Part shown: piece by piece, positions 1-64,000 of the stretch
Layout of the letters: each line of letters begins with the position of its first letter
Position numbering within the stretch: the first letter of the stretch is position 1
Source of the DNA: Agromyces kandeliae
Lineage (GTDB): Bacteria > Actinomycetota > Actinomycetes > Actinomycetales > Microbacteriaceae
Direction of reading: 5' to 3'
Length of the DNA stretch: 64,000 nucleotides
Assembly: GCF_009674665.1 (NCBI RefSeq)
Contig: NZ_WKJD01000016.1
Location: 310,001-374,000 of the forward strand
Made by a program: the position numbers and the translations under genes
Notes under the pieces: model-generated
Seen by the model: the letters and a program-made list of their open reading frames with translations, nothing else
What the model was told of the DNA's origin: nothing
Databases searched by the model: none

Positions 1-494
1 GATCCGAGCTTGGCGAGCAGCTCGTCGGTGCGGGCCGCGTCGCCCGCGTCGAACATCAGGTTCATGCCGAGGTCGGATCCGCCCGTGCGGTACAGCTGCG
101 CCGCGAGCTGGCCGGCGTTCCGCTCGGCCTCCTCAGCCTCGGCCTTCGCCTCGTCGGCCTGCGCCTGGATCTCGTCGGCGCGCCGCACGGCGTCGTCGTA
201 CTCCTGCTGCGCCACGATGAGCTCGTCCGTCCGGCGCTGCGCCTCGGCGCGCGCCGCCTCGACGTTCGCCTCGAGGTCGGCGATCAGGCCGATGATCTCG
301 TCGACGGCCTGCGCCGCGGCCTGCGTGTTCGCCTTGGCCTTCTGCACCTCCTCCCACGTGGGGTAGTCGGCTGCCGTTGCGGCGATCGGGTTCGCCACCA
401 CCCCGGCGGTCGCCGCGAGCGCGATGACGAGCGAGCCCGCGAGGGCGCGCATGCGCGACCCCCGGGTGACTCGGCGTCCTGCGATTCGCGACAT
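1..494 (-). CDS. Secreted coiled-coil protein, probable NlpC/P60-type peptidoglycan hydrolase (N-terminal part)
   Basis: About 164 residues are visible and the C-terminus lies outside the window. The ATG at 494 has a GGAGGGGG ribosome site just upstream. Residues 1-45 form a signal peptide (Arg-rich start, then an Ala/Val/Leu core). From about residue 46 the chain is rich in Ala, Glu, Gln and Lys, with the heptad-like pattern of a long coiled coil. The tail visible here (LMFDAGDAARTDELLAKLG) matches the N-terminal segment of actinobacterial RipA-like NlpC/P60 hydrolases, which cut peptide bonds in peptidoglycan outside the cell. The catalytic domain itself is not in view, so the enzyme call is inference from the N-terminal architecture. 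Confidence 0.7.
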   Translation of the reverse strand, partial: MSRIAGRRVTRGSRMRALAGSLVIALAATAGVVANPIAATAADYPTWEEVQKAKANTQAAAQAVDEIIGLIADLEANVEAARAEAQRRTDELIVAQQEYDDAVRRADEIQAQADEAKAEAEEAERNAGQLAAQLYRTGGSDLGMNLMFDAGDAARTDELLAKLG

Positions 495-628
495 GTTCCC
501 CCTCCGCGCGGGCCGTGGGGCACGCGCTCGCATGCCTGACCTGCGGGCAGTGGCCTTGCCACACTAGGTTCGGAACGACCGCGGATCGGGCATTTCCGCC
601 GCGCGTGGCGCGTCTTGCCCGCCCCGTT

Positions 629-657
629 TTGGATTCTGGCCGAGGTATGCGTATGCT
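629..657 (+). promoter_or_regulatory. Promoter of the tRNA-Glu/Asp/Phe operon
   Basis: TTGGAT at 629-634 and TATGCT at 652-657 are separated by exactly 17 bp, a good vegetative sigma-factor promoter. The predicted start lies about 30 bp before tRNA-Glu. No further promoter is obvious between the three tRNAs, so they are probably cotranscribed. Confidence 0.7.
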
Positions 658-694
658 TTCTTCTCGGCGGTCGAGCCCCCGGGCACGACCTTCC

Positions 695-767
695 GGCCCC
701 ATCGTTTAGCGGCCTAGGACACCGCCCTTTCACGGCGGCAGCACGGGTTCGAATCCCGTTGGGGTCA
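695..767 (+). tRNA. tRNA-Glu (anticodon UUC)
   Basis: The 73-nt cloverleaf has acceptor strands GGCCCCA and TGGGGTC, an anticodon stem CCGCC/GGCGG and the loop CTTTCAC, giving anticodon TTC. The T-arm contains GGTTCGAATCC. The 3' CCA is not encoded. First gene of a three-tRNA operon. Confidence 0.97.
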
Positions 768-806
768 CCCAGACGATGGGTTTACAATTGAACAGCTTCT
801 TTACGA

Positions 807-880
807 GGCCCTGTGGCGCAGTTGGTTAGCGTGCCGCCCTGTCACGGCGGAGGTCGCGGGTTCAAGTCCCGTCAGGGTCG
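807..880 (+). tRNA. tRNA-Asp (anticodon GUC)
   Basis: The 74-nt cloverleaf has acceptor strands GGCCCTG and CAGGGTC with discriminator G, as usual for tRNA-Asp. The anticodon arm is CCGCC-CTGTCAC-GGCGG, giving GTC. It lies 39 bp after tRNA-Glu. Confidence 0.97.
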
Positions 881-953
881 CTCAGGCGACAGGCCCTTTC
901 CCTTTCGAGAGAAGGGGCTTTCTCCTTATCATCGAGGTGTTTCGACACCCCGA

Positions 954-1026
954 GGCTCTGTAGCTCAGTTGGTAGAGCGTTCGACTGAAAATCGAAAGGT
1001 CACCGGATCGATGCCGGTCGGAGCCA
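954..1026 (+). tRNA. tRNA-Phe (anticodon GAA)
   Basis: The 73-nt cloverleaf has acceptor strands GGCTCTG and CGGAGCC, and the anticodon loop CTGAAAA (anticodon GAA at 987-989). Its 3' half, 983-1029, recurs exactly at 19128-19174, and its last ~24 bases recur again near 20850, so this gene appears to be an integration target. Confidence 0.97.
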
Positions 1027-1029
1027 CAG
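983..1029 (+). repeat. attL-like direct repeat inside tRNA-Phe
   Basis: These 47 bp run from the anticodon stem to three bases past the tRNA 3' end and are identical to 19128-19174. Looser similarity continues through the terminator and about 80 bp further downstream. This is the classic size and position of the attachment core used by tyrosine integrases at tRNA genes. Confidence 0.85.
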
Positions 1030-1032
1030 AAG

Positions 1033-1058
1033 AAAACCCCCGGTCCGCCGGGGGTTTT
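1033..1058 (+). terminator. Terminator of the tRNA operon
   Basis: AAAACCCCCGG pairs perfectly with CCGGGGGTTTT around a 4-nt loop, ending in a short T run. It follows tRNA-Phe by 6 bp. Diverged copies of the same hairpin follow the other tRNA-Phe fragments at about 19181 and 20857. Confidence 0.85.
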
Positions 1059-1437
1059 CGCGTTTCCGGGTAAGGCTGGGGCGGTCGCATTCGTGCCCAC
1101 TGCCCACAACGCATCGCCGCCTCACGTGATCGAGGCGATGAACCACAGACTGGGTTGGATCGGCCCGTCAATCGAACGGTCCCCAGATCGATGCCGATCG
1201 AAGCCAACGCAGAGAACCCCAAGCCTGCCGGGCTCCTCATTCTGGGCGATTGAGAGCGGCCGACCGGCACCGAAACGTGAGCCATCCGACGGGTTCCAGC
1301 GGTACCTCTCGGACCGAGATCGGGTCGTCAGCGAGGATCGTCCCGACCACCGCTGCTCTCATCGTGGTCTCGCGATGCGCGGACGCGATCACTGGCGATT
1401 CCTCCAACCCGCCGCTTCGGGCCGGACTTTCGCCGAC
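1059..1437. other. Gene-free segment between tRNA operon and aldehyde dehydrogenase
   Basis: I see no convincing gene here. The segment holds the duplicated flank of the tRNA terminator, the decayed tRNA-Phe copy at 1168-1240 and the downstream end of the sugar-acid operon. No strong terminator hairpin is visible right after the aldehyde dehydrogenase stop codon. Confidence 0.6.
1168..1240 (+). repeat. Decayed copy of the tRNA-Phe 3' half and terminator
   Basis: The stretch AATCGAACGGTCCCCAGATC followed by GATGCCGATCGAAGCC aligns with the tRNA-Phe anticodon and T arms, with scattered changes, and is followed by a broken version of the terminator. It lies only ~140 bp inside the first attachment copy. 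The best reading is an older attachment remnant from a previous insertion or excision. Confidence 0.65.
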
Positions 1438-2850
1438 TCAGCATCGGATGACCTGCGCCACCGAGACGGCCCTCAACCCATCGACTCCGAACTCCGTTCC
1501 ATAGCCCGACTGCTTCACGCCGCCGAACGGCACTGCGGGGTGCAGCCCGCCATGGGCGTTGATCCATACCGTACCCGCGTCGATCCGGGCGGCGACGGAC
1601 CGCGCGCGCTCGGGGTCGCCCGACCAGACCGATGCGCCGAGACCGGTTTCGAATGCGTTCGCCGACGCCACGGCCTCCTCGATGTCGTGGAACCGGACCA
1701 CGGGCAGCGCCGGCCCGAACTGCTCCTCGTGCACGAGCGGCGCGTCGTCGCCGAGATCGGAGACGATCGTCGCCGGGTAGAAGTTGCCCGGTGCTGTGCG
1801 GTCGGGGTTCCCGCCGGCGGCGACGCGCGCGCCGCCCGACTTCGCCGATTCCACGAGCCGGTCCACGATCTCCCATTGGCGGCGGTTCTGCAGCGGCCCG
1901 AGCAGGCTCGACGGATCGGATGCGGGCCCCATCGGGGTGGTGCGGGCGAGTTCGGCGAGGGCCTCGACGAGGTCGTCGTGCACGGCATCGTGCGCGTACA
2001 CGCGCTTGACGGCGGCGCAGGTCTGGCCGCTGTTCGTGAACGCACCCCAGAACAGGTCGGCGGCGATCGCTCGCGGATCCGCATCCGGCAGCACGATGGC
2101 GGGGTCGTTGCCGCCCAGCTCGAGCGTGAGCCGCGCGAGGTTGGCAGCGGATGCCTCCACGATCCTGCGTCCGGTCGCCGTCGAGCCCGTGAACATCACC
2201 TTCCCGACGCCCGGGTCGGCGACGAGGCGGGCGCCGACCGCACCGTCACCGACTACCGCGTGCAGGACGCCCGGGGGCAGCGCCTCGTTCATGACCGCGC
2301 AGAGCGCGAGCCCGGAGAGCGTCGTGTACTCCGACGGTTTGGCGATCACCGCGTTGCCCATGCGCAGCGCCGGGGCGATCTGCCAGGTCGCGATCATCAT
2401 CGGCCAGTTCCACGGCGTGATCGCCGCGACGACCCCGACGGGTCGGTGGGCGACCGTGGCGAGATCGCCGGGCACGTCGCGAGTGCCGTCCGGCTCGGGA
2501 AGGTCGGCGGTCGCGCGGACCCAATCCACGCTCGCCGCGACCTCGAACCGGGCGTTGGGACCGTCGAGCGGCTTGCCCTGCTCGAGCGCGAGGATCGCAG
2601 CCAGCTCGTCCGCACGCCGCTCGACGGCGTCGGCCGCCGCATGCAGCGTCGCCGCGCGCTCATCCGACGTCGCCGCCGCCCAGCCCTCTTGCGCCCGGCG
2701 TGCCGCCGCGACCGCCGGAGCGACCGCGTCAGGCCCGTGGTCGGGGGCGACGGCGAACACGCGACCGGTCGCAGGATCCGGCACGGGCCGGCCGGTGCCG
2801 GACCGGTCGACCACGTCCTCGAGGAGGGCCGGGAACGTCATCGTGGTCAT
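1438..2850 (-). CDS. NAD(P)-dependent aldehyde dehydrogenase
   Basis: This 470-residue protein has the full aldehyde dehydrogenase fold. Visible motifs are TPWNWP (145-150), the cofactor-pocket KPSEYTT (171-177), FTGSTATG (220-227), LELGGNDP with general base Glu244, and FTNSGQTC with catalytic Cys278. It oxidises an aldehyde to the acid. It is the last gene of the ten-gene operon, and its ATG overlaps the previous stop by four bases (ATGA), which implies translational coupling. The substrate cannot be told from sequence; from context it is an aldehyde released during sugar-acid or glycoside breakdown. Confidence 0.9.
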   Translation of the reverse strand: MTTMTFPALLEDVVDRSGTGRPVPDPATGRVFAVAPDHGPDAVAPAVAAARRAQEGWAAATSDERAATLHAAADAVERRADELAAILALEQGKPLDGPNARFEVAASVDWVRATADLPEPDGTRDVPGDLATVAHRPVGVVAAITPWNWPMMIATWQIAPALRMGNAVIAKPSEYTTLSGLALCAVMNEALPPGVLHAVVGDGAVGARLVADPGVGKVMFTGSTATGRRIVEASAANLARLTLELGGNDPAIVLPDADPRAIAADLFWGAFTNSGQTCAAVKRVYAHDAVHDDLVEALAELARTTPMGPASDPSSLLGPLQNRRQWEIVDRLVESAKSGGARVAAGGNPDRTAPGNFYPATIVSDLGDDAPLVHEEQFGPALPVVRFHDIEEAVASANAFETGLGASVWSGDPERARSVAARIDAGTVWINAHGGLHPAVPFGGVKQSGYGTEFGVDGLRAVSVAQVIRC

Positions 2851-3266
2851 CGTCGCGGCTCCGGGTGCCAGGACTTCGCGATGATCGTCCATCCCGCGTC
2901 GAGTCGCACCAGCTGGAGCTCGTCGACGTACGTCGTGTCGGCATCGGCGTCCTGGACACGGACGATCGCGGTCGTCGGCGTGCCCACCGACGCCAGGAGG
3001 ACGCGTGCGGCGCCCTCGCCCGGCGCGGTGCCCGCGACCGTCGACCGCCGGCCGGAGACCGCCGCGATGAACTCGTCGCGCGTGTGCACGACCAGTCGCC
3101 CGTCGAACGACGCGGTGAGCCGGCACTGCGGGTGCATCACGCGTTGCAGGCGTTCGGGGTCCGCCTGCTCGAATCCGGCCACGTACTCGTCGACGACCTC
3201 GAGGATGCGATGGTGGTCCTCGCCGTGCGGCGCGGACCCCGGCGGCGACCACTTCGCGGTGCTCAT
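2847..3266 (-). CDS. NTF2-like (putative lumazine-binding/SnoaL-type) protein
   Basis: A 139-residue soluble protein of the NTF2-like cone fold. Typical features are the N-terminal helix pattern ending in FEQADPERL, a central strand LTASFDGRLVV, and the last strands TTYVDELQLVRLDAGWTIIAKSWH. Such proteins are small enzymes or binding proteins, and none of the motifs here identifies a reaction. Both ends overlap neighbours by four bases (ATGA), so it is made together with the fusion hydrolase upstream and the aldehyde dehydrogenase downstream. Confidence 0.75.
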   Translation of the reverse strand: MSTAKWSPPGSAPHGEDHHRILEVVDEYVAGFEQADPERLQRVMHPQCRLTASFDGRLVVHTRDEFIAAVSGRRSTVAGTAPGEGAARVLLASVGTPTTAIVRVQDADADTTYVDELQLVRLDAGWTIIAKSWHPEPRR

Positions 3267-4906
3267 CGGAGCTCCCGGGTCGCCCAGTCGACGATCGCGC
3301 GGCCGATGCGGTGCGGGTCGTCCTCCGGGGTCCAGTGGGTGCCCGTGACACCGACCTCGGTGAGCGCCGCGAACCCGGCGATCGTGTCGGCGCGACGCCC
3401 GTTGCAGAGCGCGCCCGGGATGCCGCGGTAGTGCAGCTTGGGCACGGGTGACGACCTCATCCACTCGGCCTGCGCCTCCAGTGCCACGCGCGTCGGGGTG
3501 TCGGCGTTGCCGAGCGGAACCGAGCGCGGCCACTCGAGCGTGGGACGCCGCCCCTCGCCGGGCTCGGCGTACGGGCGCTCGATCTCCGCGAGCTCGGCCT
3601 CGGAGATCGGGCGGATCACCGCCCGCTGGACGTTGTTCAGGAAACGGTTCTCGTCGAGCACGGCGCGCTCCCCCTCCGGGGTGAGCAGGAACTGGAACTC
3701 GGGCAGGATCGGCGCCGGCCAGTCGGTCCATTCGAACGGCGGCAGGATCGCCTCGCCGAACACGATGCCCCGCACGCGCGAGGCGTTGCGCATCGCCCAG
3801 TCGATCGCGAGGTTCGACCCCCAGTCGTGGCCGACGAGCACGATCTCGTCGCCGAGGTCGAGCGCCTCGAGGAGCCCGTCGAGATACCGCGCGTGCTCCG
3901 CGAACGAGTAGCGCCCGGGCCCCGAGTCCGGCAGCTTGTCGGAGTCGCCGGCACCGATCAGGTCGACCGCGACCACCCTGCCGAGCGTGCAGACATGCGG
4001 CATCACGTTCCGCCAGAGGTACGACGACATGATGTCGCCGTGCACGAACACGAACGCGGGCCCCTCGCCCTCGTCGATCACCGCCATCTCGCGGTCGTGC
4101 GACCGCACGCGGCGCTTCGACGCGTAGGGCTCCGCCGAGAGCGGTTCGCGCGCCCCGACGTCGATGTGCTCGGGCTTACCTGGCGTCAGCCAGCGCAGGC
4201 GGTCGTCGAGGCCCTCGGCGGCGAAGGCGGCGGCGATCTCGCGCTCACCCTCGGTGAAGTGCTCCCAGGAGGTGAAGTGGATCGGCACCACGACGTCGGC
4301 TGCGAGGAACCCGGAGAACCGCGCGGCCTGCGCGCCATCCATGGTGATGAGCCGGTCGCCCAGCGCCTCGATCCTGGCGGCGCCCAGATGCAGCACCGCG
4401 ACCCCGATCGGGAAGCGTTGGCCGATCACGTCGAGCGACGCGTCGTAGACGGTGTCGCCGCTCACGTAGAGCGCCTGGTCCTCGTCCGGCGACTCGATGA
4501 CGAACCCGATCACGTCGGCGCCGCTCTCGCCGTGGTCGGCGGGCGTCGCAGTGATCGTAACGGTGCGTCCGCGCACCACGAGCTCGGTGCGCTCCCAGGG
4601 CGCCAGGCCGACGGCCTCGGCTCCGAGGCGCGCCGCGGCCGCGGCCGTGGTGACCGTGGGGCGCCCGGGCAGGAGCGTCCGACCCGTCGCATCGAGGTTG
4701 TCGACGTGCTCGTCGTGGCTGAGCAGCACCACGTCGATGTCGGGCAACTCGTCGACCGTGAGCGCGGGGCCCTCGGTCGACCGGAGGGTGACCGGGCCGA
4801 GCGCGTACTCCGTGGGCGGGTCGAGGACGGGGTCGGTGATGAAGCGGATGCCGCCGAACTCGATGATCACCGTGGCGGTTCCGACGTGCGTGAGCGTCGT
4901 CTGCAT
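3263..4906 (-). CDS. Fusion protein: metallo-beta-lactamase fold + haloalkane-dehalogenase-like alpha/beta hydrolase
   Basis: One uninterrupted 547-residue frame joins two enzymes. Residues 1-250 are a UlaG-like metallo-beta-lactamase fold with LSHDEHVDN (62-70), SGDT (149-152, Asp151) and VPIH (207-210). Residues 255-547 align along their whole length with LinB-type haloalkane dehalogenases: nucleophile Asp361 in HDWGS, Trp362, Glu385 in GEAI and His524 in GTHW. The halide-binding Asn of the HGNP motif is Asp291 (HGDI), so true dehalogenation is doubtful. The ATG at 4906 is 44 bp after the LuxR-type gene. Substrate unknown. A sequencing error joining two genes is possible but would have to remove a stop and preserve both domains. 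Confidence 0.8.
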   Translation of the reverse strand: MQTTLTHVGTATVIIEFGGIRFITDPVLDPPTEYALGPVTLRSTEGPALTVDELPDIDVVLLSHDEHVDNLDATGRTLLPGRPTVTTAAAAARLGAEAVGLAPWERTELVVRGRTVTITATPADHGESGADVIGFVIESPDEDQALYVSGDTVYDASLDVIGQRFPIGVAVLHLGAARIEALGDRLITMDGAQAARFSGFLAADVVVPIHFTSWEHFTEGEREIAAAFAAEGLDDRLRWLTPGKPEHIDVGAREPLSAEPYASKRRVRSHDREMAVIDEGEGPAFVFVHGDIMSSYLWRNVMPHVCTLGRVVAVDLIGAGDSDKLPDSGPGRYSFAEHARYLDGLLEALDLGDEIVLVGHDWGSNLAIDWAMRNASRVRGIVFGEAILPPFEWTDWPAPILPEFQFLLTPEGERAVLDENRFLNNVQRAVIRPISEAELAEIERPYAEPGEGRRPTLEWPRSVPLGNADTPTRVALEAQAEWMRSSPVPKLHYRGIPGALCNGRRADTIAGFAALTEVGVTGTHWTPEDDPHRIGRAIVDWATRELR

Positions 4907-4950
4907 GGGGGTACTTCCTGTCAGGTGGTGATGGGGGTTGAGGGGGCCGG

Positions 4951-5376
4951 TCAGGTGCGCAGCGCGAGGATCGCATCCATCGCGGCGGCGCCGGGGCCCT
5001 GCGGGCGGTACCAGCCGCGCACGAGCGCGCGCGCCGCCGCCTGTGCCCGGCCGAGCCCGAGCTTGCGCCGCAGATGGGCGACGTGCGAGTGGACGGTCCG
5101 CACGCTCAGAGTGAGCGCGCGGGCGATCTCGGCATCGGAGTCGCGCGCGATGAGCTGGGTGAGCACGTCGAGTTCGGCCGGGGTGAGGCCGTTGGGGAGC
5201 TCCGTCGGATGGGCCCGGATCCGCACGCCCGGCAGGCCCTGCGTGCCCGTCGACGGCACGACCTCGACGAACCACCACCCCGATTCCGAACGCCACAGGA
5301 ACGGCAGGCGATCCGTGCCGTGGCGCTCGATGAGCGTGACGATCGCATCGAGGTCGGGGTCGGCGCGGAGGTTCAT
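4951..5376 (-). CDS. Small LuxR-type helix-turn-helix regulator
   Basis: A 141-residue protein whose C-terminal half is a LuxR-type DNA-binding domain (about residues 63-115: LTPAELDVLTQLIARDSDAE, then VRTVHSHVAHLRRKLGL). The N-terminal 60 residues lack a receiver domain with phospho-acceptor motifs and resemble a short sensor or dimerisation segment. It sits inside the catabolic operon, overlapping the upstream dehydrogenase by four bases, so it is made only when the operon is on and may give feedback. A second regulator inside such an operon, besides the divergent GntR gene, is unusual. Confidence 0.8.
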   Translation of the reverse strand: MNLRADPDLDAIVTLIERHGTDRLPFLWRSESGWWFVEVVPSTGTQGLPGVRIRAHPTELPNGLTPAELDVLTQLIARDSDAEIARALTLSVRTVHSHVAHLRRKLGLGRAQAAARALVRGWYRPQGPGAAAMDAILALRT

Positions 5377-6752
5377 CCCACCGGCACCAGTTCGTCGGGC
5401 ACGCCCTGAAACACCATGGGCACCCGGAAGCGGTCGACGGCGAAGGCCCCGACCGACGTGTGCAGGGGCGACGTGCTGGCGGGCCACGGCCCGCCGTGCT
5501 GCATCGACCGGATGACCTGCACGCCCGTCGGCCAGCCGTTCCACACGATGCGGCCGGCGAGTCGGGCGGCCGTCGCGACGAGGCGCCGCGCGAGCGGGCC
5601 ATCCTCCGGCTCCGCGTGGATCGTCGCGGTCAGGGCGCCGTCGACGGACGCCAGCGCGTCCACCGTCTCCTCGTCGTCGGCGACCGTCACGAGCAGCGAC
5701 GCTGGACCGAAGATCTCGTCCGCGAGCGCGGGCGTGGCGCGGAACGTCGCAAGGTCGGTCTGGAGGACTGTGCCGGCACTGCCGGGCTCGCTGACGAGCT
5801 CGGTCACCGCGGCGGCCGTGCCGAGCCGTTCCGCGAAGCGCTCGGCGATCGAGGGGCTGAGCATCGGGCGCGACGCGCGACCCCGGAGCGCGGCGCGGAG
5901 GTCGGGCTCGAGCCCGTGCCCTTCCGGAAGGAAGACCACGCCGGGCTTCGTGCACAACTGGCCCATGCCGAGCAGGAAGGAGTCGATGAACCCGCTCACG
6001 ATCTCATTCCGTCGCGCCCGGAGCGCAGCGCGGGTGATGACGACCGGGTTGATGCTCCCGAGCTCGGCGTAGAAGGGGATCGGATCCGGCCGGGCGGCAG
6101 CGGCATCGAACAGGGCACGGCCGCCCACCTGCGAACCCGTGAACGCCCCGGCGCGGATGGCCGGGTCGACGACCAGGCGCACGCCGGCGTCGAAACCCCG
6201 GACCATCGCGAACGTCCCCTCCGGCGCGCCGGCCTCCGTCAGCGCGTCGCCGATCAGCTCCGCCGTCGTCGCCGAGGTGACCGGATGGCCCGGGTGGGCC
6301 TTGAGCACGATCGGGCATCCGGCCGCGAGCGCCGACGCCGTGTCGGTGCCGGCCACGGAGAAGGCGAACGGGAAGTTCCCCGCGGCGTAGACCGCGACCG
6401 GCCCGATCGGACGGGTCCGTCGACGGAAGCCCTCCTCCAGGAACTCGTCGCCCGCCGCACGCACGCCCTCGGCACCGAGGAAGCGGAGTTGGCGGATCGT
6501 GCGATCCAGCTCGACGTCGAGCCGCTGCTCGGGGAGCCTCGTCTCGATGGACGCGATCCGCCGGAGGTCCGCGCGCGCCTCCTCGATCCGGTCGGCGATG
6601 CGCTCGAGCCAGTCCCGGCGGACCTCCGCGCCCGCGTCGGCGACGGCGGTCGCGGCGAGCGCGGCGCGTCCGGTGGCGGCGGCGAGCTCGTCCGGGCCGG
6701 TGTCCTCGACGCCGAACCTGGGCCGCAGCAGGGGTGCGGTCAGCTCGGTCAT
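5373..6752 (-). CDS. Alpha-ketoglutarate semialdehyde dehydrogenase-type aldehyde dehydrogenase
   Basis: This 459-residue enzyme belongs to the branch of aldehyde dehydrogenases that oxidises 2,5-dioxopentanoate to 2-oxoglutarate. The hallmarks are YAAGNFPFAFSVAGTDTASA (122-141), KAHPGHP, FTGSQVGGR, AELGSINPVV with Glu230, and GQLCTKPG with catalytic Cys267. The family closes non-phosphorylative pathways for pentonates and aldarates. Together with the enolase-superfamily dehydratase two genes upstream this suggests a sugar acid is dehydrated and fed into the citric acid cycle. The ATG overlaps the upstream stop by four bases. A related semialdehyde substrate is possible. Confidence 0.85.
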   Translation of the reverse strand: MTELTAPLLRPRFGVEDTGPDELAAATGRAALAATAVADAGAEVRRDWLERIADRIEEARADLRRIASIETRLPEQRLDVELDRTIRQLRFLGAEGVRAAGDEFLEEGFRRRTRPIGPVAVYAAGNFPFAFSVAGTDTASALAAGCPIVLKAHPGHPVTSATTAELIGDALTEAGAPEGTFAMVRGFDAGVRLVVDPAIRAGAFTGSQVGGRALFDAAAARPDPIPFYAELGSINPVVITRAALRARRNEIVSGFIDSFLLGMGQLCTKPGVVFLPEGHGLEPDLRAALRGRASRPMLSPSIAERFAERLGTAAAVTELVSEPGSAGTVLQTDLATFRATPALADEIFGPASLLVTVADDEETVDALASVDGALTATIHAEPEDGPLARRLVATAARLAGRIVWNGWPTGVQVIRSMQHGGPWPASTSPLHTSVGAFAVDRFRVPMVFQGVPDELVPVG

Positions 6753-8872
6753 GCCGTCGTTCCCGTCGCTGCCACCGCGTCGGCCGCCGCACTCGACGCG
6801 GCGGTGACCACCACGACCTCGTCGCGGCCGATCGTGAGTTCGCCGCCGTCCAGCGGCACCGGTGCACGTCCCATCCGGTGCACAGTCAGGGCCTCGCCCC
6901 GGTCGGCACGGCGCCCGATCCGCACCGTGCGCGGCTCGAGCTCGAAGTGGTTCAGCACGAGCGCCTCGCCTCGGCCGTCCCAGGAGCGGTGGGCCGAGGC
7001 GAGGACGTCCGGCCCGTCGACGGCCCAGTCCCATGGGTCGACGAGCGAGCTCTCCCAGATCCAGCCGCGGAGACCGCGACGGAACTCGAGGGCGCGCCTG
7101 ACATAGTCCGACGTCAGCGGGACGTCGGTGGCGGACCCGTGCATCCAGGCGGGTTCGAGCGAGATGATGTGCCCGAACCGCAACGAGTTGTTCACGAGCC
7201 CGTAGTCGTGCGGCCCGGTGACGGCGCACGTCTGCCGGTGCTCGGGGAACGCCGCCGCGAACGTGGGGAAGTGCGTCGCCGAGAAGTACCTGGCGTACGA
7301 GGCGTTGGCGAACCGCGGCGTCCGGTCCCAGTGCGACTCCGCGGCGAGGCAGAAGTCGTCGCGCTCGCGGCGCCCCTCGGCGAGCAGCTCCGCCATCGCC
7401 GCCTGCAGGCCGGTGCCGAGCGTGGTGGCGATCGTGCCGGGGGCGTCCGGGTTGTAGTCCATCCCGAAGAACCCGCCGCCGAGCACCTTGTCGAGCTGGA
7501 TGCCGGCCGCGTGCCGGTCGAGGATCCCGCGCATCTGGTCCATCCACCGGGCCCGGAACGCGTCGTGCGCGGGGTTCATCCACGCCATCCGGTACCCGGA
7601 GAGCTGCTCGACGCCGGTCGTGGTGTTGTAGTCCCATCCGACGGTGTCGTAGTGGTTGCCGTGCGGGTCGGTGATCGCGTATCGGCGCAGTTCGCCCCAG
7701 GCATCCGTCTCGATGTTCGCGACCTGCAGGTTGCCGAAGACGAGCACCTTGACGCCGAGCTCCTCGCAGGCGCGTAGCGCCGCGGTGAACTCCTCGCTGG
7801 TGCCGAGCCGCGGATCGGACGAGTAGTCGGGATAGTTGCGGTCGAGGCCGCCCCGGTGCCATCCGCAGATCTGGATGACGTTGATGCCCGCGCTCCTGGC
7901 TTCCTCGGCGAGGCGTGGCAGGTCGGAGTAGCGGAAGCCGATCTCGCCGTCGGGGTAGCTGATGATCGTGGACTGCCAGGCGTCCTCCTCCGCGAGCCAG
8001 CTGCGCGGCGACACCTCGAAGTGCTCGTCCCACCACCGCCGGAAGATGCGCGCGCCCTGCCACCACGTGCCCTGGTGGAAGCGGAGGGCGACCGGGGCCG
8101 AACTCCACTCGCCGCCCGTCTCCAGGAAGGGGAACGACGACCACGCCGCCATGAGCCCGAGCGGCGTGTCGTCGCCGAGCACCTCGGGATCGGGCCAGAC
8201 CTGGAGGTCGCCCCGGTACACGGGCCCGGGGAAGAGCTGGAGCTGGAACACGGCGTGGGCGCCATCCGGATCGTGGATGCCGACGTAGAGGCCGCGCCGG
8301 TCCTCCTCCGAGTACAGGTCGACCCACGGCATGCCGGACTTCGTGTGGTATGGCAGCACCCAGACCGGGTTGCGGGGGCCGAGGTAGGTCCCGGGGAACT
8401 GGGAGAAGACCTCGAACTCGTCCCCCGCACCCAGGGGTCCGGGATGGTGCAGCCGCCACTCGTGCTCGCCGGGCCGGCCGAGCCCGCCGAGGGCCGGGGA
8501 CACGACCTCCTCGACCTGGAACGGGCTGCCGTTGCGGACGGTGGTGACGACGTCGACCCCGCCGCCTGCCAGCCGCCAGCGCTGGGTGACGTCGATGTGG
8601 AGGTCGCCGGCGACCTCGCTTCGGACGCCGCGCCACGTCAATCGGACCTCGTCGGCGCCGACGTCGACGGATGAGAGCCGCTGCCCGCTGCCGCGCACGT
8701 AGTGATGCCGGAGGTCGGGCATCGGCACGAGCAGCCGCCAGTTCTCCGCGAGCCTCGGCTCGGCGACGAGCGAGGTCCGCGCGATCGGGTCCTCGAGGGT
8801 GAGCAGGGCGCCCGTGGCGCCGTCGAACGCCAGTGCGACGTGCGCGTCGCCGAGGCGGATCGGTTCGGTCAT
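6749..8872 (-). CDS. DUF6259-type putative glycoside hydrolase
   Basis: A 707-residue cytoplasmic protein without a signal peptide. The N-terminal ~270 residues look like an all-beta supersandwich domain. The middle (about 290-560) resembles a TIM barrel with aromatic- and Asp-rich loops, such as ICGWHRGGLDRNYPDY, VGWDYNTTTG, IQLDKVLGGGFFGMDYNP and CLAAESHWDR. The C-terminus is a short beta domain. This matches DUF6259 proteins, which are distantly related to clan GH-D (GH36-like) hydrolases. The Asp in IQLDKV and the Glu in AAESHW are candidate catalytic residues, by inference. It probably trims an imported oligosaccharide or glycoside for the enzymes downstream. Confidence 0.7.
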   Translation of the reverse strand: MTEPIRLGDAHVALAFDGATGALLTLEDPIARTSLVAEPRLAENWRLLVPMPDLRHHYVRGSGQRLSSVDVGADEVRLTWRGVRSEVAGDLHIDVTQRWRLAGGGVDVVTTVRNGSPFQVEEVVSPALGGLGRPGEHEWRLHHPGPLGAGDEFEVFSQFPGTYLGPRNPVWVLPYHTKSGMPWVDLYSEEDRRGLYVGIHDPDGAHAVFQLQLFPGPVYRGDLQVWPDPEVLGDDTPLGLMAAWSSFPFLETGGEWSSAPVALRFHQGTWWQGARIFRRWWDEHFEVSPRSWLAEEDAWQSTIISYPDGEIGFRYSDLPRLAEEARSAGINVIQICGWHRGGLDRNYPDYSSDPRLGTSEEFTAALRACEELGVKVLVFGNLQVANIETDAWGELRRYAITDPHGNHYDTVGWDYNTTTGVEQLSGYRMAWMNPAHDAFRARWMDQMRGILDRHAAGIQLDKVLGGGFFGMDYNPDAPGTIATTLGTGLQAAMAELLAEGRRERDDFCLAAESHWDRTPRFANASYARYFSATHFPTFAAAFPEHRQTCAVTGPHDYGLVNNSLRFGHIISLEPAWMHGSATDVPLTSDYVRRALEFRRGLRGWIWESSLVDPWDWAVDGPDVLASAHRSWDGRGEALVLNHFELEPRTVRIGRRADRGEALTVHRMGRAPVPLDGGELTIGRDEVVVVTAASSAAADAVAATGTTA

Positions 8873-10059
8873 GGCAGTGCGACTCCCTCGTACCGTCGGC
8901 CGGTCGCGGCGCGGTCCTCGAATCGCGCTCGCGCCTCGGGGTCGATGCGCGTGGACGCGCCCGGTGTGGTCGGGAGCCGGAGCGTGCCCCGGTGCACGTC
9001 GATGCGCTCGGCGAACAGCTCGAGGCCCCACGGGAGGTACTCGATCATCGCCTCGCGCGCCGATCCCACGCCCGCGACCAGGTGCTGGTGGACCTGCATC
9101 ATGTCGCCGGCGTGCGGGACGACCCAACGCGACGCCTCCTGGGCGGCGTGGGCCACGCGGAGCCACTCGGTGATCCCGGCGACGCGGGTCACGTCGACCT
9201 GGACCACGTCGACCGCGTCGGCGTCGAGGAACGTCGCGAAGCTCTCGGCCGAGTAGACGCTCTCGCCCAGCGCGATCGGCAGGGCGCCGTCGCGCGCGAG
9301 CCGGGCGTGGCCCTGCACGTCGTCGGGGTGGAGCGGCTCCTCGAGCCAGCCGATCCCGAGGTCCGCGAGCGGGCGGAGGGCGCGCAGCGCGGTCACCCGG
9401 TCCCACCGCTGGTTCACGTCGACCATGAGCTCGACGTGGGCGGGGAGGGCCTCGCGGACGGCCGTGACCCGCGCGAGATCTGCGCGCAACGAGGGTCCGC
9501 CGACCTTCATCTTCACCTTCGACCAGCCGGCCTCGACCATGCCCTGCATGTCGTCGATGAGCTCCTCGACGGTGAAGTTCAGCCAGCCCCCGTCGGTGTT
9601 GTAGGTCTCGAGCTCCGCATGGCGCCCGCCCAGCAGCTGCCAGAGCGGCATGCCGGCACGCTGCGCCGCCAGGTCCCACAGTGCGATGTCGACCATCGAC
9701 TGCGCCATGTGCGCGACCCCGGCGCGGCCGACCCAGTGCAGGGGCGACCAGTACGCGTCCTGCCAGATCGCGCCGATCATGGCGGCGTCCGCGCCCTGGA
9801 GCCGGGGGGCGAGGTACTCGTGGATCGCCCGCAGCACGAGGTCGTCGCCCGTCCAGAGACCCGAGTAGCCGGTGCCGACGAGTCCGTCGGCGGTCGTGAT
9901 CTCGACCACTGGGACCACCCAGTGCGTGCGGTCGTAGATCGAGTCGGAGAGCGGGCGTCGCAGCGGCGGACGCAGCACGTACGTCTCGATCCGCTCGATG
10001 CGGCTGGCGGGGTCGGTCGAGACCGGCGTCGACGCGGTCTCGAGTTCGTCGGCGATCAT
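8869..10059 (-). CDS. Enolase-superfamily sugar-acid dehydratase (mandelate racemase/muconate lactonizing subgroup)
   Basis: The 396 residues contain the N-terminal capping domain and a modified TIM barrel. Metal ligands are Asp214 (VDVN), Glu240 (WLEEP) and Glu266 (ALGES). Catalytic bases are the KxK pair Lys183/Lys185 (KVKMKVG) and the Asp289/His316 dyad (VDVTR and VVPHAG). That pattern belongs to acid-sugar dehydratases such as those for rhamnonate, fuconate, galactarate or talarate, which remove water to give a 2-keto-3-deoxy acid. The nearby rhamnosidase makes L-rhamnonate a reasonable guess, but the specificity loop cannot be read reliably. Starts at ATG 10059 with four-base overlaps on both sides. 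Confidence 0.85.
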   Translation of the reverse strand: MIADELETASTPVSTDPASRIERIETYVLRPPLRRPLSDSIYDRTHWVVPVVEITTADGLVGTGYSGLWTGDDLVLRAIHEYLAPRLQGADAAMIGAIWQDAYWSPLHWVGRAGVAHMAQSMVDIALWDLAAQRAGMPLWQLLGGRHAELETYNTDGGWLNFTVEELIDDMQGMVEAGWSKVKMKVGGPSLRADLARVTAVREALPAHVELMVDVNQRWDRVTALRALRPLADLGIGWLEEPLHPDDVQGHARLARDGALPIALGESVYSAESFATFLDADAVDVVQVDVTRVAGITEWLRVAHAAQEASRWVVPHAGDMMQVHQHLVAGVGSAREAMIEYLPWGLELFAERIDVHRGTLRLPTTPGASTRIDPEARARFEDRAATGRRYEGVALP

Positions 10060-10817
10060 GCGCCGGCCGCCCCGTAGACGATGAGCTGCACGATCTCCTC
10101 GACGGTGCTCTCGCTCCTCCGTCGCACGCCGGCGAGGCGTCCGAGGTGGAGCACGGCGAAGCGGTCCGCGAAGTCCCACACCTGCTGCAGGTTGTGGCTG
10201 ATGATGATGACGGCGCATCCGCTGTCGCGGAGCTCGTGCGCGAGCGCCATCACCTTCGCCGACTCGCTCACGCCGAGGGCCGCGGTGGGCTCGTCCATGA
10301 TGATGAGCTCGGCGCCCGAGACCACGGTGCGCGCCACGGCGACGGCCTGGCGCTGGCCGCCCGACATCACGCCGACCGGAACCCCGCTGGCTGGAAGGTG
10401 GCCGAGCTTCAACTGCTCGAGCACCCGTCGACTCTCGGCCACGTTGCGCTTGACGTCGATGAACGGGCCCCGGGTGTACTCGCGCCCGAGGAAGAGGTTC
10501 GCCGCGACGTCCCTCGTGTCCACGAGCGCGAGGTCCTGGTACACCGTCGCGATGCCGGCCGCCTTCGCGTCGGCGGGCGACTGGAAGCGCTGCGGGACGC
10601 CGCGCATCCGGATCTCGCCCGAGTCGGTGGCGTAGAGGCCGCTGAGGATCTTGATCAGCGTGGACTTGCCGGCGCCATTGTCGCCGAGCAGTGCGAGCAC
10701 CTCGCCCGGGGCGATGTCGAGGCTCACGTCGGTGAGCGCCTGGATGTGCCCGAAGGCCTTCGAGATGCCGCGCACCGAGAGGAGCGACTCGAGGGCGGGT
10801 GCCTGGTCGGTGGTCAT
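10056..10817 (-). CDS. Sugar ABC transporter ATP-binding protein (single-domain, ribose/fructose type)
   Basis: A 253-residue ATPase with Walker A GDNGAGKST (45-53), signature MSGGQRQ, Walker B LIIMDEPTAALG and switch His in IIISHN. It has only one nucleotide-binding domain, like FrcA, rather than the tandem form of RbsA/XylG, so it should act as a homodimer on the cytoplasmic side of the permease encoded next. It overlaps its neighbours on both sides by four bases. The substrate is likely a monosaccharide or small glycoside, from family and context. Confidence 0.92.
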   Translation of the reverse strand: MTTDQAPALESLLSVRGISKAFGHIQALTDVSLDIAPGEVLALLGDNGAGKSTLIKILSGLYATDSGEIRMRGVPQRFQSPADAKAAGIATVYQDLALVDTRDVAANLFLGREYTRGPFIDVKRNVAESRRVLEQLKLGHLPASGVPVGVMSGGQRQAVAVARTVVSGAELIIMDEPTAALGVSESAKVMALAHELRDSGCAVIIISHNLQQVWDFADRFAVLHLGRLAGVRRRSESTVEEIVQLIVYGAAGA

Positions 10818-11815
10818 CGTGAACGCCTCTTCCGTCGGATCGCCTCCATGACGACGGCGAGCACGAGCACGGCGCCGTTCAGGAGCTGCTGGTAGTAGGA
10901 CTGCACGCCGAGGAGCACGAGGCCGTTGGCGAGCACGCCGATGATCAGGACACCGATGAGGGTGCGCTGCACGGAGCCCGTGCCTCCGCCGAGGCCGATG
11001 CCGCTCAGCAGCACGGCCCCGAGGACCGTGAACATGTCGGCGGCACCGTAGCTCGGGTCGCCCGCGCCGGTCCGGCCGAGCACGATCACCCCGGCGAGCA
11101 CGGCGAGGCCCGAGCTGATCAGCAGCACCGTGAAGTAGATGCGCTTGACCGGGATGCCCGCACGGAGCGCCGCCGAGCTGTTGCCGCCCACGGCGTAGAT
11201 GTGGGCGCCGAGCTTGGTCTTCGACAGGAGGATCCAGCCGGCGACGTAGACGGCGATGGCGATGAGCATCGGCACGGGCAGGCCGAGGATCCGGGCGTTG
11301 ACCCAACTGAACACGGTCGGGTCCGGGAGGGGGACGACCTGGCCGCTCGCGACCAGGTAGGCCCCTCCCGTGACCGCCGTGCCGACGGCGAGGGTGCTGA
11401 TGATGCTGGAGATGTTGAGGTGCACGATCAGCACACCGTTCAGCACGCCGACGAGGAGACCCGCCACCACCGCAGCCAGCACGGCGACCGCGACCGGCAC
11501 GCCGGCACTGGTCAGAACGGCGATCAGCACCGCGGTGATCGCGATGACCGACCCGAACGAGATGTCGAGTTGGCCCGCGATGAGGGCGATCGTGACGCCC
11601 GCGGCCAGGATCCCGGTCTGCGCCACCGCCTGTCCGATGTTCAGCAGGTTGCCGACCGTGAGGAAGTACGGCGACGCGACGCTGAACACGAGGACGAGGG
11701 CGGCGAGGGCGATGTAGATCCCGACATCGAGGATCCGGTCGACCGGGTCGGCCTTCGGCTTCGGCGGCGGCGAGGCCGGCGGGGTGCCGGGCTGGGCGAC
11801 GATGGTGGCGGTCAT
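10814..11815 (-). CDS. Sugar ABC transporter permease (RbsC-like)
   Basis: A 333-residue inner-membrane protein with about ten hydrophobic helices starting near residue 30. It carries the BPD_transp_2 signature GNLLNIGQAVAQTGILAAG, LIAGQLDISFGSV, NSSAALRAGIPV (the cytoplasmic coupling region) and LGAVLLSGIGLGGGTGSV. This is the ribose/xylose/autoinducer-2 permease family. The N-terminal ~22 residues are Pro/Lys-rich and cytosolic. Its stop is one base from the binding-protein gene upstream, and its end overlaps the ATPase gene. The two copies in the transporter are presumably identical. Confidence 0.93.
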   Translation of the reverse strand: MTATIVAQPGTPPASPPPKPKADPVDRILDVGIYIALAALVLVFSVASPYFLTVGNLLNIGQAVAQTGILAAGVTIALIAGQLDISFGSVIAITAVLIAVLTSAGVPVAVAVLAAVVAGLLVGVLNGVLIVHLNISSIISTLAVGTAVTGGAYLVASGQVVPLPDPTVFSWVNARILGLPVPMLIAIAVYVAGWILLSKTKLGAHIYAVGGNSSAALRAGIPVKRIYFTVLLISSGLAVLAGVIVLGRTGAGDPSYGAADMFTVLGAVLLSGIGLGGGTGSVQRTLIGVLIIGVLANGLVLLGVQSYYQQLLNGAVLVLAVVMEAIRRKRRSR

Positions 11816-11816
11816 C

Positions 11817-12896
11817 TCAGTCCTCCGGGTAGAGCTCGTCGACGTTGTCGCGAGTGATGACGCGTTCGGGCGCCGGGATCACGAATTCCTCGTCGAGCGC
11901 AAGCGCGAGGGCGGCCTCCACCCAGCGCCATCCGGCGCCCCACGGGTTCAGGTCGACCTCGCCCAGGATGATGCCGTCGTCGCTCTTGAACGCCGCGCGA
12001 CCCACCTCGTCGGCGCCGATCGTGACGATGCGGACGTCGTCCTGACGACCGGCGGCCTGGACGGCCTGCAAGGCGCCGACGCCGGCCTGGTCGTTCATCG
12101 CGACGACGGCGATCGCCTGCTCGGGGTGCGCGGTGAGGAAGTCGGCCATGACCCGCACGCCGTCGGCCACGGTCGCGGACTTGCCGAGGTCGGGGAATTC
12201 CGCGGAGTCGGGCTCGACGCCGCCGGCCTCGAAGCCCTCGAGTCCGCTCTCGACCCGTTCCATCGTGGTGGGGATCGCGGCCTGGCCGAGGCCGACGAAG
12301 ACGACCTCCTGGTCGGCCCACTCGTCGTCGACGAGCGGCGCGACGCCTTCGGCGAGGACGGACCCGGCGAGCATGCCGGTCTCGCGCTCCGGGGTGCCGA
12401 TGAAGCCATCGGCACCCTCGATGGGGATGCCGCTCGCGAGGAGCTTCACCCCGTCGGCGCGCGTGCGGTCGACGAGTCCGGCACCGGACGGCGTCAGGAT
12501 CCCGACCACCTCGGGCTGGAAGACGGAGATCGTGTCGTACTTGTTGACCGCGTCGGCGAAGTTGAAGTTGCCGAGGTCTGCCTCGTGGATGTCGACGCCG
12601 TAGAACTCGGCGGCGGCCTTGTACCCGTCGCTCATCGACTTGAAGAACGGCGTTCCGAGCGATGGGTTGATGTACGCCAGGTTGAGGTCCTCGGGCAGGG
12701 ACTTCGGGACCGAGAACACGGAGGTCACGTCGTGGATGCCGGTGGCGGTCGTGACGTCGTCCTGGGTGTACCGGTCACCGGAACCGCCCGCTGCGGGGGG
12801 TTCGGCAGAGCTGTTCGCGGCGGTCGCGCATCCGGCCAGCAGCAGCACCGTCGCTGAGACGGCCAGTGCGGACGACAGCCCGGAGAAGTGCTTCAT
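11817..12896 (-). CDS. Sugar ABC transporter substrate-binding lipoprotein
   Basis: A 359-residue exported protein. A signal peptide ends in the lipobox LLAGC with Cys23 as the lipidation site, followed by a Ser/Ala/Gly linker. The remainder is a periplasmic-binding-protein type 1 fold of the ribose-binding (RbsB) class, with NPSLGTPFFKSMSDGYKAAA near the N-terminus and VAMNDQAGVGALQAV in the second lobe. First gene of the ten-gene operon. It has an AGGAGG ribosome site and lies about 40 bp from a predicted promoter with a regulator palindrome. It captures the sugar outside the cell for the permease and ATPase encoded next. Confidence 0.92.
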   Translation of the reverse strand: MKHFSGLSSALAVSATVLLLAGCATAANSSAEPPAAGGSGDRYTQDDVTTATGIHDVTSVFSVPKSLPEDLNLAYINPSLGTPFFKSMSDGYKAAAEFYGVDIHEADLGNFNFADAVNKYDTISVFQPEVVGILTPSGAGLVDRTRADGVKLLASGIPIEGADGFIGTPERETGMLAGSVLAEGVAPLVDDEWADQEVVFVGLGQAAIPTTMERVESGLEGFEAGGVEPDSAEFPDLGKSATVADGVRVMADFLTAHPEQAIAVVAMNDQAGVGALQAVQAAGRQDDVRIVTIGADEVGRAAFKSDDGIILGEVDLNPWGAGWRWVEAALALALDEEFVIPAPERVITRDNVDELYPED

Positions 12897-12935
12897 CGTT
12901 GAGCCTCCTGGTGAGGGGGAGTCGGGGTACTAGAA

Positions 12936-12965
12936 GGAATATCATGCATGATCTGACGTAGTCAA
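12936..12965 (-). promoter_or_regulatory. Promoter of the ten-gene sugar-acid operon
   Basis: Reading the minus strand, TTGACT at 12965-12960 is followed after 18 bp by TATTCC at 12941-12936. The palindrome ATCATGCATGAT (12941-12952) lies within the spacer and touches the -10, so a bound repressor would block RNA polymerase. Confidence 0.6.
12941..12952. promoter_or_regulatory. Predicted GntR operator 1 (ATCATGCATGAT)
   Basis: A perfect 12-bp palindrome lies in the spacer of the operon promoter. Nine of its bases, ATGCATGAT, recur at 13007-13015. FadR-type GntR repressors bind dyads of this size, and the adjacent GntR gene is the obvious candidate. Binding is inferred. Confidence 0.6.
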
Positions 12966-13006
12966 TAGCCAATTTCGGCCTAATCGTTGTAATTTCACCC
13001 AAGAAG

Positions 13007-13015
13007 ATGCATGAT
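13007..13015. promoter_or_regulatory. Predicted GntR operator 2, at the GntR gene start
   Basis: ATGCATGAT is shared with the palindrome 66 bp away. It overlaps the first candidate ATG of the GntR gene, which fits autoregulation and favours the later ATG at 13023 as the translation start. Confidence 0.5.
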
Positions 13016-13742
13016 CAGTCTCATGAGCACCCTCACCACGGGCCGCCCCTCCCGACCGTCCCGCGTGGACGAAGCGTTCGACTTCATCGCCGAGCGGATC
13101 TTCGCGCAGGACGTCCGACCGGGCGACTTCCTGCGCATCGACGCCATAGCCGGCGAGCTCGACATGAGTATCACGCCGGTGCGCGAGGCGCTGAACCGCA
13201 TCGCGGCGGTGGGGCTCGCGCAGGCGGACGCGAACCGCGGCTACCGGGTCGCCCCCCTGCTCGACACCTCGGCATTCCACCGACTCTTCTCGGCCCGGCA
13301 CGCGATCGAGATGGCGGCGGCTCGAGGAACCGACGACCAGCCGAACCGGTGGGTGCGCGACCTCGACCGGGCCGACGTCGATCGGCTGGGCGAACTCGTA
13401 GACCGCATGGGCACCATCGAGCACGACAGCTCGTACCAGCAGTACTCCGAGTACAGCCGACTCGACGGGCTCCTGCACCGCGAGTTCATGCGGCTCTCCG
13501 GCAACGAGTTCCTGCTCACGGCATGGCAGAGCCTGCACTTCCACATGCACGTCAGCCGCCTCTACACGGGCGTCGGCGTGATCGACTTCGACGAGGCGCA
13601 GGCCGAGCACCACGCACTCGTCGATGCGCTGCGCGAGCGGGACGGCGAGCTGTTCGTCTTCCTCTGCGACAAGCACATCCGCCGTGCCGAGCAACGCCTC
13701 TCGCACCTGCTTCCCAGCCTTCGGGACTCCGCAGCGGAGTGA
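13011..13742 (+). CDS. GntR-family transcriptional regulator (FadR/FCD type)
   Basis: A 243-residue regulator. The winged helix at about residues 16-85 contains AGELDMSITPVREALNRIAA and ends with the wing residues NRGYRVAP. An all-helical FCD ligand domain follows, with LDGLLHREFM and AEHHALVDAL contributing likely metal or ligand His residues. It is divergent from the sugar-acid operon, with shared palindromes between them, so it probably represses the operon until a sugar-acid intermediate binds. The start is uncertain: 13011 overlaps the palindrome, and ATG 13023 (MSTLTTGR) would shorten it by four residues. It is the first of four plus-strand genes. Confidence 0.88.
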   Translation: MISLMSTLTTGRPSRPSRVDEAFDFIAERIFAQDVRPGDFLRIDAIAGELDMSITPVREALNRIAAVGLAQADANRGYRVAPLLDTSAFHRLFSARHAIEMAAARGTDDQPNRWVRDLDRADVDRLGELVDRMGTIEHDSSYQQYSEYSRLDGLLHREFMRLSGNEFLLTAWQSLHFHMHVSRLYTGVGVIDFDEAQAEHHALVDALRERDGELFVFLCDKHIRRAEQRLSHLLPSLRDSAAE

Positions 13743-13795
13743 GGGCCGACGCGGGCGCCGAACCGGCGTCTGCGGCACATCGAAAGGAGATCCCG

Positions 13796-14650
13796 TTGCC
13801 CGGCGATTCGACGACGAACCTCGGCGCACTGTCCCGCCTGACCCCGGATCACGTCCTCGGGGCGGCCCGTCTCGTGCACCGTGGCCGGGTCTACGACCTC
13901 GGTCAGGAACTCAGCGAACGTGTGCCGCAGGGTGCGCCGGGCGCGTTCACTCCGTTCTCATTCACCTGGCGGACCACGCCCGAGGAGTGCGCCCGCGATG
14001 GGCACGCGCACGAGTTCGCCGCGGAGACCATCACCGGCGCGTTGCACGTGAGCACCCACATCGACGGCCTGGCGCACGTGTCGGCGGAGGGCCGGATCTT
14101 CGGCGGCGCCTCGGTGTCCGAGGTGCGTCGCGACCGTGGTTTCTCGAGCCACGGAATGGAGACGGTGCCCCCGATCATCGGTCGCGGTCTCCTACTCGAT
14201 GTCGCCGGAGTCCTCGGCATGGACGCCCTGCCCGACGGCTACGAGGTGACCGTCGACGACCTGCGGCGCACCCTCGACGCCGGAGGACTGACCATCCGCT
14301 CGGGCGATGTCGTCTGCGTCCGGACCGGCAAGTCGCGCGAGTACCTCGCCGACCCCGTCGCGTATCAGGCGGGCCAGCCGGGTGTCGGTCCGGATGCCGC
14401 GATCTGGCTCCACGAGCAGGGCATGGCCGTGCTCGGCACGGACACGACCGGGACCGAGCCCCTGCCGTTCCCGGACGAACGCCGCACCACCCACCGCGCG
14501 ATGCTCGTGGACCGGGGCGTGCACCTGATCGAGAACCTCGCCCTCGACGAGGCGGCGCGCGACGGCGTCACCGAGGGCATGCTCGTCTGCCTCCCACTGA
14601 AGATCAACGGCGCGACGGGCTCGTGGGTACGGCCGGTGCTGCTGTGCTGA
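13796..14650 (+). CDS. Cyclase / kynurenine-formamidase-like hydrolase
   Basis: A 284-residue protein of the cyclase family (PF04199), metal-dependent hydrolases that open cyclic or amide substrates. The metal-binding motif is HVSTHIDGLAH (His84, His88, Asp90, His94), with Ser where most members have Gly. TDTTGTEPLP near the C-terminal third is also typical. The TTG start at 13796 is chosen because a strong GAAAGGAG lies six bases before it and no ATG fits. It lies 53 bp after the GntR gene, and the next gene starts inside its last codons. In this setting it may open a lactone or act on a side product, but the substrate is unknown. Confidence 0.8.
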   Translation: MPGDSTTNLGALSRLTPDHVLGAARLVHRGRVYDLGQELSERVPQGAPGAFTPFSFTWRTTPEECARDGHAHEFAAETITGALHVSTHIDGLAHVSAEGRIFGGASVSEVRRDRGFSSHGMETVPPIIGRGLLLDVAGVLGMDALPDGYEVTVDDLRRTLDAGGLTIRSGDVVCVRTGKSREYLADPVAYQAGQPGVGPDAAIWLHEQGMAVLGTDTTGTEPLPFPDERRTTHRAMLVDRGVHLIENLALDEAARDGVTEGMLVCLPLKINGATGSWVRPVLLC

Positions 14651-15645
14651 GCGCGCCGACCTCCATCCGGATCGGCCTGATCGGCGCCGGCGCGGCGGGC
14701 CGACTCCACGCCGATGCCATCGCTGCTGTTCCCGGGCTCAGCCTGACCGCGGTCGCCGAATCGCGATCCGGACGTTCGGACGACTTGGCGCGCGCGCACG
14801 GGGCGACCGTCCGCACCGTCGACGAGCTCTTCGGCGCGAACGACGTCGACGCCGTCTTCATCGCCTCGCCGACGGCGAGCCACCTCCCGCTGGCCCACCG
14901 GGCGATCGCCGCCGGCCTGCACGTTTTCGTGGAGAAGCCAGTCGCCGAAAGCCCCGACGAGATCCGCGCGCTGGCCCGGGCCGCCGCCGGCGCCGGGGTC
15001 GTGATCGTGCCCGGCCACAACTACCTGCACCAGCCCGAGTGCTCCCGCCTCGTCCGCCAGGCCAGGGACGGCACCCTCGGACGCGTCAGGTCGCTCCACA
15101 TCTCCTACGCGATCCGGCACGAGGAGGAGCTCGCGAGCCACTACGACGGAGTGCTGCACGAGGTCATGGTGCACCACGCCTACCTCACGCTCGCGGCACT
15201 CGGCCGCCCCGATCGCGTCCACGGCGGCGTCTCGGCAGCGCACTGGGCGCGACTCGAGACCGACGACCAGGCGTGGATGGTGTGGGAGTACGACGACGGC
15301 GCGCTCGCGATGCTCTACGGCACGTTCGCGGTCGACGACCTCGGACCGGAGCCCGGGACCTTCGCCGTGAAGGCGCTCGGCACCGAGGGCACCGCCTCGT
15401 ACTCCTGGCGCAGCACGACTACCGTCGACCGCGGCGGCCCGTTCACGTTCGGGATCCCGCTCTACGAGGAGACCTACACGCATCAGGCGCGCGCATTCCG
15501 AGACGTGCTCCGCGGCGAGGCCGAACCGGCCTCGACGCTCGAGGACGCCGCCGTCGCCGCGGAGATCGTCGCATCGGTCGGCGCCGACGCCGACTCCTAC
15601 GCGACCGGGGAACGCCGTCGCACCACCAGAGAGGATCCAGCATGA
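14644..15645 (+). CDS. Gfo/Idh/MocA-family NAD(P)-dependent oxidoreductase
   Basis: A 333-residue dehydrogenase. The N-terminal Rossmann fold carries GLIGAGAAGRLHADAI and is followed by the family's EKPVAES motif with the conserved Lys. The C-terminal part is the substrate-binding sheet domain, with HEVMVHHAYLTL placing candidate catalytic His residues. These enzymes oxidise or reduce sugars, inositols or sugar acids. The GTG start at 14644 overlaps the cyclase stop. ATG 15642 of the next gene overlaps this gene's stop by four bases, so the three are translationally coupled. Confidence 0.87.
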   Translation: MLSAPTSIRIGLIGAGAAGRLHADAIAAVPGLSLTAVAESRSGRSDDLARAHGATVRTVDELFGANDVDAVFIASPTASHLPLAHRAIAAGLHVFVEKPVAESPDEIRALARAAAGAGVVIVPGHNYLHQPECSRLVRQARDGTLGRVRSLHISYAIRHEEELASHYDGVLHEVMVHHAYLTLAALGRPDRVHGGVSAAHWARLETDDQAWMVWEYDDGALAMLYGTFAVDDLGPEPGTFAVKALGTEGTASYSWRSTTTVDRGGPFTFGIPLYEETYTHQARAFRDVLRGEAEPASTLEDAAVAAEIVASVGADADSYATGERRRTTREDPA

Positions 15646-16580
15646 CCCCCACGACCCAGTCGCCGCCGTCGGCGCTGCTCGCGACGATCGAGCACGACCC
15701 GTGGTCCGCGCCCCAGCGGTCCGCACTCGCCTTCCCCGACGGAGCCCCGGCCCGAGTCGAGATTCCGAGCGTCGAGGGTCCCGAGTGCCTCGATGCCGTC
15801 CTCGAGGAGGCGGAGCGACTCGACGTCCCGGTGACCCGTGTCTCGCAGGGATCGGGCGTCGGGATGCTCACCGACCGCGAGATCCGCCGAATGGTCGAGA
15901 CGGCGGCCGCCGTCGGCGTCGAGGTCTCGCTCTTCGCCCGTCCGGGCGCCGGCTGGGACGCCTCCGCGATGGCCCTGGCTTCGGCCGGCGGAGCGGTCTC
16001 CCCCGCGGCTCGCGGGCCCGAGCAGCTCGCTGCCGCCGTGGGTCAGATCCGCCGTGCGGCGGAGCTCGGCGTCCGAAGCGTGCTCGTCGCCGACCTCGGC
16101 GTGCTCGCGGTCTTCCACGAACTGAAGGTGCAGGGGCTGCTTCCGGCCGACATGCAGGCGAAGACCTCGGTGATGCTGCCGATCGCGAACCCGGCCGCCG
16201 CGCTCGTCGCCGAGCGCCTCGGCGCCTCGACGATCAACGTCCCGACCGATCTGACCCTCAACCAGATCGCCCGCCTGCGACAGGCCACCTCGCTCCCGCT
16301 CGACGTGTACGTCGAGGCGCCCGACAACATCGGCGGATTCGTGCGCCACCACGAGATCGCCGACCTCGTGATGGCCGCGGCGCCGATGTACGTCAAGTTC
16401 GGGCTGCGCAACTCCCCCGACGTCTACCCGTCGGGCAGTCACCTCGAGGCGACGACCGTGGCACTCGCCCGCAGCCGGGTCCGCCGTGCCCGCCTCGGCC
16501 TCGACGAGGTGCGCCGCTCGGGTGCCGCCATCGAGTTCTCCGCCCCCGGGGCAGCCGGACTGGCGATCCCCGTCCGCTGA
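15642..16580 (+). CDS. TIM-barrel-like protein, possibly peptidase U32-related
   Basis: A 312-residue soluble protein with alternating helices and strands, as in a TIM barrel (RVSQGSGVGMLTDREIRR, VRSVLVADLGVLAVFHEL, STINVPTDLTLNQIARL, LDVYVEAPDNIGGFVRHHEI, MYVKFGLRNSPDVYPSG). Similar proteins in sugar-acid clusters are sometimes labelled U32 peptidases, but the PS01276-type Cys-containing U32 signature is absent, so proteolysis is unlikely. An aldolase- or isomerase-like role on a deoxy-keto acid is a guess. The ATG overlaps the oxidoreductase stop. Last gene of the plus-strand group, followed at once by a strong hairpin shared with the rhamnosidase. Confidence 0.6.
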   Translation: MTPTTQSPPSALLATIEHDPWSAPQRSALAFPDGAPARVEIPSVEGPECLDAVLEEAERLDVPVTRVSQGSGVGMLTDREIRRMVETAAAVGVEVSLFARPGAGWDASAMALASAGGAVSPAARGPEQLAAAVGQIRRAAELGVRSVLVADLGVLAVFHELKVQGLLPADMQAKTSVMLPIANPAAALVAERLGASTINVPTDLTLNQIARLRQATSLPLDVYVEAPDNIGGFVRHHEIADLVMAAAPMYVKFGLRNSPDVYPSGSHLEATTVALARSRVRRARLGLDEVRRSGAAIEFSAPGAAGLAIPVR

Positions 16581-16586
16581 CCCCAC

Positions 16587-16620
16587 GATCCTCCCCCGCG
16601 TCACGACGTGGGGGAGGATC
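16587..16620. terminator. Bidirectional terminator
   Basis: GATCCTCCCCC pairs perfectly with GGGGGAGGATC around a 12-nt loop. It separates the convergent TIM-barrel and rhamnosidase genes and overlaps the rhamnosidase stop codon at 16619-16621. Confidence 0.75.
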
Positions 16621-18916
16621 ACCCTGCTGTCGCCGCCGAGGCGGGAACCGACCGTCGGTGCCGGCCCGACGCCAGCACCTCGTCGTCGCGTCCCGGGAGC
16701 CGGAGCACGGCCTCGACCGAATCGGGCACGTCGACGTCGACGGCCAGCTGCCCCGCCTCGATGCGCCAGCCCACCGCGATCGTTCCGGACGGCGTGTCGA
16801 GGCTCGTCTGCGCCCAACTGAGCCCGCCACCCGGCTGCGGCGCCACCAGTGCACGACGGTATCCGGGCTCGAGGGGTGCCAGGCCGCCGATCGTCCGGTG
16901 CATCCAATCCACGACCGCGCCGAGCGCGTAGTGGTTGAAGCTCGTCATCTCGCCCGGGTTGATCCGGCCGTCCGGAAGCATCGAGTCCCAGCGCTCCCAG
17001 ATCGTCGTGGCCCCCATCGTGACGGGGTACAGCCACGACGGGCACTCGCGCTGCATCAGCAGCCGGTAGGCGTCGGCGAGGTGACCGGTCCGCGTGAGGG
17101 CGTCGAGGACGTACGGCGTGCCGGCGAACCCCGTGGAGATCCGGTACCCGCCCTCACGGACGAGTTCGGCCAGCCGCCGCCCGGCGGCGTCGCGCTGCTC
17201 GTCGTCGAGAAGATCGAAGGCGATGGCGAGCGCGTAGACGGTGGGACAGTCGCTGCGGATGCGGTCGCCGTCGACGTAGTGCTCGGAGAACGCCGCTCGC
17301 AGCGAGCCCGCCATCGCGGCGAACTCCGCGGCCTCGACGTCGCGGCCGAGCACCTCGGCGATCCGGGCAGCGAGCGTCGCCGTGCGGAACGCGCAGGCCG
17401 TGGCCACCACGGCGGGGTCCGCCTTCGCCTGCCAGGGGGCCGTGGGCGGCGCGTCGGGGTCGAGCCAGTCGCCGAACTGGAAGCCGGTGTCCCAGAGGCC
17501 GTTCGGCGAGAGCAGATCCCGAACCGTCCGAATGTGCGACGCGATCGAGGGCCACTGCTCCTCGAGCACCGCCAGATCCGCATAGGCGGTCCACACCGCC
17601 CATGGCACCCACACCGCGGCGTCGCTCCAGATCGCGGTCGTCTCGTCCTTCAACAGCGACGAGCCGTGGTTCAGGTACTTGATGACGTCCGGGACGACGA
17701 ACGGAACACGACCATCGTGCCCGGCCTGCTCGAGCGCGAGGTCCCTGAGCCAGTCCCGGAGGAAGTCGCCCGCGTCGGCGAGATAGACCGCGCTCGGCGC
17801 GAAGACCGCGATGTCTCCGGTCCAGCCCATGCGCTCGTCGCGCTGCGGACAGTCGGTGGGGACGTCGAGGAAGTTGCCCCGCATGCCCCAGACCGCGTTC
17901 TCGTGCAGGCGCTCGAGCACCGGGTCGGAACAGCCGAACCGCCCGATCCGGCGCAGCTCGGAGCTCACGACGATGGCCTCCAGCCCGCCGCGGTCGCGCA
18001 GCGACGCGGCCCCGCCCGGCCATCCGTCAACCTCGACGAACCGGAAGCCGTGGAAGGTGAACGTGGGTTCGAAGACGTCCGGTCCGCCGGAGAGTACGTA
18101 CCGGTCGGTCGCGCGCGCGGTCCGCAGCGGGCGCGTCCCCAGCTCGCCGTCCTCGAGCACTTCCGCGTGCCGCAGGGTCACCACGTCGCCGGCCTCGCCG
18201 TGGACGTCGACGCGGACCCAGCCCACGAGGTTCTGGCCGAAGTCCACCATGACGGATCCGCGGGCCGACTCCCAGACCTCGACCGGGGCGACCGACTGCT
18301 GCCGCCGCACGGGCGGGCCGATGTACGGTTCGAGCACAGAGTGATCGAAGTCGGTGCGATGCACGGCGCCCCACGCCGGGCCGGAGAACCCCGGACGAAG
18401 CCACGCGTCCGACCGGCGACGGGCGTCGATCTCCTGGCCGTCGTACAGGTCGTCGGCCGTCGTCGCCGACGGACCGGCGCTCCAGGACTCGTCTGTGCCG
18501 ACCGTCTGCACGTGGCCGTCCGCGAAGCGGATCCGGAGCTCGGCGAACGCACCCAGCTCGTGGCCGTAGTAGCGCGATCCGCCGGTCCAGCCGAGCTTGC
18601 CTCGGTACCAGCCGTTCCCGACCGCGAGCCCAATCACGGTGGTCGGCTCGATCAGGGCGGTGACGTCCCACTCCGCATAGCGGAGGCGCCACTCGTAGCT
18701 GGTCCATCCCGGGGTCAGCACGTCCTCCGACGCCGGCAGGCCGTTCACCCACGCCTCCACGACTCCGAGCGCCGTCGCACGCAGCATCGCGCTCACGACA
18801 TCGCCGTGCCCGGGATCGAGCACGAACTCGCGCCGGAAGAGCGGGGCGTCGGTGAGGTGGTCGGCGGCGGAGATCATGTGGGCGTGCCAAGGGCTCATCG
18901 GTGCTGCGGACTCCAT
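16619..18916 (-). CDS. GH78 alpha-L-rhamnosidase
   Basis: About 765 residues, with the domain order of GH78 rhamnosidases: N-terminal beta domains that carry VNGLPASEDVLTPGWTSYEW and VGNGWYRGKLGW, then an (alpha/alpha)6 barrel. The active-site block VPTDCPQRDERMGWTGD contains the conserved Asp and Glu, and TTIWERWDS carries the second catalytic Glu. It removes terminal L-rhamnose from plant glycosides or pectic side chains. No signal peptide is seen, so it acts inside the cell on imported material. The start is uncertain: ATG 18916, ATG 18898 or GTG 18940. It ends convergently with the GntR-side genes. Confidence 0.9.
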   Translation of the reverse strand: MESAAPMSPWHAHMISAADHLTDAPLFRREFVLDPGHGDVVSAMLRATALGVVEAWVNGLPASEDVLTPGWTSYEWRLRYAEWDVTALIEPTTVIGLAVGNGWYRGKLGWTGGSRYYGHELGAFAELRIRFADGHVQTVGTDESWSAGPSATTADDLYDGQEIDARRRSDAWLRPGFSGPAWGAVHRTDFDHSVLEPYIGPPVRRQQSVAPVEVWESARGSVMVDFGQNLVGWVRVDVHGEAGDVVTLRHAEVLEDGELGTRPLRTARATDRYVLSGGPDVFEPTFTFHGFRFVEVDGWPGGAASLRDRGGLEAIVVSSELRRIGRFGCSDPVLERLHENAVWGMRGNFLDVPTDCPQRDERMGWTGDIAVFAPSAVYLADAGDFLRDWLRDLALEQAGHDGRVPFVVPDVIKYLNHGSSLLKDETTAIWSDAAVWVPWAVWTAYADLAVLEEQWPSIASHIRTVRDLLSPNGLWDTGFQFGDWLDPDAPPTAPWQAKADPAVVATACAFRTATLAARIAEVLGRDVEAAEFAAMAGSLRAAFSEHYVDGDRIRSDCPTVYALAIAFDLLDDEQRDAAGRRLAELVREGGYRISTGFAGTPYVLDALTRTGHLADAYRLLMQRECPSWLYPVTMGATTIWERWDSMLPDGRINPGEMTSFNHYALGAVVDWMHRTIGGLAPLEPGYRRALVAPQPGGGLSWAQTSLDTPSGTIAVGWRIEAGQLAVDVDVPDSVEAVLRLPGRDDEVLASGRHRRSVPASAATAG

Positions 18917-19127
18917 CTCGGTGCACGGAACGCTCGTCACGCTAGGTGGTCGTCGCGCTCGCGGCATCCGCAGAAATGCGGAACTCCGCCGACGCCGGAC
19001 ACGTGCCCACATCCTGCCCACAATCGGGCGACTCAGCGATGACATCACTCTGATCACGTTGGCCGTCTCTGCCGCGTATCGATTGGCCGCGAATACAGGA
19101 TCTGCGTGATCCCGGGCCTGCGGGGCG

Positions 19128-19174
19128 GACTGAAAATCGAAAGGTCACCGGATCGATGCCGGTCGGAGCCACAG
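19128..19174 (+). repeat. attR-like copy of the tRNA-Phe 3' half
   Basis: These 47 bp are identical to 983-1029 of tRNA-Phe. They start in the anticodon stem, so the copy is not a working tRNA. An imperfect copy of the tRNA terminator follows at about 19181-19203, and looser similarity to the native flank continues to ~19260. Confidence 0.85.
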
Positions 19175-19659
19175 CAGAAAACCCCCGGGAAGCCGGGGTC
19201 TTCGCGTTTCCGGGTAGGGGGCGGAGGACGCGATCCGTGCCCAGGCTTCGCCCCCTGCCCGCCATCGCGAACTCGCTCGCGGACATGCGCAACGGCGAGC
19301 TGATCGGCGACGTGTCGCCGCACCCGCGCGCCCCCGGATCCAACGTCCCCTGCCCGAGATCGGTGCCCGTGAACCTGCAGCACGCGCCCGAGGCCGAAGC
19401 CCCACGCAGGCCGACCTCGAGGCCGACGACGACTCCGGGGGCACGCGGGGCGGGGTGGGGCCGACCGCGGCGGCGCACATCTCCGACGCCGAACCGCTCG
19501 GCGTTGGACGTCCACATAAGTGAGGACTACTCGGTTCCGCAGGGTGCGAGTACACAGGAAGGGCGTCTCTCGTCGAGCCGGACGTCACGACAGCGGACGC
19601 TGAGATGAGCCCGGTGGTTCGGAATGGAGAGCGCGTCATCGCTGACGAGAGGCTGAGCC
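19175..19659. other. Segment without a supported gene, start of the second island
   Basis: The first ~85 bp repeat the downstream flank of tRNA-Phe. The rest has open frames on both strands, but none shows a recognisable domain, ribosome site or convincing codon pattern. A plus-strand stretch around 19255-19400 reads like a fragment of a decayed gene, and I cannot name it. Confidence 0.5.
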
Positions 19660-20742
19660 ATGGACGCTCCACTTGAATTCGACTCGTGGCGGGACCGCGT
19701 CGAGCGACGGGAGGCCGAGCCGCTGGCTGAGCGCGCCAGCCTTCGCATCGCGAGCTTCGACCTGGTCGACGCCGTGGAGTACCGGCTGGAGAGTCGGGAT
19801 CGTTCGGTCGATGTGATCGCCGAGGTCGGTCAGGTGGGCCGGCATGCCTTCCCTCCCAGGATCGAGGAGATCGACGCGGGCGAAGTGCTCGAACGCCCGG
19901 AAGGCGAAGTGGATCTGCCCGCATTCCGGCCACCCCACCTGGCAGTACACCCGCGGCCCGACGAGCTTCCCGAAGACCTGTACCGACGACGCTGGGCGCG
20001 GCGGCCGATCGGCGAGGAGGATGACAGCGGCGATCCCACCACCGTGTTCCAGCCCGACACCCGCTTCGAGTTCTCCGACACCTCCTATCCCTGGAGCTGC
20101 TGCGGACGGGTCGACACGCCCGGCGGGAGCGGGTCCGGCGTGATGATCGGGCGCCGTCACATGATGACAGCCAGCCACGTCATCGATTGGGGTCCGAACA
20201 ACACTGCAGGCTGGGTGAAGTTCAGCCCCATGGTCTTCGACACGAGCGAACCCTTCGGCTTCGCCTATGCGACGCGGATCTACTGGTGGCTGCAGGCGGA
20301 TGCGTCCGACCGGATCCAGTCCCAGGAGGCGGCCTTCGACTACGTGGTCTGCGTGCTCGATCAGCCGCTCGGTGACCTCACCGGGTGGATGGGGACTCGC
20401 GGCTACTCCACCGACTGGGACGGCGGCGCGTACTGGGCCCATGTCGGCTATCCGCGTGATTCGGGCGGCGACCGGCCGATCTACCACGGACCCGGCGTGA
20501 TGGACAGCACCGTCACCGAGTCGACCGGGGGTCGCGACTCTTTCCGCATCATGCATGAGAACGACGTGATCCCCGGCCAGTCCGGCGGGCCGTTCTTCGG
20601 CTGGTGGGACGGCGAAGTGGGACCGCACGTCATCGCCAGCCAGAGCGCCGAGAACTGGAACACCACGCCGGGTCCCAACGCTGCCGGCGGAGGGAACCCG
20701 CTGCCCGAACTGGCTCGACATGTGCTGACGGTGGAGCCCTGA
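19660..20742 (+). CDS. Trypsin-like serine protease without signal peptide
   Basis: A 360-residue protein. Residues 130-360 form a V8/trypsin-like (S1B-type) protease domain with a complete triad: His173 in TASHVIDW, Asp227 in AAFDYVV and Ser308 in GQSGGPFF. Residues 1-125 are charged, Arg/Glu-rich and of no known family, and there is no signal peptide or membrane segment, so the enzyme seems to stay in the cytoplasm. ATG 19660 follows GAGAGG by eight bases. It is alone between two tRNA-Phe 3' copies. Secreted V8-like enzymes are common, but a cytosolic one with a novel N-terminal region is not. Target unknown. Confidence 0.8.
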   Translation: MDAPLEFDSWRDRVERREAEPLAERASLRIASFDLVDAVEYRLESRDRSVDVIAEVGQVGRHAFPPRIEEIDAGEVLERPEGEVDLPAFRPPHLAVHPRPDELPEDLYRRRWARRPIGEEDDSGDPTTVFQPDTRFEFSDTSYPWSCCGRVDTPGGSGSGVMIGRRHMMTASHVIDWGPNNTAGWVKFSPMVFDTSEPFGFAYATRIYWWLQADASDRIQSQEAAFDYVVCVLDQPLGDLTGWMGTRGYSTDWDGGAYWAHVGYPRDSGGDRPIYHGPGVMDSTVTESTGGRDSFRIMHENDVIPGQSGGPFFGWWDGEVGPHVIASQSAENWNTTPGPNAAGGGNPLPELARHVLTVEP

Positions 20743-20824
20743 CACGCCCGACCCCGGGAGATGAGCCAGCGTCGCGTCGCCGGCTCGGGGCGCGCCACGG
20801 CGCCGTGTCGACGGGGCGGCGGCG

Positions 20825-20850
20825 AAACCGGATCGATGCCGGTCGGAGCC
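20825..20850 (+). repeat. Third tRNA-Phe 3' end copy
   Basis: The last ~24 bases of tRNA-Phe (T arm and acceptor strand) recur exactly, with the terminator-like hairpin behind them. It closes the 1.7-kb protease segment, giving a tandem array of attachment-like copies at 983, 19128 and 20825. Confidence 0.75.
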
Positions 20851-20856
20851 GCCCGC

Positions 20857-20885
20857 GAAGACCCCCGGTTCACCCGGGGGTCTTC
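20857..20885. terminator. Bidirectional terminator behind the third tRNA-Phe copy
   Basis: GAAGACCCCCGG pairs perfectly with CCGGGGGTCTTC. It probably stops the protease gene from the left and the deaminase gene from the right. It is evidently derived from the tRNA-Phe terminator. Confidence 0.8.
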
Positions 20886-20937
20886 GCGTATCCGGGCGAG
20901 TCAGACGATCCGCCGCCACCCGGGCGCCTGCCACGTC

Positions 20938-21945
20938 TCAATCGGATCGATCGCGCTTCCACGTATCGATCTCGCCATGGAGCCGAGCGCGCTCGTCCGG
21001 CTCCAGAAACGCGGAGTCGATCGAGTTCCTCGCCAGCTGCTCGACCGCTCGGGCGTCCAGGCCGAACTCCGCGACGACAGCGTCGAAGTTCGCATCGAGG
21101 TAGCCGCCGAAGTAGGCCGGGTCGTCGGAGTTCAGGCTCACGAGCAGGCCGAGTTCGAGCATCCGAGGCAGCGGATGCTCCGCCATCGTCTCGACCGTGC
21201 GCAGTCGGACGTTCGACAGCGGGCAGACGGTGAGTGGAACGCGCTCGCGCACCAGTCGCTCGACGAGCTCGGGATCCTCGAGACTCCGGATGCCGTGGTC
21301 GACGCGTTCGACGTGCAGCAGGTCGAGGGCCTCCCAGACGTACTCGGCCGGGCCCTCCTCACCAGCGTGCGCCACAACATGCAACCCCGCGTCGCGAGCC
21401 ATCCGGTAGACCTCGACGAACAGTGACGGCGGGTAGCCGACCTCCGCGGAGTCCAAGCCGATGCCATCGATCGGCAGGCCGGCACCGAGTACATGGGTGA
21501 GCGCGCCCATCGCGTCCTCCGCCGGAAGGTCGCGCCAGAACGACATGATGAGCTTCGTCGTCATCCCGTGGTCGGCAACGCTGCGGTCCAGTGCGCTCCG
21601 GATGCCGCGGACGACGGTCTCGGCCGGGATCCCGCGTCGGGTGTGCGCTTGGACGTCGAAGAAGATCTCCGCGTGCCGCACCCCTGCTGCCGCTGCTCGA
21701 ACGAGGTAGCGACGGGTGACCTCTGCGAAGTCGTCCTCGTCGCGCAGGACCTCGAGGTTCACGTAGAGGAGGTCGAGGAACGACTGGAGGTCGGTGAAGT
21801 CGTACTGCGCCTCGAGGTGCTCGAGCGACCGCCACGGCAACTCGATGCCGTGCTTCGAGGCCGTCTCGATGATGAATGCGGGCTCCAGCGTTCCCTCGAG
21901 GTGGAGGTGGAGTTCCGCGACCGGCGGCCGCACGAGATACGACAT
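20938..21945 (-). CDS. Adenosine deaminase family protein, probably adenine deaminase
   Basis: A 335-residue zinc TIM-barrel deaminase. The metal site is seen in ELHLHLEGT (His-x-His), VVAHAGEE with the catalytic Glu in the following helix, VDHGI, and SLNSDDPAYF with the metal Asp. The stretch GLDSAEVGYPPSLF, with SAE where adenosine deaminases have the GxE motif of the substrate pocket, is typical of the bacterial adenine-deaminase subgroup, which makes hypoxanthine in purine salvage. Start ATG 21945; a GTG two codons earlier (21951) is equally possible. The gene lies just outside the tRNA-derived repeats. Confidence 0.85.
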   Translation of the reverse strand: MSYLVRPPVAELHLHLEGTLEPAFIIETASKHGIELPWRSLEHLEAQYDFTDLQSFLDLLYVNLEVLRDEDDFAEVTRRYLVRAAAAGVRHAEIFFDVQAHTRRGIPAETVVRGIRSALDRSVADHGMTTKLIMSFWRDLPAEDAMGALTHVLGAGLPIDGIGLDSAEVGYPPSLFVEVYRMARDAGLHVVAHAGEEGPAEYVWEALDLLHVERVDHGIRSLEDPELVERLVRERVPLTVCPLSNVRLRTVETMAEHPLPRMLELGLLVSLNSDDPAYFGGYLDANFDAVVAEFGLDARAVEQLARNSIDSAFLEPDERARLHGEIDTWKRDRSD

Positions 21946-21948
21946 GTT

Positions 21949-22030
21949 CACCGTCCCGAACCCTCAGATGGCTCAGAAGATAGTCCGCACATCCGGAGGC
22001 GGCTCGGGACCTTCGGCACGCGCCCACGGC
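21949..22030. repeat. Imperfect dispersed repeat, copy 1
   Basis: About 80 bp aligning with 22965-23047, with identical blocks CACCGTCCCGAACCC at one end and 24 bp at 22003-22026 matching 23019-23042. The two copies flank the AIM24 gene in the same orientation. Confidence 0.7.
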
Positions 22031-22084
22031 GGGTAGGAGAGCTGTCGGCTCCCCTGCCCGAGCCGGAGCAGGTGTGCCCGGTTC

Positions 22085-22765
22085 CTACGAACCGGAGGAG
22101 CGCTGCGGGTTGACCCGCTTGATCCACTCGATCAGGTCGAAGCTCGAGCGCGTCTGCAGCCATACCCGGCCCGGGCCGGTGAAGTCGGTGACGAGGCCCT
22201 CGCCGCCGAGGATCGTCGACTTCCAGCTGCCCGCCTTGCGCACCGCGTACTGGACCGTCTCGTCGAACGCGACCACATGTCCGGTGTCGAGCGTCATCGT
22301 CTCGCCTGCGGCGAGTTCCGCAGGGACGATCGCCCCGTACGTCGAGAGCAGCAGGTCACCCGTCCCCGTGCAGCGGAGCAGGATCAACCCCTCGCCGCTG
22401 AAGAACGACTTGCCGCCGCCCCACTTCGAGTCCACGTCGATCGAGGGATCCGAGGCGCTCCAGGAACCCGACTGGACGAGCAGCGCGGTCCCGCCGTCCA
22501 ACGCGACCTTCGTCATGTCGCCGGGCAGGGTGGCGGCCACGCCGACCTGACCGCCGCTGCCGGAGTGGAAGTCGTTGACGAAGAAGCTCTCACCGCCGAG
22601 GCTCCGCCGCAGCCCCTTCATGAAGCCGCCCCGTGTCGACGTCTCGATCGTGATGTCTCCGCGGGTCATCGCCATGGCCCCCGCCTCGACCCGCACCGAC
22701 CCGCCCGGTGGCAGCGTCACCGTGCCCATCGCGAAGGCGGGTCCTGAAGAGATATCCACGTCCAT
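22085..22765 (-). CDS. AIM24 family protein (TIGR00266-like)
   Basis: A 226-residue all-beta protein of the AIM24/TIGR00266 family. It has the N-terminal VTLPPGGSVRVEAGAMAMT, the central GGESFFVNDFHSG, the second repeat ILLRCTGTGDLLLSTYGAI, and the C-terminal YAVRKAGSWKSTILGGEGLV and FTGPGRVWLQTRS. These are double-psi or beta-helix-like proteins of unknown biochemical role, often cytoplasmic in bacteria. No signal peptide or catalytic residues are visible. It is a lone gene flanked by a dispersed repeat on each side. The ATG is chosen at 22765, the first in frame. Confidence 0.85.
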   Translation of the reverse strand: MDVDISSGPAFAMGTVTLPPGGSVRVEAGAMAMTRGDITIETSTRGGFMKGLRRSLGGESFFVNDFHSGSGGQVGVAATLPGDMTKVALDGGTALLVQSGSWSASDPSIDVDSKWGGGKSFFSGEGLILLRCTGTGDLLLSTYGAIVPAELAAGETMTLDTGHVVAFDETVQYAVRKAGSWKSTILGGEGLVTDFTGPGRVWLQTRSSFDLIEWIKRVNPQRSSGS

Positions 22766-22964
22766 GCGTTCCCCCGAGTGCTCGTCACGTGCGTTTGCGC
22801 CACACCCTACTGGTACCGGACTCCACCGTCCGCTACGGTGGCCGTGTCCCCCGGTGACCTGCCCACTCCAGCGGGAGTCGATGTCCGAGACCGCGGCAGG
22901 CGGTCGGCGGGCTCCGCTACGTCTCCGTCCCGGCGCGTGCCCGACCGTCGAGATGCGACAGGAT

Positions 22965-23047
22965 CACCGTCCCGAACCCCTCGATGGCCCAGAACCTCGT
23001 CCGTGCATCGCGCGTCGACTCGGGACCTTCGGCACGCGCCCAAGGCG
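22965..23047. repeat. Imperfect dispersed repeat, copy 2
   Basis: The second copy of the ~80-bp element at 21949-22030, about 1 kb away in direct orientation. Bases 23019-23042 are identical to 22003-22026. Confidence 0.7.
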
Positions 23048-23112
23048 AGTGCGGCGCGCGAGCGGAGCATCCGCCGCCCGCTCGCCGCGACGGGGTCGAC
23101 GCTCGCCGAACG

Positions 23113-23147
23113 CCCGACGGAGCCGGCGCGCGGCCGGCTCCGTCGGG
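23113..23147 (-). terminator. Terminator of the CopZ-CopA-YHS operon
   Basis: CCCGACGGAGCCGG pairs perfectly with CCGGCTCCGTCGGG around a 7-nt loop. It lies 8 bp beyond the YHS gene stop on the minus strand. Confidence 0.8.
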
Positions 23148-23154
23148 CCTCGGT

Positions 23155-23403
23155 TCAGGCCATCGCGTACCGCTCCGGGTCCGCGTCGAAGAGCGGCCCG
23201 CAGGCGGCGCAGCAGAACCAGTACCGCTGTCCGTCGTGGTCGCGGAAGAGGCCGGCCCGCTCCGCGTCGGCCTTCACGACCATGCTCCCGGGCATGACCG
23301 GGCACTCGGCCAGGTCGTCGGGGCCTCGCAGCAGGTCGGTCGCCTCGTCGGGCTTCGAGGCGTGGCCGGTGGCGTTGCCGGTGCTGCAGCAGTGTGCGCT
23401 CAT
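23155..23403 (-). CDS. YHS-domain heavy-metal-binding protein
   Basis: An 82-residue protein. The C-terminal half is a YHS domain: CPVMPGSMVVKA, FRDHDGQRYWFCCAACGPLFDADPERY, with a CCAAC metal-binding knot. The N-terminus has an additional Cys pair (HCCSTGNATGHA). Such small proteins bind copper or related ions and often lie beside P1B ATPases. It is the last gene of the copper operon, 27 bp after CopA, and is followed by a strong terminator. It probably acts in the cytoplasm as a copper buffer or donor to CopA. Confidence 0.87.
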   Translation of the reverse strand: MSAHCCSTGNATGHASKPDEATDLLRGPDDLAECPVMPGSMVVKADAERAGLFRDHDGQRYWFCCAACGPLFDADPERYAMA

Positions 23404-23430
23404 GGATGGTGTCCTTTCAGGTCGCGTGGA

Positions 23431-25758
23431 TCACGCGGTCTCGATTTCCCGCGCCGGTGCGGTCGCGGTGGTGGTGGCGCGCGAGGCGCCGGTGGTCCGC
23501 GAGCGGAAGGTCCGCAGGCGGAGGCTGTTGCTGACGACGAAGACGCTGGAGAACGCCATCGCGGCGCCGGCGAGCATCGGGTTCAGCAGGCCGAGCGAGG
23601 CCAGCGGGATCGCGGCCACGTTGTAGGCGAACGCCCAGAAGAGGTTCGTCTTGATCGTCCCGAGGGTCCGGCGCGACAACCGGATGGCGTCGCCCACCGC
23701 TCGGAGGTCGCCGCGGACGAGCGTGATGTCGGCGGCCTCGATGGCCGCGTCGGTGCCGGTGCCCATCGCCAGGCCGAGGTCGGCCCGCGCGAGCGCCGCG
23801 GCATCGTTCACGCCGTCCCCGACCATCGCGACGACCTTTCCCGACGCCTGCAGGTCTCGGACGACGCCGACCTTCTCGGCCGGGAGGACATCGGCGATGA
23901 CCTCGTCGATGCCGACCTCGTCGGCGACGTGCCGTGCGACCGTGGCGTTGTCGCCGGTGAGCAGCACCGGCGTGAGGCCCAGGCGGCGAAGGGCCGCGAT
24001 CGCCTCTCGGCTGGTGTCCTTCACGCGGTCGGCGACGACGAGCACGCCGCGCGCGGCGCCGTCCCACCCGGCCAGCACGGCCGTCTGCCCGGCGGACTCG
24101 GCATCCAGCTTCGCCGCACGCAGGTCCTCGGGGACCTCGATCGCCCACTCGTCGAGCAGCGATTCCCTGCCGACGACGGCCAGGTGGCCGTCGACGATGC
24201 CGTGGACGCCCCGACCCTCGTGGTTCTCGAACGACTCCACGCTGCCGAGCTCCCCGATCCGGGCGGTGGCACCTGCGGCGATCGCCTGCGCGATCGGGTG
24301 CTCCGACGCATCCTCGAGGGCCCCGGCGATGCGGAGCACCTCGGCCTCGGTCTCCCCTGCCGCCGCGTGCACGGCGAGCAGCGTCATCCGACCGGTCGTC
24401 ACGGTTCCGGTCTTGTCGAGCACCACGGTGTCGACCTTCCGCGTCGACTCGAGGACCTCGGGTCCCTTGATCAGGATGCCGAGCTGCGCACCGCGGCCCG
24501 TGCCGACGAGCAGCGCCGTCGGGGTGGCGAGGCCCAGCGCGCAGGGGCAGGCGATGATCAGCACGGCGACGGCCGCGGTGAATGCGGCGGCGACGGGGAA
24601 CCCCGCTCCCAGCCAGACGCCGAGCGTGCCGGCGGTGAGGGCGAGCACGATCGGGACGAAGACCCCGGAGATCCGGTCGGCCAAGCGCTGGACCTGCGCC
24701 TTCCCGGACTGGGCGTCCTCGACGAGCTTCGCCATCTGCGCGAGCTGGGTGTCGGCGCCGACGCGCGTCGCACGCACGACGAGCCTGCCCCCGGCGTTGA
24801 CGGTCGCGCCGACGACCGGGTCGCCGACGGTCACCTCGACCGGAACCGACTCTCCGGTGAGCATCGACTGGTCGATCGCACTGCGGCCCTCGACGACCAC
24901 GCCGTCGGTCGCGATCTTCTCGCCCGGGCGCACGACGAACTCGTCGCCGACGCTGAGCTGCTCGATCGGGATGCGCTCCTCGCGGCGGTCCCTCGGCACG
25001 GCGACATCCTTCGCGCCGAGCTGGAGCAGGGCGCGCAGCGCGGCGCCGGCTGTGCGCTTCGATCGCTTCTCGAAGTAGCGACCGGCCAGGACGAACATGG
25101 TCACGCCCGCGGCCACCTCGAGGTAGATGTTCGCGGCGCCGTCGGTGGGAGCCACGGTCAGTTCGAACGGATGGGTCATGCCGGGCGTGCCCGCGGTGCC
25201 GAGGAACAGCGCGTAGACCGACCAGAGCAACGCGGCGGATGTCCCGACCGACACGAGCGTGTCCATCGTCGCGGCGCCGTGGCGCAGGTTCACCAGCGCG
25301 GCCCGATGGAACGGCCACGCGGCCCAGACGATGACCGGCGCGGCGAGCGCGAGCGAGAGCCACTGCCAGAACGGGAACTGGAGCACCGGGATCATCGCCA
25401 TGAGGATGACCGGAACGGACAGTACGACCGAGCCGATCAGCCGATGCCGGAGCGTCCGCAGCTCGCCGTCCCCGGCATCACCCGCGCCCAGCTCGCCCGA
25501 GGCCTCCGCCGTCGGCGGGGCCGGGGCCTCGGCGGTGTAGCCGGTCTTCCGGATCTCCGCGATCACGGCGTCGGTGGTGAGCCCGTGCGGAACCTCGACG
25601 CGGGCCTTCTCGGTGGCGTAGTTGACGGTGGCCGTCACGCCGTCGAGCTTGTTCAGCTTCCGCTCGATCCGCATCGCACATGACGCGCAGGTCATCCCGC
25701 CGATGTCCAGTTCGACGACCTCGGTCGGCGGCGGTGTCTTCAGGGCGCTCTCGTTCAT
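23431..25758 (-). CDS. copA: Cu(I)-exporting P1B-1-type ATPase CopA
   Basis: A 775-residue membrane pump. One N-terminal HMA domain has GMTCASC (Cys24, Cys27). Further features are the actuator TGES (301-304), the transmembrane copper site CPC (404-406), phosphorylation site DKTGT (Asp448), the nucleotide-domain His-Pro in SEHPIAQA, and hinge GDGVND. This is the usual length for CopA with a single HMA domain. It moves Cu(I) out of the cytoplasm. The ATG at 25758 has a strong GGAGGAAGGA site, so the upstream TTG at 25788 is rejected. Cotranscribed with the secreted protein and CopZ, under the CsoR-type dyad at 27053. Confidence 0.96.
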
Positions 25759-25784
25759 CGGAGTTCCTTCCTCCTCGGTCCTGC

Positions 25785-26810
25785 TCAATGGCCTGCGGCG
25801 TGGTCGCCGCTCTCGGCGTGGTCACCGCTCTCGGCGTGGTCGCCGCTCTCGGCGTGGGGTTCCGCCTCCGCCTCGCCGGGTGTCGCGACCACGGTGAATG
25901 CTGCGGTGTGCACCTGCCCGGCGACCCGGAAGTCGACGTAGACCAGGTAGTCACCCGCCGTCGGCGGGGTGGCTGCGAACCGGATGACCGGTCCGAGGTC
26001 GGTCGTGCCGACGGTGTCGGCCTCGTCGAGGGGGTGCGCGTGGAGGTACCCGAGGTCGCCGACGCGGAGCATGACGAGGTGCCCCGCTGCGCCGAGGTAC
26101 GGCTCGATCGCAGTGACGGGTCTGCCGTCCTGTCGGACCGTGAACTCGAGTTCGGCCTCGGTGCCCGCAACGGGATCCCTCGAGAGCTCGACGGTGTAGG
26201 GCCCGGCCTGCACGACCCGCTCGCCGGCCGCCGGCGCATCCGTGGCCGTCAGGGGCCCGTTGACGGTCGTAGTCGTGGTGAGGGTGAGCGTGCGGTCGTG
26301 CCCGGCGGGCCGGAAGTCGGCGAAGAGTCGATACCCTCCCGCGGCGTCCCAGTCCCACGGGATGCTCCAGACGCCGTCCGCGCCCAGTTCGGGATGCACG
26401 TGACGGAACTGCGCGCCGTCGGAGCGCACCACGATCAGGTGCAGGGGCCGCTCATGGGTGAGGTCGAAGTCCGTCACCGGGTCGTCGTGGACATCGAGGA
26501 TCCGGAAGCCGAGTTCGCCGGGGTCGCCCGTCTCGCCCGGTGCATGCAGGCCGTCGAGGCGGTAGCCGTCGGCGTCGAGGGAGAGCCCGGGCACCTCGTC
26601 GGGACCCGGGTGCGAGTCCGACTCGGACGCCTCGTCTTCGGCCGACCCGTGGGGTCCGTCATGCTCGGCCCGCTGCGCCCATGCGCTGACGGTGCCCGAG
26701 GGCACGACGACCGGACCGACGGCGACGGCGAGGCCGAAGACGCCGGCGAGACCGGCTCCGAAGAGCCCGAGCCGGAGCGCGGGGCTCAGCTCACCGCCGC
26801 TGCGCGACAT
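25785..26810 (-). CDS. Secreted or membrane-anchored copper-region protein with His-rich repeat tail
   Basis: A 341-residue protein with one hydrophobic N-terminal segment (about 12-36), acting as signal or anchor. The outer part is beta-rich and holds many His residues ([28 protein letters not shown]), as in the heavy-metal-binding domain proteins of copper clusters. The C-terminus is a perfect short tandem repeat, HAESGD three times, then HAAGH, which adds likely copper ligands. Gene order CopZ-this-CopA implies a role in holding or passing copper outside the membrane. It overlaps the CopZ gene by 20 bases. Confidence 0.75.
25800..25855. repeat. Tandem 18-bp repeat encoding HAESGD
   Basis: Three near-identical 18-bp units, one differing by a single synonymous base, encode three HAESGD blocks at the end of the secreted protein. 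A minisatellite like this can vary in copy number by slippage. Confidence 0.8.
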
Positions 26811-27000
26811 AGCCGGCCTCCTGCACGGCGTCGAGCACGGCCTGGTCGTCGAGGTCTGCGTCGGAGCCCACGACGAGACGGCCGGTCACGGCGGACACGT
26901 CGACGCTCGTCACGCCTGCGATCTCGGAGACCTCCTCGCGGATGGAGAGTTCGCAGTGTCCGCAGGTCATCCCGGTCACCTGGTACTCGAATATGGTCAT
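26791..27000 (-). CDS. copZ: Copper chaperone CopZ (HMA-domain protein)
   Basis: A 69-residue stand-alone HMA domain with the metal motif GMTCGHC, where the two Cys bind Cu(I). The beta-alpha-beta-beta-alpha-beta pattern is complete ([24 protein letters not shown]). It carries copper in the cytoplasm to the HMA domain of CopA and to CsoR. First gene of the minus-strand copper operon, with an AAAGGA ribosome site. The CsoR-type dyad lies ~55 bp upstream and is shared with the divergent oxidoreductase. Confidence 0.95.
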   Translation of the reverse strand: MTIFEYQVTGMTCGHCELSIREEVSEIAGVTSVDVSAVTGRLVVGSDADLDDQAVLDAVQEAGYVAQRR

Positions 27001-27052
27001 CGCCTCATCCTTTCAATAGGGGGGTGGGGTATGCGGTATGATCGACAACCAT

Positions 27053-27069
27053 ATACCCCACTGGGGTAT
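27053..27069. promoter_or_regulatory. CsoR-type operator 1 (copZ / oxidoreductase divergent promoter)
   Basis: ATACCCC-ACT-GGGGTAT, a perfect 7+7 dyad. An additional half site GGGGTAT lies at 27026-27032. A TATGAT -10 candidate for the plus-strand gene is at 27037-27042, so the dyad would sit at the start of that transcript. CsoR proteins are known to bind GC-tract dyads of this kind. Confidence 0.8.
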
Positions 27070-27088
27070 TCCGCACCGGGAGGTCGTC

Positions 27089-28258
27089 ATGTCGTCAGAA
27101 CACGCGCTGATCGTCGGAGCCGGCGCCGCCGGCTGGTCCGCAGCAGACACGCTCGTGCGATCGGGCTGGCCGGGGCCGGTGACGATCGTCGACCCGACCG
27201 GCCCGACCAACCGGACGCTGGTCAACAAGGGCGTGCTGATCGGCCTGCTCGGCCCCGAGCAGCTCGGGCGACCGATCCCGGCCGGCACCGAGCTCCTGGA
27301 GGACGAGGTGGCGGCCGTGCAGGCCGACGGCATGGTTCACCTCCGTTCGGGCGATCGCGTCGCACCCACCGCGGTCGTGATCGCGACCGGCAGCGCGCCG
27401 CGGCGACACTCGTTCAGCCCGGACGGGGACGCCGGGGCGGAGCGGATCCTGCCACTGCACTCGATCGAGGATGCGGAGCGGATCCGCAGCCTGCTGCCCT
27501 CGAGCGGCGGTCGCGTCGCCGTGCTCGGCGCCGGCCTGATCGGATCCGAGACCGCGTCGCTGCTCGCCGACTCCGGAGTCGACGTGACCCTGCTCGCCCG
27601 GTCACCCCTCCCCCTGCGCGACCAGCTCGGCCCGACGGTCGCATCGGACCTGCTCCGCCGGCATCGCGATCGAATCCGGATCCGGACCGGCCGAGACGTC
27701 GCCCGCGCCACGACGCGATCCGACATCGTCGTCGTCGAGCTCGCCGACGGCGAGACCGTCGAGGCCGACGTGGCGATCGTCGCGCACGGAACGCTCGCCC
27801 GTCGACCGTCGGTCGGGGCGCGGACCGGCGACCTCACCGTCGATGCCCGGCTGAGGACCGGACTCCGCGGGGTCTACGCCGCGGGCGGCGTCGCGTCGAT
27901 CCTGTCCCACGGCACGGCCGTGCGAGTCGACCACTGGGACGACGCGGCGGCGCAGGGGGCGCACGCCGCCCGTTCGATCCTCCACGACCTCCTGGGCGCC
28001 GCCGATCCCGGCGAGTACCGATTCGAGTCGGGGTACTCCGCTCGCATCCACGGCGGGACGCTGACCGCGTGGGGGGTCGCCACCCGTGCCACCCAGTGGT
28101 CTCGTCACGACTCTGACGAGGTCGTGGGCGTCGGCCGCCATTTCGGGCAGGTCACCGCCGTCGCGGGCATCGATGCCGCCGGAACGGTGCGCAGCATCGC
28201 GGAGTCGGCACGTCGAGACCTGCGCGAACCGTTGCGTCAGTACCCCATAGGGGTATAA
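27089..28258 (+). CDS. FAD-dependent pyridine-nucleotide oxidoreductase (ferredoxin-reductase-like)
   Basis: A 389-residue two-dinucleotide-fold flavoprotein: FAD motif IVGAGAAGWSAADTL (near the N-terminus), ATGSAPRR, NAD motif VLGAGLIGSETASLLADSG, and GVYAAGGVASIL, followed by RVDHWDDAAAQG. In most relatives the last FAD motif reads GDVA, with Asp contacting the ribityl chain; here it is GG, which may weaken or change FAD binding. ATG 27089 is chosen for its GGGAGG site. Sharing CsoR-type control, it may reduce copper or protect against copper-driven oxidation, by inference. Its last codons contain the next promoter and operator. Confidence 0.8.
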   Translation: MSSEHALIVGAGAAGWSAADTLVRSGWPGPVTIVDPTGPTNRTLVNKGVLIGLLGPEQLGRPIPAGTELLEDEVAAVQADGMVHLRSGDRVAPTAVVIATGSAPRRHSFSPDGDAGAERILPLHSIEDAERIRSLLPSSGGRVAVLGAGLIGSETASLLADSGVDVTLLARSPLPLRDQLGPTVASDLLRRHRDRIRIRTGRDVARATTRSDIVVVELADGETVEADVAIVAHGTLARRPSVGARTGDLTVDARLRTGLRGVYAAGGVASILSHGTAVRVDHWDDAAAQGAHAARSILHDLLGAADPGEYRFESGYSARIHGGTLTAWGVATRATQWSRHDSDEVVGVGRHFGQVTAVAGIDAAGTVRSIAESARRDLREPLRQYPIGV

Positions 28259-28259
28259 T
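28232..28259 (+). promoter_or_regulatory. Promoter of copB-csoR with embedded CsoR-type operator 2
   Basis: TTGCGT at 28232-28237 and a perfect TATAAT at 28254-28259 are 16 bp apart. The dyad TACCCC-ATA-GGGGTA (28241-28255) fills the spacer and runs into the -10. The stop codon TAA of the oxidoreductase is inside the -10 box. Confidence 0.85.
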
Positions 28260-28322
28260 CGCTCTCGTCGGCGCCGACGAACGGCGATCGCCGTTCGCTT
28301 GACGACGCGGGAGGGCGAGACG

Positions 28323-30557
28323 ATGGACGAGCGCGCACGCAGCGACACGGACCAGACCGTACGGGTCGGGCACGAGCATCACGATCACGCCGACCACGCC
28401 GCACACGCCGGGTCGACGGGCGCGGGCCCCTCGATGCAGCAGCACGAGGAGCACGGCGGTCACGGCGAGCACTCCGAGCACGGCGGCCACGGCGGCCATG
28501 CCGGCCATGAAGGGCACGGCGGCCACGCCGGCCACGGCGATCACGTCGGGCAGTTCCGCAGGCTGTTCTGGATCAACCTCGTGCTCGCCGTACCGGTCGT
28601 CGCCTTCTCCCCCATGTTCGCGATGCTCCTCGGCTACGAACTGCCCGCCGGAGCGTGGGCCGCCTGGATCTCGCCGGTCCTCGGCACCGTCATGTACGTC
28701 TGGGGCGGACGCCCGTTCCTGACCGGCGCGGTGAGCGAACTCCGGGCACTCAAGCCCGGCATGATGCTCCTCATCGGCCTCGCAATCACCGTGGCGTTCC
28801 TCGCCAGCTGGGGCGCGACCATCGGACTGCTCGACCACGAGCTGGACTTCTGGTGGGAACTCGGCCTGCTGATCGTGATCATGCTGCTCGGGCACTGGCT
28901 CGAGATGCGCTCGCTCGCGCAGACGACGTCGGCGCTCGACTCGCTCGCCGCACTGCTGCCCGACGAGGCGGAGCGCGTGGAGGGCGACGAGACGGTCACC
29001 GTGGCTCCCGCCGACCTCCGCGTCGGCGACGTCGTCGTCGTCCGCCCGGGCGGACGGGTGCCCGCCGACGGAACGGTCATCGCCGGCACGGCGAGCATGG
29101 ACGAGTCCATGATCACCGGCGAATCGAAGACCGTCCGGCGCAGCGACGGCGACCACGTCGTCGCCGGCACCGTCGCCACCGATTCGGGCATCCGCATCGA
29201 GGTCGACGCGGTTGGCGACGACACGGCGCTGGCGGGCATCCGTCGGCTGGTCGAGGACGCCCAGAACTCCTCGTCGCGCGCGCAGCGCATCGCCGACCGG
29301 GCGGCCGCGTGGCTGTTCTGGTTCGCACTCGGCGCGGCCGTGATCACCGCGGCGGTCTGGAGCATGATCGGACTCCCGGACGAGGCGGTCGTGCGCACGA
29401 TCACCGTCCTCGTGATCGCGTGCCCGCACGCCCTGGGCCTCGCGATCCCCCTGGTGGTCTCGATCGCGACCGAGCGCGCCGCCCGCGGCGGCGTGCTGAT
29501 CAAGGACCGCCTGGCGCTCGAGAGCATGCGCACGGTGACCAGCGTCCTCTTCGACAAGACCGGCACGCTCACCAAGGGCCAGCCGACCGTCGTCGCCGTC
29601 GAGACCGTGCCAGGACGAGACGCCGACGACGTCCTGGCGCTCGCGGCGGCAGCCGAGACCGACTCCGAGCATCCCCTCGCACGTGCGATCGTCGAGTCGG
29701 CGACGCAACGGGGCCTGCAGATCGCCGCAGCGACGGGATTCGAGTCCGCACCCGCGGTGGGCGTGACGGCGACCGTCGACGGCGCCACGATCCGCGTCGG
29801 CGGTCCGCACCTGCTCGCCGAGGAGGGCGAAGACGAGCTCCCGATCGCGGAGGACTGGCGCGAGCACGGCGCGATCATCCTGCACGTGGTCGAGGACGGC
29901 ACGGTGATCGGCGCGCTCGAGCTCGCCGACGCGATCCGCGACGAGTCCCGTGAGGCGGTCGACGCGCTGCACGAGCTCGACATCGAAGTGGTCATGATCA
30001 CCGGCGACGCCGATGCGGTGGCCCGGTCCGTGGCATCCGACCTCGGCATCGACCGCTACTTCGCGGGCGTCCGCCCCGAGGACAAGTCCGCGAAGGTCCA
30101 GGAACTGCAGCGCGAGGGACGCAGGGTGGCGATGGTGGGCGACGGCGTCAACGACGCCCCCGCGCTCGCCCAGGCCGATGTCGGCATCGCGATCGGCGCG
30201 GGCACGGATGTCGCGATCGCCTCCGCCGGCGTCATCCTCGCCAGCGACGACCCGCGTTCCGTGCTCTCGGTCATCGAACTGTCGCGGGCGACCTATCGCA
30301 AGATGAAGCAGAACCTGTGGTGGGCCGCCGGATACAACCTCATCTCGGTGCCGCTGGCCGCCGGCGTGCTCGCCCCGATCGGGTTCGTCCTGCCCATGTC
30401 GGTCGGCGCCATCCTGATGTCGCTCTCGACGATCATCGTCGCCGGGAACGCGCAGCTCCTCCGCCGACTCGACCTGCGCCCCGAGAGCAGCACCCGCGCG
30501 ATCATCGGGGATCGGGTCGGCCGGAGCACCCCCGAACCGGCCCCGTCCCGGCGATAG
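28323..30557 (+). CDS. copB: Copper P1B-3-type ATPase CopB
   Basis: A 744-residue pump. The N-terminal 75 residues are a His-rich tail (HEHHDHADHAAH and HGGHAGHEGH) in place of an HMA domain. The membrane metal site is CPH (367-369) rather than CPC, the sign of P1B-3 enzymes that prefer Cu(II) or Ag(I). TGES (265-268), DKTGT (Asp411), SEHPLARA and GDGVNDAP complete the machinery. ATG 28323 follows GGGAGGG. It complements CopA, so the block exports copper through two different pumps. The csoR gene follows after 18 bp. Confidence 0.94.
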   Translation: MDERARSDTDQTVRVGHEHHDHADHAAHAGSTGAGPSMQQHEEHGGHGEHSEHGGHGGHAGHEGHGGHAGHGDHVGQFRRLFWINLVLAVPVVAFSPMFAMLLGYELPAGAWAAWISPVLGTVMYVWGGRPFLTGAVSELRALKPGMMLLIGLAITVAFLASWGATIGLLDHELDFWWELGLLIVIMLLGHWLEMRSLAQTTSALDSLAALLPDEAERVEGDETVTVAPADLRVGDVVVVRPGGRVPADGTVIAGTASMDESMITGESKTVRRSDGDHVVAGTVATDSGIRIEVDAVGDDTALAGIRRLVEDAQNSSSRAQRIADRAAAWLFWFALGAAVITAAVWSMIGLPDEAVVRTITVLVIACPHALGLAIPLVVSIATERAARGGVLIKDRLALESMRTVTSVLFDKTGTLTKGQPTVVAVETVPGRDADDVLALAAAAETDSEHPLARAIVESATQRGLQIAAATGFESAPAVGVTATVDGATIRVGGPHLLAEEGEDELPIAEDWREHGAIILHVVEDGTVIGALELADAIRDESREAVDALHELDIEVVMITGDADAVARSVASDLGIDRYFAGVRPEDKSAKVQELQREGRRVAMVGDGVNDAPALAQADVGIAIGAGTDVAIASAGVILASDDPRSVLSVIELSRATYRKMKQNLWWAAGYNLISVPLAAGVLAPIGFVLPMSVGAILMSLSTIIVAGNAQLLRRLDLRPESSTRAIIGDRVGRSTPEPAPSRR

Positions 30558-30575
30558 CCCGACCGAAGGAGACCC

Positions 30576-30881
30576 ATGACGGACGCAGCCGAGACCGAAC
30601 AGCACGGCTACATCACCGACAAGGCGAAGTACCTCGCACGGCTGCGCCGGATCGAGGGCCAGACCCGCGGCATCCAGCGCATGGTCGACGAGGAGCAGTA
30701 CTGCATCGACATCCTCACGCAGATCTCCGCGCTCACCTCGGCCCTCGAGTCGGTGGCACTGGGCCTGCTGGACGACCACATCACGCACTGCGTCGTCGAC
30801 GCCGCAGTCCGTGGCGGCGACGAGGCCGAGGCGAAGCTCAAGGAGGCATCCGACGCGATCGCGCGCCTGGTGCGTTCCTGA
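30576..30881 (+). CDS. csoR: Copper-sensing repressor CsoR
   Basis: A 101-residue all-helical repressor of the CsoR/RcnR family. The Cu(I) triad is intact: Cys43 (QYCID), His68 and Cys72 (DDHITHC), matching the C-H-C set of mycobacterial CsoR. The DNA-contact helix region RLRRIEGQTRGIQRM is well conserved. Copper binding should release it from the GC-rich dyads found at 27053, 28241, 32493 and 32608. It is cotranscribed with copB, which gives autoregulation, and is followed by a good terminator. Confidence 0.95.
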   Translation: MTDAAETEQHGYITDKAKYLARLRRIEGQTRGIQRMVDEEQYCIDILTQISALTSALESVALGLLDDHITHCVVDAAVRGGDEAEAKLKEASDAIARLVRS

Positions 30882-30981
30882 GCCGGCGCGCGGGGTCGGT
30901 CCGGTCCGCCCACCGAGCCCTCGGCCCCGCGATGCGAGGCCGATCCCGCGCTCGATGCCGATCGGACGACGGAGACACGGA

Positions 30982-31011
30982 GGAGGCGCGGACCGTTCGG
31001 CCCGCGCCTCC
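30982..31011. terminator. Terminator between csoR and MFS gene
   Basis: GGAGGCGCGG pairs perfectly with CCGCGCCTCC around a 10-nt loop, between the convergent csoR and MFS stop codons, and so can serve both. Confidence 0.7.
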
Positions 31012-31026
31012 CGTCGCTGAACGAGG

Positions 31027-32469
31027 TCAGGCACCCACGGGGACCTGCTCGTCCTGGGCGGCGCCAGTGGCGCCCGCCGGCTTCGCTCCGCGGAGCGTCA
31101 CGACGGCGATGAGGCCGCCGACCACGGCGATCGCCGCGGCGCCGATGAACGCGGCGGAGTACCCGTCGGTCAGGGCCACCACGCCGGTGCCGGTCCCGAC
31201 CACGGCCGAGCTGAGCGCCGTGACGGCGGCCAGGCCGACTGCGGACCCGATCTGGTAGCTCGTGTTCACGAGCCCGGAGGCGACACCGGTCTCCTCGGGG
31301 CGGGCCACGCCGATCGCAGTGCCGAGCGAGGGGATGAACGCGAGCGCCATGCCGAACGCGGCGACCAGCGACGCGGGGAGCACGTCCACGACGTAGTTCC
31401 CGTCGGGGCGGACGAAGCCGAGCCAGACGAGCCCGGCCGCGAGGAACGCGAACCCGGCGATGATGAGGGACTTCGCACCGAATCGCGCCAGGAGTCGCGG
31501 GGCGACCGTGGTCATGCCGACCACGATGAGCACGGTCATCGGCAGGAGCGCCGCACCCGCGGCGAATGAGCTCGCTCCGAGGACCTGCTGGAGGTAGAGG
31601 TTCAGGAAGAACCACATCGGCACCCACGCGGCCCCGAGCAGCAACTGCGCCGTGTTGGCGGCGCCGAGCTGCGGCGTGCGGAAGATCCCGAGGCGCAGCA
31701 GCGGCTGCCGGGCCGCACGCTGCACGATGAAGAACAGGCCGAGCAGGATGACGCCTGCCGCCAGTGCGATGAGCACCTCGGCCGAGGCCCATCCGGTCTC
31801 CGGTGCGCGCACGATGCCGTAGACCAGGGCGGCGAGGCCGGCAGTGCCGGTCACGGCGCCGAGCACGTCGACGGAACCGCGCTGGCCGGGAACGCGCGGC
31901 AGCGCGCTCGGTGCGAGGAGGATCACCGCGAGGGCGATCGGGACGGTGACGTAGAACACCCACGGCCAGCTCGTGTACTCGGTGAGCACGCCGCCGAGGA
32001 AGACGCCGGCGGTGCCGCCCAGCGGGGCCGCAGCGCCGTACACCGCGAACGCCTTGGGAAGGTGCGGGGTTCCGCCGAAGAGTGCCATCAGCAGGCTCAG
32101 GGCTGCGGGTGCGATCAGCGCGGCCCCGGCGCCCTGGATCGCGCGGCCGCCGATCTCCATGCCGACGCCCGAAGCGGCACCCGCGAGGATCGACCCGGCG
32201 GCGAGGACGGCCCATCCGGTCAGGAACACCCGCCGTGCGCCGAACAGGTCGGACAACCGACCACCGAGCAGCAGCAGGCCGCCGAAGGCGACCACGTAGG
32301 CGTTGAACACCCAGGAGAGGGACTCCGGCGTGAAGCCGAGCTCCGCCTGCATCTCCGGGAGGGCCACGCCGATGATCGACGTGTCCATGATGACGACGAA
32401 CTGGGCCGCCGCGATGAGCGCGAGGCCCAGCCAGCGGCGCCGTGAAGCGGCCGCGGTTGGTGTGGACAT
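31027..32469 (-). CDS. MFS transporter, DHA2 (14-helix) drug:H+ antiporter type
   Basis: A 480-residue membrane protein with about 14 helices. It has motif C-like GGTAGVFLGGVLTEY, motif A GGRLSDLFGARRVF after helix 2, and motif D1-type DTSIIGVALPEMQ in helix 1, all typical of DHA2 exporters. Two CsoR-type dyads lie in its promoter region, so it is probably induced by copper; the substrate may be a copper-chelating compound or a toxic by-product rather than the ion. It is divergent from a second MFS gene. A ribosome site AGGAG lies a few bases before the ATG at 32469. Confidence 0.85.
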   Translation of the reverse strand: MSTPTAAASRRRWLGLALIAAAQFVVIMDTSIIGVALPEMQAELGFTPESLSWVFNAYVVAFGGLLLLGGRLSDLFGARRVFLTGWAVLAAGSILAGAASGVGMEIGGRAIQGAGAALIAPAALSLLMALFGGTPHLPKAFAVYGAAAPLGGTAGVFLGGVLTEYTSWPWVFYVTVPIALAVILLAPSALPRVPGQRGSVDVLGAVTGTAGLAALVYGIVRAPETGWASAEVLIALAAGVILLGLFFIVQRAARQPLLRLGIFRTPQLGAANTAQLLLGAAWVPMWFFLNLYLQQVLGASSFAAGAALLPMTVLIVVGMTTVAPRLLARFGAKSLIIAGFAFLAAGLVWLGFVRPDGNYVVDVLPASLVAAFGMALAFIPSLGTAIGVARPEETGVASGLVNTSYQIGSAVGLAAVTALSSAVVGTGTGVVALTDGYSAAFIGAAAIAVVGGLIAVVTLRGAKPAGATGAAQDEQVPVGA

Positions 32470-32492
32470 GATCTCTTTCTCCTTCCGGGGTA

Positions 32493-32509
32493 ATACCCCT
32501 GTGGGGTAT
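32493..32509. promoter_or_regulatory. CsoR-type operator 3
   Basis: ATACCCC-TGT-GGGGTAT, a perfect dyad 24 bp upstream of the DHA2 exporter. A weaker dyad, TACCCC-TAT-TGGGTA, follows at 32517-32531. Confidence 0.8.
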
Positions 32510-32516
32510 CAACGTG

Positions 32517-32531
32517 TACCCCTATTGGGTA
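32517..32531. promoter_or_regulatory. Degenerate CsoR-type operator 3b
   Basis: TACCCC-TAT-TGGGTA, one mismatch from a full dyad. Its centre is 23 bp from that of operator 3, about two helical turns, so two tetramers could bind side by side. Confidence 0.6.
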
Positions 32532-32607
32532 TTCCCCGCAATCGCGATGTCCGCGAATCCCAGGCATGCCGCGCCCGAGGGGCGAGGCTCGACCGAGCGA
32601 ATCGGGA

Positions 32608-32624
32608 ATACCCCTATGGGGTAT
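32608..32624. promoter_or_regulatory. CsoR-type operator 4
   Basis: ATACCCC-TAT-GGGGTAT, a perfect dyad 48 bp upstream of the NreB-like MFS gene. Confidence 0.8.
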
Positions 32625-32672
32625 CAGGTTGAAGACGGTATATCCCGACCCGGTCCGTGCAGGAGGACGACC

Positions 32673-33947
32673 ATGCGACTGTTCAAGATCCGCGACTACC
32701 GCCACCTCTTCAGTGCGCAGGTGATCGCGCTGTTCGGCACCGGGCTGACCACGGTCGCCCTCGGCCTGCTGGCCTACGACCTCGCCGGCCCGCGGGCCGG
32801 TCAGGTGCTCGGCACCGCCCTCACGATCAAGATGGTCCTCTACGTGGTCATCGCCCCCATCGCGGCGGCGTACATCGACCGGCTCCCCCGGCGGGCGTTC
32901 CTCGTCACCTTGGATGTGGTGCGTGCCGGAGTGGTCCTCGCCCTCCCGTTCATCACCGAGGTCTGGCACGTCTACGTCCTGATCGGACTCCTCCAGGCAT
33001 CCTCCGCGGCGTTCACGCCGACGTTCCAGGCGGTGATCCCCGACATCGTGACCGACCAGGCCGACTACACGCGGGCGCTCTCCGCCTCCCAGGTCGCCTA
33101 CACCATGGAGAGCCTCCTCAGCCCGGTGCTCGCCGCCATCGCGCTCAGCTTCATGAGCTTCACGTGGCTCTTCCTCGGCACGTCGCTCGGCTTCGTCATC
33201 TCGACGCTGCTCGTGCTCTCGACCCGCATCCCGAACGCCCGTCGCGGTGCCCGCTCGAGCGCCTGGGACCGGGCCACCTCCGGGATCAAGACCTTCCTCC
33301 GCACGCCGAAGCTCCGCGGGGTGATGGCGCTCAACCTCGTCGTCGCCGCAGCGGGCTCGATCGTGATCGTCAACACCGTCACGTACGTCCGCGACGAACT
33401 CGGCGGCTCGCAATCGGCGGTGGCATGGATGCTCGCCGCGTCCGGTGCGGGCTCGCTGATCGCCGCGCTCGCGCTCCCCCGCGTGCTCGACCGGATCGCC
33501 GAGCGCACCGTCATGCTGACCGGCGCCGCGATCCTGTCGCTCGCGACGATCACGGCGGCCGCGCTCACCGCCGCCGGGGTCATCACCTGGGCCGGCACGG
33601 CGATCCTGTGGTTCCTCATCGGAACCGGGATGGCGACGATCGTCACCCCGACGGGACGGATCCTGCGCGCGTCGGTCGAGTCCGAGAAGCTGCCCGAGGT
33701 CTTCGCGGCGCAGTTCTCGCTGTCGCACCTCGCCTGGCTGCTGACCTACCCGATCGCCGGATGGCTCGGCACGAGCGCGGGGCTCACGATCACCTGGTCG
33801 GCGCTCGCCGTCCTGGCAGCGGTCGGCGCCGTCGGGGCGCAACTCCTCTGGACGCGAGGCGAGGCGCTCGGTTCCGCGCACGCACCGGCCCTGCCGTTGC
33901 GACCGCACGGGCCGCTGGCCGCGGGGGCGGCGGCCGAGGCCGCCTAG
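32673..33947 (+). CDS. MFS transporter, NreB-like (metal-associated)
   Basis: A 424-residue, ~12-helix membrane protein. The start RLFKIRDYRHLFSAQVIALF and LLAYDLAGPRAGQVLGTALT match the NreB-like MFS group found with nickel and copper resistance genes. ATG 32673 has a perfect AGGAGG site. A full CsoR-type dyad lies just upstream, so copper induction is expected. The C-terminal tail is Ala/His-containing but lacks the long His tail of nickel exporters. It ends convergently, overlapping the MarR gene stop by four bases. Confidence 0.82.
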   Translation: MRLFKIRDYRHLFSAQVIALFGTGLTTVALGLLAYDLAGPRAGQVLGTALTIKMVLYVVIAPIAAAYIDRLPRRAFLVTLDVVRAGVVLALPFITEVWHVYVLIGLLQASSAAFTPTFQAVIPDIVTDQADYTRALSASQVAYTMESLLSPVLAAIALSFMSFTWLFLGTSLGFVISTLLVLSTRIPNARRGARSSAWDRATSGIKTFLRTPKLRGVMALNLVVAAAGSIVIVNTVTYVRDELGGSQSAVAWMLAASGAGSLIAALALPRVLDRIAERTVMLTGAAILSLATITAAALTAAGVITWAGTAILWFLIGTGMATIVTPTGRILRASVESEKLPEVFAAQFSLSHLAWLLTYPIAGWLGTSAGLTITWSALAVLAAVGAVGAQLLWTRGEALGSAHAPALPLRPHGPLAAGAAAEAA

Positions 33948-34384
33948 GTCGACCGGCCGAGGTCACCGCCGAGCTTCTCGAGCGTGGTCGTCAGCGTTCG
34001 GAGCTCGTCCCCCGTCAGCGGACCGCCGACTTCCCGTTCGATCGCGTCGAGGTAGACCGGGGCGGCGTCGAGGAACCGTCGGCGACCCTCCTCGGTGATC
34101 ACGGCGAACGCGCTCCGGCCGTCGGCGGGATTCGCCTCGCGCCCGACCATGCCCGCACGGGCGAGCTCGTCGACGAGTCGGCTCACCCTGGTGCGGCTGA
34201 GCACCACGCGCTCGGCGAGCCGCCCCATCGTCATCCGCCCCCCGGCCGAATTGAGCTCGAGCAGCACGTCGTACCACGTGAGCGGCAGCGCGGTCGCCTG
34301 CTGGACCTCGCGGTCGAAGCGAGGGACCAGGCGCGCGTGCGCCCGGAGCAGCGCCTCCCAGGCTCGTTCCGCATCGCTCGGCAT
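33944..34384 (-). CDS. MarR-family transcriptional regulator
   Basis: A 146-residue winged-helix protein. The core is LTWYDVLLELNSAGGRMTMG, RLAERVVLSRTRVSRLVDEL and the wing REANPADGRSAFAVITEEG. It is divergent from an FMN-dependent azoreductase gene, with two GTGC-rich dyads in the shared promoter, the usual arrangement for a MarR sensor of electrophiles or quinones. ATG 34384 is chosen; an earlier ATG at 34402 would add six residues and overlap the first dyad's flank. Confidence 0.88.
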   Translation of the reverse strand: MPSDAERAWEALLRAHARLVPRFDREVQQATALPLTWYDVLLELNSAGGRMTMGRLAERVVLSRTRVSRLVDELARAGMVGREANPADGRSAFAVITEEGRRRFLDAAPVYLDAIEREVGGPLTGDELRTLTTTLEKLGGDLGRST

Positions 34385-34403
34385 GTTCCCAGCATAACTC
34401 ATT

Positions 34404-34442
34404 TGCGTGCGCGCGCACCTATTTGATAGCGTGCACACGCAC
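34404..34442. promoter_or_regulatory. Divergent MarR/azoreductase promoter with paired dyads
   Basis: The perfect palindrome GTGCGCGCGCAC (34407-34418) and the related GTGCACACGCAC (34431-34442) are spaced 24 bp. TTACTT-16-TATCAA can be read toward the MarR gene and TTGCGT-16-GATAGC toward the azoreductase, with the dyads covering spacer or start. Confidence 0.6.
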
Positions 34443-34483
34443 ATAAGTAACAGCGGCGGATGCGCCGCGGATCGGACACCACC

Positions 34484-35137
34484 ATGACCACGCTCCTCCA
34501 CCTCTCCGCCTCACCTCGGGGCGAGGCATCCGAGTCGCTCGCGCTCGCGCGCACGTTCCTCGAGGCGTTCCACGCCGCGCGGCCGGAGGTCGATATCGAG
34601 ACCTGGGACCTCTGGGACGGCGCGCTCCCCTCGTTCGGGCCCGACGGCGCCGGTGCCAAGATGCGGATCTTCGCGGGCGAGACGCCCGTCGGGCCGCAGG
34701 AGACCGCCTGGCACCGCAGCCGGCTCGCGTTCGAGCGCTTCGCGGCCGCGGACCTCTACCTGTTCAGCGTCCCCATGTGGAACCACGGGATCCCGTACAT
34801 CCTCAAGCAGTTCATCGACGTCGTCAGCCAGCCCGGCGCCGTCTTCTCGTTCGACGGCGAGCAGGGCTACACCGGCCTGCTCGGCGGCAGGCGAGCCGCG
34901 GTCGTCTACACGAGCGCCGTCTACGGACCGGGTCGGGGATCCGACTTCGGCAACGACTTCCAGCAGCCGTACTTCGAGGATTGGCTGCGATGGGCCGGGA
35001 TCGACGCCGTCGCCTCGGCGGCCTTCCGGCCCAACCTGGCCACGGCGGATGCCTCGGCCGGACGGGACCGCGCGCACGCCGACGCTCGCCGAGCCGCATC
35101 CGCCCTCGCCCGGCTCGAGTTGCGGTCCGCCTCCTGA
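34484..35137 (+). CDS. FMN-dependent NADH-azoreductase / quinone reductase
   Basis: A 217-residue flavodoxin-like-fold enzyme. LLHLSASPRGEASES is the FMN phosphate loop. FSVPMWNHGIPYILKQFIDVV is the hallmark of AcpD/AzoR proteins and binds the flavin ring. TGLLGGRRAAVVYTSAVYGPG completes the fold. It reduces quinones and azo bonds by two electrons using NAD(P)H. It is divergent from a MarR regulator, so it is probably induced by quinones or aromatics. ATG 34484 is used; ATG 34460 is in frame but without a ribosome site. Confidence 0.9.
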   Translation: MTTLLHLSASPRGEASESLALARTFLEAFHAARPEVDIETWDLWDGALPSFGPDGAGAKMRIFAGETPVGPQETAWHRSRLAFERFAAADLYLFSVPMWNHGIPYILKQFIDVVSQPGAVFSFDGEQGYTGLLGGRRAAVVYTSAVYGPGRGSDFGNDFQQPYFEDWLRWAGIDAVASAAFRPNLATADASAGRDRAHADARRAASALARLELRSAS

Positions 35138-35174
35138 CCGCGATGCGATCGACGGCCGCGTGGACCGGTGGGCA

Positions 35175-35738
35175 TCACTCCACGACCGGCAGCACCGGGT
35201 GATCCGTGGGGTAGATGCCGATCGCGAAGCCGTACACCGTCTCGCCGGACCTCGGCATGCGGTCGAACTCGGCGACGAGGTCGGCCATCCGATCCCAGAA
35301 CCGCGAGGCCTGGTCCTCGGAGATGCGTGCGTGGCGGATGAAGCCCCAGAGCCGCCGTTGCTCGAACGCCGCTGCGGACTCGCGTGCGGCGACCTCGAAG
35401 TCGTTGAAGTCGACGGGCATCTCCTCGCCCGCGGGCGCCGGCTCGGCGGCCACGAAGAACAGCCGCGCGGTCCGCCCGTAGAAGCGCTCCTCGATCGCCC
35501 GCACCTTCCGCGTGCGGACGACCCGGAGCAGCCCGGCCCGGGTGAGCACCTCGACGTGGTGCGCGACCGTGCTCTTGGGCCGCTCGACGGCGGCGGCGAG
35601 CTCGGTGACGGTCGCGGCGCGCTCATGGAGGAGCTGCAGGATCGTGGTGCGGAGCGGGTGGCCGATCGCCCTGACCTGGCCCGGCTCGGTCAGCGCCATC
35701 CGATCGGCCAGCTCGTAGTCCGGGGGGTTGTCCGCCAT
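35175..35738 (-). CDS. ArsR-family (HTH_20 type) transcriptional regulator
   Basis: A 187-residue regulator. An ArsR-like winged helix occupies about residues 20-90 (IGHPLRTTILQLLHERAATV, VERPKSTVAHHVEVLTRAGL, RVVRTRKVRAIEERFYGRTA). The rest is a helical C-terminal domain with no metal-binding Cys/His clusters. Such YdfF-like proteins often respond to stress or small ligands. It is divergent from the dienelactone hydrolase family gene, its most likely target. A TAGTCT sequence eight bases before the ATG suggests a leaderless transcript. Confidence 0.85.
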   Translation of the reverse strand: MADNPPDYELADRMALTEPGQVRAIGHPLRTTILQLLHERAATVTELAAAVERPKSTVAHHVEVLTRAGLLRVVRTRKVRAIEERFYGRTARLFFVAAEPAPAGEEMPVDFNDFEVAARESAAAFEQRRLWGFIRHARISEDQASRFWDRMADLVAEFDRMPRSGETVYGFAIGIYPTDHPVLPVVE

Positions 35739-35805
35739 GGACGATCAGACTAGCATCACGGAATGTTCGGGAATTGTGGATCAATGATCGGAGGACGGTG
35801 CCGAC

Positions 35806-36375
35806 ATGGCCGACGTGCTGCTGTACCACCACATCCAGGGCCTGACCGACGGGGTGCGTGCCTTCGCCGACGAGCTGCGAGGCTCCGGCCATACCGTGCA
35901 CACGCCCGACCTGTTCGACGGTCGCACCTTCGACACCATCGATGCCGGGTTCGCGTACGCGCGCGACACGGGGTTCGACGCGATCCGGGAACGCGGCGCC
36001 GCGGCGGCCGACGACCTCGGTCCCGACCTCGTCCACGCCGGCTTCTCCTTCGGCGTCACGATCGCCCAACAGCTCGCGCAGACACGCGCCGGCGCCCGAG
36101 GCGCCCTGCTCATGTTCTCCTGCATCCCGGTCTCGGAATTCGGTCCGGCGTGGCCCGCTGGGGTGCCCGTGCAGATCCACGGCAAGGAGGACGACGAGTT
36201 CTTCCAGGAGGACCTGCCGGCCGCTCGCGAACTCGCCGGCTCCGCGGCATCCGCCGAGCTGTTCATCTACCCCGGCGACCAGCACCTCTTCGCCGACTCC
36301 TCGCTCGACGCCTACGACCCGGAGGCGGCGGCACTGCTCATGGAGCGGGTCACGGCGTTCCTCGCCGCCGTCTGA
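35806..36375 (+). CDS. Dienelactone hydrolase family protein
   Basis: A 189-residue alpha/beta hydrolase without a lid. The nucleophile elbow is HAGFSFGV with Ser81 where classical dienelactone hydrolases have Cys. The acid is in HGKEDDEFF and the His in YPGDQHLFAD. YHHIQGLTDGVRAFADEL near the start is typical of this actinobacterial group. It would hydrolyse a small ester or lactone in the cytoplasm. GGAGG lies 12 bases before the ATG. Divergent from an ArsR-type gene. Confidence 0.82.
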   Translation: MADVLLYHHIQGLTDGVRAFADELRGSGHTVHTPDLFDGRTFDTIDAGFAYARDTGFDAIRERGAAAADDLGPDLVHAGFSFGVTIAQQLAQTRAGARGALLMFSCIPVSEFGPAWPAGVPVQIHGKEDDEFFQEDLPAARELAGSAASAELFIYPGDQHLFADSSLDAYDPEAAALLMERVTAFLAAV

Positions 36376-36469
36376 ACTGGCGCCGGGACCCACGCCCCTT
36401 GCGTCGAACCCCGCGGGCGCGGTTGGCTGGGCGGGTCGCCTCGCGACCGCGAGGGGAAGGGGGACCCCG

Positions 36470-37057
36470 ATGAGCCGCACCGACACCGCCACCGAGCCCG
36501 AATGGAAGCCGCCGTGGTACCTCCGGCTGCTGAAGGTCGCGACATGGATCCTCTACATCTGGGTGCTGATCGGCGTGATCGCGCTCTTGCTCCGCGTGTT
36601 CCTGCTGCTCTTCGCCGCGAACCCCGACGCCGGATTCGCGGCGTTCGTCTACCGCGTCTCGGACGCCTACCTGCACCCGTTCCGTGACATCTTCCCGACA
36701 CGCGACCTCGGCGACGGCGGGTACCTCGACATCTCGGCGATCTTCGCGATCATCATCTACGCGTTGCTCGCGGGCGCCGTCGGCGCCGGCGTCGCCGCGA
36801 TCGGCCGGCGCATCGAACGATCCGAGCGGGAGCACCGCGAGGCGATGGAACGGATGGCGCTCGTCCGCCGGGCCCAGCAGGCGCAGCGAGCGCAGGGCGT
36901 CGGGACCACGCCGTCGGGCGCCCAGGCCATCGTCGGCGGGTACCCCGCCGGCCAGGTCCCGACCGGCGGTGCGGGCTTTCCGCCGCCCCCGGGCGGGACG
37001 CCGGGCGCGCCGCCGAGCAGCCCCGGCGCCCCGGGTGGCTCGCGGCCGCCCAACTGA
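36470..37057 (+). CDS. YggT-family membrane protein with Pro/Gly-rich tail
   Basis: A 195-residue inner-membrane protein. Two hydrophobic helices (about 23-50 and 90-115) flank the YggT-type signature FVYRVSDAYLHPFRDIFP and LDISAIFAIIIYALL. A charged helical stretch follows (RRIERSEREHREAMERM), then ~50 residues rich in Gly, Pro and Ala. YggT proteins are linked to envelope growth and osmotic adaptation, but their biochemistry is unclear. ATG 36470 lies after GGGGAAGGGGG. The tail is longer than in most relatives and may be disordered. Confidence 0.8.
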   Translation: MSRTDTATEPEWKPPWYLRLLKVATWILYIWVLIGVIALLLRVFLLLFAANPDAGFAAFVYRVSDAYLHPFRDIFPTRDLGDGGYLDISAIFAIIIYALLAGAVGAGVAAIGRRIERSEREHREAMERMALVRRAQQAQRAQGVGTTPSGAQAIVGGYPAGQVPTGGAGFPPPPGGTPGAPPSSPGAPGGSRPPN

Positions 37058-37114
37058 GCGCGGCCGCTCCGACCAGGCAGGGAGCCGGCGGCGCCCGGCC
37101 GAGGCACGCTCCCC

Positions 37115-38407
37115 CTACACCCGCGCGAGCGCCTCGATGTCCTCGAGGAACGCCGCAGTCGTCTCGGCGGACACCGTCGTTCGCGTGCCGGAGATCGCCT
37201 CGAGGTAGTCGCCGGTCGTCGGCCCGGGACGCCCGGACGCGGCATCCGTCCCGCTCGAGAGCGCGGCCTCGAACGCGCGCTGCGACGCGCTGCGGGCGGC
37301 GAACTCGATGTCGGCCGGGGAGAACCCCGCGGTGCGCTCGACCAGCACGTCGAGGTCGACGTCGTCGGCCACGGTCTCCGGGATGTAGCGCTGCCAGATC
37401 GCCGTCCGTGCCGTCTCGTCCGGCAGGCCGATGGGGATGACGTAGTCGAAGCGGCCGTGGCGCAGGAACGCGGTGTCGAGCGCCCGGATGAAGTTCGTCG
37501 CGCACACGAGCAGCCTGCCGGGCTGCTCGCGGAACGCGGGGATGATCTTCAGGAGCTCGTTCGTCACGCCCTGCAGCGGCGACGGCGGCTCACCGGAGCG
37601 CTGCGCCGCGATCTCCTCGACCTCGTCGATGAACACGACCGCGTGCTCGAGTTCCGCGATCTTCGTGAACGTCTCGCGGAGCGCCCCGGCCAGCCCGCCC
37701 GGGTCGGCCGCGAGCCGCGACGGGAAGACCTCGACGAACGACCACTCCAGCCGTGACGCGATCGCCTTCGCGAAGGTCGTCTTGCCGGTCCCGGGCGGGC
37801 CGAACAGCACGACGGCGCGCGGGGGGACCACGCCGAACCGCTCCGCGAGGTCCGGCTCGGCGAGGGGCATGACGAGCCGCTGCTCGAGGATCTCCTTCTC
37901 GCGGCGCATGCCGGCGACGGCCTCCCAGAGGTCGCGCGGGAGGATGCGACCGCCGAGCTCCGCGAGGGAGCTGAGTTCCTCGCGCTGGACCGGGATGCGC
38001 CGCTCGTAGTAGCGGAGGTGCTGCCGGAGCCCGAAGCCCTGGCGTCGGAACGCGTCGACGCGCGTCTCCTCGGACTCGGGCACGAGCGCGGAGAGCTTGC
38101 CGAGGCCGTGCGGCTCCATCTTCTTCTCGAGCGCGGCGAGCAGCCCGGTGCCGATCCCCCGCCCCCGCCACTCGGGCGTGGTCGCCAGGAAGACGATCCA
38201 TCCCTGGTTGTGGGCCGCCCGGCCCACCACGGCGCCCACGACCTCCTCGCCGTGGACGGCGACCAACGCGTCGTCCTTCTCGCAGGAGGCGAGCACCTCG
38301 CTGAGCCCGTAGACGGGCTCGATCGGCGAGGTCGTCGCATGCTCCCAGAGATGGAGGATGCCGTCGAGGTCGTCCCGATGGAACTCGCGAATCCGCCACC
38401 CGGTCAT
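37115..38407 (-). CDS. GNAT acetyltransferase fused to AAA+ ATPase
   Basis: A 430-residue two-domain protein. Residues 1-140 are a GNAT N-acetyltransferase with the acetyl-CoA loop RGRGIGTGL (81-89). Residues 155-430 are a classical AAA+ module with Walker A GPPGTGKT (203-210), Walker B VVFIDEVEE (Asp261, Glu262), sensor ATN (303-305), Arg fingers near 316-319 (RHGRF) and a helical lid with FSPADIEFAARSA. The ATPase part resembles CDC48/FtsH-type remodelers. The fusion suggests acetylation coupled to unfolding or remodelling of a partner, but the target is unknown. Single gene, reading through without frameshift. Confidence 0.88.
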   Translation of the reverse strand: MTGWRIREFHRDDLDGILHLWEHATTSPIEPVYGLSEVLASCEKDDALVAVHGEEVVGAVVGRAAHNQGWIVFLATTPEWRGRGIGTGLLAALEKKMEPHGLGKLSALVPESEETRVDAFRRQGFGLRQHLRYYERRIPVQREELSSLAELGGRILPRDLWEAVAGMRREKEILEQRLVMPLAEPDLAERFGVVPPRAVVLFGPPGTGKTTFAKAIASRLEWSFVEVFPSRLAADPGGLAGALRETFTKIAELEHAVVFIDEVEEIAAQRSGEPPSPLQGVTNELLKIIPAFREQPGRLLVCATNFIRALDTAFLRHGRFDYVIPIGLPDETARTAIWQRYIPETVADDVDLDVLVERTAGFSPADIEFAARSASQRAFEAALSSGTDAASGRPGPTTGDYLEAISGTRTTVSAETTAAFLEDIEALARV

Positions 38408-38601
38408 GCGCCGTGCCTCCTGCCGATGCGTCCTCCGGCGCCCTCGCCGTCACGCCAGCGTACGGCGACGGCGGACCTCACGGGGAATCCCGTGACGGTC
38501 GACCGCCCGGTGCCGTCATCGACGAGGGTTCCGTCACGCGGGGGCGGCGATGACGGGCGCTCGGCGATACCATCCGTTCACGGCACCTCGAGGGGGCGGA
38601 C

Positions 38602-39123
38602 ATGACCCACTGGTACGTCATCACCGGCGGCCCGAGCTCGGGCAAGACCACCACCGTCGACCTCCTGCGGCAGCGCGGCTACCGGACCACGATCGAGGAG
38701 AGTCGGCACTACATCGACCTCCAGCGACTCGGCGGGCGCTCGGTCGAGGAGATCCGGTCCCGTCAGGCGGAGTTCCAGCAGAACGTGCTGGCCCTCCAAC
38801 TCGCGCAGGAGGCCGATCTCGACCCGGAGGAGGTCGTGTTCCTGGATCGCGCCGTCCCCGACTCGCTCGCCTACTATCGCCTGCTCGGCCTCGAGCCCGA
38901 CGGCGCCCTCCTCGAGGCGCTCGCGCACGTGCCCTACCGCAAGGCCTTCGTCATGGACCTGCTGCCGCTCCACGCCGACTACGCGAGGACCGAGGATGCC
39001 GCTGCGCAGCGCCGCGTCCACGACCTCCTGCTCGAGGTCTACCTGTCCTTGCCGATCCCGGTCGTCCGCGTCCCCGTGGTGCCGCCGCCGGAGCGCGTGG
39101 ACTTCATCCTCAGGCGGCTGTAG
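38602..39123 (+). CDS. AAA_28/NadR-like P-loop NTPase
   Basis: A 173-residue P-loop protein with Walker A GGPSSGKTTTV near the N-terminus, an EESRHYIDLQ motif after strand 2, and VFLDRAVPDSLAYYRLLG as the Walker B/DR region. This pattern belongs to the AAA_28 group, related to NadR ribosylnicotinamide kinase and similar nucleotide kinases. A phosphoryl-transfer role on a small molecule is likely but not established. Its end overlaps the convergent AraC-type gene by 14 bases. Confidence 0.8.
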   Translation: MTHWYVITGGPSSGKTTTVDLLRQRGYRTTIEESRHYIDLQRLGGRSVEEIRSRQAEFQQNVLALQLAQEADLDPEEVVFLDRAVPDSLAYYRLLGLEPDGALLEALAHVPYRKAFVMDLLPLHADYARTEDAAAQRRVHDLLLEVYLSLPIPVVRVPVVPPPERVDFILRRL

Positions 39124-40078
39124 TCACCGCGCGCCGTCGTGCTCCGACGGTCTCCGAGGGGAGCTCGCCGAACTGGCGGGCGTACGACTCGGCGAATCGC
39201 GAGAGGTGCACGAAGCCCCATCGACGGGCGACGGCGGCGATGCCCTGCTCGGGTGGCGCGAAGCGCAGCTCGTCGCGCACGCCGGCGAGGCGGATGCCCC
39301 GGAGGTGCTCGGACGGCGACTGGCCGAGCTCCGCGGCGAACGCCGCGTGCAGCCCGCGGACCGTGATGTGCAGTGCGGCGGCGACTCCCTCCACCGTGAT
39401 GGGTTCGGCAGCGTGCGCGTGCATGTGGTCGACGGCGGCCCGCACGATGTCGGAGCGCGCGCCGAACGACGTGCGTCGCCCCTCGAGGTCGAGGGTGACG
39501 ACCTCGAACGCGTACAGGTAGGCCATGGCGAGCCGGTTGAACGCGGCTCCGGCGACGATCGGCTCCGCGAACGCCTCGGGGGCGGTGAGCATCGCCTGCC
39601 GCACCCGGTGCGCGATGCGCTCCCAGTGGCGGCCGAGCTCGGGGCTTCGCGGCGCGACGGTCACGAAGCCCAGCTCGGCCCCCGGGTCGCCCGTGATCGC
39701 GCGGGCGACGGCGGCGACGCTGCCGCGGTCGAGCATGATGGCGCGCGCGGCGACCGCGTTCCAGCGCGCGGCGAGCCCCTCGGGCGCCTGCAGGTACGGC
39801 AGCGAGGTGTCGACGGCCGTGCGACCGTGGCGCAGGTCGAAGCCCCGGCCCTTGGCGGAGATCACGACGAGGTCGTCGGCCCCCGCGACGGATGCCCCCA
39901 CCGCGGAGAACGCGTACTCGATCACGGTGAACGAGGGCGCCGCGTCGAACCGCAGTTGCACCCGGAACTCGGCCGGGTCGGCTCGACCGAAGGCGAGGCG
40001 CGGAACCATCGGCTCGAAGGCGCGGCGAGCAGCTTCGGGGTCGCGCGTGTCGATCGCGGACCGGGCGAGTCCGACCAT
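39110..40078 (-). CDS. AraC-family transcriptional regulator
   Basis: A 322-residue regulator. The C-terminal ~100 residues hold two helix-turn-helix units: PITVEGVAAALHITVRGLHA and IAAVARRWGFVHLSRFAESY, then ARQFGELPSE. The N-terminal two-thirds is an AraC-binding-like domain (FDLRHGRTAVDTSLPYLQAP), common in actinobacterial regulators of aromatic or stress genes. ATG 40078 is chosen for its GAGGGAG site; the frame continues upstream without clear coding character. A 54-bp dyad lies just upstream, between this gene and the DUF7882 gene. Confidence 0.87.
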   Translation of the reverse strand: MVGLARSAIDTRDPEAARRAFEPMVPRLAFGRADPAEFRVQLRFDAAPSFTVIEYAFSAVGASVAGADDLVVISAKGRGFDLRHGRTAVDTSLPYLQAPEGLAARWNAVAARAIMLDRGSVAAVARAITGDPGAELGFVTVAPRSPELGRHWERIAHRVRQAMLTAPEAFAEPIVAGAAFNRLAMAYLYAFEVVTLDLEGRRTSFGARSDIVRAAVDHMHAHAAEPITVEGVAAALHITVRGLHAAFAAELGQSPSEHLRGIRLAGVRDELRFAPPEQGIAAVARRWGFVHLSRFAESYARQFGELPSETVGARRRAVTTAA

Positions 40079-40091
40079 GGATCTCCCTCGT

Positions 40092-40145
40092 ACCCGGGGT
40101 CGGGGGCGAACCGGGTTTCGCCAGTGTACGTCCCCGACCCCGGGT
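40092..40145. promoter_or_regulatory. Long imperfectly nested dyad between AraC and DUF7882 genes
   Basis: ACCCGGGGTCGGGG and CCCCGACCCCGGGT form a perfect 14-bp inverted repeat with a 26-bp spacer, and the spacer itself holds GCGAA/TTCGC. It is 14 bp before the AraC gene start. An operator for the AraC protein or an RNA hairpin are both possible. Confidence 0.5.
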
Positions 40146-40312
40146 TCGGGATATCCGGAATCGGAAGAGTTCGCCGCCTCCGGGCCCGTGCTCTTCTGCG
40201 CGGGCGTAGCGTTCCGAGTGCGAGCGGTGCGCGACCTCGACGGAGGGGGACCGCGACGATCGGCACCGCTCGCGAATCCCCGCCCCGCACCGTCGGAAGG
40301 AGTCCGGCCGAG

Positions 40313-40702
40313 ATGGGAACCCTCGTCTACGACAGCCGCCTGTCGATCCCCGTGGACGACCGCACGCTGGCACACCTGCAGGTCGTGATCCTCGGCAAGC
40401 TCCGTCGTCGCGAGCACTTCGCGTTCACGGCGTCGGTCGACGGTCGCGAGGTCGGCCTGTGGCTCGGCCCGTCGGTCGCCCTCGAGTTCCGGTACGCCGA
40501 CCGGCGTCGACCCGCCATGAACCGCACCTGGCTCGAACTGCTGGCGGATGTCGCGGCCTCGCGCGACGGCCTCGTGATCGCGCCCGAGCCGGACGACGCG
40601 ACCGACGGACGGTCGATCCCGCGCTCGCCCGCGAAGCCCACGACGAAGCCGGTGAACCCGGTCCGACGGCCCCGACCGGCGCGGCTGCCCGACGTCGCCT
40701 GA
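40313..40702 (+). CDS. DUF7882-family small protein (often mislabelled ATP-dependent DNA ligase)
   Basis: A 129-residue protein starting MGTLVYDSRLSIPVDDRTLA, then HLQVVILGKLRRREHFAFTA and NRTWLELLADVAASRDGLVI. This is a small family almost confined to Microbacteriaceae; public names such as DNA ligase are not backed by any catalytic motif. The C-terminal 40 residues are basic and Pro-rich. Function unknown. Its presence supports the taxonomic placement. GGAAGGAG precedes the ATG by about 11 bases. Confidence 0.75.
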   Translation: MGTLVYDSRLSIPVDDRTLAHLQVVILGKLRRREHFAFTASVDGREVGLWLGPSVALEFRYADRRRPAMNRTWLELLADVAASRDGLVIAPEPDDATDGRSIPRSPAKPTTKPVNPVRRPRPARLPDVA

Positions 40703-40715
40703 CGTGGGCTGAGGG

Positions 40716-41759
40716 CTAGAGCTCGACGACGGTCATCCCCGAGCCCGCTCCCCCGGCGCGGCCCATGGCCGCCAGCGCCGCGGGCACCGCGTCGAGCGCG
40801 ATGGTGCGGCCGACGAGCTCGATCGGCCGGAACGCCTCGCTCGCGACGGCGCCGAGCATGTCGGGGTACTCGTGCGCGGCCATGCCGTGGCTGCCGAGGA
40901 TCTCGAGCTCGCCGTCGATGACCGCGTCCATGGGCATCGCGGCCGTGGCGTCGTCGGCGAGCATCAGGCCGATCTGCACGTGCCGGCCCCGCTTCCTGAG
41001 GCTCCGCACCGACGCGAACGACGTCGCCGGGCTGCCGAACGCGTCCACCGAGAGGTCCACGCCGCCGTCGCTCGCGGCGCGCACCCGGTCTGCCGCGCCC
41101 TCGCCGCCCCGGATCGGCGTCGCGCCGAGTTCGGCGGCCGCGGCGAGCGCGGCGTCCGAGACGTCCACGCCGTAGACCGGGACGCCGGCTGCGACGGCGA
41201 TCATGATCGCCGAGAGGCCCACGCCGCCGCATCCGTGCACCGCGACCTGCTCACCCGGGTGCAGTCGGCCGCGGGTGATGATCGCGCGGTACGCGGTCGC
41301 GAAGCGGCACCCGAGGGAGGCGGCCTCGACGAAGCCGAGCGTGTCGGGCAGGCGGATGAGGTTGAGCGCCGCCTCGTCGACGACGACGTACTCGGCGAAC
41401 GAGCCCCAGTGCGTGAAGCCGGGCTGTCGCTGGGCGTCGCAGACCTGCTCGTTGCCGGAGCGGCACTCGGCGCAGCGACCGCACGCGCAGATGAACGGGG
41501 CGGTGACCCGGTCGCCGACGGTCCAGCCGGAGTCGTCCGGCACGTCGGTCCCGAGCTCGGCGATCTCGCCGGCGAACTCGTGGCCGGGCACGTGCGGCAG
41601 CGCGACGCCGGCGTCGTGTCCCATCCACCCGTGCCAGTCGCTGCGGCAGAGCCCGGTCGCGCGCACGCGCACGATCGCGCCGCGCGGCGGACAGGCCGGG
41701 CGCTCGACCTCGACGAGTTCGGGTTCGTCGCCGAATCCGCGGTACATGACGGCGCGCAC
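40716..41759 (-). CDS. Zinc-dependent alcohol dehydrogenase (MDR family)
   Basis: A 347-residue medium-chain dehydrogenase. Catalytic zinc ligands are in ATGLCRSDWHG and GHEFAGE. The structural zinc site is the four-Cys lobe CACGRCAECRSGNEQVC. The NAD-binding motif is GCGGVGLSA. It oxidises or reduces an alcohol/aldehyde pair. The GTG start at 41759 is chosen because GGAGGAGG lies four bases before it. It has no operon partner; the downstream DUF7882 gene is convergent. The specific substrate cannot be told. Confidence 0.9.
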   Translation of the reverse strand: MRAVMYRGFGDEPELVEVERPACPPRGAIVRVRATGLCRSDWHGWMGHDAGVALPHVPGHEFAGEIAELGTDVPDDSGWTVGDRVTAPFICACGRCAECRSGNEQVCDAQRQPGFTHWGSFAEYVVVDEAALNLIRLPDTLGFVEAASLGCRFATAYRAIITRGRLHPGEQVAVHGCGGVGLSAIMIAVAAGVPVYGVDVSDAALAAAAELGATPIRGGEGAADRVRAASDGGVDLSVDAFGSPATSFASVRSLRKRGRHVQIGLMLADDATAAMPMDAVIDGELEILGSHGMAAHEYPDMLGAVASEAFRPIELVGRTIALDAVPAALAAMGRAGGAGSGMTVVEL

Positions 41760-41951
41760 AGGTCCTCCTCCGGGTGGTGGCCGGCCGCTCGCATCGCGGG
41801 CACCGTGCGCCGGGTCGCGCGCCCCCTCGGCGATGACGTGACGGATGCCGCGGCGAGGCGACCCACGGAATCCTATCGGGCGTGGCGCCTCCGCCGTCCG
41901 TTGCTCCGTCGTGGGCTTCCCAGTGCTCCGAAATTGTGTAACAATCTTCGC

Positions 41952-42929
41952 ATGCGTTCCGTCCTGCTGGTGCTCGCCGCCGCCGTGTGCTTCGGCACGA
42001 CGGGCACCGCGCAGGCGCTCGGACCCGACGCCGACCCGGTCTCCGTCGGGGCCGTGCGCATCCTGGTCGGCGGCGGCGCCCTGGCAGCGGTGGCGCTCGC
42101 CCTGCACGTCGCCGGACGTCGGCGCGGCGCGACCGGGACATCCGTCGCCCCGACGTCCGGTGGCCGCACCGGCCGGTGGCCCGCAGGGGTGGCCATGGTC
42201 GTCGGAGCAGCCGGGGTGCTCGCCTACCAGCCGGCGTTCTTCGCCGGGACCGCGTCGAACGGCGTCGCGGTCGGAACGGTCGTCGCGCTCGGATCGGCGC
42301 CCGTCCTCACGGGGGTGCTCGACTGGGCGCTTCGGCGCCGCTTCCCCGGCGGCAGCTGGGTCGTTGCGACGGCGCTCGCGACCGCAGGCGTCGCGGCGCT
42401 CGCCTCGGCGAGCGGCACCGGACCGAGCGCGGTCGATCCCATCGGGATCGCGGCATCCGTCGCCGCCGGCGCCTCGTACGCCGTCTACACGCTCGCGGGC
42501 AAGTCCCTGCTCGACCGCGGCTGGACGTCGTCGGCGAGCATGGGCGCGATGTTCGGCGTCGCCGCGGCGCTCAGCCTGCCGGTGCTGCTCGCGACCGACA
42601 CCGGCTGGCTCGCGACCGGGCCCGGGCTCGCGATGGCGCTCTGGCTCGGACTCGTGACGACGACGGTCGCCTACCTGTTCTTCGGCGCGGGCCTGAAGCG
42701 CCTCACCCCGGCGACCGTGTCGACCCTGACGCTCGCCGAGCCGCTCACGGCGACGCTGCTCGGGGTGGTCCTGCTCCAGGAGCGACTCCCGACGACGGCC
42801 GTGATCGGGCTCGCGGTGCTGGCGTCGGGCATCGTGCTCCTCACCGTCACGAGCAGTCGACGGATGCCGCGCCGCGCTGCTCCGCGGACGGACGCCGTAC
42901 CGGCCGCCCCGGTCGCGCTCGACGCCTGA
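41952..42929 (+). CDS. EamA/DMT-family transporter
   Basis: A 325-residue membrane protein with ten predicted helices arranged as two EamA repeats. The first begins VLLVLAAAVCFGTTGTAQAL, the second GIAASVAAGASYAVYTLAGK. The end of repeat two carries STLTLAEPLTATLLGVVLLQ, the usual DMT signature. Such proteins export amino acids, metabolites or drugs; the substrate is unknown. TAACAAT lies nine bases before the ATG and no ribosome site is present, so the transcript may be leaderless. Confidence 0.87.
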   Translation: MRSVLLVLAAAVCFGTTGTAQALGPDADPVSVGAVRILVGGGALAAVALALHVAGRRRGATGTSVAPTSGGRTGRWPAGVAMVVGAAGVLAYQPAFFAGTASNGVAVGTVVALGSAPVLTGVLDWALRRRFPGGSWVVATALATAGVAALASASGTGPSAVDPIGIAASVAAGASYAVYTLAGKSLLDRGWTSSASMGAMFGVAAALSLPVLLATDTGWLATGPGLAMALWLGLVTTTVAYLFFGAGLKRLTPATVSTLTLAEPLTATLLGVVLLQERLPTTAVIGLAVLASGIVLLTVTSSRRMPRRAAPRTDAVPAAPVALDA

Positions 42930-42992
42930 GCCGACGGGCCCGACCGCGCGATCGGCCGCAAGTCCCGACGATCACGGCACAGCTGCCACGCG

Positions 42993-43871
42993 TCACAGCT
43001 CCGAACCGTCGACCCGGAAGGTGTTGCAGGCGCCGACGCCGTCCTCGTACCCGGTCGCGAACCAGCGCACGCGCTGCTCGCTCGTGCCGTGCGAGAAGGT
43101 GTGCGGCGTGACCTGGCCCTGCGTCGCCTCCTGGATGCGGTCGTCGCCGACCGCTGCTGCGGCGTCGATCGCCTGCTGGTACTCGTCGCGGGTGATCGGC
43201 TGCAGGAAGGTCTCGCCGTTCGCGTCCTCCGTGCTCGCTGCGGCGCCGGCCCACGCGCCGGCGAAGCAGTCCGCCTGCAGCTCGACCCGCACCGCGTTCG
43301 AGGTCGGACCGGTCTGCCCGTCGCGGGTCGAGTCGAGCACGCCCGCGATGTTCTGGATGTGGTGGCCGTACTCGTGCGCGACGACGTACATCTCGGCGAG
43401 CGGTCCGCCCTCGGCGCCGAAGCGCTGCTCGAGCTGGTCGTAGAACGAGGTGTCGATGTAGATCGTCTGGTCGGGCGGGCAGTAGAACGGCCCGGTCGCC
43501 GACGACGCGTTGCCGCAGCCGGTCGCGACGGCCTGGTCGAAGAGGACGAAGCCCTGCGGCCGGACGTAGTCGACGCCGATGCTGGGCGACGCCTCCGACC
43601 AGTACGCGTCGAGCGAGGCATCCGCCCCCTTCATGCGGCAGTCGACCTGCTCGTTCGCGTCCTGACCGGTCTGGCACTGCTCGAGCGTCGACTCCTCGCT
43701 CGTGGTGCCGCCGCCGGTGCCGCCGAGCAGGCCGGTCAGGTCGACGCCGAGGAAGGAGCCGACCAGCACGAGCGCCAGGACGCCGAGGCCGCCGCCCACG
43801 GCGATGCCCGTGTTCCGTCCGCGTCGGGAGGTCCGGCCGCTGCCGATGTCGGCCTTGGGGTTGAACGTCAT
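42993..43871 (-). CDS. YpfJ-type neutral zinc metallopeptidase
   Basis: A 292-residue membrane-anchored protein. A short cytoplasmic tail is followed by one helix (about 22-45) and a Gly/Thr linker. The outer catalytic domain carries HEYGHH (His166 and His170, Glu167) and a later ELQADCFAGAW supplying the third ligand region, as in the PF04228 family. Several Cys residues probably form disulfides outside the cell. Its role in the envelope is unknown. TAGCTT lies six bases before the ATG, indicating a leaderless transcript. Confidence 0.88.
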   Translation of the reverse strand: MTFNPKADIGSGRTSRRGRNTGIAVGGGLGVLALVLVGSFLGVDLTGLLGGTGGGTTSEESTLEQCQTGQDANEQVDCRMKGADASLDAYWSEASPSIGVDYVRPQGFVLFDQAVATGCGNASSATGPFYCPPDQTIYIDTSFYDQLEQRFGAEGGPLAEMYVVAHEYGHHIQNIAGVLDSTRDGQTGPTSNAVRVELQADCFAGAWAGAAASTEDANGETFLQPITRDEYQQAIDAAAAVGDDRIQEATQGQVTPHTFSHGTSEQRVRWFATGYEDGVGACNTFRVDGSEL

Positions 43872-43952
43872 GGCACGAAGCTACCGCGCAGGATCGCCGC
43901 CGGGCTGCGCCTTCCGCTCGTCGCCGACGGGGGCTACGCTCGACGGTCGAGG

Positions 43953-45167
43953 TCAGGACGAGGGCGCGTCGTCCTCTTCCTCCTCTTCGTCGTCGTCGTC
44001 TTCGTCGTCGTCGCCTTCATCGTCGACGACGTCGTCATCGTCCGCATCGTCGTCGTCGTCATCGTCCGCGTCGTCGTCATCGTCCTCGTCGTCACCGTCG
44101 CCCTCGAGGTCCTCGCGTTCCTCGTCCTCGACGTCGTCGGCGTCGTCCGTGTCCTCGACGTCGTCATCGACTCCCGCGTCCGCCGCGTCGTCCGCGTCGA
44201 ATCCGTCGGCGTCGGTGGCGAAGCGATCCGTCGCCGCGATGAGCGCATCCAGGATCCCGGGCTCGTCGAACGCGTGCCCGGCGTCGTCGATGATCCGGAA
44301 CTCCGCCTCCGGCCAGGCCCGGTGGAGGTCCCACGCGGTCATGACGGGCGTGCAGATGTCGTAGCGCCCCTGGATGATCACGGCGGGGATGTCGCGCAGG
44401 CGATGCGCGTCGCGGATGAGCTGGCCCTCGTCCCACCACCCGCCGTGGCGGAAGTAGTGGTTCTCGATCCGCGCGAACGCCGTGGCGTACTCGGGCGAGG
44501 TGAAGCGGGCGATGGTGTCGGCCTGGGGCAGCAGGGTGATCGTCGAGGACTCCCATCGCGACCACGCGATCGCGGCGGGCTGGTGCACGGCCGGGTCCGG
44601 GTCGGTCAGGAGCCGGTGGTAGGCCTCGATCAGGTGCACGCGCTCGCCGATCGGGACGGGCGCGAGGAAGTCCTCCCAGAGGTCGGGGAAGAGCGCGGAC
44701 GCACCGCCCTCGTAGAACCAGTCCAACTCCTGGCGACGCAGGGTGAAGATTCCCCGCAGCACGATCTCGGTGACGCGCTCGGGATGGGTCTCGGCGTAGG
44801 CGAGCGCGAGCGCACTGCCCCACGAGCCGCCGAGCACCTGCCAACGATCGATGCCGAGGTGCGCGCGCAGGCGCTCCATGTCGGCGATCAGGTGCCAGGT
44901 CGTGTTCGCCGACAGCACGGCCCCGGGCTCCGAGGCATGCGGGATGGACAGGCCGCACCCGCGCTGGTCGAACAGCACGATGCGGTACTTGGCGGGGTCG
45001 AACAGGCGCCGGTGCGCCGGCGACGTGCCCCCGCCCGGCCCGCCGTGGAGGAACACCACGGGCTTGCCGTCGCGATTGCCCGAGACCTCCCAGTAGATGT
45101 GCTGGCCGTCGCCCACGTCCAGCATCCCGGTCTCGAGCGGCTCGATCTCCGGATACAGTTCCCTCAT
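43953..45167 (-). CDS. pip: Proline iminopeptidase with long Asp/Glu-rich tail
   Basis: A 404-residue protein. Residues 1-317 are a complete prolyl aminopeptidase (S33): oxyanion HGGPGGG (41-47), nucleophile Ser115 in GGSWGS, Asp270 in GRYD, His298 in GHAF. Residues 318-404 are about 85% Asp, Glu and Ala, with runs such as DDDDDADDDDDDDADDDD, making a highly charged, disordered tail absent from ordinary family members. ATG 45167 follows AAGGGGGAA. It removes N-terminal proline from peptides in the cytoplasm. The tail may bind metal or solubilise the enzyme, by inference. Confidence 0.88.
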   Translation of the reverse strand: MRELYPEIEPLETGMLDVGDGQHIYWEVSGNRDGKPVVFLHGGPGGGTSPAHRRLFDPAKYRIVLFDQRGCGLSIPHASEPGAVLSANTTWHLIADMERLRAHLGIDRWQVLGGSWGSALALAYAETHPERVTEIVLRGIFTLRRQELDWFYEGGASALFPDLWEDFLAPVPIGERVHLIEAYHRLLTDPDPAVHQPAAIAWSRWESSTITLLPQADTIARFTSPEYATAFARIENHYFRHGGWWDEGQLIRDAHRLRDIPAVIIQGRYDICTPVMTAWDLHRAWPEAEFRIIDDAGHAFDEPGILDALIAATDRFATDADGFDADDAADAGVDDDVEDTDDADDVEDEEREDLEGDGDDEDDDDDADDDDDDDADDDDVVDDEGDDDEDDDDEEEEEDDAPSS

Positions 45168-45288
45168 CGTTCCCCCTTGTCCGCTCACGCTAGCGAACGA
45201 GCGGGTGCCGCGCTCGCGGCGCGCCGCCGCGGCACCCCCGGTCGGGCGGTGTCGGCGGCCTCCCAGCGTCGCCGCCTAGCGTGCGGGC

Positions 45289-45783
45289 ATGCGCCCGATC
45301 CGAGAGCCCGTCGGCCCCGGCCAGGAGTCCGTCTGGGACTACCCTCGGCCGCCGCGCGCCGAGGCGGTCGACGTGCGGGTCACGATCGACCTCGGCGGTG
45401 CCCGCATCGTCGACACGCGCGATGTCGTCCGAGTGCTCGAGACGAGTCATCCGCCCGTGTACTACCTGCCGATCGACGCGTTCGCGCCCGGTGCGCTGGT
45501 GCCGACCGCGGGCTCGTCGTTCTGCGAGTTCAAGGGTGCGGCGAGGTACTTCGACGTGCGCGGCGGCGATCGGGCCGCGCACCGCGCCGCCTGGAACTAC
45601 CCGACGCCGTCCCCGGGGTTCGAGGTGCTCCGCGACCGCGTCGCCGTCTACGCGGGGCCGATGGACGCCTGCACGGTCGACGGCGAACGCGCGCTCCCCC
45701 AGCCCGGCGGCTTCTACGGCGGGTGGGTCACGTCGATGGTCGCGGGACCCGTCAAGGGCGCGCCCGGCACCATGGGGTGGTGA
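45289..45783 (+). CDS. DUF427-family protein
   Basis: A 164-residue protein matching DUF427: VWDYPRPPRAEAVDVRVTID, then SHPPVYYLPIDAF, the core SSFCEFKGAARYFDV and AAWNYPTPSPGFEVLRDRVA, and a C-terminal PGGFYGGWVTS. Members are small beta-rich proteins, and some carry a catalytic-looking Cys/Glu pair as here, but no reaction is known. It starts six bases after TAGCGT, with no ribosome site, so the message is probably leaderless. Next to malate dehydrogenase in the same direction, but that gene has its own -10. Confidence 0.88.
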   Translation: MRPIREPVGPGQESVWDYPRPPRAEAVDVRVTIDLGGARIVDTRDVVRVLETSHPPVYYLPIDAFAPGALVPTAGSSFCEFKGAARYFDVRGGDRAAHRAAWNYPTPSPGFEVLRDRVAVYAGPMDACTVDGERALPQPGGFYGGWVTSMVAGPVKGAPGTMGW

Positions 45784-46821
<1,038 letters not shown>

Positions 46822-46828
46822 CGTCGAC

Positions 46829-46856
46829 GGATGCCGCGGCTCGCCGCGCGGCATCC
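46829..46856 (+). terminator. mdh terminator
   Basis: GGATGCCGCG pairs with CGCGGCATCC around an 8-nt loop, seven bases after the mdh stop. No T run follows, as often in actinobacteria. Confidence 0.6.
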
Positions 46857-46914
46857 ACCGGTCCGTCGCTCCCAGAGGGGCCGCCCGCACGACCGCAGCG
46901 CCTACGCTGGCAGC

Positions 46915-47121
46915 ATGCCCGCTCGCGAACCCCTCTCCCCAGCACGTCGACGCCAGCTCATCGTCGGGCTCGTCGTCGGGCTCATCATCGGGCTCGTCGT
47001 GAGCCTCTGGACCGGGTTCTGGCTGTGGCTCGCCGCGGGACTCGCCGTCGGACTCGCCGCCGGCGCCATCATGAAGCCGCCCGGGGACGACGACGGCTCC
47101 CAGCGCTCGTCGCGGCGCTGA
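46915..47121 (+). CDS. Small membrane protein
   Basis: A 68-residue protein with a basic N-terminus (PAREPLSPARRRQ), two hydrophobic segments (about 15-30 and 34-52) that form a helical hairpin, and an acidic then Arg-rich tail (PPGDDDGSQRSSRR). No family is recognised. TACGCT lies six bases before the ATG, the leaderless promoter form also seen at mdh, DUF427 and others in this window, which supports it as a real gene. The function is unknown. Confidence 0.65.
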   Translation: MPAREPLSPARRRQLIVGLVVGLIIGLVVSLWTGFWLWLAAGLAVGLAAGAIMKPPGDDDGSQRSSRR

Positions 47122-47140
47122 CCCCGCCGCACGCGACGAC

Positions 47141-47165
47141 GGGCCGGGCGCTGCGCGCCCGGCCC
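47141..47165. terminator. Terminator between small membrane protein and acyl-CoA oxidase
   Basis: GGGCCGGGCGC and GCGCCCGGCCC form a perfect 11-bp stem with a 3-nt loop between convergent genes; it can act in both directions. Confidence 0.75.
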
Positions 47166-47178
47166 GTCCCGTCTCCGC

Positions 47179-49305
47179 CTACCGCTTCGGCTTCTCGGAC
47201 TTCTCCGGCGTGGGCAGCGTGCCCGCCTCGCGCTGCGCGGCGTAGTAGGCGCGCGCCTCGTCCTGTCGCGCCTGCTCGGCGCCCGACGCGATCGACGCAC
47301 GGAGGTGCTCCGGCGCGAAGCCGAACGCGTCGACGAGGTCGAGCGCGTACGGGCGCAGGCGCTCGACCAGGCGGTCGATGTACGCGGTCACGGCCTGCGC
47401 GCGCTGCGGCGAGAGCCGGCCGTGGATGAGGTACCAGGAGAGGTGCTGCTCGAGCAGGCCGAGGCCGAAGAGGTCGCGGAGCCACGTGAGGACCTGCTTC
47501 GTGCCGGGGTCCTCGGTGCGCGCGATGCCGCGCGTGAACGCCTCCCACTGGAGGAGCTCGCCGTGGGCGCGGGCAGCCTCGATCAGCTCGTTCTGGTTCC
47601 GGTTGAACAGGGCGGCCTGCTCGGGCTTGGAGAGCTTCCGGGCGTCGCGGAGGCGACCGGCGATCTCGCTGACCATGGTCTCGACCCGCTCGGTGAGCAG
47701 CTCCCGCTGCGTCTCCTCGTCGCGCAGTTCGTGCACCGACCGTGCGGTCGAGCCGAAGTCGGCGACGGTCTGGGCGAGGCGACGCAGGCCCGTGCCGTGG
47801 TAGGCGCGGTCGGCGGCCTGGGCGACGACGTAGCGCGCCATCGCACCGGCATCCGCGTTCGCGAACTGCTTCGAGAAGTCGGTGAGCAGGCGCTTGGCGA
47901 CCAGCTGCAGCAGGACGTTGTTGTCGCCCTCGAAGGTGACGTAGATGTCGAGGTCCTGGCGGAGCCCCACGAGGCGGTTCTCGGCGAGGAAGCCGGCACC
48001 GCCGCAGGCTTCGCGGGCCTCCTGCAGGGTCTCGAGCGCGTGCCACGTCGACAGGGGCTTCAGCGCCGCAGCGATCGTCTCGAGGTCCTGGCGATCGTCG
48101 TCGGTGTCGGCCTCGCCCGAGAACACCGCGTCGAACTTGACGAGGAACTCGTCGTGCGCGAAGACCTGCGCGTACGTGGTCGCGAGCTTCGGCAGCAGGC
48201 GGCGCTGATGGCGCTGGTAGTCGAGCAGCACCTCCTCGTCGGTGTCGCTGCCGGCGTTGAACTGGCGACGCTGCGTGCCGTACGTGATGGCGATCGCGAG
48301 CCCCATCGCGCTCGCGAGGGTCGCCGCGCCGTCGAGCGACACCCGCCCCTGCACGAGCGTGCCGAGCATCGTGAAGAACCGGCGGCCCGGGCTCGAGATC
48401 GGGCTCGAGTACGTGCCGTCGGCGGCGACGTCGCCGTAGCGGTTGAGCAGGTCCTCGCGCGGCACGCGGACGTCGGTGAAGTGCAGGCGACCGTTGTCGA
48501 TGCCGTTGAGGCCGCCCTTCAGGCCGTCGTCCTCGCCACCGATGCCCGGCAGGAACGCGCCCTGCTCGTCGCGGAGCGGCACGTAGAAGGCGTGCACCCC
48601 GTGGTTGACGCCCTTGGTGATGAGCTGGGCGAAGACCACCGCCGCGATGCCGTGCAGCGCGGCGTTGCCGAGGTAGTCCTTCCACGCGCCGCGGAACGGC
48701 GTGTTCAGGACGAACTCCTCGGTCTCGGGGTCGTAGGTCGCGGTCGTGCCGATGGACGCGACGTCGGAGCCGTGCCCGGTCTCGGTCATGGCGAACGCGC
48801 CGGGGACCTCGAGGGTCATGATGCCGGGCAGGTACTTCTCGTGGTGCTTCTCGGTGCCGAGGTGCAGGACGGCGGCGCCGAAGAGGCCCCACTGCACGCC
48901 GGACTTGATCTGCAGGCTCGGGTCGGCGAGGACCAGTTCCTCGAACGCGGCGATGTTGCCGCCGTGGTCGTCCTCGCCGCCGAGGCCCTTGGGGAACGCC
49001 TTGTGCACGGCGCCCGACTCGACGAGGAGCTTGAGCTGGCCGAGCACGCGCTCGCGGTGCTCGGACATGTCCTGGCCGTCGATGCGCTGGTATGCGGGCT
49101 GGGCGGCGCGCTCCCGCGCGGCGAGCCGAGCCTCGGGCCAGGTTCCGAGGAGCTGGCGCGCGAGTGCGTCGACGTCGACGACGGGAGCGTCGCTGGCGTC
49201 GATCGGCGTGTTCGCGGGAGTGGCTGCCGCCGCGCCGTCGGCGGTCGCGGGGCGCTCCGCCTTCGGAGCGGGTGCAGCGTCGGTTCGGGATGCCGTGTCG
49301 ACCAT
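47179..49305 (-). CDS. Acyl-CoA oxidase
   Basis: A 708-residue flavoprotein. After an Ala/Pro-rich N-terminal extension (~45 residues) comes the acyl-CoA dehydrogenase fold: FAMTETGHGSDVASIGTTAT (flavin and substrate loop), VRVPREDLLNRYG, and the catalytic region ACGGAGFLAENRLVGLRQDLD. VTFEGDNNVLLQ and the extra C-terminal domain mark the acyl-CoA oxidase subfamily, which passes electrons to oxygen and makes peroxide in fatty-acid breakdown. It lacks a peroxisomal-type signal, as expected in bacteria. A pair of GTTTGTAGG direct repeats lies 85-135 bp upstream. Confidence 0.93.
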   Translation of the reverse strand: MVDTASRTDAAPAPKAERPATADGAAAATPANTPIDASDAPVVDVDALARQLLGTWPEARLAARERAAQPAYQRIDGQDMSEHRERVLGQLKLLVESGAVHKAFPKGLGGEDDHGGNIAAFEELVLADPSLQIKSGVQWGLFGAAVLHLGTEKHHEKYLPGIMTLEVPGAFAMTETGHGSDVASIGTTATYDPETEEFVLNTPFRGAWKDYLGNAALHGIAAVVFAQLITKGVNHGVHAFYVPLRDEQGAFLPGIGGEDDGLKGGLNGIDNGRLHFTDVRVPREDLLNRYGDVAADGTYSSPISSPGRRFFTMLGTLVQGRVSLDGAATLASAMGLAIAITYGTQRRQFNAGSDTDEEVLLDYQRHQRRLLPKLATTYAQVFAHDEFLVKFDAVFSGEADTDDDRQDLETIAAALKPLSTWHALETLQEAREACGGAGFLAENRLVGLRQDLDIYVTFEGDNNVLLQLVAKRLLTDFSKQFANADAGAMARYVVAQAADRAYHGTGLRRLAQTVADFGSTARSVHELRDEETQRELLTERVETMVSEIAGRLRDARKLSKPEQAALFNRNQNELIEAARAHGELLQWEAFTRGIARTEDPGTKQVLTWLRDLFGLGLLEQHLSWYLIHGRLSPQRAQAVTAYIDRLVERLRPYALDLVDAFGFAPEHLRASIASGAEQARQDEARAYYAAQREAGTLPTPEKSEKPKR

Positions 49306-49388
49306 CGTCGGTTCGTCCTTCGTACGCGGGATAGGGCTGATTCCACGGTACGGCGGCCGTCGTCACGGACGGAGAACTGCGTTCGTCG

Positions 49389-49440
49389 CCTACAAACGCC
49401 GGTTCGGGCCTTCCGAACGCGGTTGCGGAACCCTACAAAC
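49389..49440. promoter_or_regulatory. Direct repeat in the acyl-CoA oxidase upstream region
   Basis: CCTACAAAC occurs at 49389-49397 and 49432-49440, each in a CGG-rich setting, 43 bp apart (about four turns). Upstream of a fatty-acid catabolic gene this may be a pair of regulator sites. The regulator is not in the window. Confidence 0.45.
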
Positions 49441-49484
49441 CGACTGCCGGTCGCTCTTGGATGATCGACAACGATCGGAGCGGT

Positions 49485-49919
49485 TCAGGGCTCCGAGGGC
49501 TGATCGGGCGCCAACCCGCGGAAGAAGCGCGTCGCCTCGCCCGACCACAGGAGCAGCAGGATCGCGACCGCGATCAGGGCGCTGACGATCTCGTTCACGG
49601 CACTCGCCGGGTTGGCGATCGCGGCGCTCACCGAGGCGATGATCGAGAACACCTCGATCACGGTGATCGCGATGCGCGCCACGGAGTTGCCGCGCATGAG
49701 CCCGAACGCGACGACGGCCGCGATCGCGCCGAGCACGAGCGAGACCGAACCCATGATCGCCCACGTCGTCCGCGTCGCGGCATCGTCCCCTCCGATCGTG
49801 GCGAGGACCAGCAGGAAGAACCCGGCCACCAGGTCGAGCGCGGCGTTCACCCAGACGAGCGCACCCACCACCGTCACCGCCACGGGTCGGCGAACCCGTT
49901 CCATGCCCTGTCCACTCAT
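49485..49919 (-). CDS. Four-helix membrane protein (paralogue A)
   Basis: A 144-residue membrane protein with four hydrophobic helices. The opening RRPVAVTVVGALVWVNAALDLVAG and the closing VSALIAVAILLLLWSGEATRFF are shared in pattern with the next gene upstream (49967-50371), so the two arose by tandem duplication. No catalytic or transport motif is visible. The pattern resembles small actinobacterial membrane proteins of unknown role. The ATG at 49919 is preceded by GAGGAGG, and the gene is the second of a probable two-gene unit. Confidence 0.75.
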   Translation of the reverse strand: MSGQGMERVRRPVAVTVVGALVWVNAALDLVAGFFLLVLATIGGDDAATRTTWAIMGSVSLVLGAIAAVVAFGLMRGNSVARIAITVIEVFSIIASVSAAIANPASAVNEIVSALIAVAILLLLWSGEATRFFRGLAPDQPSEP

Positions 49920-49966
49920 GCGTCCTCCTCAGGTCGTCGTGTCGTCGGCTCGGCAGCGCCGGGTCG

Positions 49967-50371
49967 TCATCGGGTGAAGAACGCGCTCGCCTTCGGCGTC
50001 CAGAGCAGGATCACGACGAGGGCGGAGACCGCGAGGCCGATCCACTCGCCGACGGGGATGCCGAGGTAGGCGACCGCGAGGAACAGCGACCCGATGATCG
50101 AGATCACCTGGAGCACCGTGACGATGAGGCGTGCGGGCTGGCTGCCCCTCAGGAGGCCCCCGGCGAGCACCGCGGTGATCAGGCCGACGACGATGGACGC
50201 GATCGCCGCGGTGATGAGCTGCCCGGTGCCCCCGAACCCGTCGACGACCTCCGGAACCGCGAGGAGGAAGAAGAGGATGACGCCGCTCACCATGTCGATC
50301 GCACCCGCGATGAAGGCGAGCACGCCGATGATCGTGATCGTGACCGGACGGCTTCCCTGTGCTGCCGACAT
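49967..50371 (-). CDS. Four-helix membrane protein (paralogue B)
   Basis: A 134-residue membrane protein with four helices. SRPVTITIIGVLAFIAGAIDMVSG and VSALVVILLWTPKASAFFTR mirror its downstream neighbour. The start is set at ATG 50371, since GGGGG lies six bases before it; the ATG two codons earlier (50377) is almost on top of that site. Function unknown. The duplicates probably form a heteromer or have split roles, by inference. Confidence 0.75.
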   Translation of the reverse strand: MSAAQGSRPVTITIIGVLAFIAGAIDMVSGVILFFLLAVPEVVDGFGGTGQLITAAIASIVVGLITAVLAGGLLRGSQPARLIVTVLQVISIIGSLFLAVAYLGIPVGEWIGLAVSALVVILLWTPKASAFFTR

Positions 50372-50544
50372 GCGCATCCCCCGAATCCGCGCCGCCGCAG
50401 TGACGGCCTCTGGCCCGATGCTATCGACGCGGGCGCCGCGAGCGCGAGGGTCGCCGCTGACGTGTCGTGAACCGGATGCCGCGACCGGACCCCGCCCTGC
50501 GGTCGGCTGCGTTCACGTCGTCGGAGCTCCAGCAGGCGCTCGGC

Positions 50545-52566
<2,022 letters not shown>

Positions 52567-52708
52567 CCGTCGACCCTACCCGGCGGCCCCGACAGGTCCG
52601 CCGGTTCCCCGGAAGCCCGAGGGCTCGGGCGCGACGGGGAGGACGGGTCGCGGTGCGAGTCTGCTGTGAAGCTCCGTCGCGTGCGCCGCGCCGACCTAGG
52701 CTCGCGCC

Positions 52709-53407
52709 ATGACCCGCATCGAGCAGGCGCGCATCCTCGTCGTCGGGGCCAGCGGCGCGCTGGGAACCCTGATCGCCGAGCGCCTCGCGGAGCGCGGAGC
52801 CCGGCTCGTCCTCCACGGCCGGGACGCGGCACGGCTCGGCGACCCGCCGGGCGGCGCGACGGTCGCCATCGACCTCACCGAGGCCGACGCACCCGAGACG
52901 ATCGTCGATCGTGCCGTCGAGGCACTCGGCGGCCTCGACGCGATCGTCGTCGCGGCAGGCGTCGTCGGGTTCGACGGCGTGGCAGAGACGGCCGGGCAGG
53001 ACCTCGAGACGATGTTCACCGTCAACGCCCTCGCTCCGATGCGGATCATCTCGGTCGCGCTGCCGAGCCTGCGCGACTCGGCCGCCGCAGGGAACGAGCC
53101 GGTCGTGCTCACCATCTCGGGAATCGTCTCGGAGTTCCCGACGGCCGGGCTCGCGAGCTACTCGGCCTCGAAGGCGGCACTCGCGGCGTACGTCGCGGCC
53201 GCCGGTCGAGAGCTCCGGCGCAGCGGCATCCGCCTCGTCGATGCCCGGCCCGGCCATACCGAGACGGGACTCGCCGAGCGCCCCCTCTTCGGGGCGGCGC
53301 CGCGCTTCCCGCACGGGCACGATCCCGCGATCGTCGCGGATCGGCTCGTGCGGGCGATCGAGGACGGCTCGACGACGCTGCCGCCCGACGCCTTCACCGG
53401 AGCCTGA
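52709..53407 (+). CDS. Short-chain dehydrogenase/reductase
   Basis: A 232-residue classical SDR. The cofactor motif is VVGASGALGTLIAERLAERG, followed by HGRD, suggesting NADP preference. The active site is SGIVSEFPTAGLASYSASKAAL with the YxxxK pair, and the Ser in LTISGI. PGHTETGL follows. It oxidises or reduces a small alcohol or ketone. TAGGCT lies six bases before the ATG, so the transcript is probably leaderless. A single gene divergent from recQ; substrate unknown. Confidence 0.9.
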   Translation: MTRIEQARILVVGASGALGTLIAERLAERGARLVLHGRDAARLGDPPGGATVAIDLTEADAPETIVDRAVEALGGLDAIVVAAGVVGFDGVAETAGQDLETMFTVNALAPMRIISVALPSLRDSAAAGNEPVVLTISGIVSEFPTAGLASYSASKAALAAYVAAAGRELRRSGIRLVDARPGHTETGLAERPLFGAAPRFPHGHDPAIVADRLVRAIEDGSTTLPPDAFTGA

Positions 53408-53444
53408 GTCGGCGCCGACGCGGCACCGGGCGGCAGCGCGCGCG

Positions 53445-54107
53445 TCAGTCGCGCGGCTCCGAGTCTCCGGACGCCTCCCCGGCGTCGGGCTCGGGCGAGC
53501 CGTCGGCGGCATCCGCGCCCGCCGGCTTCCGACGGACGAACAGCAACGCCACCACCGCGGCGACGGCGACCGCCAGCACGCCTGCGCCGATCCACACGAG
53601 GTCCTGCGCGGCACCGCTCGACGAGGCGTCGCCGGCCTCTCCGTCGTCGACACCCTCGGCCGTTCCCGCGACGTCGGCGCACGGCGAGTCGTCCGCCCCG
53701 GGGCCCACGGGTTCGCCGTCGGCGGGCTGCCATTCGAACTCGAAGTCGCCGGAGATCGGGTGACCGTCCGCCGAGACGACGCGCCACACGACGGTGTACT
53801 CGCCCGGCTCGCCGAGCTCGGCCGCCACGCTCGCGATCGCGCCGTCGACCGTCGCGCACTGCGTGGCGTAGTGCAGCCCGTCGGGCCCGACCACGTCCAT
53901 GGCCGCCGCACCCTCGGCATCGAGCAGCGCGTCGTTCGTCTCGAGCCAGACGACGCCGGGCTGCTCCGTGACGGTCTCCTCGCCGTCGGGCGAGACCGCG
54001 ATCACGGTGTTGTGCGCGAATGCGGGCAGTGCGGGGCCGGCCACCGTGGCCAGGGCGGCGAGCGCCGCCCCGGCCACGGCGAGCGGGATGCTCCGGCGCG
54101 ACACCAT
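53445..54107 (-). CDS. CopC-domain copper-binding protein, membrane-anchored
   Basis: A 220-residue exported protein. The signal peptide (1-31) ends so that the mature chain begins at His (AHNTVIAVSPDGE), the usual N-terminal copper ligand of CopC. The CopC domain continues to VVSADGHPISGDFEFEW, which supplies the second His site. An acidic linker and one C-terminal helix (about 180-200) with a basic end anchor it. It binds Cu(II) outside the cell. The ATG is within a few bases of the YcnI gene stop, so the two are cotranscribed. No CsoR-type dyad is seen nearby. Confidence 0.88.
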   Translation of the reverse strand: MVSRRSIPLAVAGAALAALATVAGPALPAFAHNTVIAVSPDGEETVTEQPGVVWLETNDALLDAEGAAAMDVVGPDGLHYATQCATVDGAIASVAAELGEPGEYTVVWRVVSADGHPISGDFEFEWQPADGEPVGPGADDSPCADVAGTAEGVDDGEAGDASSSGAAQDLVWIGAGVLAVAVAAVVALLFVRRKPAGADAADGSPEPDAGEASGDSEPRD

Positions 54108-54109
54108 GG

Positions 54110-54844
54110 TCAGGCCTTCTTCCCGCGCCGTGCGGCGATCGCCACGGTGAGACCGGCAGCGCCCACGGCCAGGCCGGTGATGCCGAGCACCCGGCCGACG
54201 ACGTCGACCGAGCCCTGCGATGCCGCGGTCTGCTCGGCCTCGTGCTCCTCGGCGTGCTCGTCCGACGACGCCTCGGCGTCGTCGTGGCCGTGCGCGTCGC
54301 CCGTCGACTCGGTGACCTCGATCGCCGGGGCCGGGCGCTCGGGCTCGGCGCCGTCGGCGCCCGCCGACTCGCTCCAGTCGTTCTCGCCCTCGACGCAGGA
54401 CTGCAGCACGGGGAACTCGAGGCGCTCGCCCGCGGCGTCCTCCGGCAGCAGCACCTGGATCTGGAACGTCTCGCGATACCCGTCGGGCTGCGGCGTCGAG
54501 GCGGTGTAGACGACCTGGCCCACGCGCTCGGCGACGACGTCGCCGTGCGCGCCGTCGACCGGCTCGTCGAGCTCGACCATGACCTTCTCGACGTCCCAGC
54601 CGGACTTGAGCGTCGGGGTGACGGACAGGATCGACTCGGGGATCTCGACGGTGTACGACGTGGTCGGCGACGCATCGCAGCCGTGGCCCGAGGCGAACTC
54701 GAGCACCGAGTACGACCCGGCGGCGGTCGAGCTGGGCGTGACGTTGACGTGGGCCTGCGCGGCGACGGGCGCCGCGAGGGCGAGCAGGGTGCCGGCGCCG
54801 AGTGCGGTCGCGGCGGCGGCGGTCGTGCGGGTGATGGATCGCAT
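54110..54844 (-). CDS. YcnI-family (DUF1775) copper-associated protein
   Basis: A 244-residue exported membrane-anchored protein. The signal peptide ends at ...AQAHVNVTPSSTAAG, so mature His1 can bind copper as in Bacillus YcnI. The DUF1775 domain includes VPxx-like YTVEIPESI, WDVEKVMVELDEP and FQIQVLLPEDAAGE. A His/Glu/Asp-rich linker (GDAHGHDDAEASSDEHAEEH) precedes the C-terminal helix. It is thought to act as a copper chaperone outside the membrane with CopC and a CopD-like partner. ATG 54844 follows GGAGAAG. Confidence 0.9.
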   Translation of the reverse strand: MRSITRTTAAAATALGAGTLLALAAPVAAQAHVNVTPSSTAAGSYSVLEFASGHGCDASPTTSYTVEIPESILSVTPTLKSGWDVEKVMVELDEPVDGAHGDVVAERVGQVVYTASTPQPDGYRETFQIQVLLPEDAAGERLEFPVLQSCVEGENDWSESAGADGAEPERPAPAIEVTESTGDAHGHDDAEASSDEHAEEHEAEQTAASQGSVDVVGRVLGITGLAVGAAGLTVAIAARRGKKA

Positions 54845-54943
54845 CGGTGTGTTCTTCTCCAAGAGGGGGTGCGCGGACGCGCTGCCGTGATCGTCGGCAG
54901 TGGTTCGGCGCGTCGGCGCGAACGGATTCGGTGTCGTGACCGC

Positions 54944-55564
54944 TCAGGCGGCCGCGAGCACCTCCGGCGGACCCCGATGGCGGAGCGAGGAGAGGAGCAG
55001 GATGCCGAGGGCCGACGGGCCGTCGCGCCGCGAGACGGGGCGCGCCACGTCGCGCGGGGCGGGCGCGGCCGCACCCGTGAGGACCGTGACGAGCAGGCGG
55101 ATGCCGCGCGCCAGCGCGCCGGCGACCGCGGCGACGGCGGCGACGGACCTGCCGAGCACCGCGAGGAACGCGACCGTGAGCGCCGCGGCGGCCACGTGCG
55201 CCACGGGCATGGCCGCATGCCCGTGGTCGACGGCGACGAACGCGTCGAGCGGGATGGTGCCGCCCGCGTGGAGTGCGTGGGCATCGACGGCCGCGGCGCC
55301 GAGTGCGTCGGACCCGGGCGTGCCCACCGCGTAGAGCAGGTGCAGGGCGGCCTGTGCGACGAGTGCGGCGACCGAGGCGCGGAGCAGCGGCATCCGCCCG
55401 CCGACGACGAGCATCGCGACGGGGACGGAGAAGGCGAACGCGAGGGCCAGTGCGACGGGCCCGGGCGGCGTGCCGCCGCCGACCGTGTGCGCGAGGGATG
55501 CCGCGAGCACCGCGAACGCGGCGACCGCGGCTCCACGAGCCGTGCGCGCACCCCGGGAAGTCAC
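54944..55564 (-). CDS. Multi-helix membrane protein of the CopC/YcnI cluster
   Basis: A 206-residue hydrophobic protein with about five helices, His residues near membrane edges (SLAHTV, AVDHGHAAMPVAHVAAAAL) and an Arg-rich cytoplasmic tail. Proteins of this kind regularly precede ycnI and copC in actinobacteria, but no domain defines a reaction. It lies 100 bp upstream of the YcnI gene in the same direction, making a three-gene unit. It is likely to help place or move copper in the membrane. It is not CopD. Confidence 0.7.
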   Translation of the reverse strand: MTSRGARTARGAAVAAFAVLAASLAHTVGGGTPPGPVALALAFAFSVPVAMLVVGGRMPLLRASVAALVAQAALHLLYAVGTPGSDALGAAAVDAHALHAGGTIPLDAFVAVDHGHAAMPVAHVAAAALTVAFLAVLGRSVAAVAAVAGALARGIRLLVTVLTGAAAPAPRDVARPVSRRDGPSALGILLLSSLRHRGPPEVLAAA

Positions 55565-55593
55565 CCGACCAGCCTAGCCGCCCGGCGCGCACG

Positions 55594-55627
55594 GGAACGG
55601 CCCCGGGCATGCGCCCGGGGCCGTTCC
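55594..55627 (-). terminator. Terminator of the 5'-nucleotidase gene
   Basis: GGAACGGCCCCGGGC pairs perfectly with GCCCGGGGCCGTTCC around a 4-nt loop, 15 bp past the stop codon on the minus strand. One of the strongest hairpins in the window. Confidence 0.85.
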
Positions 55628-55641
55628 ACTGGGTACCGGCG

Positions 55642-57663
55642 TCAGCTCACGTTCAGCGTGAACGAGCTGGTGGTGCCGGTCGAGGGCACGAACACGTCGA
55701 ACGTGGTCGGACCGCTCGCGCCGGCCGGGACGGTGAACATGACGCTCGCCTGGCCGATCTCGTCGAAGTTCGGCGTGTACGCGGTGTCGATCGGCGCGCT
55801 GCCGAGTTCGACCCCGCCGCTCGAGACGACCGCGGTGTCCGCGTCGATCTCGTCGCGCGAGAAGTCGAGCGACGACAGCTCGACGGTCACCGAGGCGCCC
55901 GCCGCGACCGAGGTGCCGCCCGGCAGGTGGACGCCGACCGCGCGCTGCATGAGGTCGGGCGTCGCGGAGCCGAACGTGTCGAACCAGTCCACCATCGACT
56001 CGAGGTCGATCTTGCCGCTGTCGGCCTTGTTCGTGCCGTCGGCCAGGGTGAAGAAGTTGTCACCGCCGGACGCGAGGAACGAGTTCGCACCGACGGAGTA
56101 CGTCGCCGCGGGGTCGATCGCCACGCCATCGAGCCACATCTCGGTCACGTGCGAGCCCTTCGGCGCGGTCGGGTCGTACGTGTACGTGAACTCCTCGTTG
56201 ACGCCGAGCTTGAGGAACGGACGGCTGACGCCCTCGGGCTGCCACTGCTCCTCGAGCACCTGCTTGATCTGCGCTCCCGTGAGGTCGAACGAGACCAGCG
56301 TGTTGGCGAACGGCTGGACGGCCGCGGCCTCGGCGTAGGTGACCTCACCCGAGGCGAGGTCGGCACGCAGGCCGCCGGGGTTCATGAACGTGATCTGCAC
56401 GTCACGCGTGCCGTCCACGTTCAGCGCCCACTCCTGCACGTCGGCCACGAAGTTGCCGAGCGTGGACTCGCCTCCACGGTTCTCCGGGAACGACGGCGCC
56501 CCGACGGGGTTCGCGCGCACGGCGCGGCCGAAGTTCGCCGTCGCCTCGCCGAGCACGACGCTGCCCAGCTCCTGGGCGACGGCCGTGGCTTCGGCCACGA
56601 GCGGGACGAGCGCCGGGTCGGGCTCCGCGATGTAGCCGGTGATGCTCCCGCTCGCGTCGCGGACCGCCATCGTGTAGATGGTGTTCTTCATCCGCGCGAT
56701 CTTGCCGCTCTTCTTGTTGAAGGTGATCTCCATGTTGGAGAAGCGCTCGCCGTACTGGCCGCTCGAGATCACGGGTCGGCCGTCGATCACGTGGTTGTAC
56801 GCGAGGTGCGTGTGGCCCGAGACGATCGCGTCGACGTTGTCGTTGGCATTCAGCACGATGTCGCCGAACCGCGAGTTCGGGTCGGTCGCCGACGCGACGG
56901 TCGTGTCGGCTGCGCCCTCGTGGACGAGCAGGACGACGATGTCGGCTTCGCCGTTCGCGTCGTCGCCGTCGCTCAGCTGGTCGGCAACGCGGTTGGCGGC
57001 CTCGACGGGTGGGCCCACCTCGATGTCGGCGATGCCCGCGGGGCTCACGAGCGACGGAAGCTCGTCGGTCACGGCGCCGACGAAGCCGAGGCGCACGCCC
57101 TCGAACTCCGCCACCCAGTACTCGGGCAGCGCGGCCTCGCCGGTGGTCTTGTCGTAGACGTTCGCGCCGAGGTACTCCCAGAGCGCGAGCGGCATGACGC
57201 GATCGGTGAGGTCGTCCATGCCCTTGTCGAACTCGTGGTTGCCCACCGAGCTGACGTCGAGGCCCGCCTCGTTGAAGGCCTGGATCGTCGGGACGTCCTG
57301 CTGGATGAACGAGGTGAAGGTCGATGCCCCGATGAGGTCTCCGGCTGCGGCGAAGACGGTGTTCGGGTTCGCGTCGCGGATCTCGTTCACCGCCGTCGAG
57401 AGCCGCGCGATGCCCGCTGCGGAGCCGTTCTGCTCGATCCGGCCGTGGAAGTCGTTCACGGTGACGAGGTTGAGGTCGACGAAGGCCTTCGCCTTCGCCT
57501 GCGGCGGGAGCCCGTCCGGCGGGACGGCCTGGGCCGAGGCGACGCCGCCGAGGGCGAGCGCGAGAGCGGTGGCTCCGGCGAGCGCTCCTGCGGCCGCGCG
57601 GCCGCGGGAGCGCATGGGGGACGTGGCGCGGGTCCGAGCCGCACCGGGGGAACGTTGCTGCAT
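55642..57663 (-). CDS. Secreted bifunctional metallophosphatase/5'-nucleotidase
   Basis: A 673-residue exported enzyme. A signal peptide (1-46) ends in ASAQA. The metallophosphatase domain has VNDFHGRI, AAGDLIGAS, VGNHEFDKG, VLLVHEGA and VSGHTHLAYNH, the metal ligands of UshA-like enzymes. The C-terminal 5_nucleotid_C domain (about 345-530) has NPGGLRADLASG and LASGGDNFFTL for nucleotide binding. A final beta domain of ~110 residues ends in SSFTLNVS with no sortase signal. It releases phosphate from nucleotides outside the cell. Lone gene with a strong terminator. Confidence 0.93.
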   Translation of the reverse strand: MQQRSPGAARTRATSPMRSRGRAAAGALAGATALALALGGVASAQAVPPDGLPPQAKAKAFVDLNLVTVNDFHGRIEQNGSAAGIARLSTAVNEIRDANPNTVFAAAGDLIGASTFTSFIQQDVPTIQAFNEAGLDVSSVGNHEFDKGMDDLTDRVMPLALWEYLGANVYDKTTGEAALPEYWVAEFEGVRLGFVGAVTDELPSLVSPAGIADIEVGPPVEAANRVADQLSDGDDANGEADIVVLLVHEGAADTTVASATDPNSRFGDIVLNANDNVDAIVSGHTHLAYNHVIDGRPVISSGQYGERFSNMEITFNKKSGKIARMKNTIYTMAVRDASGSITGYIAEPDPALVPLVAEATAVAQELGSVVLGEATANFGRAVRANPVGAPSFPENRGGESTLGNFVADVQEWALNVDGTRDVQITFMNPGGLRADLASGEVTYAEAAAVQPFANTLVSFDLTGAQIKQVLEEQWQPEGVSRPFLKLGVNEEFTYTYDPTAPKGSHVTEMWLDGVAIDPAATYSVGANSFLASGGDNFFTLADGTNKADSGKIDLESMVDWFDTFGSATPDLMQRAVGVHLPGGTSVAAGASVTVELSSLDFSRDEIDADTAVVSSGGVELGSAPIDTAYTPNFDEIGQASVMFTVPAGASGPTTFDVFVPSTGTTSSFTLNVS

Positions 57664-57825
57664 TGCGTGATCTCCTCTGCAAGGGCGGATGCGGGAGACC
57701 GGCCTTCGCGCTCCCCCGGCGTCGCACGTGACCGCCCCGGGTTCGGGCGGGCACTGCTTCGCAGCCTATGGCGGGGGCTCGGCCGAGGGAAGGGACTTGA
57801 CCCACTCGTCACGCGGCGTTCAACG

Positions 57826-57875
57826 AATCGGCCGATTTTGCTCAGATGAGCAGCGATCCGTGCTCAGATGAGCAG
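57826..57875. promoter_or_regulatory. Operator cluster before the EamA gene
   Basis: Two identical 15-bp sites TGCTCAGATGAGCAG (57839-57853 and 57861-57875), each a 12-bp palindrome, lie 22 bp apart. A separate palindrome, AATCGGCCGATT, is at 57826-57837. They precede a TAGGCT -10 at 57892 by 16 bp. Confidence 0.7.
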
Positions 57876-57905
57876 GATCGGCCGTCGGGCCTAGGCTGAA
57901 CGACG

Positions 57906-58871
57906 ATGCTCACCGCGGTCCTCTCGCTCTCCGGCGCGATCGTCTACGGCGCTGCGGACTTCCTCGGCGGCCTCGCCGCACGTCGCCTGGGCGCGCTCCT
58001 GGCCACGGCGGTCGCCTCGGTCGCGGGACTCGTCGCGATGGTGGCCGCGCTGCCCGTGCTCGGCGGAGCCTGGACCGCCGCCGACCTCGGGTGGGGCGCG
58101 CTCTCCGGCGTGATCGGCGCCGTCGCGATCGCCCTGCTCTACGCGTGCCTCGCGATCGGCCCCATGAGCATCCTCTCGCCGCTCACCGCGCTGATGTCGG
58201 CCGTCACCCCGATGCTCTGGGGCACGCTCGTCGGTGCCGAGCGGTTCGGACCGCTCGGGGCCTGGGGCATCGGCATCGCGCTGGTCGCCGTCGTCCTCGT
58301 CGGGTTCGTGCCCGAGCGCGGTGCCGTCCGGCCCAGCGCGCGCGGCCTGCTGCTCGCGGTCGGCTCCGGGCTCGCGATCGGCGGGTACTACATCGCGATC
58401 TCCCACACGGCGGATGCCTCGGGCGTCGTCCCGCTCGTCGCGAACCGCGTCGTCTCGGCGACCGTGCTGTTCGCCGCGTTCGGCGCGGTGACCGTGTTCG
58501 CCGCGGTGCGGGCACGGTCCGGCGCGCTGGAGGCGGGCACCGCCCGATCGGGAGCGGCGGAGGCGTCGGCCGATCGCGGCGCGGTGCCGACCGCCTCCGG
58601 GACGGCGACGGCCGGCGCGACGCGCTTCCGCGACCTCCGCGTGGCACTCGCGCTCGCCCTCACGTGCGGCGTCGTCGACGCGACGGCGAACGTGCTGCTG
58701 CTCCTCGGCATCCGCGCGGGCGACCTCGCCGTCGCGGCCGTGCTGGGTGCCATGTACCCGGCGGGCACGATCCTCCTCGCGGCGATCGTCCTGCGCGAAC
58801 GTATCGCGCCGGTGCAGTGGGCGGGACTCGCGCTGGCGCTCGTCGCGGCCGGCCTGCTCGCGGTGGCCTGA
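57906..58871 (+). CDS. EamA/DMT-family transporter
   Basis: A 321-residue membrane protein with ten helices in two EamA repeats (first: LSLSGAIVYGAADFLGGLAA; second begins ALALALTCGVVDATANVLLL). The signature AVLGAMYPAGTILLAAIVLR near the end is typical of this family. A polar loop of ~45 residues (ARSGALEAGTARSGAAEASA) between the repeats is longer than usual. Substrate unknown. The promoter has paired palindromic sites, so expression is probably tightly controlled by a repressor encoded elsewhere. Leaderless: TAGGCT eight bases before the ATG. Confidence 0.88.
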   Translation: MLTAVLSLSGAIVYGAADFLGGLAARRLGALLATAVASVAGLVAMVAALPVLGGAWTAADLGWGALSGVIGAVAIALLYACLAIGPMSILSPLTALMSAVTPMLWGTLVGAERFGPLGAWGIGIALVAVVLVGFVPERGAVRPSARGLLLAVGSGLAIGGYYIAISHTADASGVVPLVANRVVSATVLFAAFGAVTVFAAVRARSGALEAGTARSGAAEASADRGAVPTASGTATAGATRFRDLRVALALALTCGVVDATANVLLLLGIRAGDLAVAAVLGAMYPAGTILLAAIVLRERIAPVQWAGLALALVAAGLLAVA

Positions 58872-58922
58872 GCGGCACGGTCCCCCGACGGCACGCGGAC
58901 CGGCGGCACGACGTGATCGGCG

Positions 58923-61487
58923 TCAGAGCCGGACGACCTCCGCGATGCGCACGACCGCGGTGCCCTCCTCCGCCGACGCCTCGAGGTCGACCTCGCCGCG
59001 GATCCGCCAGTCGTGGTGGCCCGCGGGGTCGTCGATCACCTGCTCGACGCGCCAGGTGCCGGCGGCGGCGTCCGTCTCGTCGATCGTGACGAGCCGCGGC
59101 GAGCGCGCGGGCCCGCCCGTGAGGATGTCGTCGTGCTCGGCGTAGTACCGGTCGAGCACGTCGGGCCAGCCGACGTCCGGGTCGAGCTCGGCGAGCTCCT
59201 CGTCGCGCTCGAGCGCGGCGAGCTGCACGCGGCGGAACAGCTCGTTGCGCACGAGCACGGTGAACGCGCGGCGGTTCGTGACGACCGACGGCGGCGCGGG
59301 CGGCACGACCGGCGCCTCGTCCTCGGGCAGGTGCGCGGTCGGGTCGACGAGCTCGGCCCACTCGTCGACGAGGCTCGAGTCCACCTGCCGCACGAGCTCG
59401 CCGAGCCACTCGATGAGGTCGAGCAGCTCCTCGTCCTTGTGCTCGTCCGGTACGGTCTGACGGATCGCGCGGAACGCGTCGGAGAGGTAGCGGAGGACGA
59501 GGCCCTCGCTGCGCTGCAGCTGGTAGAACGACACGTACTCGCCGAACGACATCGACCGCTCGAACATGTCGCGCACGACCGCCTTCGGGCTGAGCTCGAA
59601 GTCGCGCACCCACGGTTGGCTCGAGGCGAACGTCTCGAAGGCGTGGGCGAGCAGCTCGTCGAGCGGCTTCGGCCAGGTGACCTCCTCGAGCAGCGCCATC
59701 CGCTCGTCGTACTCGATGCCGTCGCGCTTCATCGCGGCGACGGCCTCGCCGCGGGCCTTGTACTGCTGCTGCGACAGGATCGGCCGAGGGTCGTCGAGCG
59801 TCGACTCGATGATCGACACGACGTCGAGCGAGTAGTGCCCGGTGCCCTGCTCGCTCGTGGTCGGGTCGAGCAGCTCGATCGCGGCGAGCGCGAACGGCGA
59901 CAGCGGCTGGTTCAGGGCGAAGTTCGGCTGCAGGTCGACGGTGAGCCGCAGGTCGACGCCGTACGTCCGGCCGGCCTCGACGGCCGGGACGATGTGGACC
60001 ACCTCCGCGTCGCGCAGCGTGCGCAGGATGCCGAGCGCGCGACGCGCGAGCTCGAACCGCCGCGCCCGCGGCTCGTGGTTGTCGAAGACGAGCGAGCGGA
60101 TGGCGCCGGCCACGTCGCCGCCGCGACCGATCACGTTGATCAGCATCGCCGCGCTGAGCGACAGCTGCGGCACGAGCGGCTCGGGCTCCGCGGCGACGAG
60201 GCGCTCGAACGACCCCTCGCCCCACGTGACGAACCCGGCCTGCGGCTTCTTGCGGACGATCTTCTTCAGCTTCTTCGGGTCGTCGCCCGCCTTGCGGATC
60301 GCGGTCTCGTTCTCGATCTCGTGGTCGGGGGCGAGCACGACGACGGTGCCCGCCGTGTCGTAGCCGGCCCGGCCCGCCCGCCCCGCGACCTGGTGGAACT
60401 CGCGCGCGCTGAGCTGGCGCATCCGCTGCCCGTCGTACTTCGACAGCGCGGTGATGAGCACCGAGCGGATGGGCACGTTGATGCCGACGCCGAGCGTGTC
60501 GGTGCCGCAGATGACGCGGAGCAGCCCGCGCTGCGCGAGCGTCTCGACGAGCCGGCGGTAGCGGGGCAGCATGCCCGCGTGGTGCACGCCGATGCCGGCG
60601 CGCACGAGGCGGGAGAGGATCTTGCCGAACCCGGTCGTGAAGCGGAACCCGCCGATGGCCTCGGCGATCTCGTCGCGCTGCTCGCGCGTGACGACCCGGA
60701 TCGAGGAGAGCGCCTGCGCGCGCTCCATCGCGGCGGCCTGCGAGAAGTGCACGATGTACACCGGTGCCTGCTTCGTCTCGAGGAGCTCCTCGACGGTCTC
60801 CTGCACGGGCGTCTTCGCGTACGAGAAGTGCAGCGGCACGGGTCGCTCGACGCCGGTCACGCGCGCGGTGTCGCGGCCGGTGCGGCGCGCCAGGTCGTCG
60901 GCGATCGCGGTCACGTCGCCGAGCGTCGCCGACATGAGCACGAACTGCGCATGGGGCAGCGTGATGAGCGGCACCTGCCACGCCCACCCGCGGTCGGGGT
61001 CGCCGTAGTAGTGGAACTCGTCCATGACGACCTGGTCGACCGCGGCATCCGCCCCCTGCCGGAGCGCGAGGTTCGCGAGGATCTCGGCCGTGCAGCAGAT
61101 GATCGGCGCCTCGGCGTTCACCGAGCTGTCGCCCGTGACCATGCCGACGTTCGCGGCGCCGAAGATGTCGACCAGCTGGAAGAACTTCTCGCTCACGAGC
61201 GCCTTGATCGGCGCCGTGTAGTAGGTGCGGCCCCACGGCCGGCCCGCGTCGCGGTCGGCGGCGGTGCGGGCGACGGATGCCGCGTGCGCGGCGACCGCGA
61301 CGAGCGACTTCCCCGTGCCCGTCGGCGTCGACAGGATCACGTTCGCGCCCGAGACGAGCTCGATGACGGCCTCGTCCTGCGCCGGGTAGAGCGAGAAGCC
61401 GCGGCCCTCGGCCCACTCGACGAACGCGTCGTACATCGCGTCGGCGTCGTACGGGCGCGGGGCGGCGTCGAGCAGGGTTGCGGTCAT
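58923..61487 (-). CDS. DExH-box helicase (Ski2-like/HelY-related superfamily 2)
   Basis: An 854-residue helicase with Q-type SLYPAQDEAVIEL, Walker A STPTGTGKS, Ib TAEILANLAL, DEFH in VVMDEFHYYGDPDRGWAWQV, III MSATLGD, and the C-terminal RecA lobe IVHFSQAAAMERAQAL, CGTDTLGVGINVPIR and QVAGRAGRAGYD. The DEFH box and the long helical C-terminus (DUF3516-type) place it in the actinobacterial Ski2-like group, close to HelY but shorter. It probably unwinds RNA, or RNA in DNA hybrids, by inference. ATG 61487 is chosen; the frame continues upstream only as Arg-rich noise. Confidence 0.92.
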   Translation of the reverse strand: MTATLLDAAPRPYDADAMYDAFVEWAEGRGFSLYPAQDEAVIELVSGANVILSTPTGTGKSLVAVAAHAASVARTAADRDAGRPWGRTYYTAPIKALVSEKFFQLVDIFGAANVGMVTGDSSVNAEAPIICCTAEILANLALRQGADAAVDQVVMDEFHYYGDPDRGWAWQVPLITLPHAQFVLMSATLGDVTAIADDLARRTGRDTARVTGVERPVPLHFSYAKTPVQETVEELLETKQAPVYIVHFSQAAAMERAQALSSIRVVTREQRDEIAEAIGGFRFTTGFGKILSRLVRAGIGVHHAGMLPRYRRLVETLAQRGLLRVICGTDTLGVGINVPIRSVLITALSKYDGQRMRQLSAREFHQVAGRAGRAGYDTAGTVVVLAPDHEIENETAIRKAGDDPKKLKKIVRKKPQAGFVTWGEGSFERLVAAEPEPLVPQLSLSAAMLINVIGRGGDVAGAIRSLVFDNHEPRARRFELARRALGILRTLRDAEVVHIVPAVEAGRTYGVDLRLTVDLQPNFALNQPLSPFALAAIELLDPTTSEQGTGHYSLDVVSIIESTLDDPRPILSQQQYKARGEAVAAMKRDGIEYDERMALLEEVTWPKPLDELLAHAFETFASSQPWVRDFELSPKAVVRDMFERSMSFGEYVSFYQLQRSEGLVLRYLSDAFRAIRQTVPDEHKDEELLDLIEWLGELVRQVDSSLVDEWAELVDPTAHLPEDEAPVVPPAPPSVVTNRRAFTVLVRNELFRRVQLAALERDEELAELDPDVGWPDVLDRYYAEHDDILTGGPARSPRLVTIDETDAAAGTWRVEQVIDDPAGHHDWRIRGEVDLEASAEEGTAVVRIAEVVRL

Positions 61488-61730
61488 CCGTCCGAGTCTG
61501 CCGCATCGCCGTCCGCCGCGCTCGCGCGGGCGGCGGCCGCGACGCGGCCCGACATGGGGGGAGCCGGCCCGCGCTGCCCGTTCGGGTCGGGTTCCAGCGC
61601 GGCCGGCTCTCCGGTCGGCTCCGCGGCGACAGTTCCCCCTGCGTGTCCGCGGTGCGCGACCGAGGTCAACGGTACGGATGCCGCGCGAGGGGGGCATCAG
61701 GGGTAGCCCTGAACCCGCCCCGGGTCGAAG

Positions 61731-62255
61731 TCAGGACGACGACCCTGCGGAGAGCGATTCGGCCGCCGAGTCGACGACGCGCTCGGCCGGGCCGTCCGCA
61801 TCCACGACGATGCCGGGCTCACCGGGCGCCAGCCGTTCGAGGGTGGCGAGCTGCGACTCCAGCAGGGCGGCGGGCATGAAGTGGCCCACGCGGCCGCCGG
61901 CCCGCCGCGCGAGCTCCGCCTCCGAGAGGTCGAGGTGCACGAACCGGGTCGCCGGGGCCGACGCCAGGAGGCGAGCGCGATAGGCGCGTCGGAGTGCGGA
62001 GCAGGCCACCACCACCCCGTCCTCCGTGCCGTCGGCCAGGATCGCTCCGACCCGATCGAGCCACGGCTCGCGGTCGGCGTCGTCGAGCGGCACGCCCGAC
62101 CGCATCTTCGCGACGTTCGCGGGCGGGTGGAGGTCGTCGGCATCGACGAAGGACACCCCGAGGCGCTCCGCGAGGAGCCTCCCCACGGTCGACTTCCCCG
62201 AGGCGGAGACGCCCATCACCACGACGGGGCCGGGCAGCCTGCCGACGGCCGTCAT
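61731..62255 (-). CDS. Gluconokinase (GntK type)
   Basis: A 174-residue P-loop kinase. Walker A is MGVSASGKSTVG, then DADDLHPPANVAKMRSGVPL with the gluconate-binding residues, DREPWL, CSALRRAYRARL and RVGHFMPAALLESQ. This is a complete small gluconokinase, which phosphorylates D-gluconate to 6-phosphogluconate and feeds the pentose phosphate pathway. It overlaps the upstream DUF1353 gene by four bases (ATGA), so the two are cotranslated. Confidence 0.93.
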   Translation of the reverse strand: MTAVGRLPGPVVVMGVSASGKSTVGRLLAERLGVSFVDADDLHPPANVAKMRSGVPLDDADREPWLDRVGAILADGTEDGVVVACSALRRAYRARLLASAPATRFVHLDLSEAELARRAGGRVGHFMPAALLESQLATLERLAPGEPGIVVDADGPAERVVDSAAESLSAGSSS

Positions 62256-63007
62256 GCCCGCCCCGCGCGATCGTCCGGCGGCAGCACCGTCGGCCGGACG
62301 ACCGACTGCACGTCGCCGCCGGCGATGAGCTCGACGGTCGCCTCGACGAGGCGGAAGACGCCGACCGCGAGCAGGTGCACCAGGAGCACCGGGCCGAGCA
62401 GCGCGAGCGGGTAGGTGAGGGCGATCACGAGCCGGGCGAGCCCGCCCCACGCGAGCGCGGCGAACGCGGGCGCGGCGGCGAGCAGCAGCCACACCGGGTG
62501 CGCGACCACGGCGAGCACGATGGCGGCCACAACGGCCGCGACGCCGAGCGCGACCTGGGCGAGCAGGAGCCACCCGCGCCATCCGGCGTACGTGCGCTCG
62601 CGGTCCGCGGACACCCACGCCCACATGAGCCGGGCGCGAAGGACCGGCACGCCCTGCTCGCGCAGCGCGCGATGGAAGACGTCGTCGTCCTCGCGTCGCT
62701 GCACGAGCGCGGCCGCGTCGTCGTCGAGCGCCGCCGCGGCGATCGACTGCGCGTCGTGCAGCACGGCAGGTGCGGACTGGCGGCCGTAGCTCGCGATGAG
62801 CCCCCACAGCGGCGTGGGCACCGAGGCGAGGTCGGTGATGCCGACGGGGGGAGGCCCTTCGCCCGCCGCCGGCGCGCGGTACCGGCGACCGCTCGGGTCG
62901 TCGACGTACACGAGCGGGGCGCGCAGCGCGAACCGGTACCCGTCGGCCGGGCGTTGGGCGAGCGGCAGCTCGTCGAGCGGTGCGCCGTCCTCGCGCAGGA
63001 AGGGCAT
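62252..63007 (-). CDS. DUF1353-domain membrane protein
   Basis: A 251-residue protein. Residues 1-135 contain DUF1353 features: the family's DLASVPTPLWGLIASYGRQS, then AVLHDAQS and the acidic DDDVFHRALREQGVP, with His and Asp residues that could form an active site. Residues 150-230 hold two to three hydrophobic helices, which tether it to the membrane. No function is known for DUF1353 (often found in phages and bacterial operons). It is translationally coupled to gluconokinase, but a metabolic link is not evident. Confidence 0.8.
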   Translation of the reverse strand: MPFLREDGAPLDELPLAQRPADGYRFALRAPLVYVDDPSGRRYRAPAAGEGPPPVGITDLASVPTPLWGLIASYGRQSAPAVLHDAQSIAAAALDDDAAALVQRREDDDVFHRALREQGVPVLRARLMWAWVSADRERTYAGWRGWLLLAQVALGVAAVVAAIVLAVVAHPVWLLLAAAPAFAALAWGGLARLVIALTYPLALLGPVLLVHLLAVGVFRLVEATVELIAGGDVQSVVRPTVLPPDDRAGRA

Positions 63008-63055
63008 TCGGGTCTCCTCGCCTCGGTGCGTTGCACCATCCTGCCGCGTCGGCCG

Positions 63056-63976
63056 TCAGCCGAGCAGCACCGACACGAGCAGCAGCACGGGCACCGAGCC
63101 GACGGTCGTCACGAACACCGTGTCGCGGGCGACCACCTCGGCGGTCTCGTAGCGCTGCGCGAAGTTGAAGACGTTCTGCGCGGTCGGCAGCGCCGCGAGC
63201 ACCGTGACCGCGTAGAGGTCGCGCCCCTCGAGCCCGAACGCGAACGCGCCGAGCGCCCACGCGATCGCCGGCATCGCGGCGAGCTTCAGCGTGGCGGCGA
63301 GCACCACGTCGCGCAGGCCCGTTCCGGGTTCGAGCAGGCGCGTGCCGTGCAGCGACAGTCCGTAGGCGATGAGCATGAGCGGCACCGCCGCCTGCCCGAT
63401 CAGGTGGATCGGATCCTGCACGATCGGCGGCAGCTCGATGCCCGACACCGAGACGAGCACGCCGAGGAGCGAGCCGATGATGATCGGGTTCGTCACGGTC
63501 GAGCGCAGGATGCCGCCGACCGACGTCCGGCCCTGCACGGTCGCGCCGAGCACCGCGAGCGCGATCGGCGCGAAGAGCAGCAGTTGCAGCAGGACGATCG
63601 GCGCCGAGTACGCGGCGTTGCCGAGCAGGTAGAGCGCGATCGGGATGCCGATGTTGTTGCCGTTGACGTACCCGCTCGCGAGCGCCCCGATCGTCGTGCG
63701 GGCGACGCCCCGCCGGAGCAGCAGGAGCGACACGATCGAGAAGACGAGCATGACCGAGACCGCGGCGATCGCCGAGACCGGGAGCAGCGCCGAGAACAGT
63801 GCCTTCACGTCGGCCGTCGAGAGCACGGAGAACAGCAGGAACGGCGAGAGCACGCTGAAGTTCAGCCGTGCGAGCACCGGGCGCGCGTTCGGCCCGAGCA
63901 CGCCGGTGCGGCCGGCGACCCAGCCGACCACGACGGCGAGGCCGATGACCGCGAACCCGGTGAGGATGTCGATCAC
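63056..63976 (-). CDS. AEC (auxin efflux carrier) family transporter
   Basis: A 306-residue membrane protein with about ten helices, five either side of a polar centre. GYVNGNNIGIPIALYLLGNA in the middle of the first half and FAQRYETAEVVARDTVFVTT at the end match the bacterial AEC family (PF03547), including the conserved Asn/Pro crossover. Members export small organic acids such as malate; the substrate here is unknown. The start is a GTG at 63976. The frame stays open to the window edge, so a slightly earlier start cannot be ruled out. Confidence 0.87.
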   Translation of the reverse strand: MIDILTGFAVIGLAVVVGWVAGRTGVLGPNARPVLARLNFSVLSPFLLFSVLSTADVKALFSALLPVSAIAAVSVMLVFSIVSLLLLRRGVARTTIGALASGYVNGNNIGIPIALYLLGNAAYSAPIVLLQLLLFAPIALAVLGATVQGRTSVGGILRSTVTNPIIIGSLLGVLVSVSGIELPPIVQDPIHLIGQAAVPLMLIAYGLSLHGTRLLEPGTGLRDVVLAATLKLAAMPAIAWALGAFAFGLEGRDLYAVTVLAALPTAQNVFNFAQRYETAEVVARDTVFVTTVGSVPVLLLVSVLLG

Positions 63977-64000
63977 GCCGCGCCGCCCGGGAGCCGGGCG

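Follow-up and report, generated by a model that had tools for sequence, protein, structure and literature searches.

A metallo-beta-lactamase-fold domain joined to a LinB-like hydrolase with an altered halide site in a sugar-acid-type operon of Agromyces kandeliae

Haloalkane dehalogenases (HLDs) serve as a model for the study of enzyme evolution and for enzyme engineering. In the window, the 64,000-nucleotide stretch of Agromyces kandeliae DNA analysed here (contig NZ_WKJD01000016.1, positions 310,001 to 374,000), one gene is placed in this family by automatic annotation at a score above the curated cut-off, but the label is doubtful. Its product begins with a metallo-beta-lactamase (MBL)-fold domain, and an aspartate stands where the halide-stabilizing asparagine is expected. 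Is this protein real, and is its second half still a dehalogenase? A natural Asn-to-Asp branch in which nucleophile, base, acid, and tryptophan are all kept would, if true, show a scaffold changing its chemistry.

The fusion gene and its joint

3263..4906, minus strand: coding sequence, stop included, of the 547-residue MBL and LinB-like fusion (translation; orthologue in Agromyces sp. H66)
4914..4919, minus strand: Shine-Dalgarno-like AGGAAG 5' of the fusion ATG, present in the window and in H66
4172..4906, minus strand: N-terminal MBL-fold domain, residues 1-245 (PF12706, 57.9 bits; model pLDDT 92.4)
4136..4171, minus strand: linker, approximately residues 246-257, with an intact frame in both genomes
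3266..4135, minus strand: C-terminal LinB-like alpha/beta-hydrolase domain, approximately residues 258-547 (LinB fold match; PRK03592)

The frame runs from an ATG at 4906 to a stop at 3263-3265 without any inner stop and translates into 547 amino acids; the plus strand across the locus is interrupted by a stop, which leaves the minus strand as the coding one. Pfam places Lactamase_B_2 (PF12706) at residues 21-211 and Abhydrolase_1 at residues 283-405, both above the gathering score. Agromyces sp. H66 carries a full-length orthologue (locus L034), 81% identical across residues 1-546. The two genes differ at 62, 52, and 225 first, second, and third codon positions, respectively (225 of 339 differences at the third), and in each genome the third-position GC is high along the whole gene and across the joint. 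The dN/dS ratio between them is 0.12 for the MBL part (residues 1-240) and 0.17 for the LinB-like part (residues 262-547), against 0.53 for the linker region (residues 241-265), indicating that both domains are under purifying selection far more than the linker. The linker region falls below a pLDDT of 50 at residues 254-260 of the predicted model.

The first-pass annotation had described one 547-residue frame joining two hydrolase folds, and the translation, the Pfam matches, and the H66 orthologue agree with it. It had also pointed to the frame around residues 245-262 as the place to be confirmed, where a base error (at about 4130-4170) could have removed a stop between genes that are separate in all homologues. 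A sequencing or assembly error as the source of the joined frame is now a negligible prospect: the joint is present in two genomes only, but the second species has the same joint, with no indel in 547 codons and a continuous third-position signal, and this rules the error out. The fusion is a genuine protein, conserved in a second species. By eye, the linker DNA holds no clear Shine-Dalgarno sequence and start for the LinB-like half that is common to both genomes; a GTG behind a weak GAAG in the window linker was considered as an internal start and rejected, H66 being without a start codon there.

Of 60 genomes of the genus, two gave a full-length match to the fusion, one of them being the window's own genome. 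The family, order, and phylum samples (398, 396, and 396 genomes, overlapping, with the best three candidates per genome scored) gave no full-length match beyond the window's own genome under strict homologue search cut-offs (1e-30 to 1e-75). Among plasmids, 178 records match the fusion, none covering 80% of the query, and no relative of it was found among viral contigs. The two domains occur together only in the window and H66 loci among the 70 loci inspected, and the other MBL-half matches inspected are separate genes. The search for the same fusion that had been suggested earlier thus succeeded with H66, and no other protein in these collections joins these two domains.

The LinB-like half and the HGD clade

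4034..4042, minus strand: HGD motif (residues 289-291), with Asp291 replacing the halide-stabilizing Asn, followed by Ile292 replacing Pro; HGD occurs in 3 of 35 LinB-like rows
3821..3826, minus strand: nucleophile Asp361 and halide-stabilizing Trp362, aligned with LinB D108 and W109
3752..3754, minus strand: catalytic acid Glu385, aligned with LinB E132
3332..3337, minus strand: catalytic base His524 and clade-specific Trp525 (HW), aligned with LinB H272 and F273

The model of the whole fusion has a mean pLDDT of 89.3. Its pTM is 0.68, compared with 0.91 for the MBL half alone, so the interdomain arrangement is unsure. The C-terminal half superimposes on LinB (1cv2) with Z 44.2 and an rmsd of 1.3 over 291 residues at 47% identity, and its closest solved relatives are the ancestral AncLinB-DmbA (7pw1) and LinB itself. 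The alpha/beta-hydrolase fold with the HLD cap and the Asp-His-Glu triad (D361, H524, E385) of subfamily II are both present, and equivalents of the LinB pocket residues W109, W207, F151, and F169 are kept. The halide pair of Asn and Trp is incomplete: Trp362 is kept, while Asp291 (HGDI) aligns with LinB N38. All the residues named in the first-pass annotation, that is, the retained Asp361, Trp362, Glu385, and His524 and the change from HGNP to HGDI, match this alignment.

The published HLD pentad is described as containing two halide-stabilizing residues, a Trp together with a Trp or an Asn (PMC10503415; PMC10619424; for LinB, the rows of a table in PMC6100074 are also cited), and subfamily II as requiring Asn and Trp (PMC10619424; PMC10503415). 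Because the Asn is replaced by an acid, against this defining pentad, the window protein should not be classified among the dehalogenases of subfamily II. The domain is built as a subfamily II enzyme and probably works like one as far as the covalent ester.

It is nonetheless conceivable, though in our judgment unlikely, that the C-terminal half has remained a haloalkane dehalogenase, with a protonated Asp291 and Trp362 holding the halide of a halogenated sugar or a xenobiotic. The match to the haloalkane dehalogenase equivalog PRK03592 of NCBIfam (297.3 bits, cut-off 241) speaks for this, as do the LinB fold and the retained pocket residues; subfamily I enzymes, too, have a Glu at the position of the halide Asn and use a second Trp as halide ligand. 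Substitutions of LinB Asn38, including Asn38Asp, are reported to alter the kinetics markedly, which counts against it, and the Asn is present in all 32 other rows, with Asp confined to a separate clade that has more near-site changes; the operon, moreover, resembles one for sugar-acid catabolism. An atypical pentad can be compatible with dehalogenation: DmmarA is reported as a haloalkane dehalogenase in which Asp instead of Glu serves as the acid and Ala replaces a conserved active-site Pro, yet it retains the halide Asn and Trp (PMC10619424). Departure from the pentad alone is therefore no proof of a new reaction.

Ten duplicates and the fragment L074 were removed before the tree was built. 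Of the 35 distinct LinB-like rows that remained, 32 have HGNP and three have HGD, namely those of the window, H66, and a genome (G461) from a different family of the same order. The motif was inspected in the retrieved loci, so that 32 of 32 HGNP is no census. In the third HGD protein (locus L071), a DUF6616 domain precedes the LinB-like domain. A maximum-likelihood tree grouped the three HGD rows with a support of 99/99, and still 98/97 after the columns of three shared motifs were removed; the G461 row lies on a long branch. All three share N38D, P39I/V, F273W, L138F, and a cap deletion at LinB L174, and N38D, the loss of P39, the L174 deletion, and the Trp for F273 are found in none of the 32 other rows. 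On these alignments, HGD is a clade trait and not a peculiarity of the window protein, and the clade includes a DUF6616-LinB-like fusion. It is moderately surprising that the same rare branch bears two different N-terminal partners.

The HGD gene of G461 has neighbours resembling aromatic catabolism, including a catechol dioxygenase and a GMC oxidoreductase, and the same genome carries a second LinB-like gene, with HGN. An aldehyde dehydrogenase at L071 is 57% identical to aldehyde dehydrogenase 1 of the window, to which little weight attaches, such enzymes being common. Further HGD members were sought in a different phylum, the one to which Aureimonas belongs (349 genomes; three matching loci), in the class (374 genomes; five matches besides the window's own), and in ten other genomes of the genus of G461 (two matches), and every match had HGN; six candidates per genome were scored in the class and other-phylum samples. 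With the two-domain protein of G461 as query, coverage stayed below 80% in all 144 plasmid records, one of which matched at 60-80% identity. For DUF6616, no clear solved relative was found by sequence (best E 0.58).

The clade also bears on whether the LinB-like half is an enzyme at all. One halide ligand is lost and the adjoining conserved Pro is gone, as might be expected if the MBL half were the sole enzyme and this half relaxed, or purely structural or binding. We regard this as improbable, since the dN/dS of 0.17 speaks against it, as do the nucleophile, base, and acid kept in all three HGD rows.

The MBL half and the surrounding operon

4697..4717, minus strand: altered metal motif HxxHxDN, residues 64-70 (HDEHVDN), kept in 40 of 40 standalone relatives

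Among the 50 matches listed, fold searches with the whole model returned dehalogenase-type entries only, and the MBL half was therefore modelled alone (pLDDT 92.4). Solved MBL-fold hydrolases match this model with Z values of 23-29, so the MBL fold is present. The closest is 3rpc (Z 29.2, rmsd 2.4, 236 residues), followed by SaxA (26.9), Igni18 (26.0), NAPE-PLD (25.6), TM1162 (25.2), and UlaG (23.2). Foldseek E-values are nearly level, with 8p90, identified as NAPE-PLD by the sequence it shares with the profile match, first, UlaG second, and SaxA slightly behind. In profile searches SaxA (6e-21) and NAPE-PLD (3e-16) are well ahead of UlaG (3e-6). The earlier description of this half as UlaG-like accordingly holds at the level of the fold but not by sequence, where SaxA and NAPE-PLD are nearer.

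The profile alignment indicates that HxHxDH of SaxA and NAPE-PLD has become HxxHxDN here, one residue being inserted and the last His being replaced by Asn. The consensus is described as HxHxDH (PMC10340364), with five His and two Asp as metal ligands (PMC7846560). Besides the motif, H125, D151, and H210 are the likely metal ligands; H64, H67, and D69 are kept as well, and Asn70 takes the place of the His that normally follows the Asp. Which of these residues binds which metal we have assumed from NAPE-PLD. All of the 40 standalone relatives compared keep H64, H67, D69, N70, H125, D151, and H210, and H216 as well. These 40 rows were chosen by likeness to the query, leaving aside L036 and L038, which repeat L007 and H66, and L037, which at 25% identity is under the cut-off. 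Since HxxHxDN is invariant in them, it is a family trait and not decay. Judging from the alignment, the metal site is probably altered, and the invariant H216 might stand in for the missing His ligand.

The genes around the fusion are as follows.

1438..2850, minus strand: aldehyde dehydrogenase 1, last gene of the run (PF00171, 461 bits)
2847..3266, minus strand: Lumazine_bd_2 (NTF2-like) protein, whose start overlaps the fusion stop (PF12893, 69.7 bits; 58% identity in H66, at the same place)
4951..5376, minus strand: small LuxR-type HTH protein (PF00196, 39.8 bits; 69% identity in H66)
5373..6752, minus strand: aldehyde dehydrogenase 2 (PF00171, 133 bits; 71% identity in H66)
6749..8872, minus strand: DUF6259 protein (PF19773, 39.6 bits; 80% identity in H66)
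8869..10059, minus strand: mandelate racemase/enolase family protein (91% identity in H66)
10056..12896, minus strand: sugar-type ABC importer comprising ATPase, permease, and substrate-binding protein (Pfam; 87-91% identity in H66)
13011..15645, plus strand: divergent GntR/FCD regulator, PF04199 cyclase-family protein, and Gfo/Idh oxidoreductase

In the direction of transcription, the minus-strand run comprises the binding protein, permease, ATPase, enolase-family protein, DUF6259 protein (which we take to be glycosidase-like), aldehyde dehydrogenase 2, LuxR-type protein, fusion, Lumazine_bd_2 protein, and aldehyde dehydrogenase 1, and several starts overlap the preceding stops. The best NCBIfam matches of the importer genes are sugar transporters, all below the cut-off, and the enolase-family protein is nearest to the talarate/galactarate dehydratase model (281.7 bits, below the cut-off of 500). 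The sugar-acid operon of the first-pass annotation thus fits the gene content in outline, with the transporter and dehydratase matches below curated cut-offs. The H66 operon has the identical order, with 58-91% identity per gene, except for aldehyde dehydrogenase 1, no equivalent of which was found next to the fusion in the stretches of H66 examined; SDR and TetR genes follow on the opposite strand. The GntR and cyclase genes of H66 are 82% identical to those of the window, and a GFO_IDH_MocA gene lies beside them. The closest standalone MBL relative (G239, 62%) adjoins a PfkB kinase and an MFS transporter, and no common theme was found in the neighbourhoods of standalone MBL genes when ten neighbours were scanned.

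Another conceivable role for the C-terminal half is an OleB-type beta-lactone chemistry acting on a strained lactone. OleB is described as an enzyme that decarboxylates beta-lactones and is linked to the haloalkane dehalogenases of class III, and Micrococcales are reported to carry oleBC fusions (PMC7064751). This role is very unlikely here, because the domain retains Glu where subfamily II has its catalytic acid, it is nearest to LinB, and no OleA-, OleC-, or OleD-like domain was found among the neighbours scanned with Pfam.

Proposed function and comparison with known systems

We tentatively favour, at somewhat less than even confidence, the reading that the protein is a bifunctional hydrolase of a sugar-acid-type operon whose Asp-nucleophile domain has been repurposed from dehalogenation. 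In it an MBL-fold metallohydrolase, with a metal site that would be without the usual His after the Asp, is followed, after a short linker, by the LinB-like hydrolase with its Asp nucleophile. Asp361 would attack an electrophilic carbon to give a covalent ester, which water activated by His524 would then hydrolyse. With an acidic Asp291 beside the nucleophile, stabilization of a halide as by Asn would not be expected; a protonated Asp291 would more likely give a hydrogen bond or a proton to an oxygen leaving group, or bind a substrate hydroxyl, and an ester, lactone, epoxide, or activated ether is a candidate for the group cleaved. The MBL half would probably cleave a neighbouring bond (e.g., of a lactone or ester) in the same or a related pathway intermediate, and the fusion would couple both activities or fix their ratio. 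We infer the hydrolytic activity of both halves, the leaving-group chemistry, and the sequential action. One chain, two hydrolase folds, an altered halide site, and a sugar-type operon, as read in the first-pass annotation, all stand, and the two-step action that it added belongs with what we infer.

Several observations weigh against the repurposed reading. The fusion occurs in only 2 of 60 genus genomes and the neighbours of standalone MBL genes are varied; PRK03592 still scores above its cut-off, and an Asp carrying a proton might in principle serve a halide. A wider reading, which we hold more doubtfully than the repurposing itself, is that the HGD proteins form an undescribed branch of their own within the HLD superfamily, in which halide chemistry has been abandoned in favour of a different hydrolysis through a covalent Asp ester. 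Its members would make up the C-terminal part of larger enzymes whose N-terminal partners can be exchanged (MBL, DUF6616), and both halves of the present protein would have been re-tooled to process one sugar-derived metabolite in two steps. That two of the three HGD rows are orthologous, and that the third has an unlike neighbourhood and a long branch, makes a common non-halide chemistry no more than tentative.

The fusion is a variant of known families, and the HGD clade trait is newly recognised here. In the open-access literature, a scope outside which most subscription journals lie, no mention was found of an MBL-LinB-like fusion or of the HGD variant. EnzymeMiner 2.0 is described as checking user-defined essential residues, and its dehalogenase use case as omitting proteins with extra Pfam domains (PMC13355053). 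Owing to the extra Pfam domain, and to the essential Asn if so set, proteins such as this one would drop out of mining of that type, and such filters may be the reason that they are unremarked.

Compared with LinB of HLD subfamily II, the fusion shares the fold, the cap, the Asp nucleophile, the Trp, the Glu acid, the His base, and F151, F169, and W207, whereas it has Asp for the halide Asn, Ile for Pro, HW for HF, L174 deleted, and an MBL domain in front. The DUF6616-LinB-like fusion of G461, its nearest relative in the tree after H66, has the same HGD, cap deletion, and HW, but differs in its N-terminal partner and its aromatic-catabolism-like neighbours. For the MBL half, the SaxA isothiocyanate hydrolase and human NAPE-PLD are the nearest named solved structures by profile and near the top by fold, with HxHxDH in place of HxxHxDN. 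UlaG, a lactonase of sugar-acid metabolism, has the same fold (Z 23.2), but its sequence match is weaker (E 3e-6 over 88 profile positions) and its N-terminal helical extension is absent here, residue 1 of the model aligning with UlaG residue 36 and the first 35 residues of UlaG being unmatched; the termini of UlaG have been named as distinctive (PMC3219644). OleB and OleBC offer a parallel, being a non-dehalogenase enzyme of the HLD superfamily that is described as occurring in nature, among Micrococcales, as a fusion with a partner from its own pathway (PMC7064751), although OleB belongs to subfamily III, its partner is OleC, and its pathway is that of hydrocarbons.

Probable metal-site motif of the metallo-beta-lactamase half

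Window, 4697-4717: HxxHxDN motif, from alignment with 40 standalone relatives

The metallo-beta-lactamase (MBL) half of the fusion belongs to a subfamily of related actinobacteria that carries HxxHxDN where HxHxDH is usual. This motif was unchanged in all of the standalone MBL proteins aligned (40/40), and it is probably an unusual metal site.

DUF6259 protein of the operon

Window, 6749-8872: DUF6259 protein, 707 residues, inside the operon

This protein, a possible glycosidase, gave zero NCBIfam matches at 1e-5.

LinB-like relatives

L071 (genome G461), 9118-10410: DUF6616 and HGD-type LinB-like domain in one frame
L071, 144-2227: muconate cycloisomerase-like gene and catechol 1,2-dioxygenase (match above cut-off)

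The G461 protein is the sole further HGD protein found beyond the two orthologues (window and Agromyces sp. H66); because its DUF6616/LinB-like joint is known from one genome, it is without orthologue confirmation. Both catabolic-type neighbors listed lie <10 kb away. A separate LinB-like protein with HGNPGSSHQW is present in seven same-genus genomes (L028, L039-L043, and L045), showing 38-40% identity to the C-terminal half of the window fusion.
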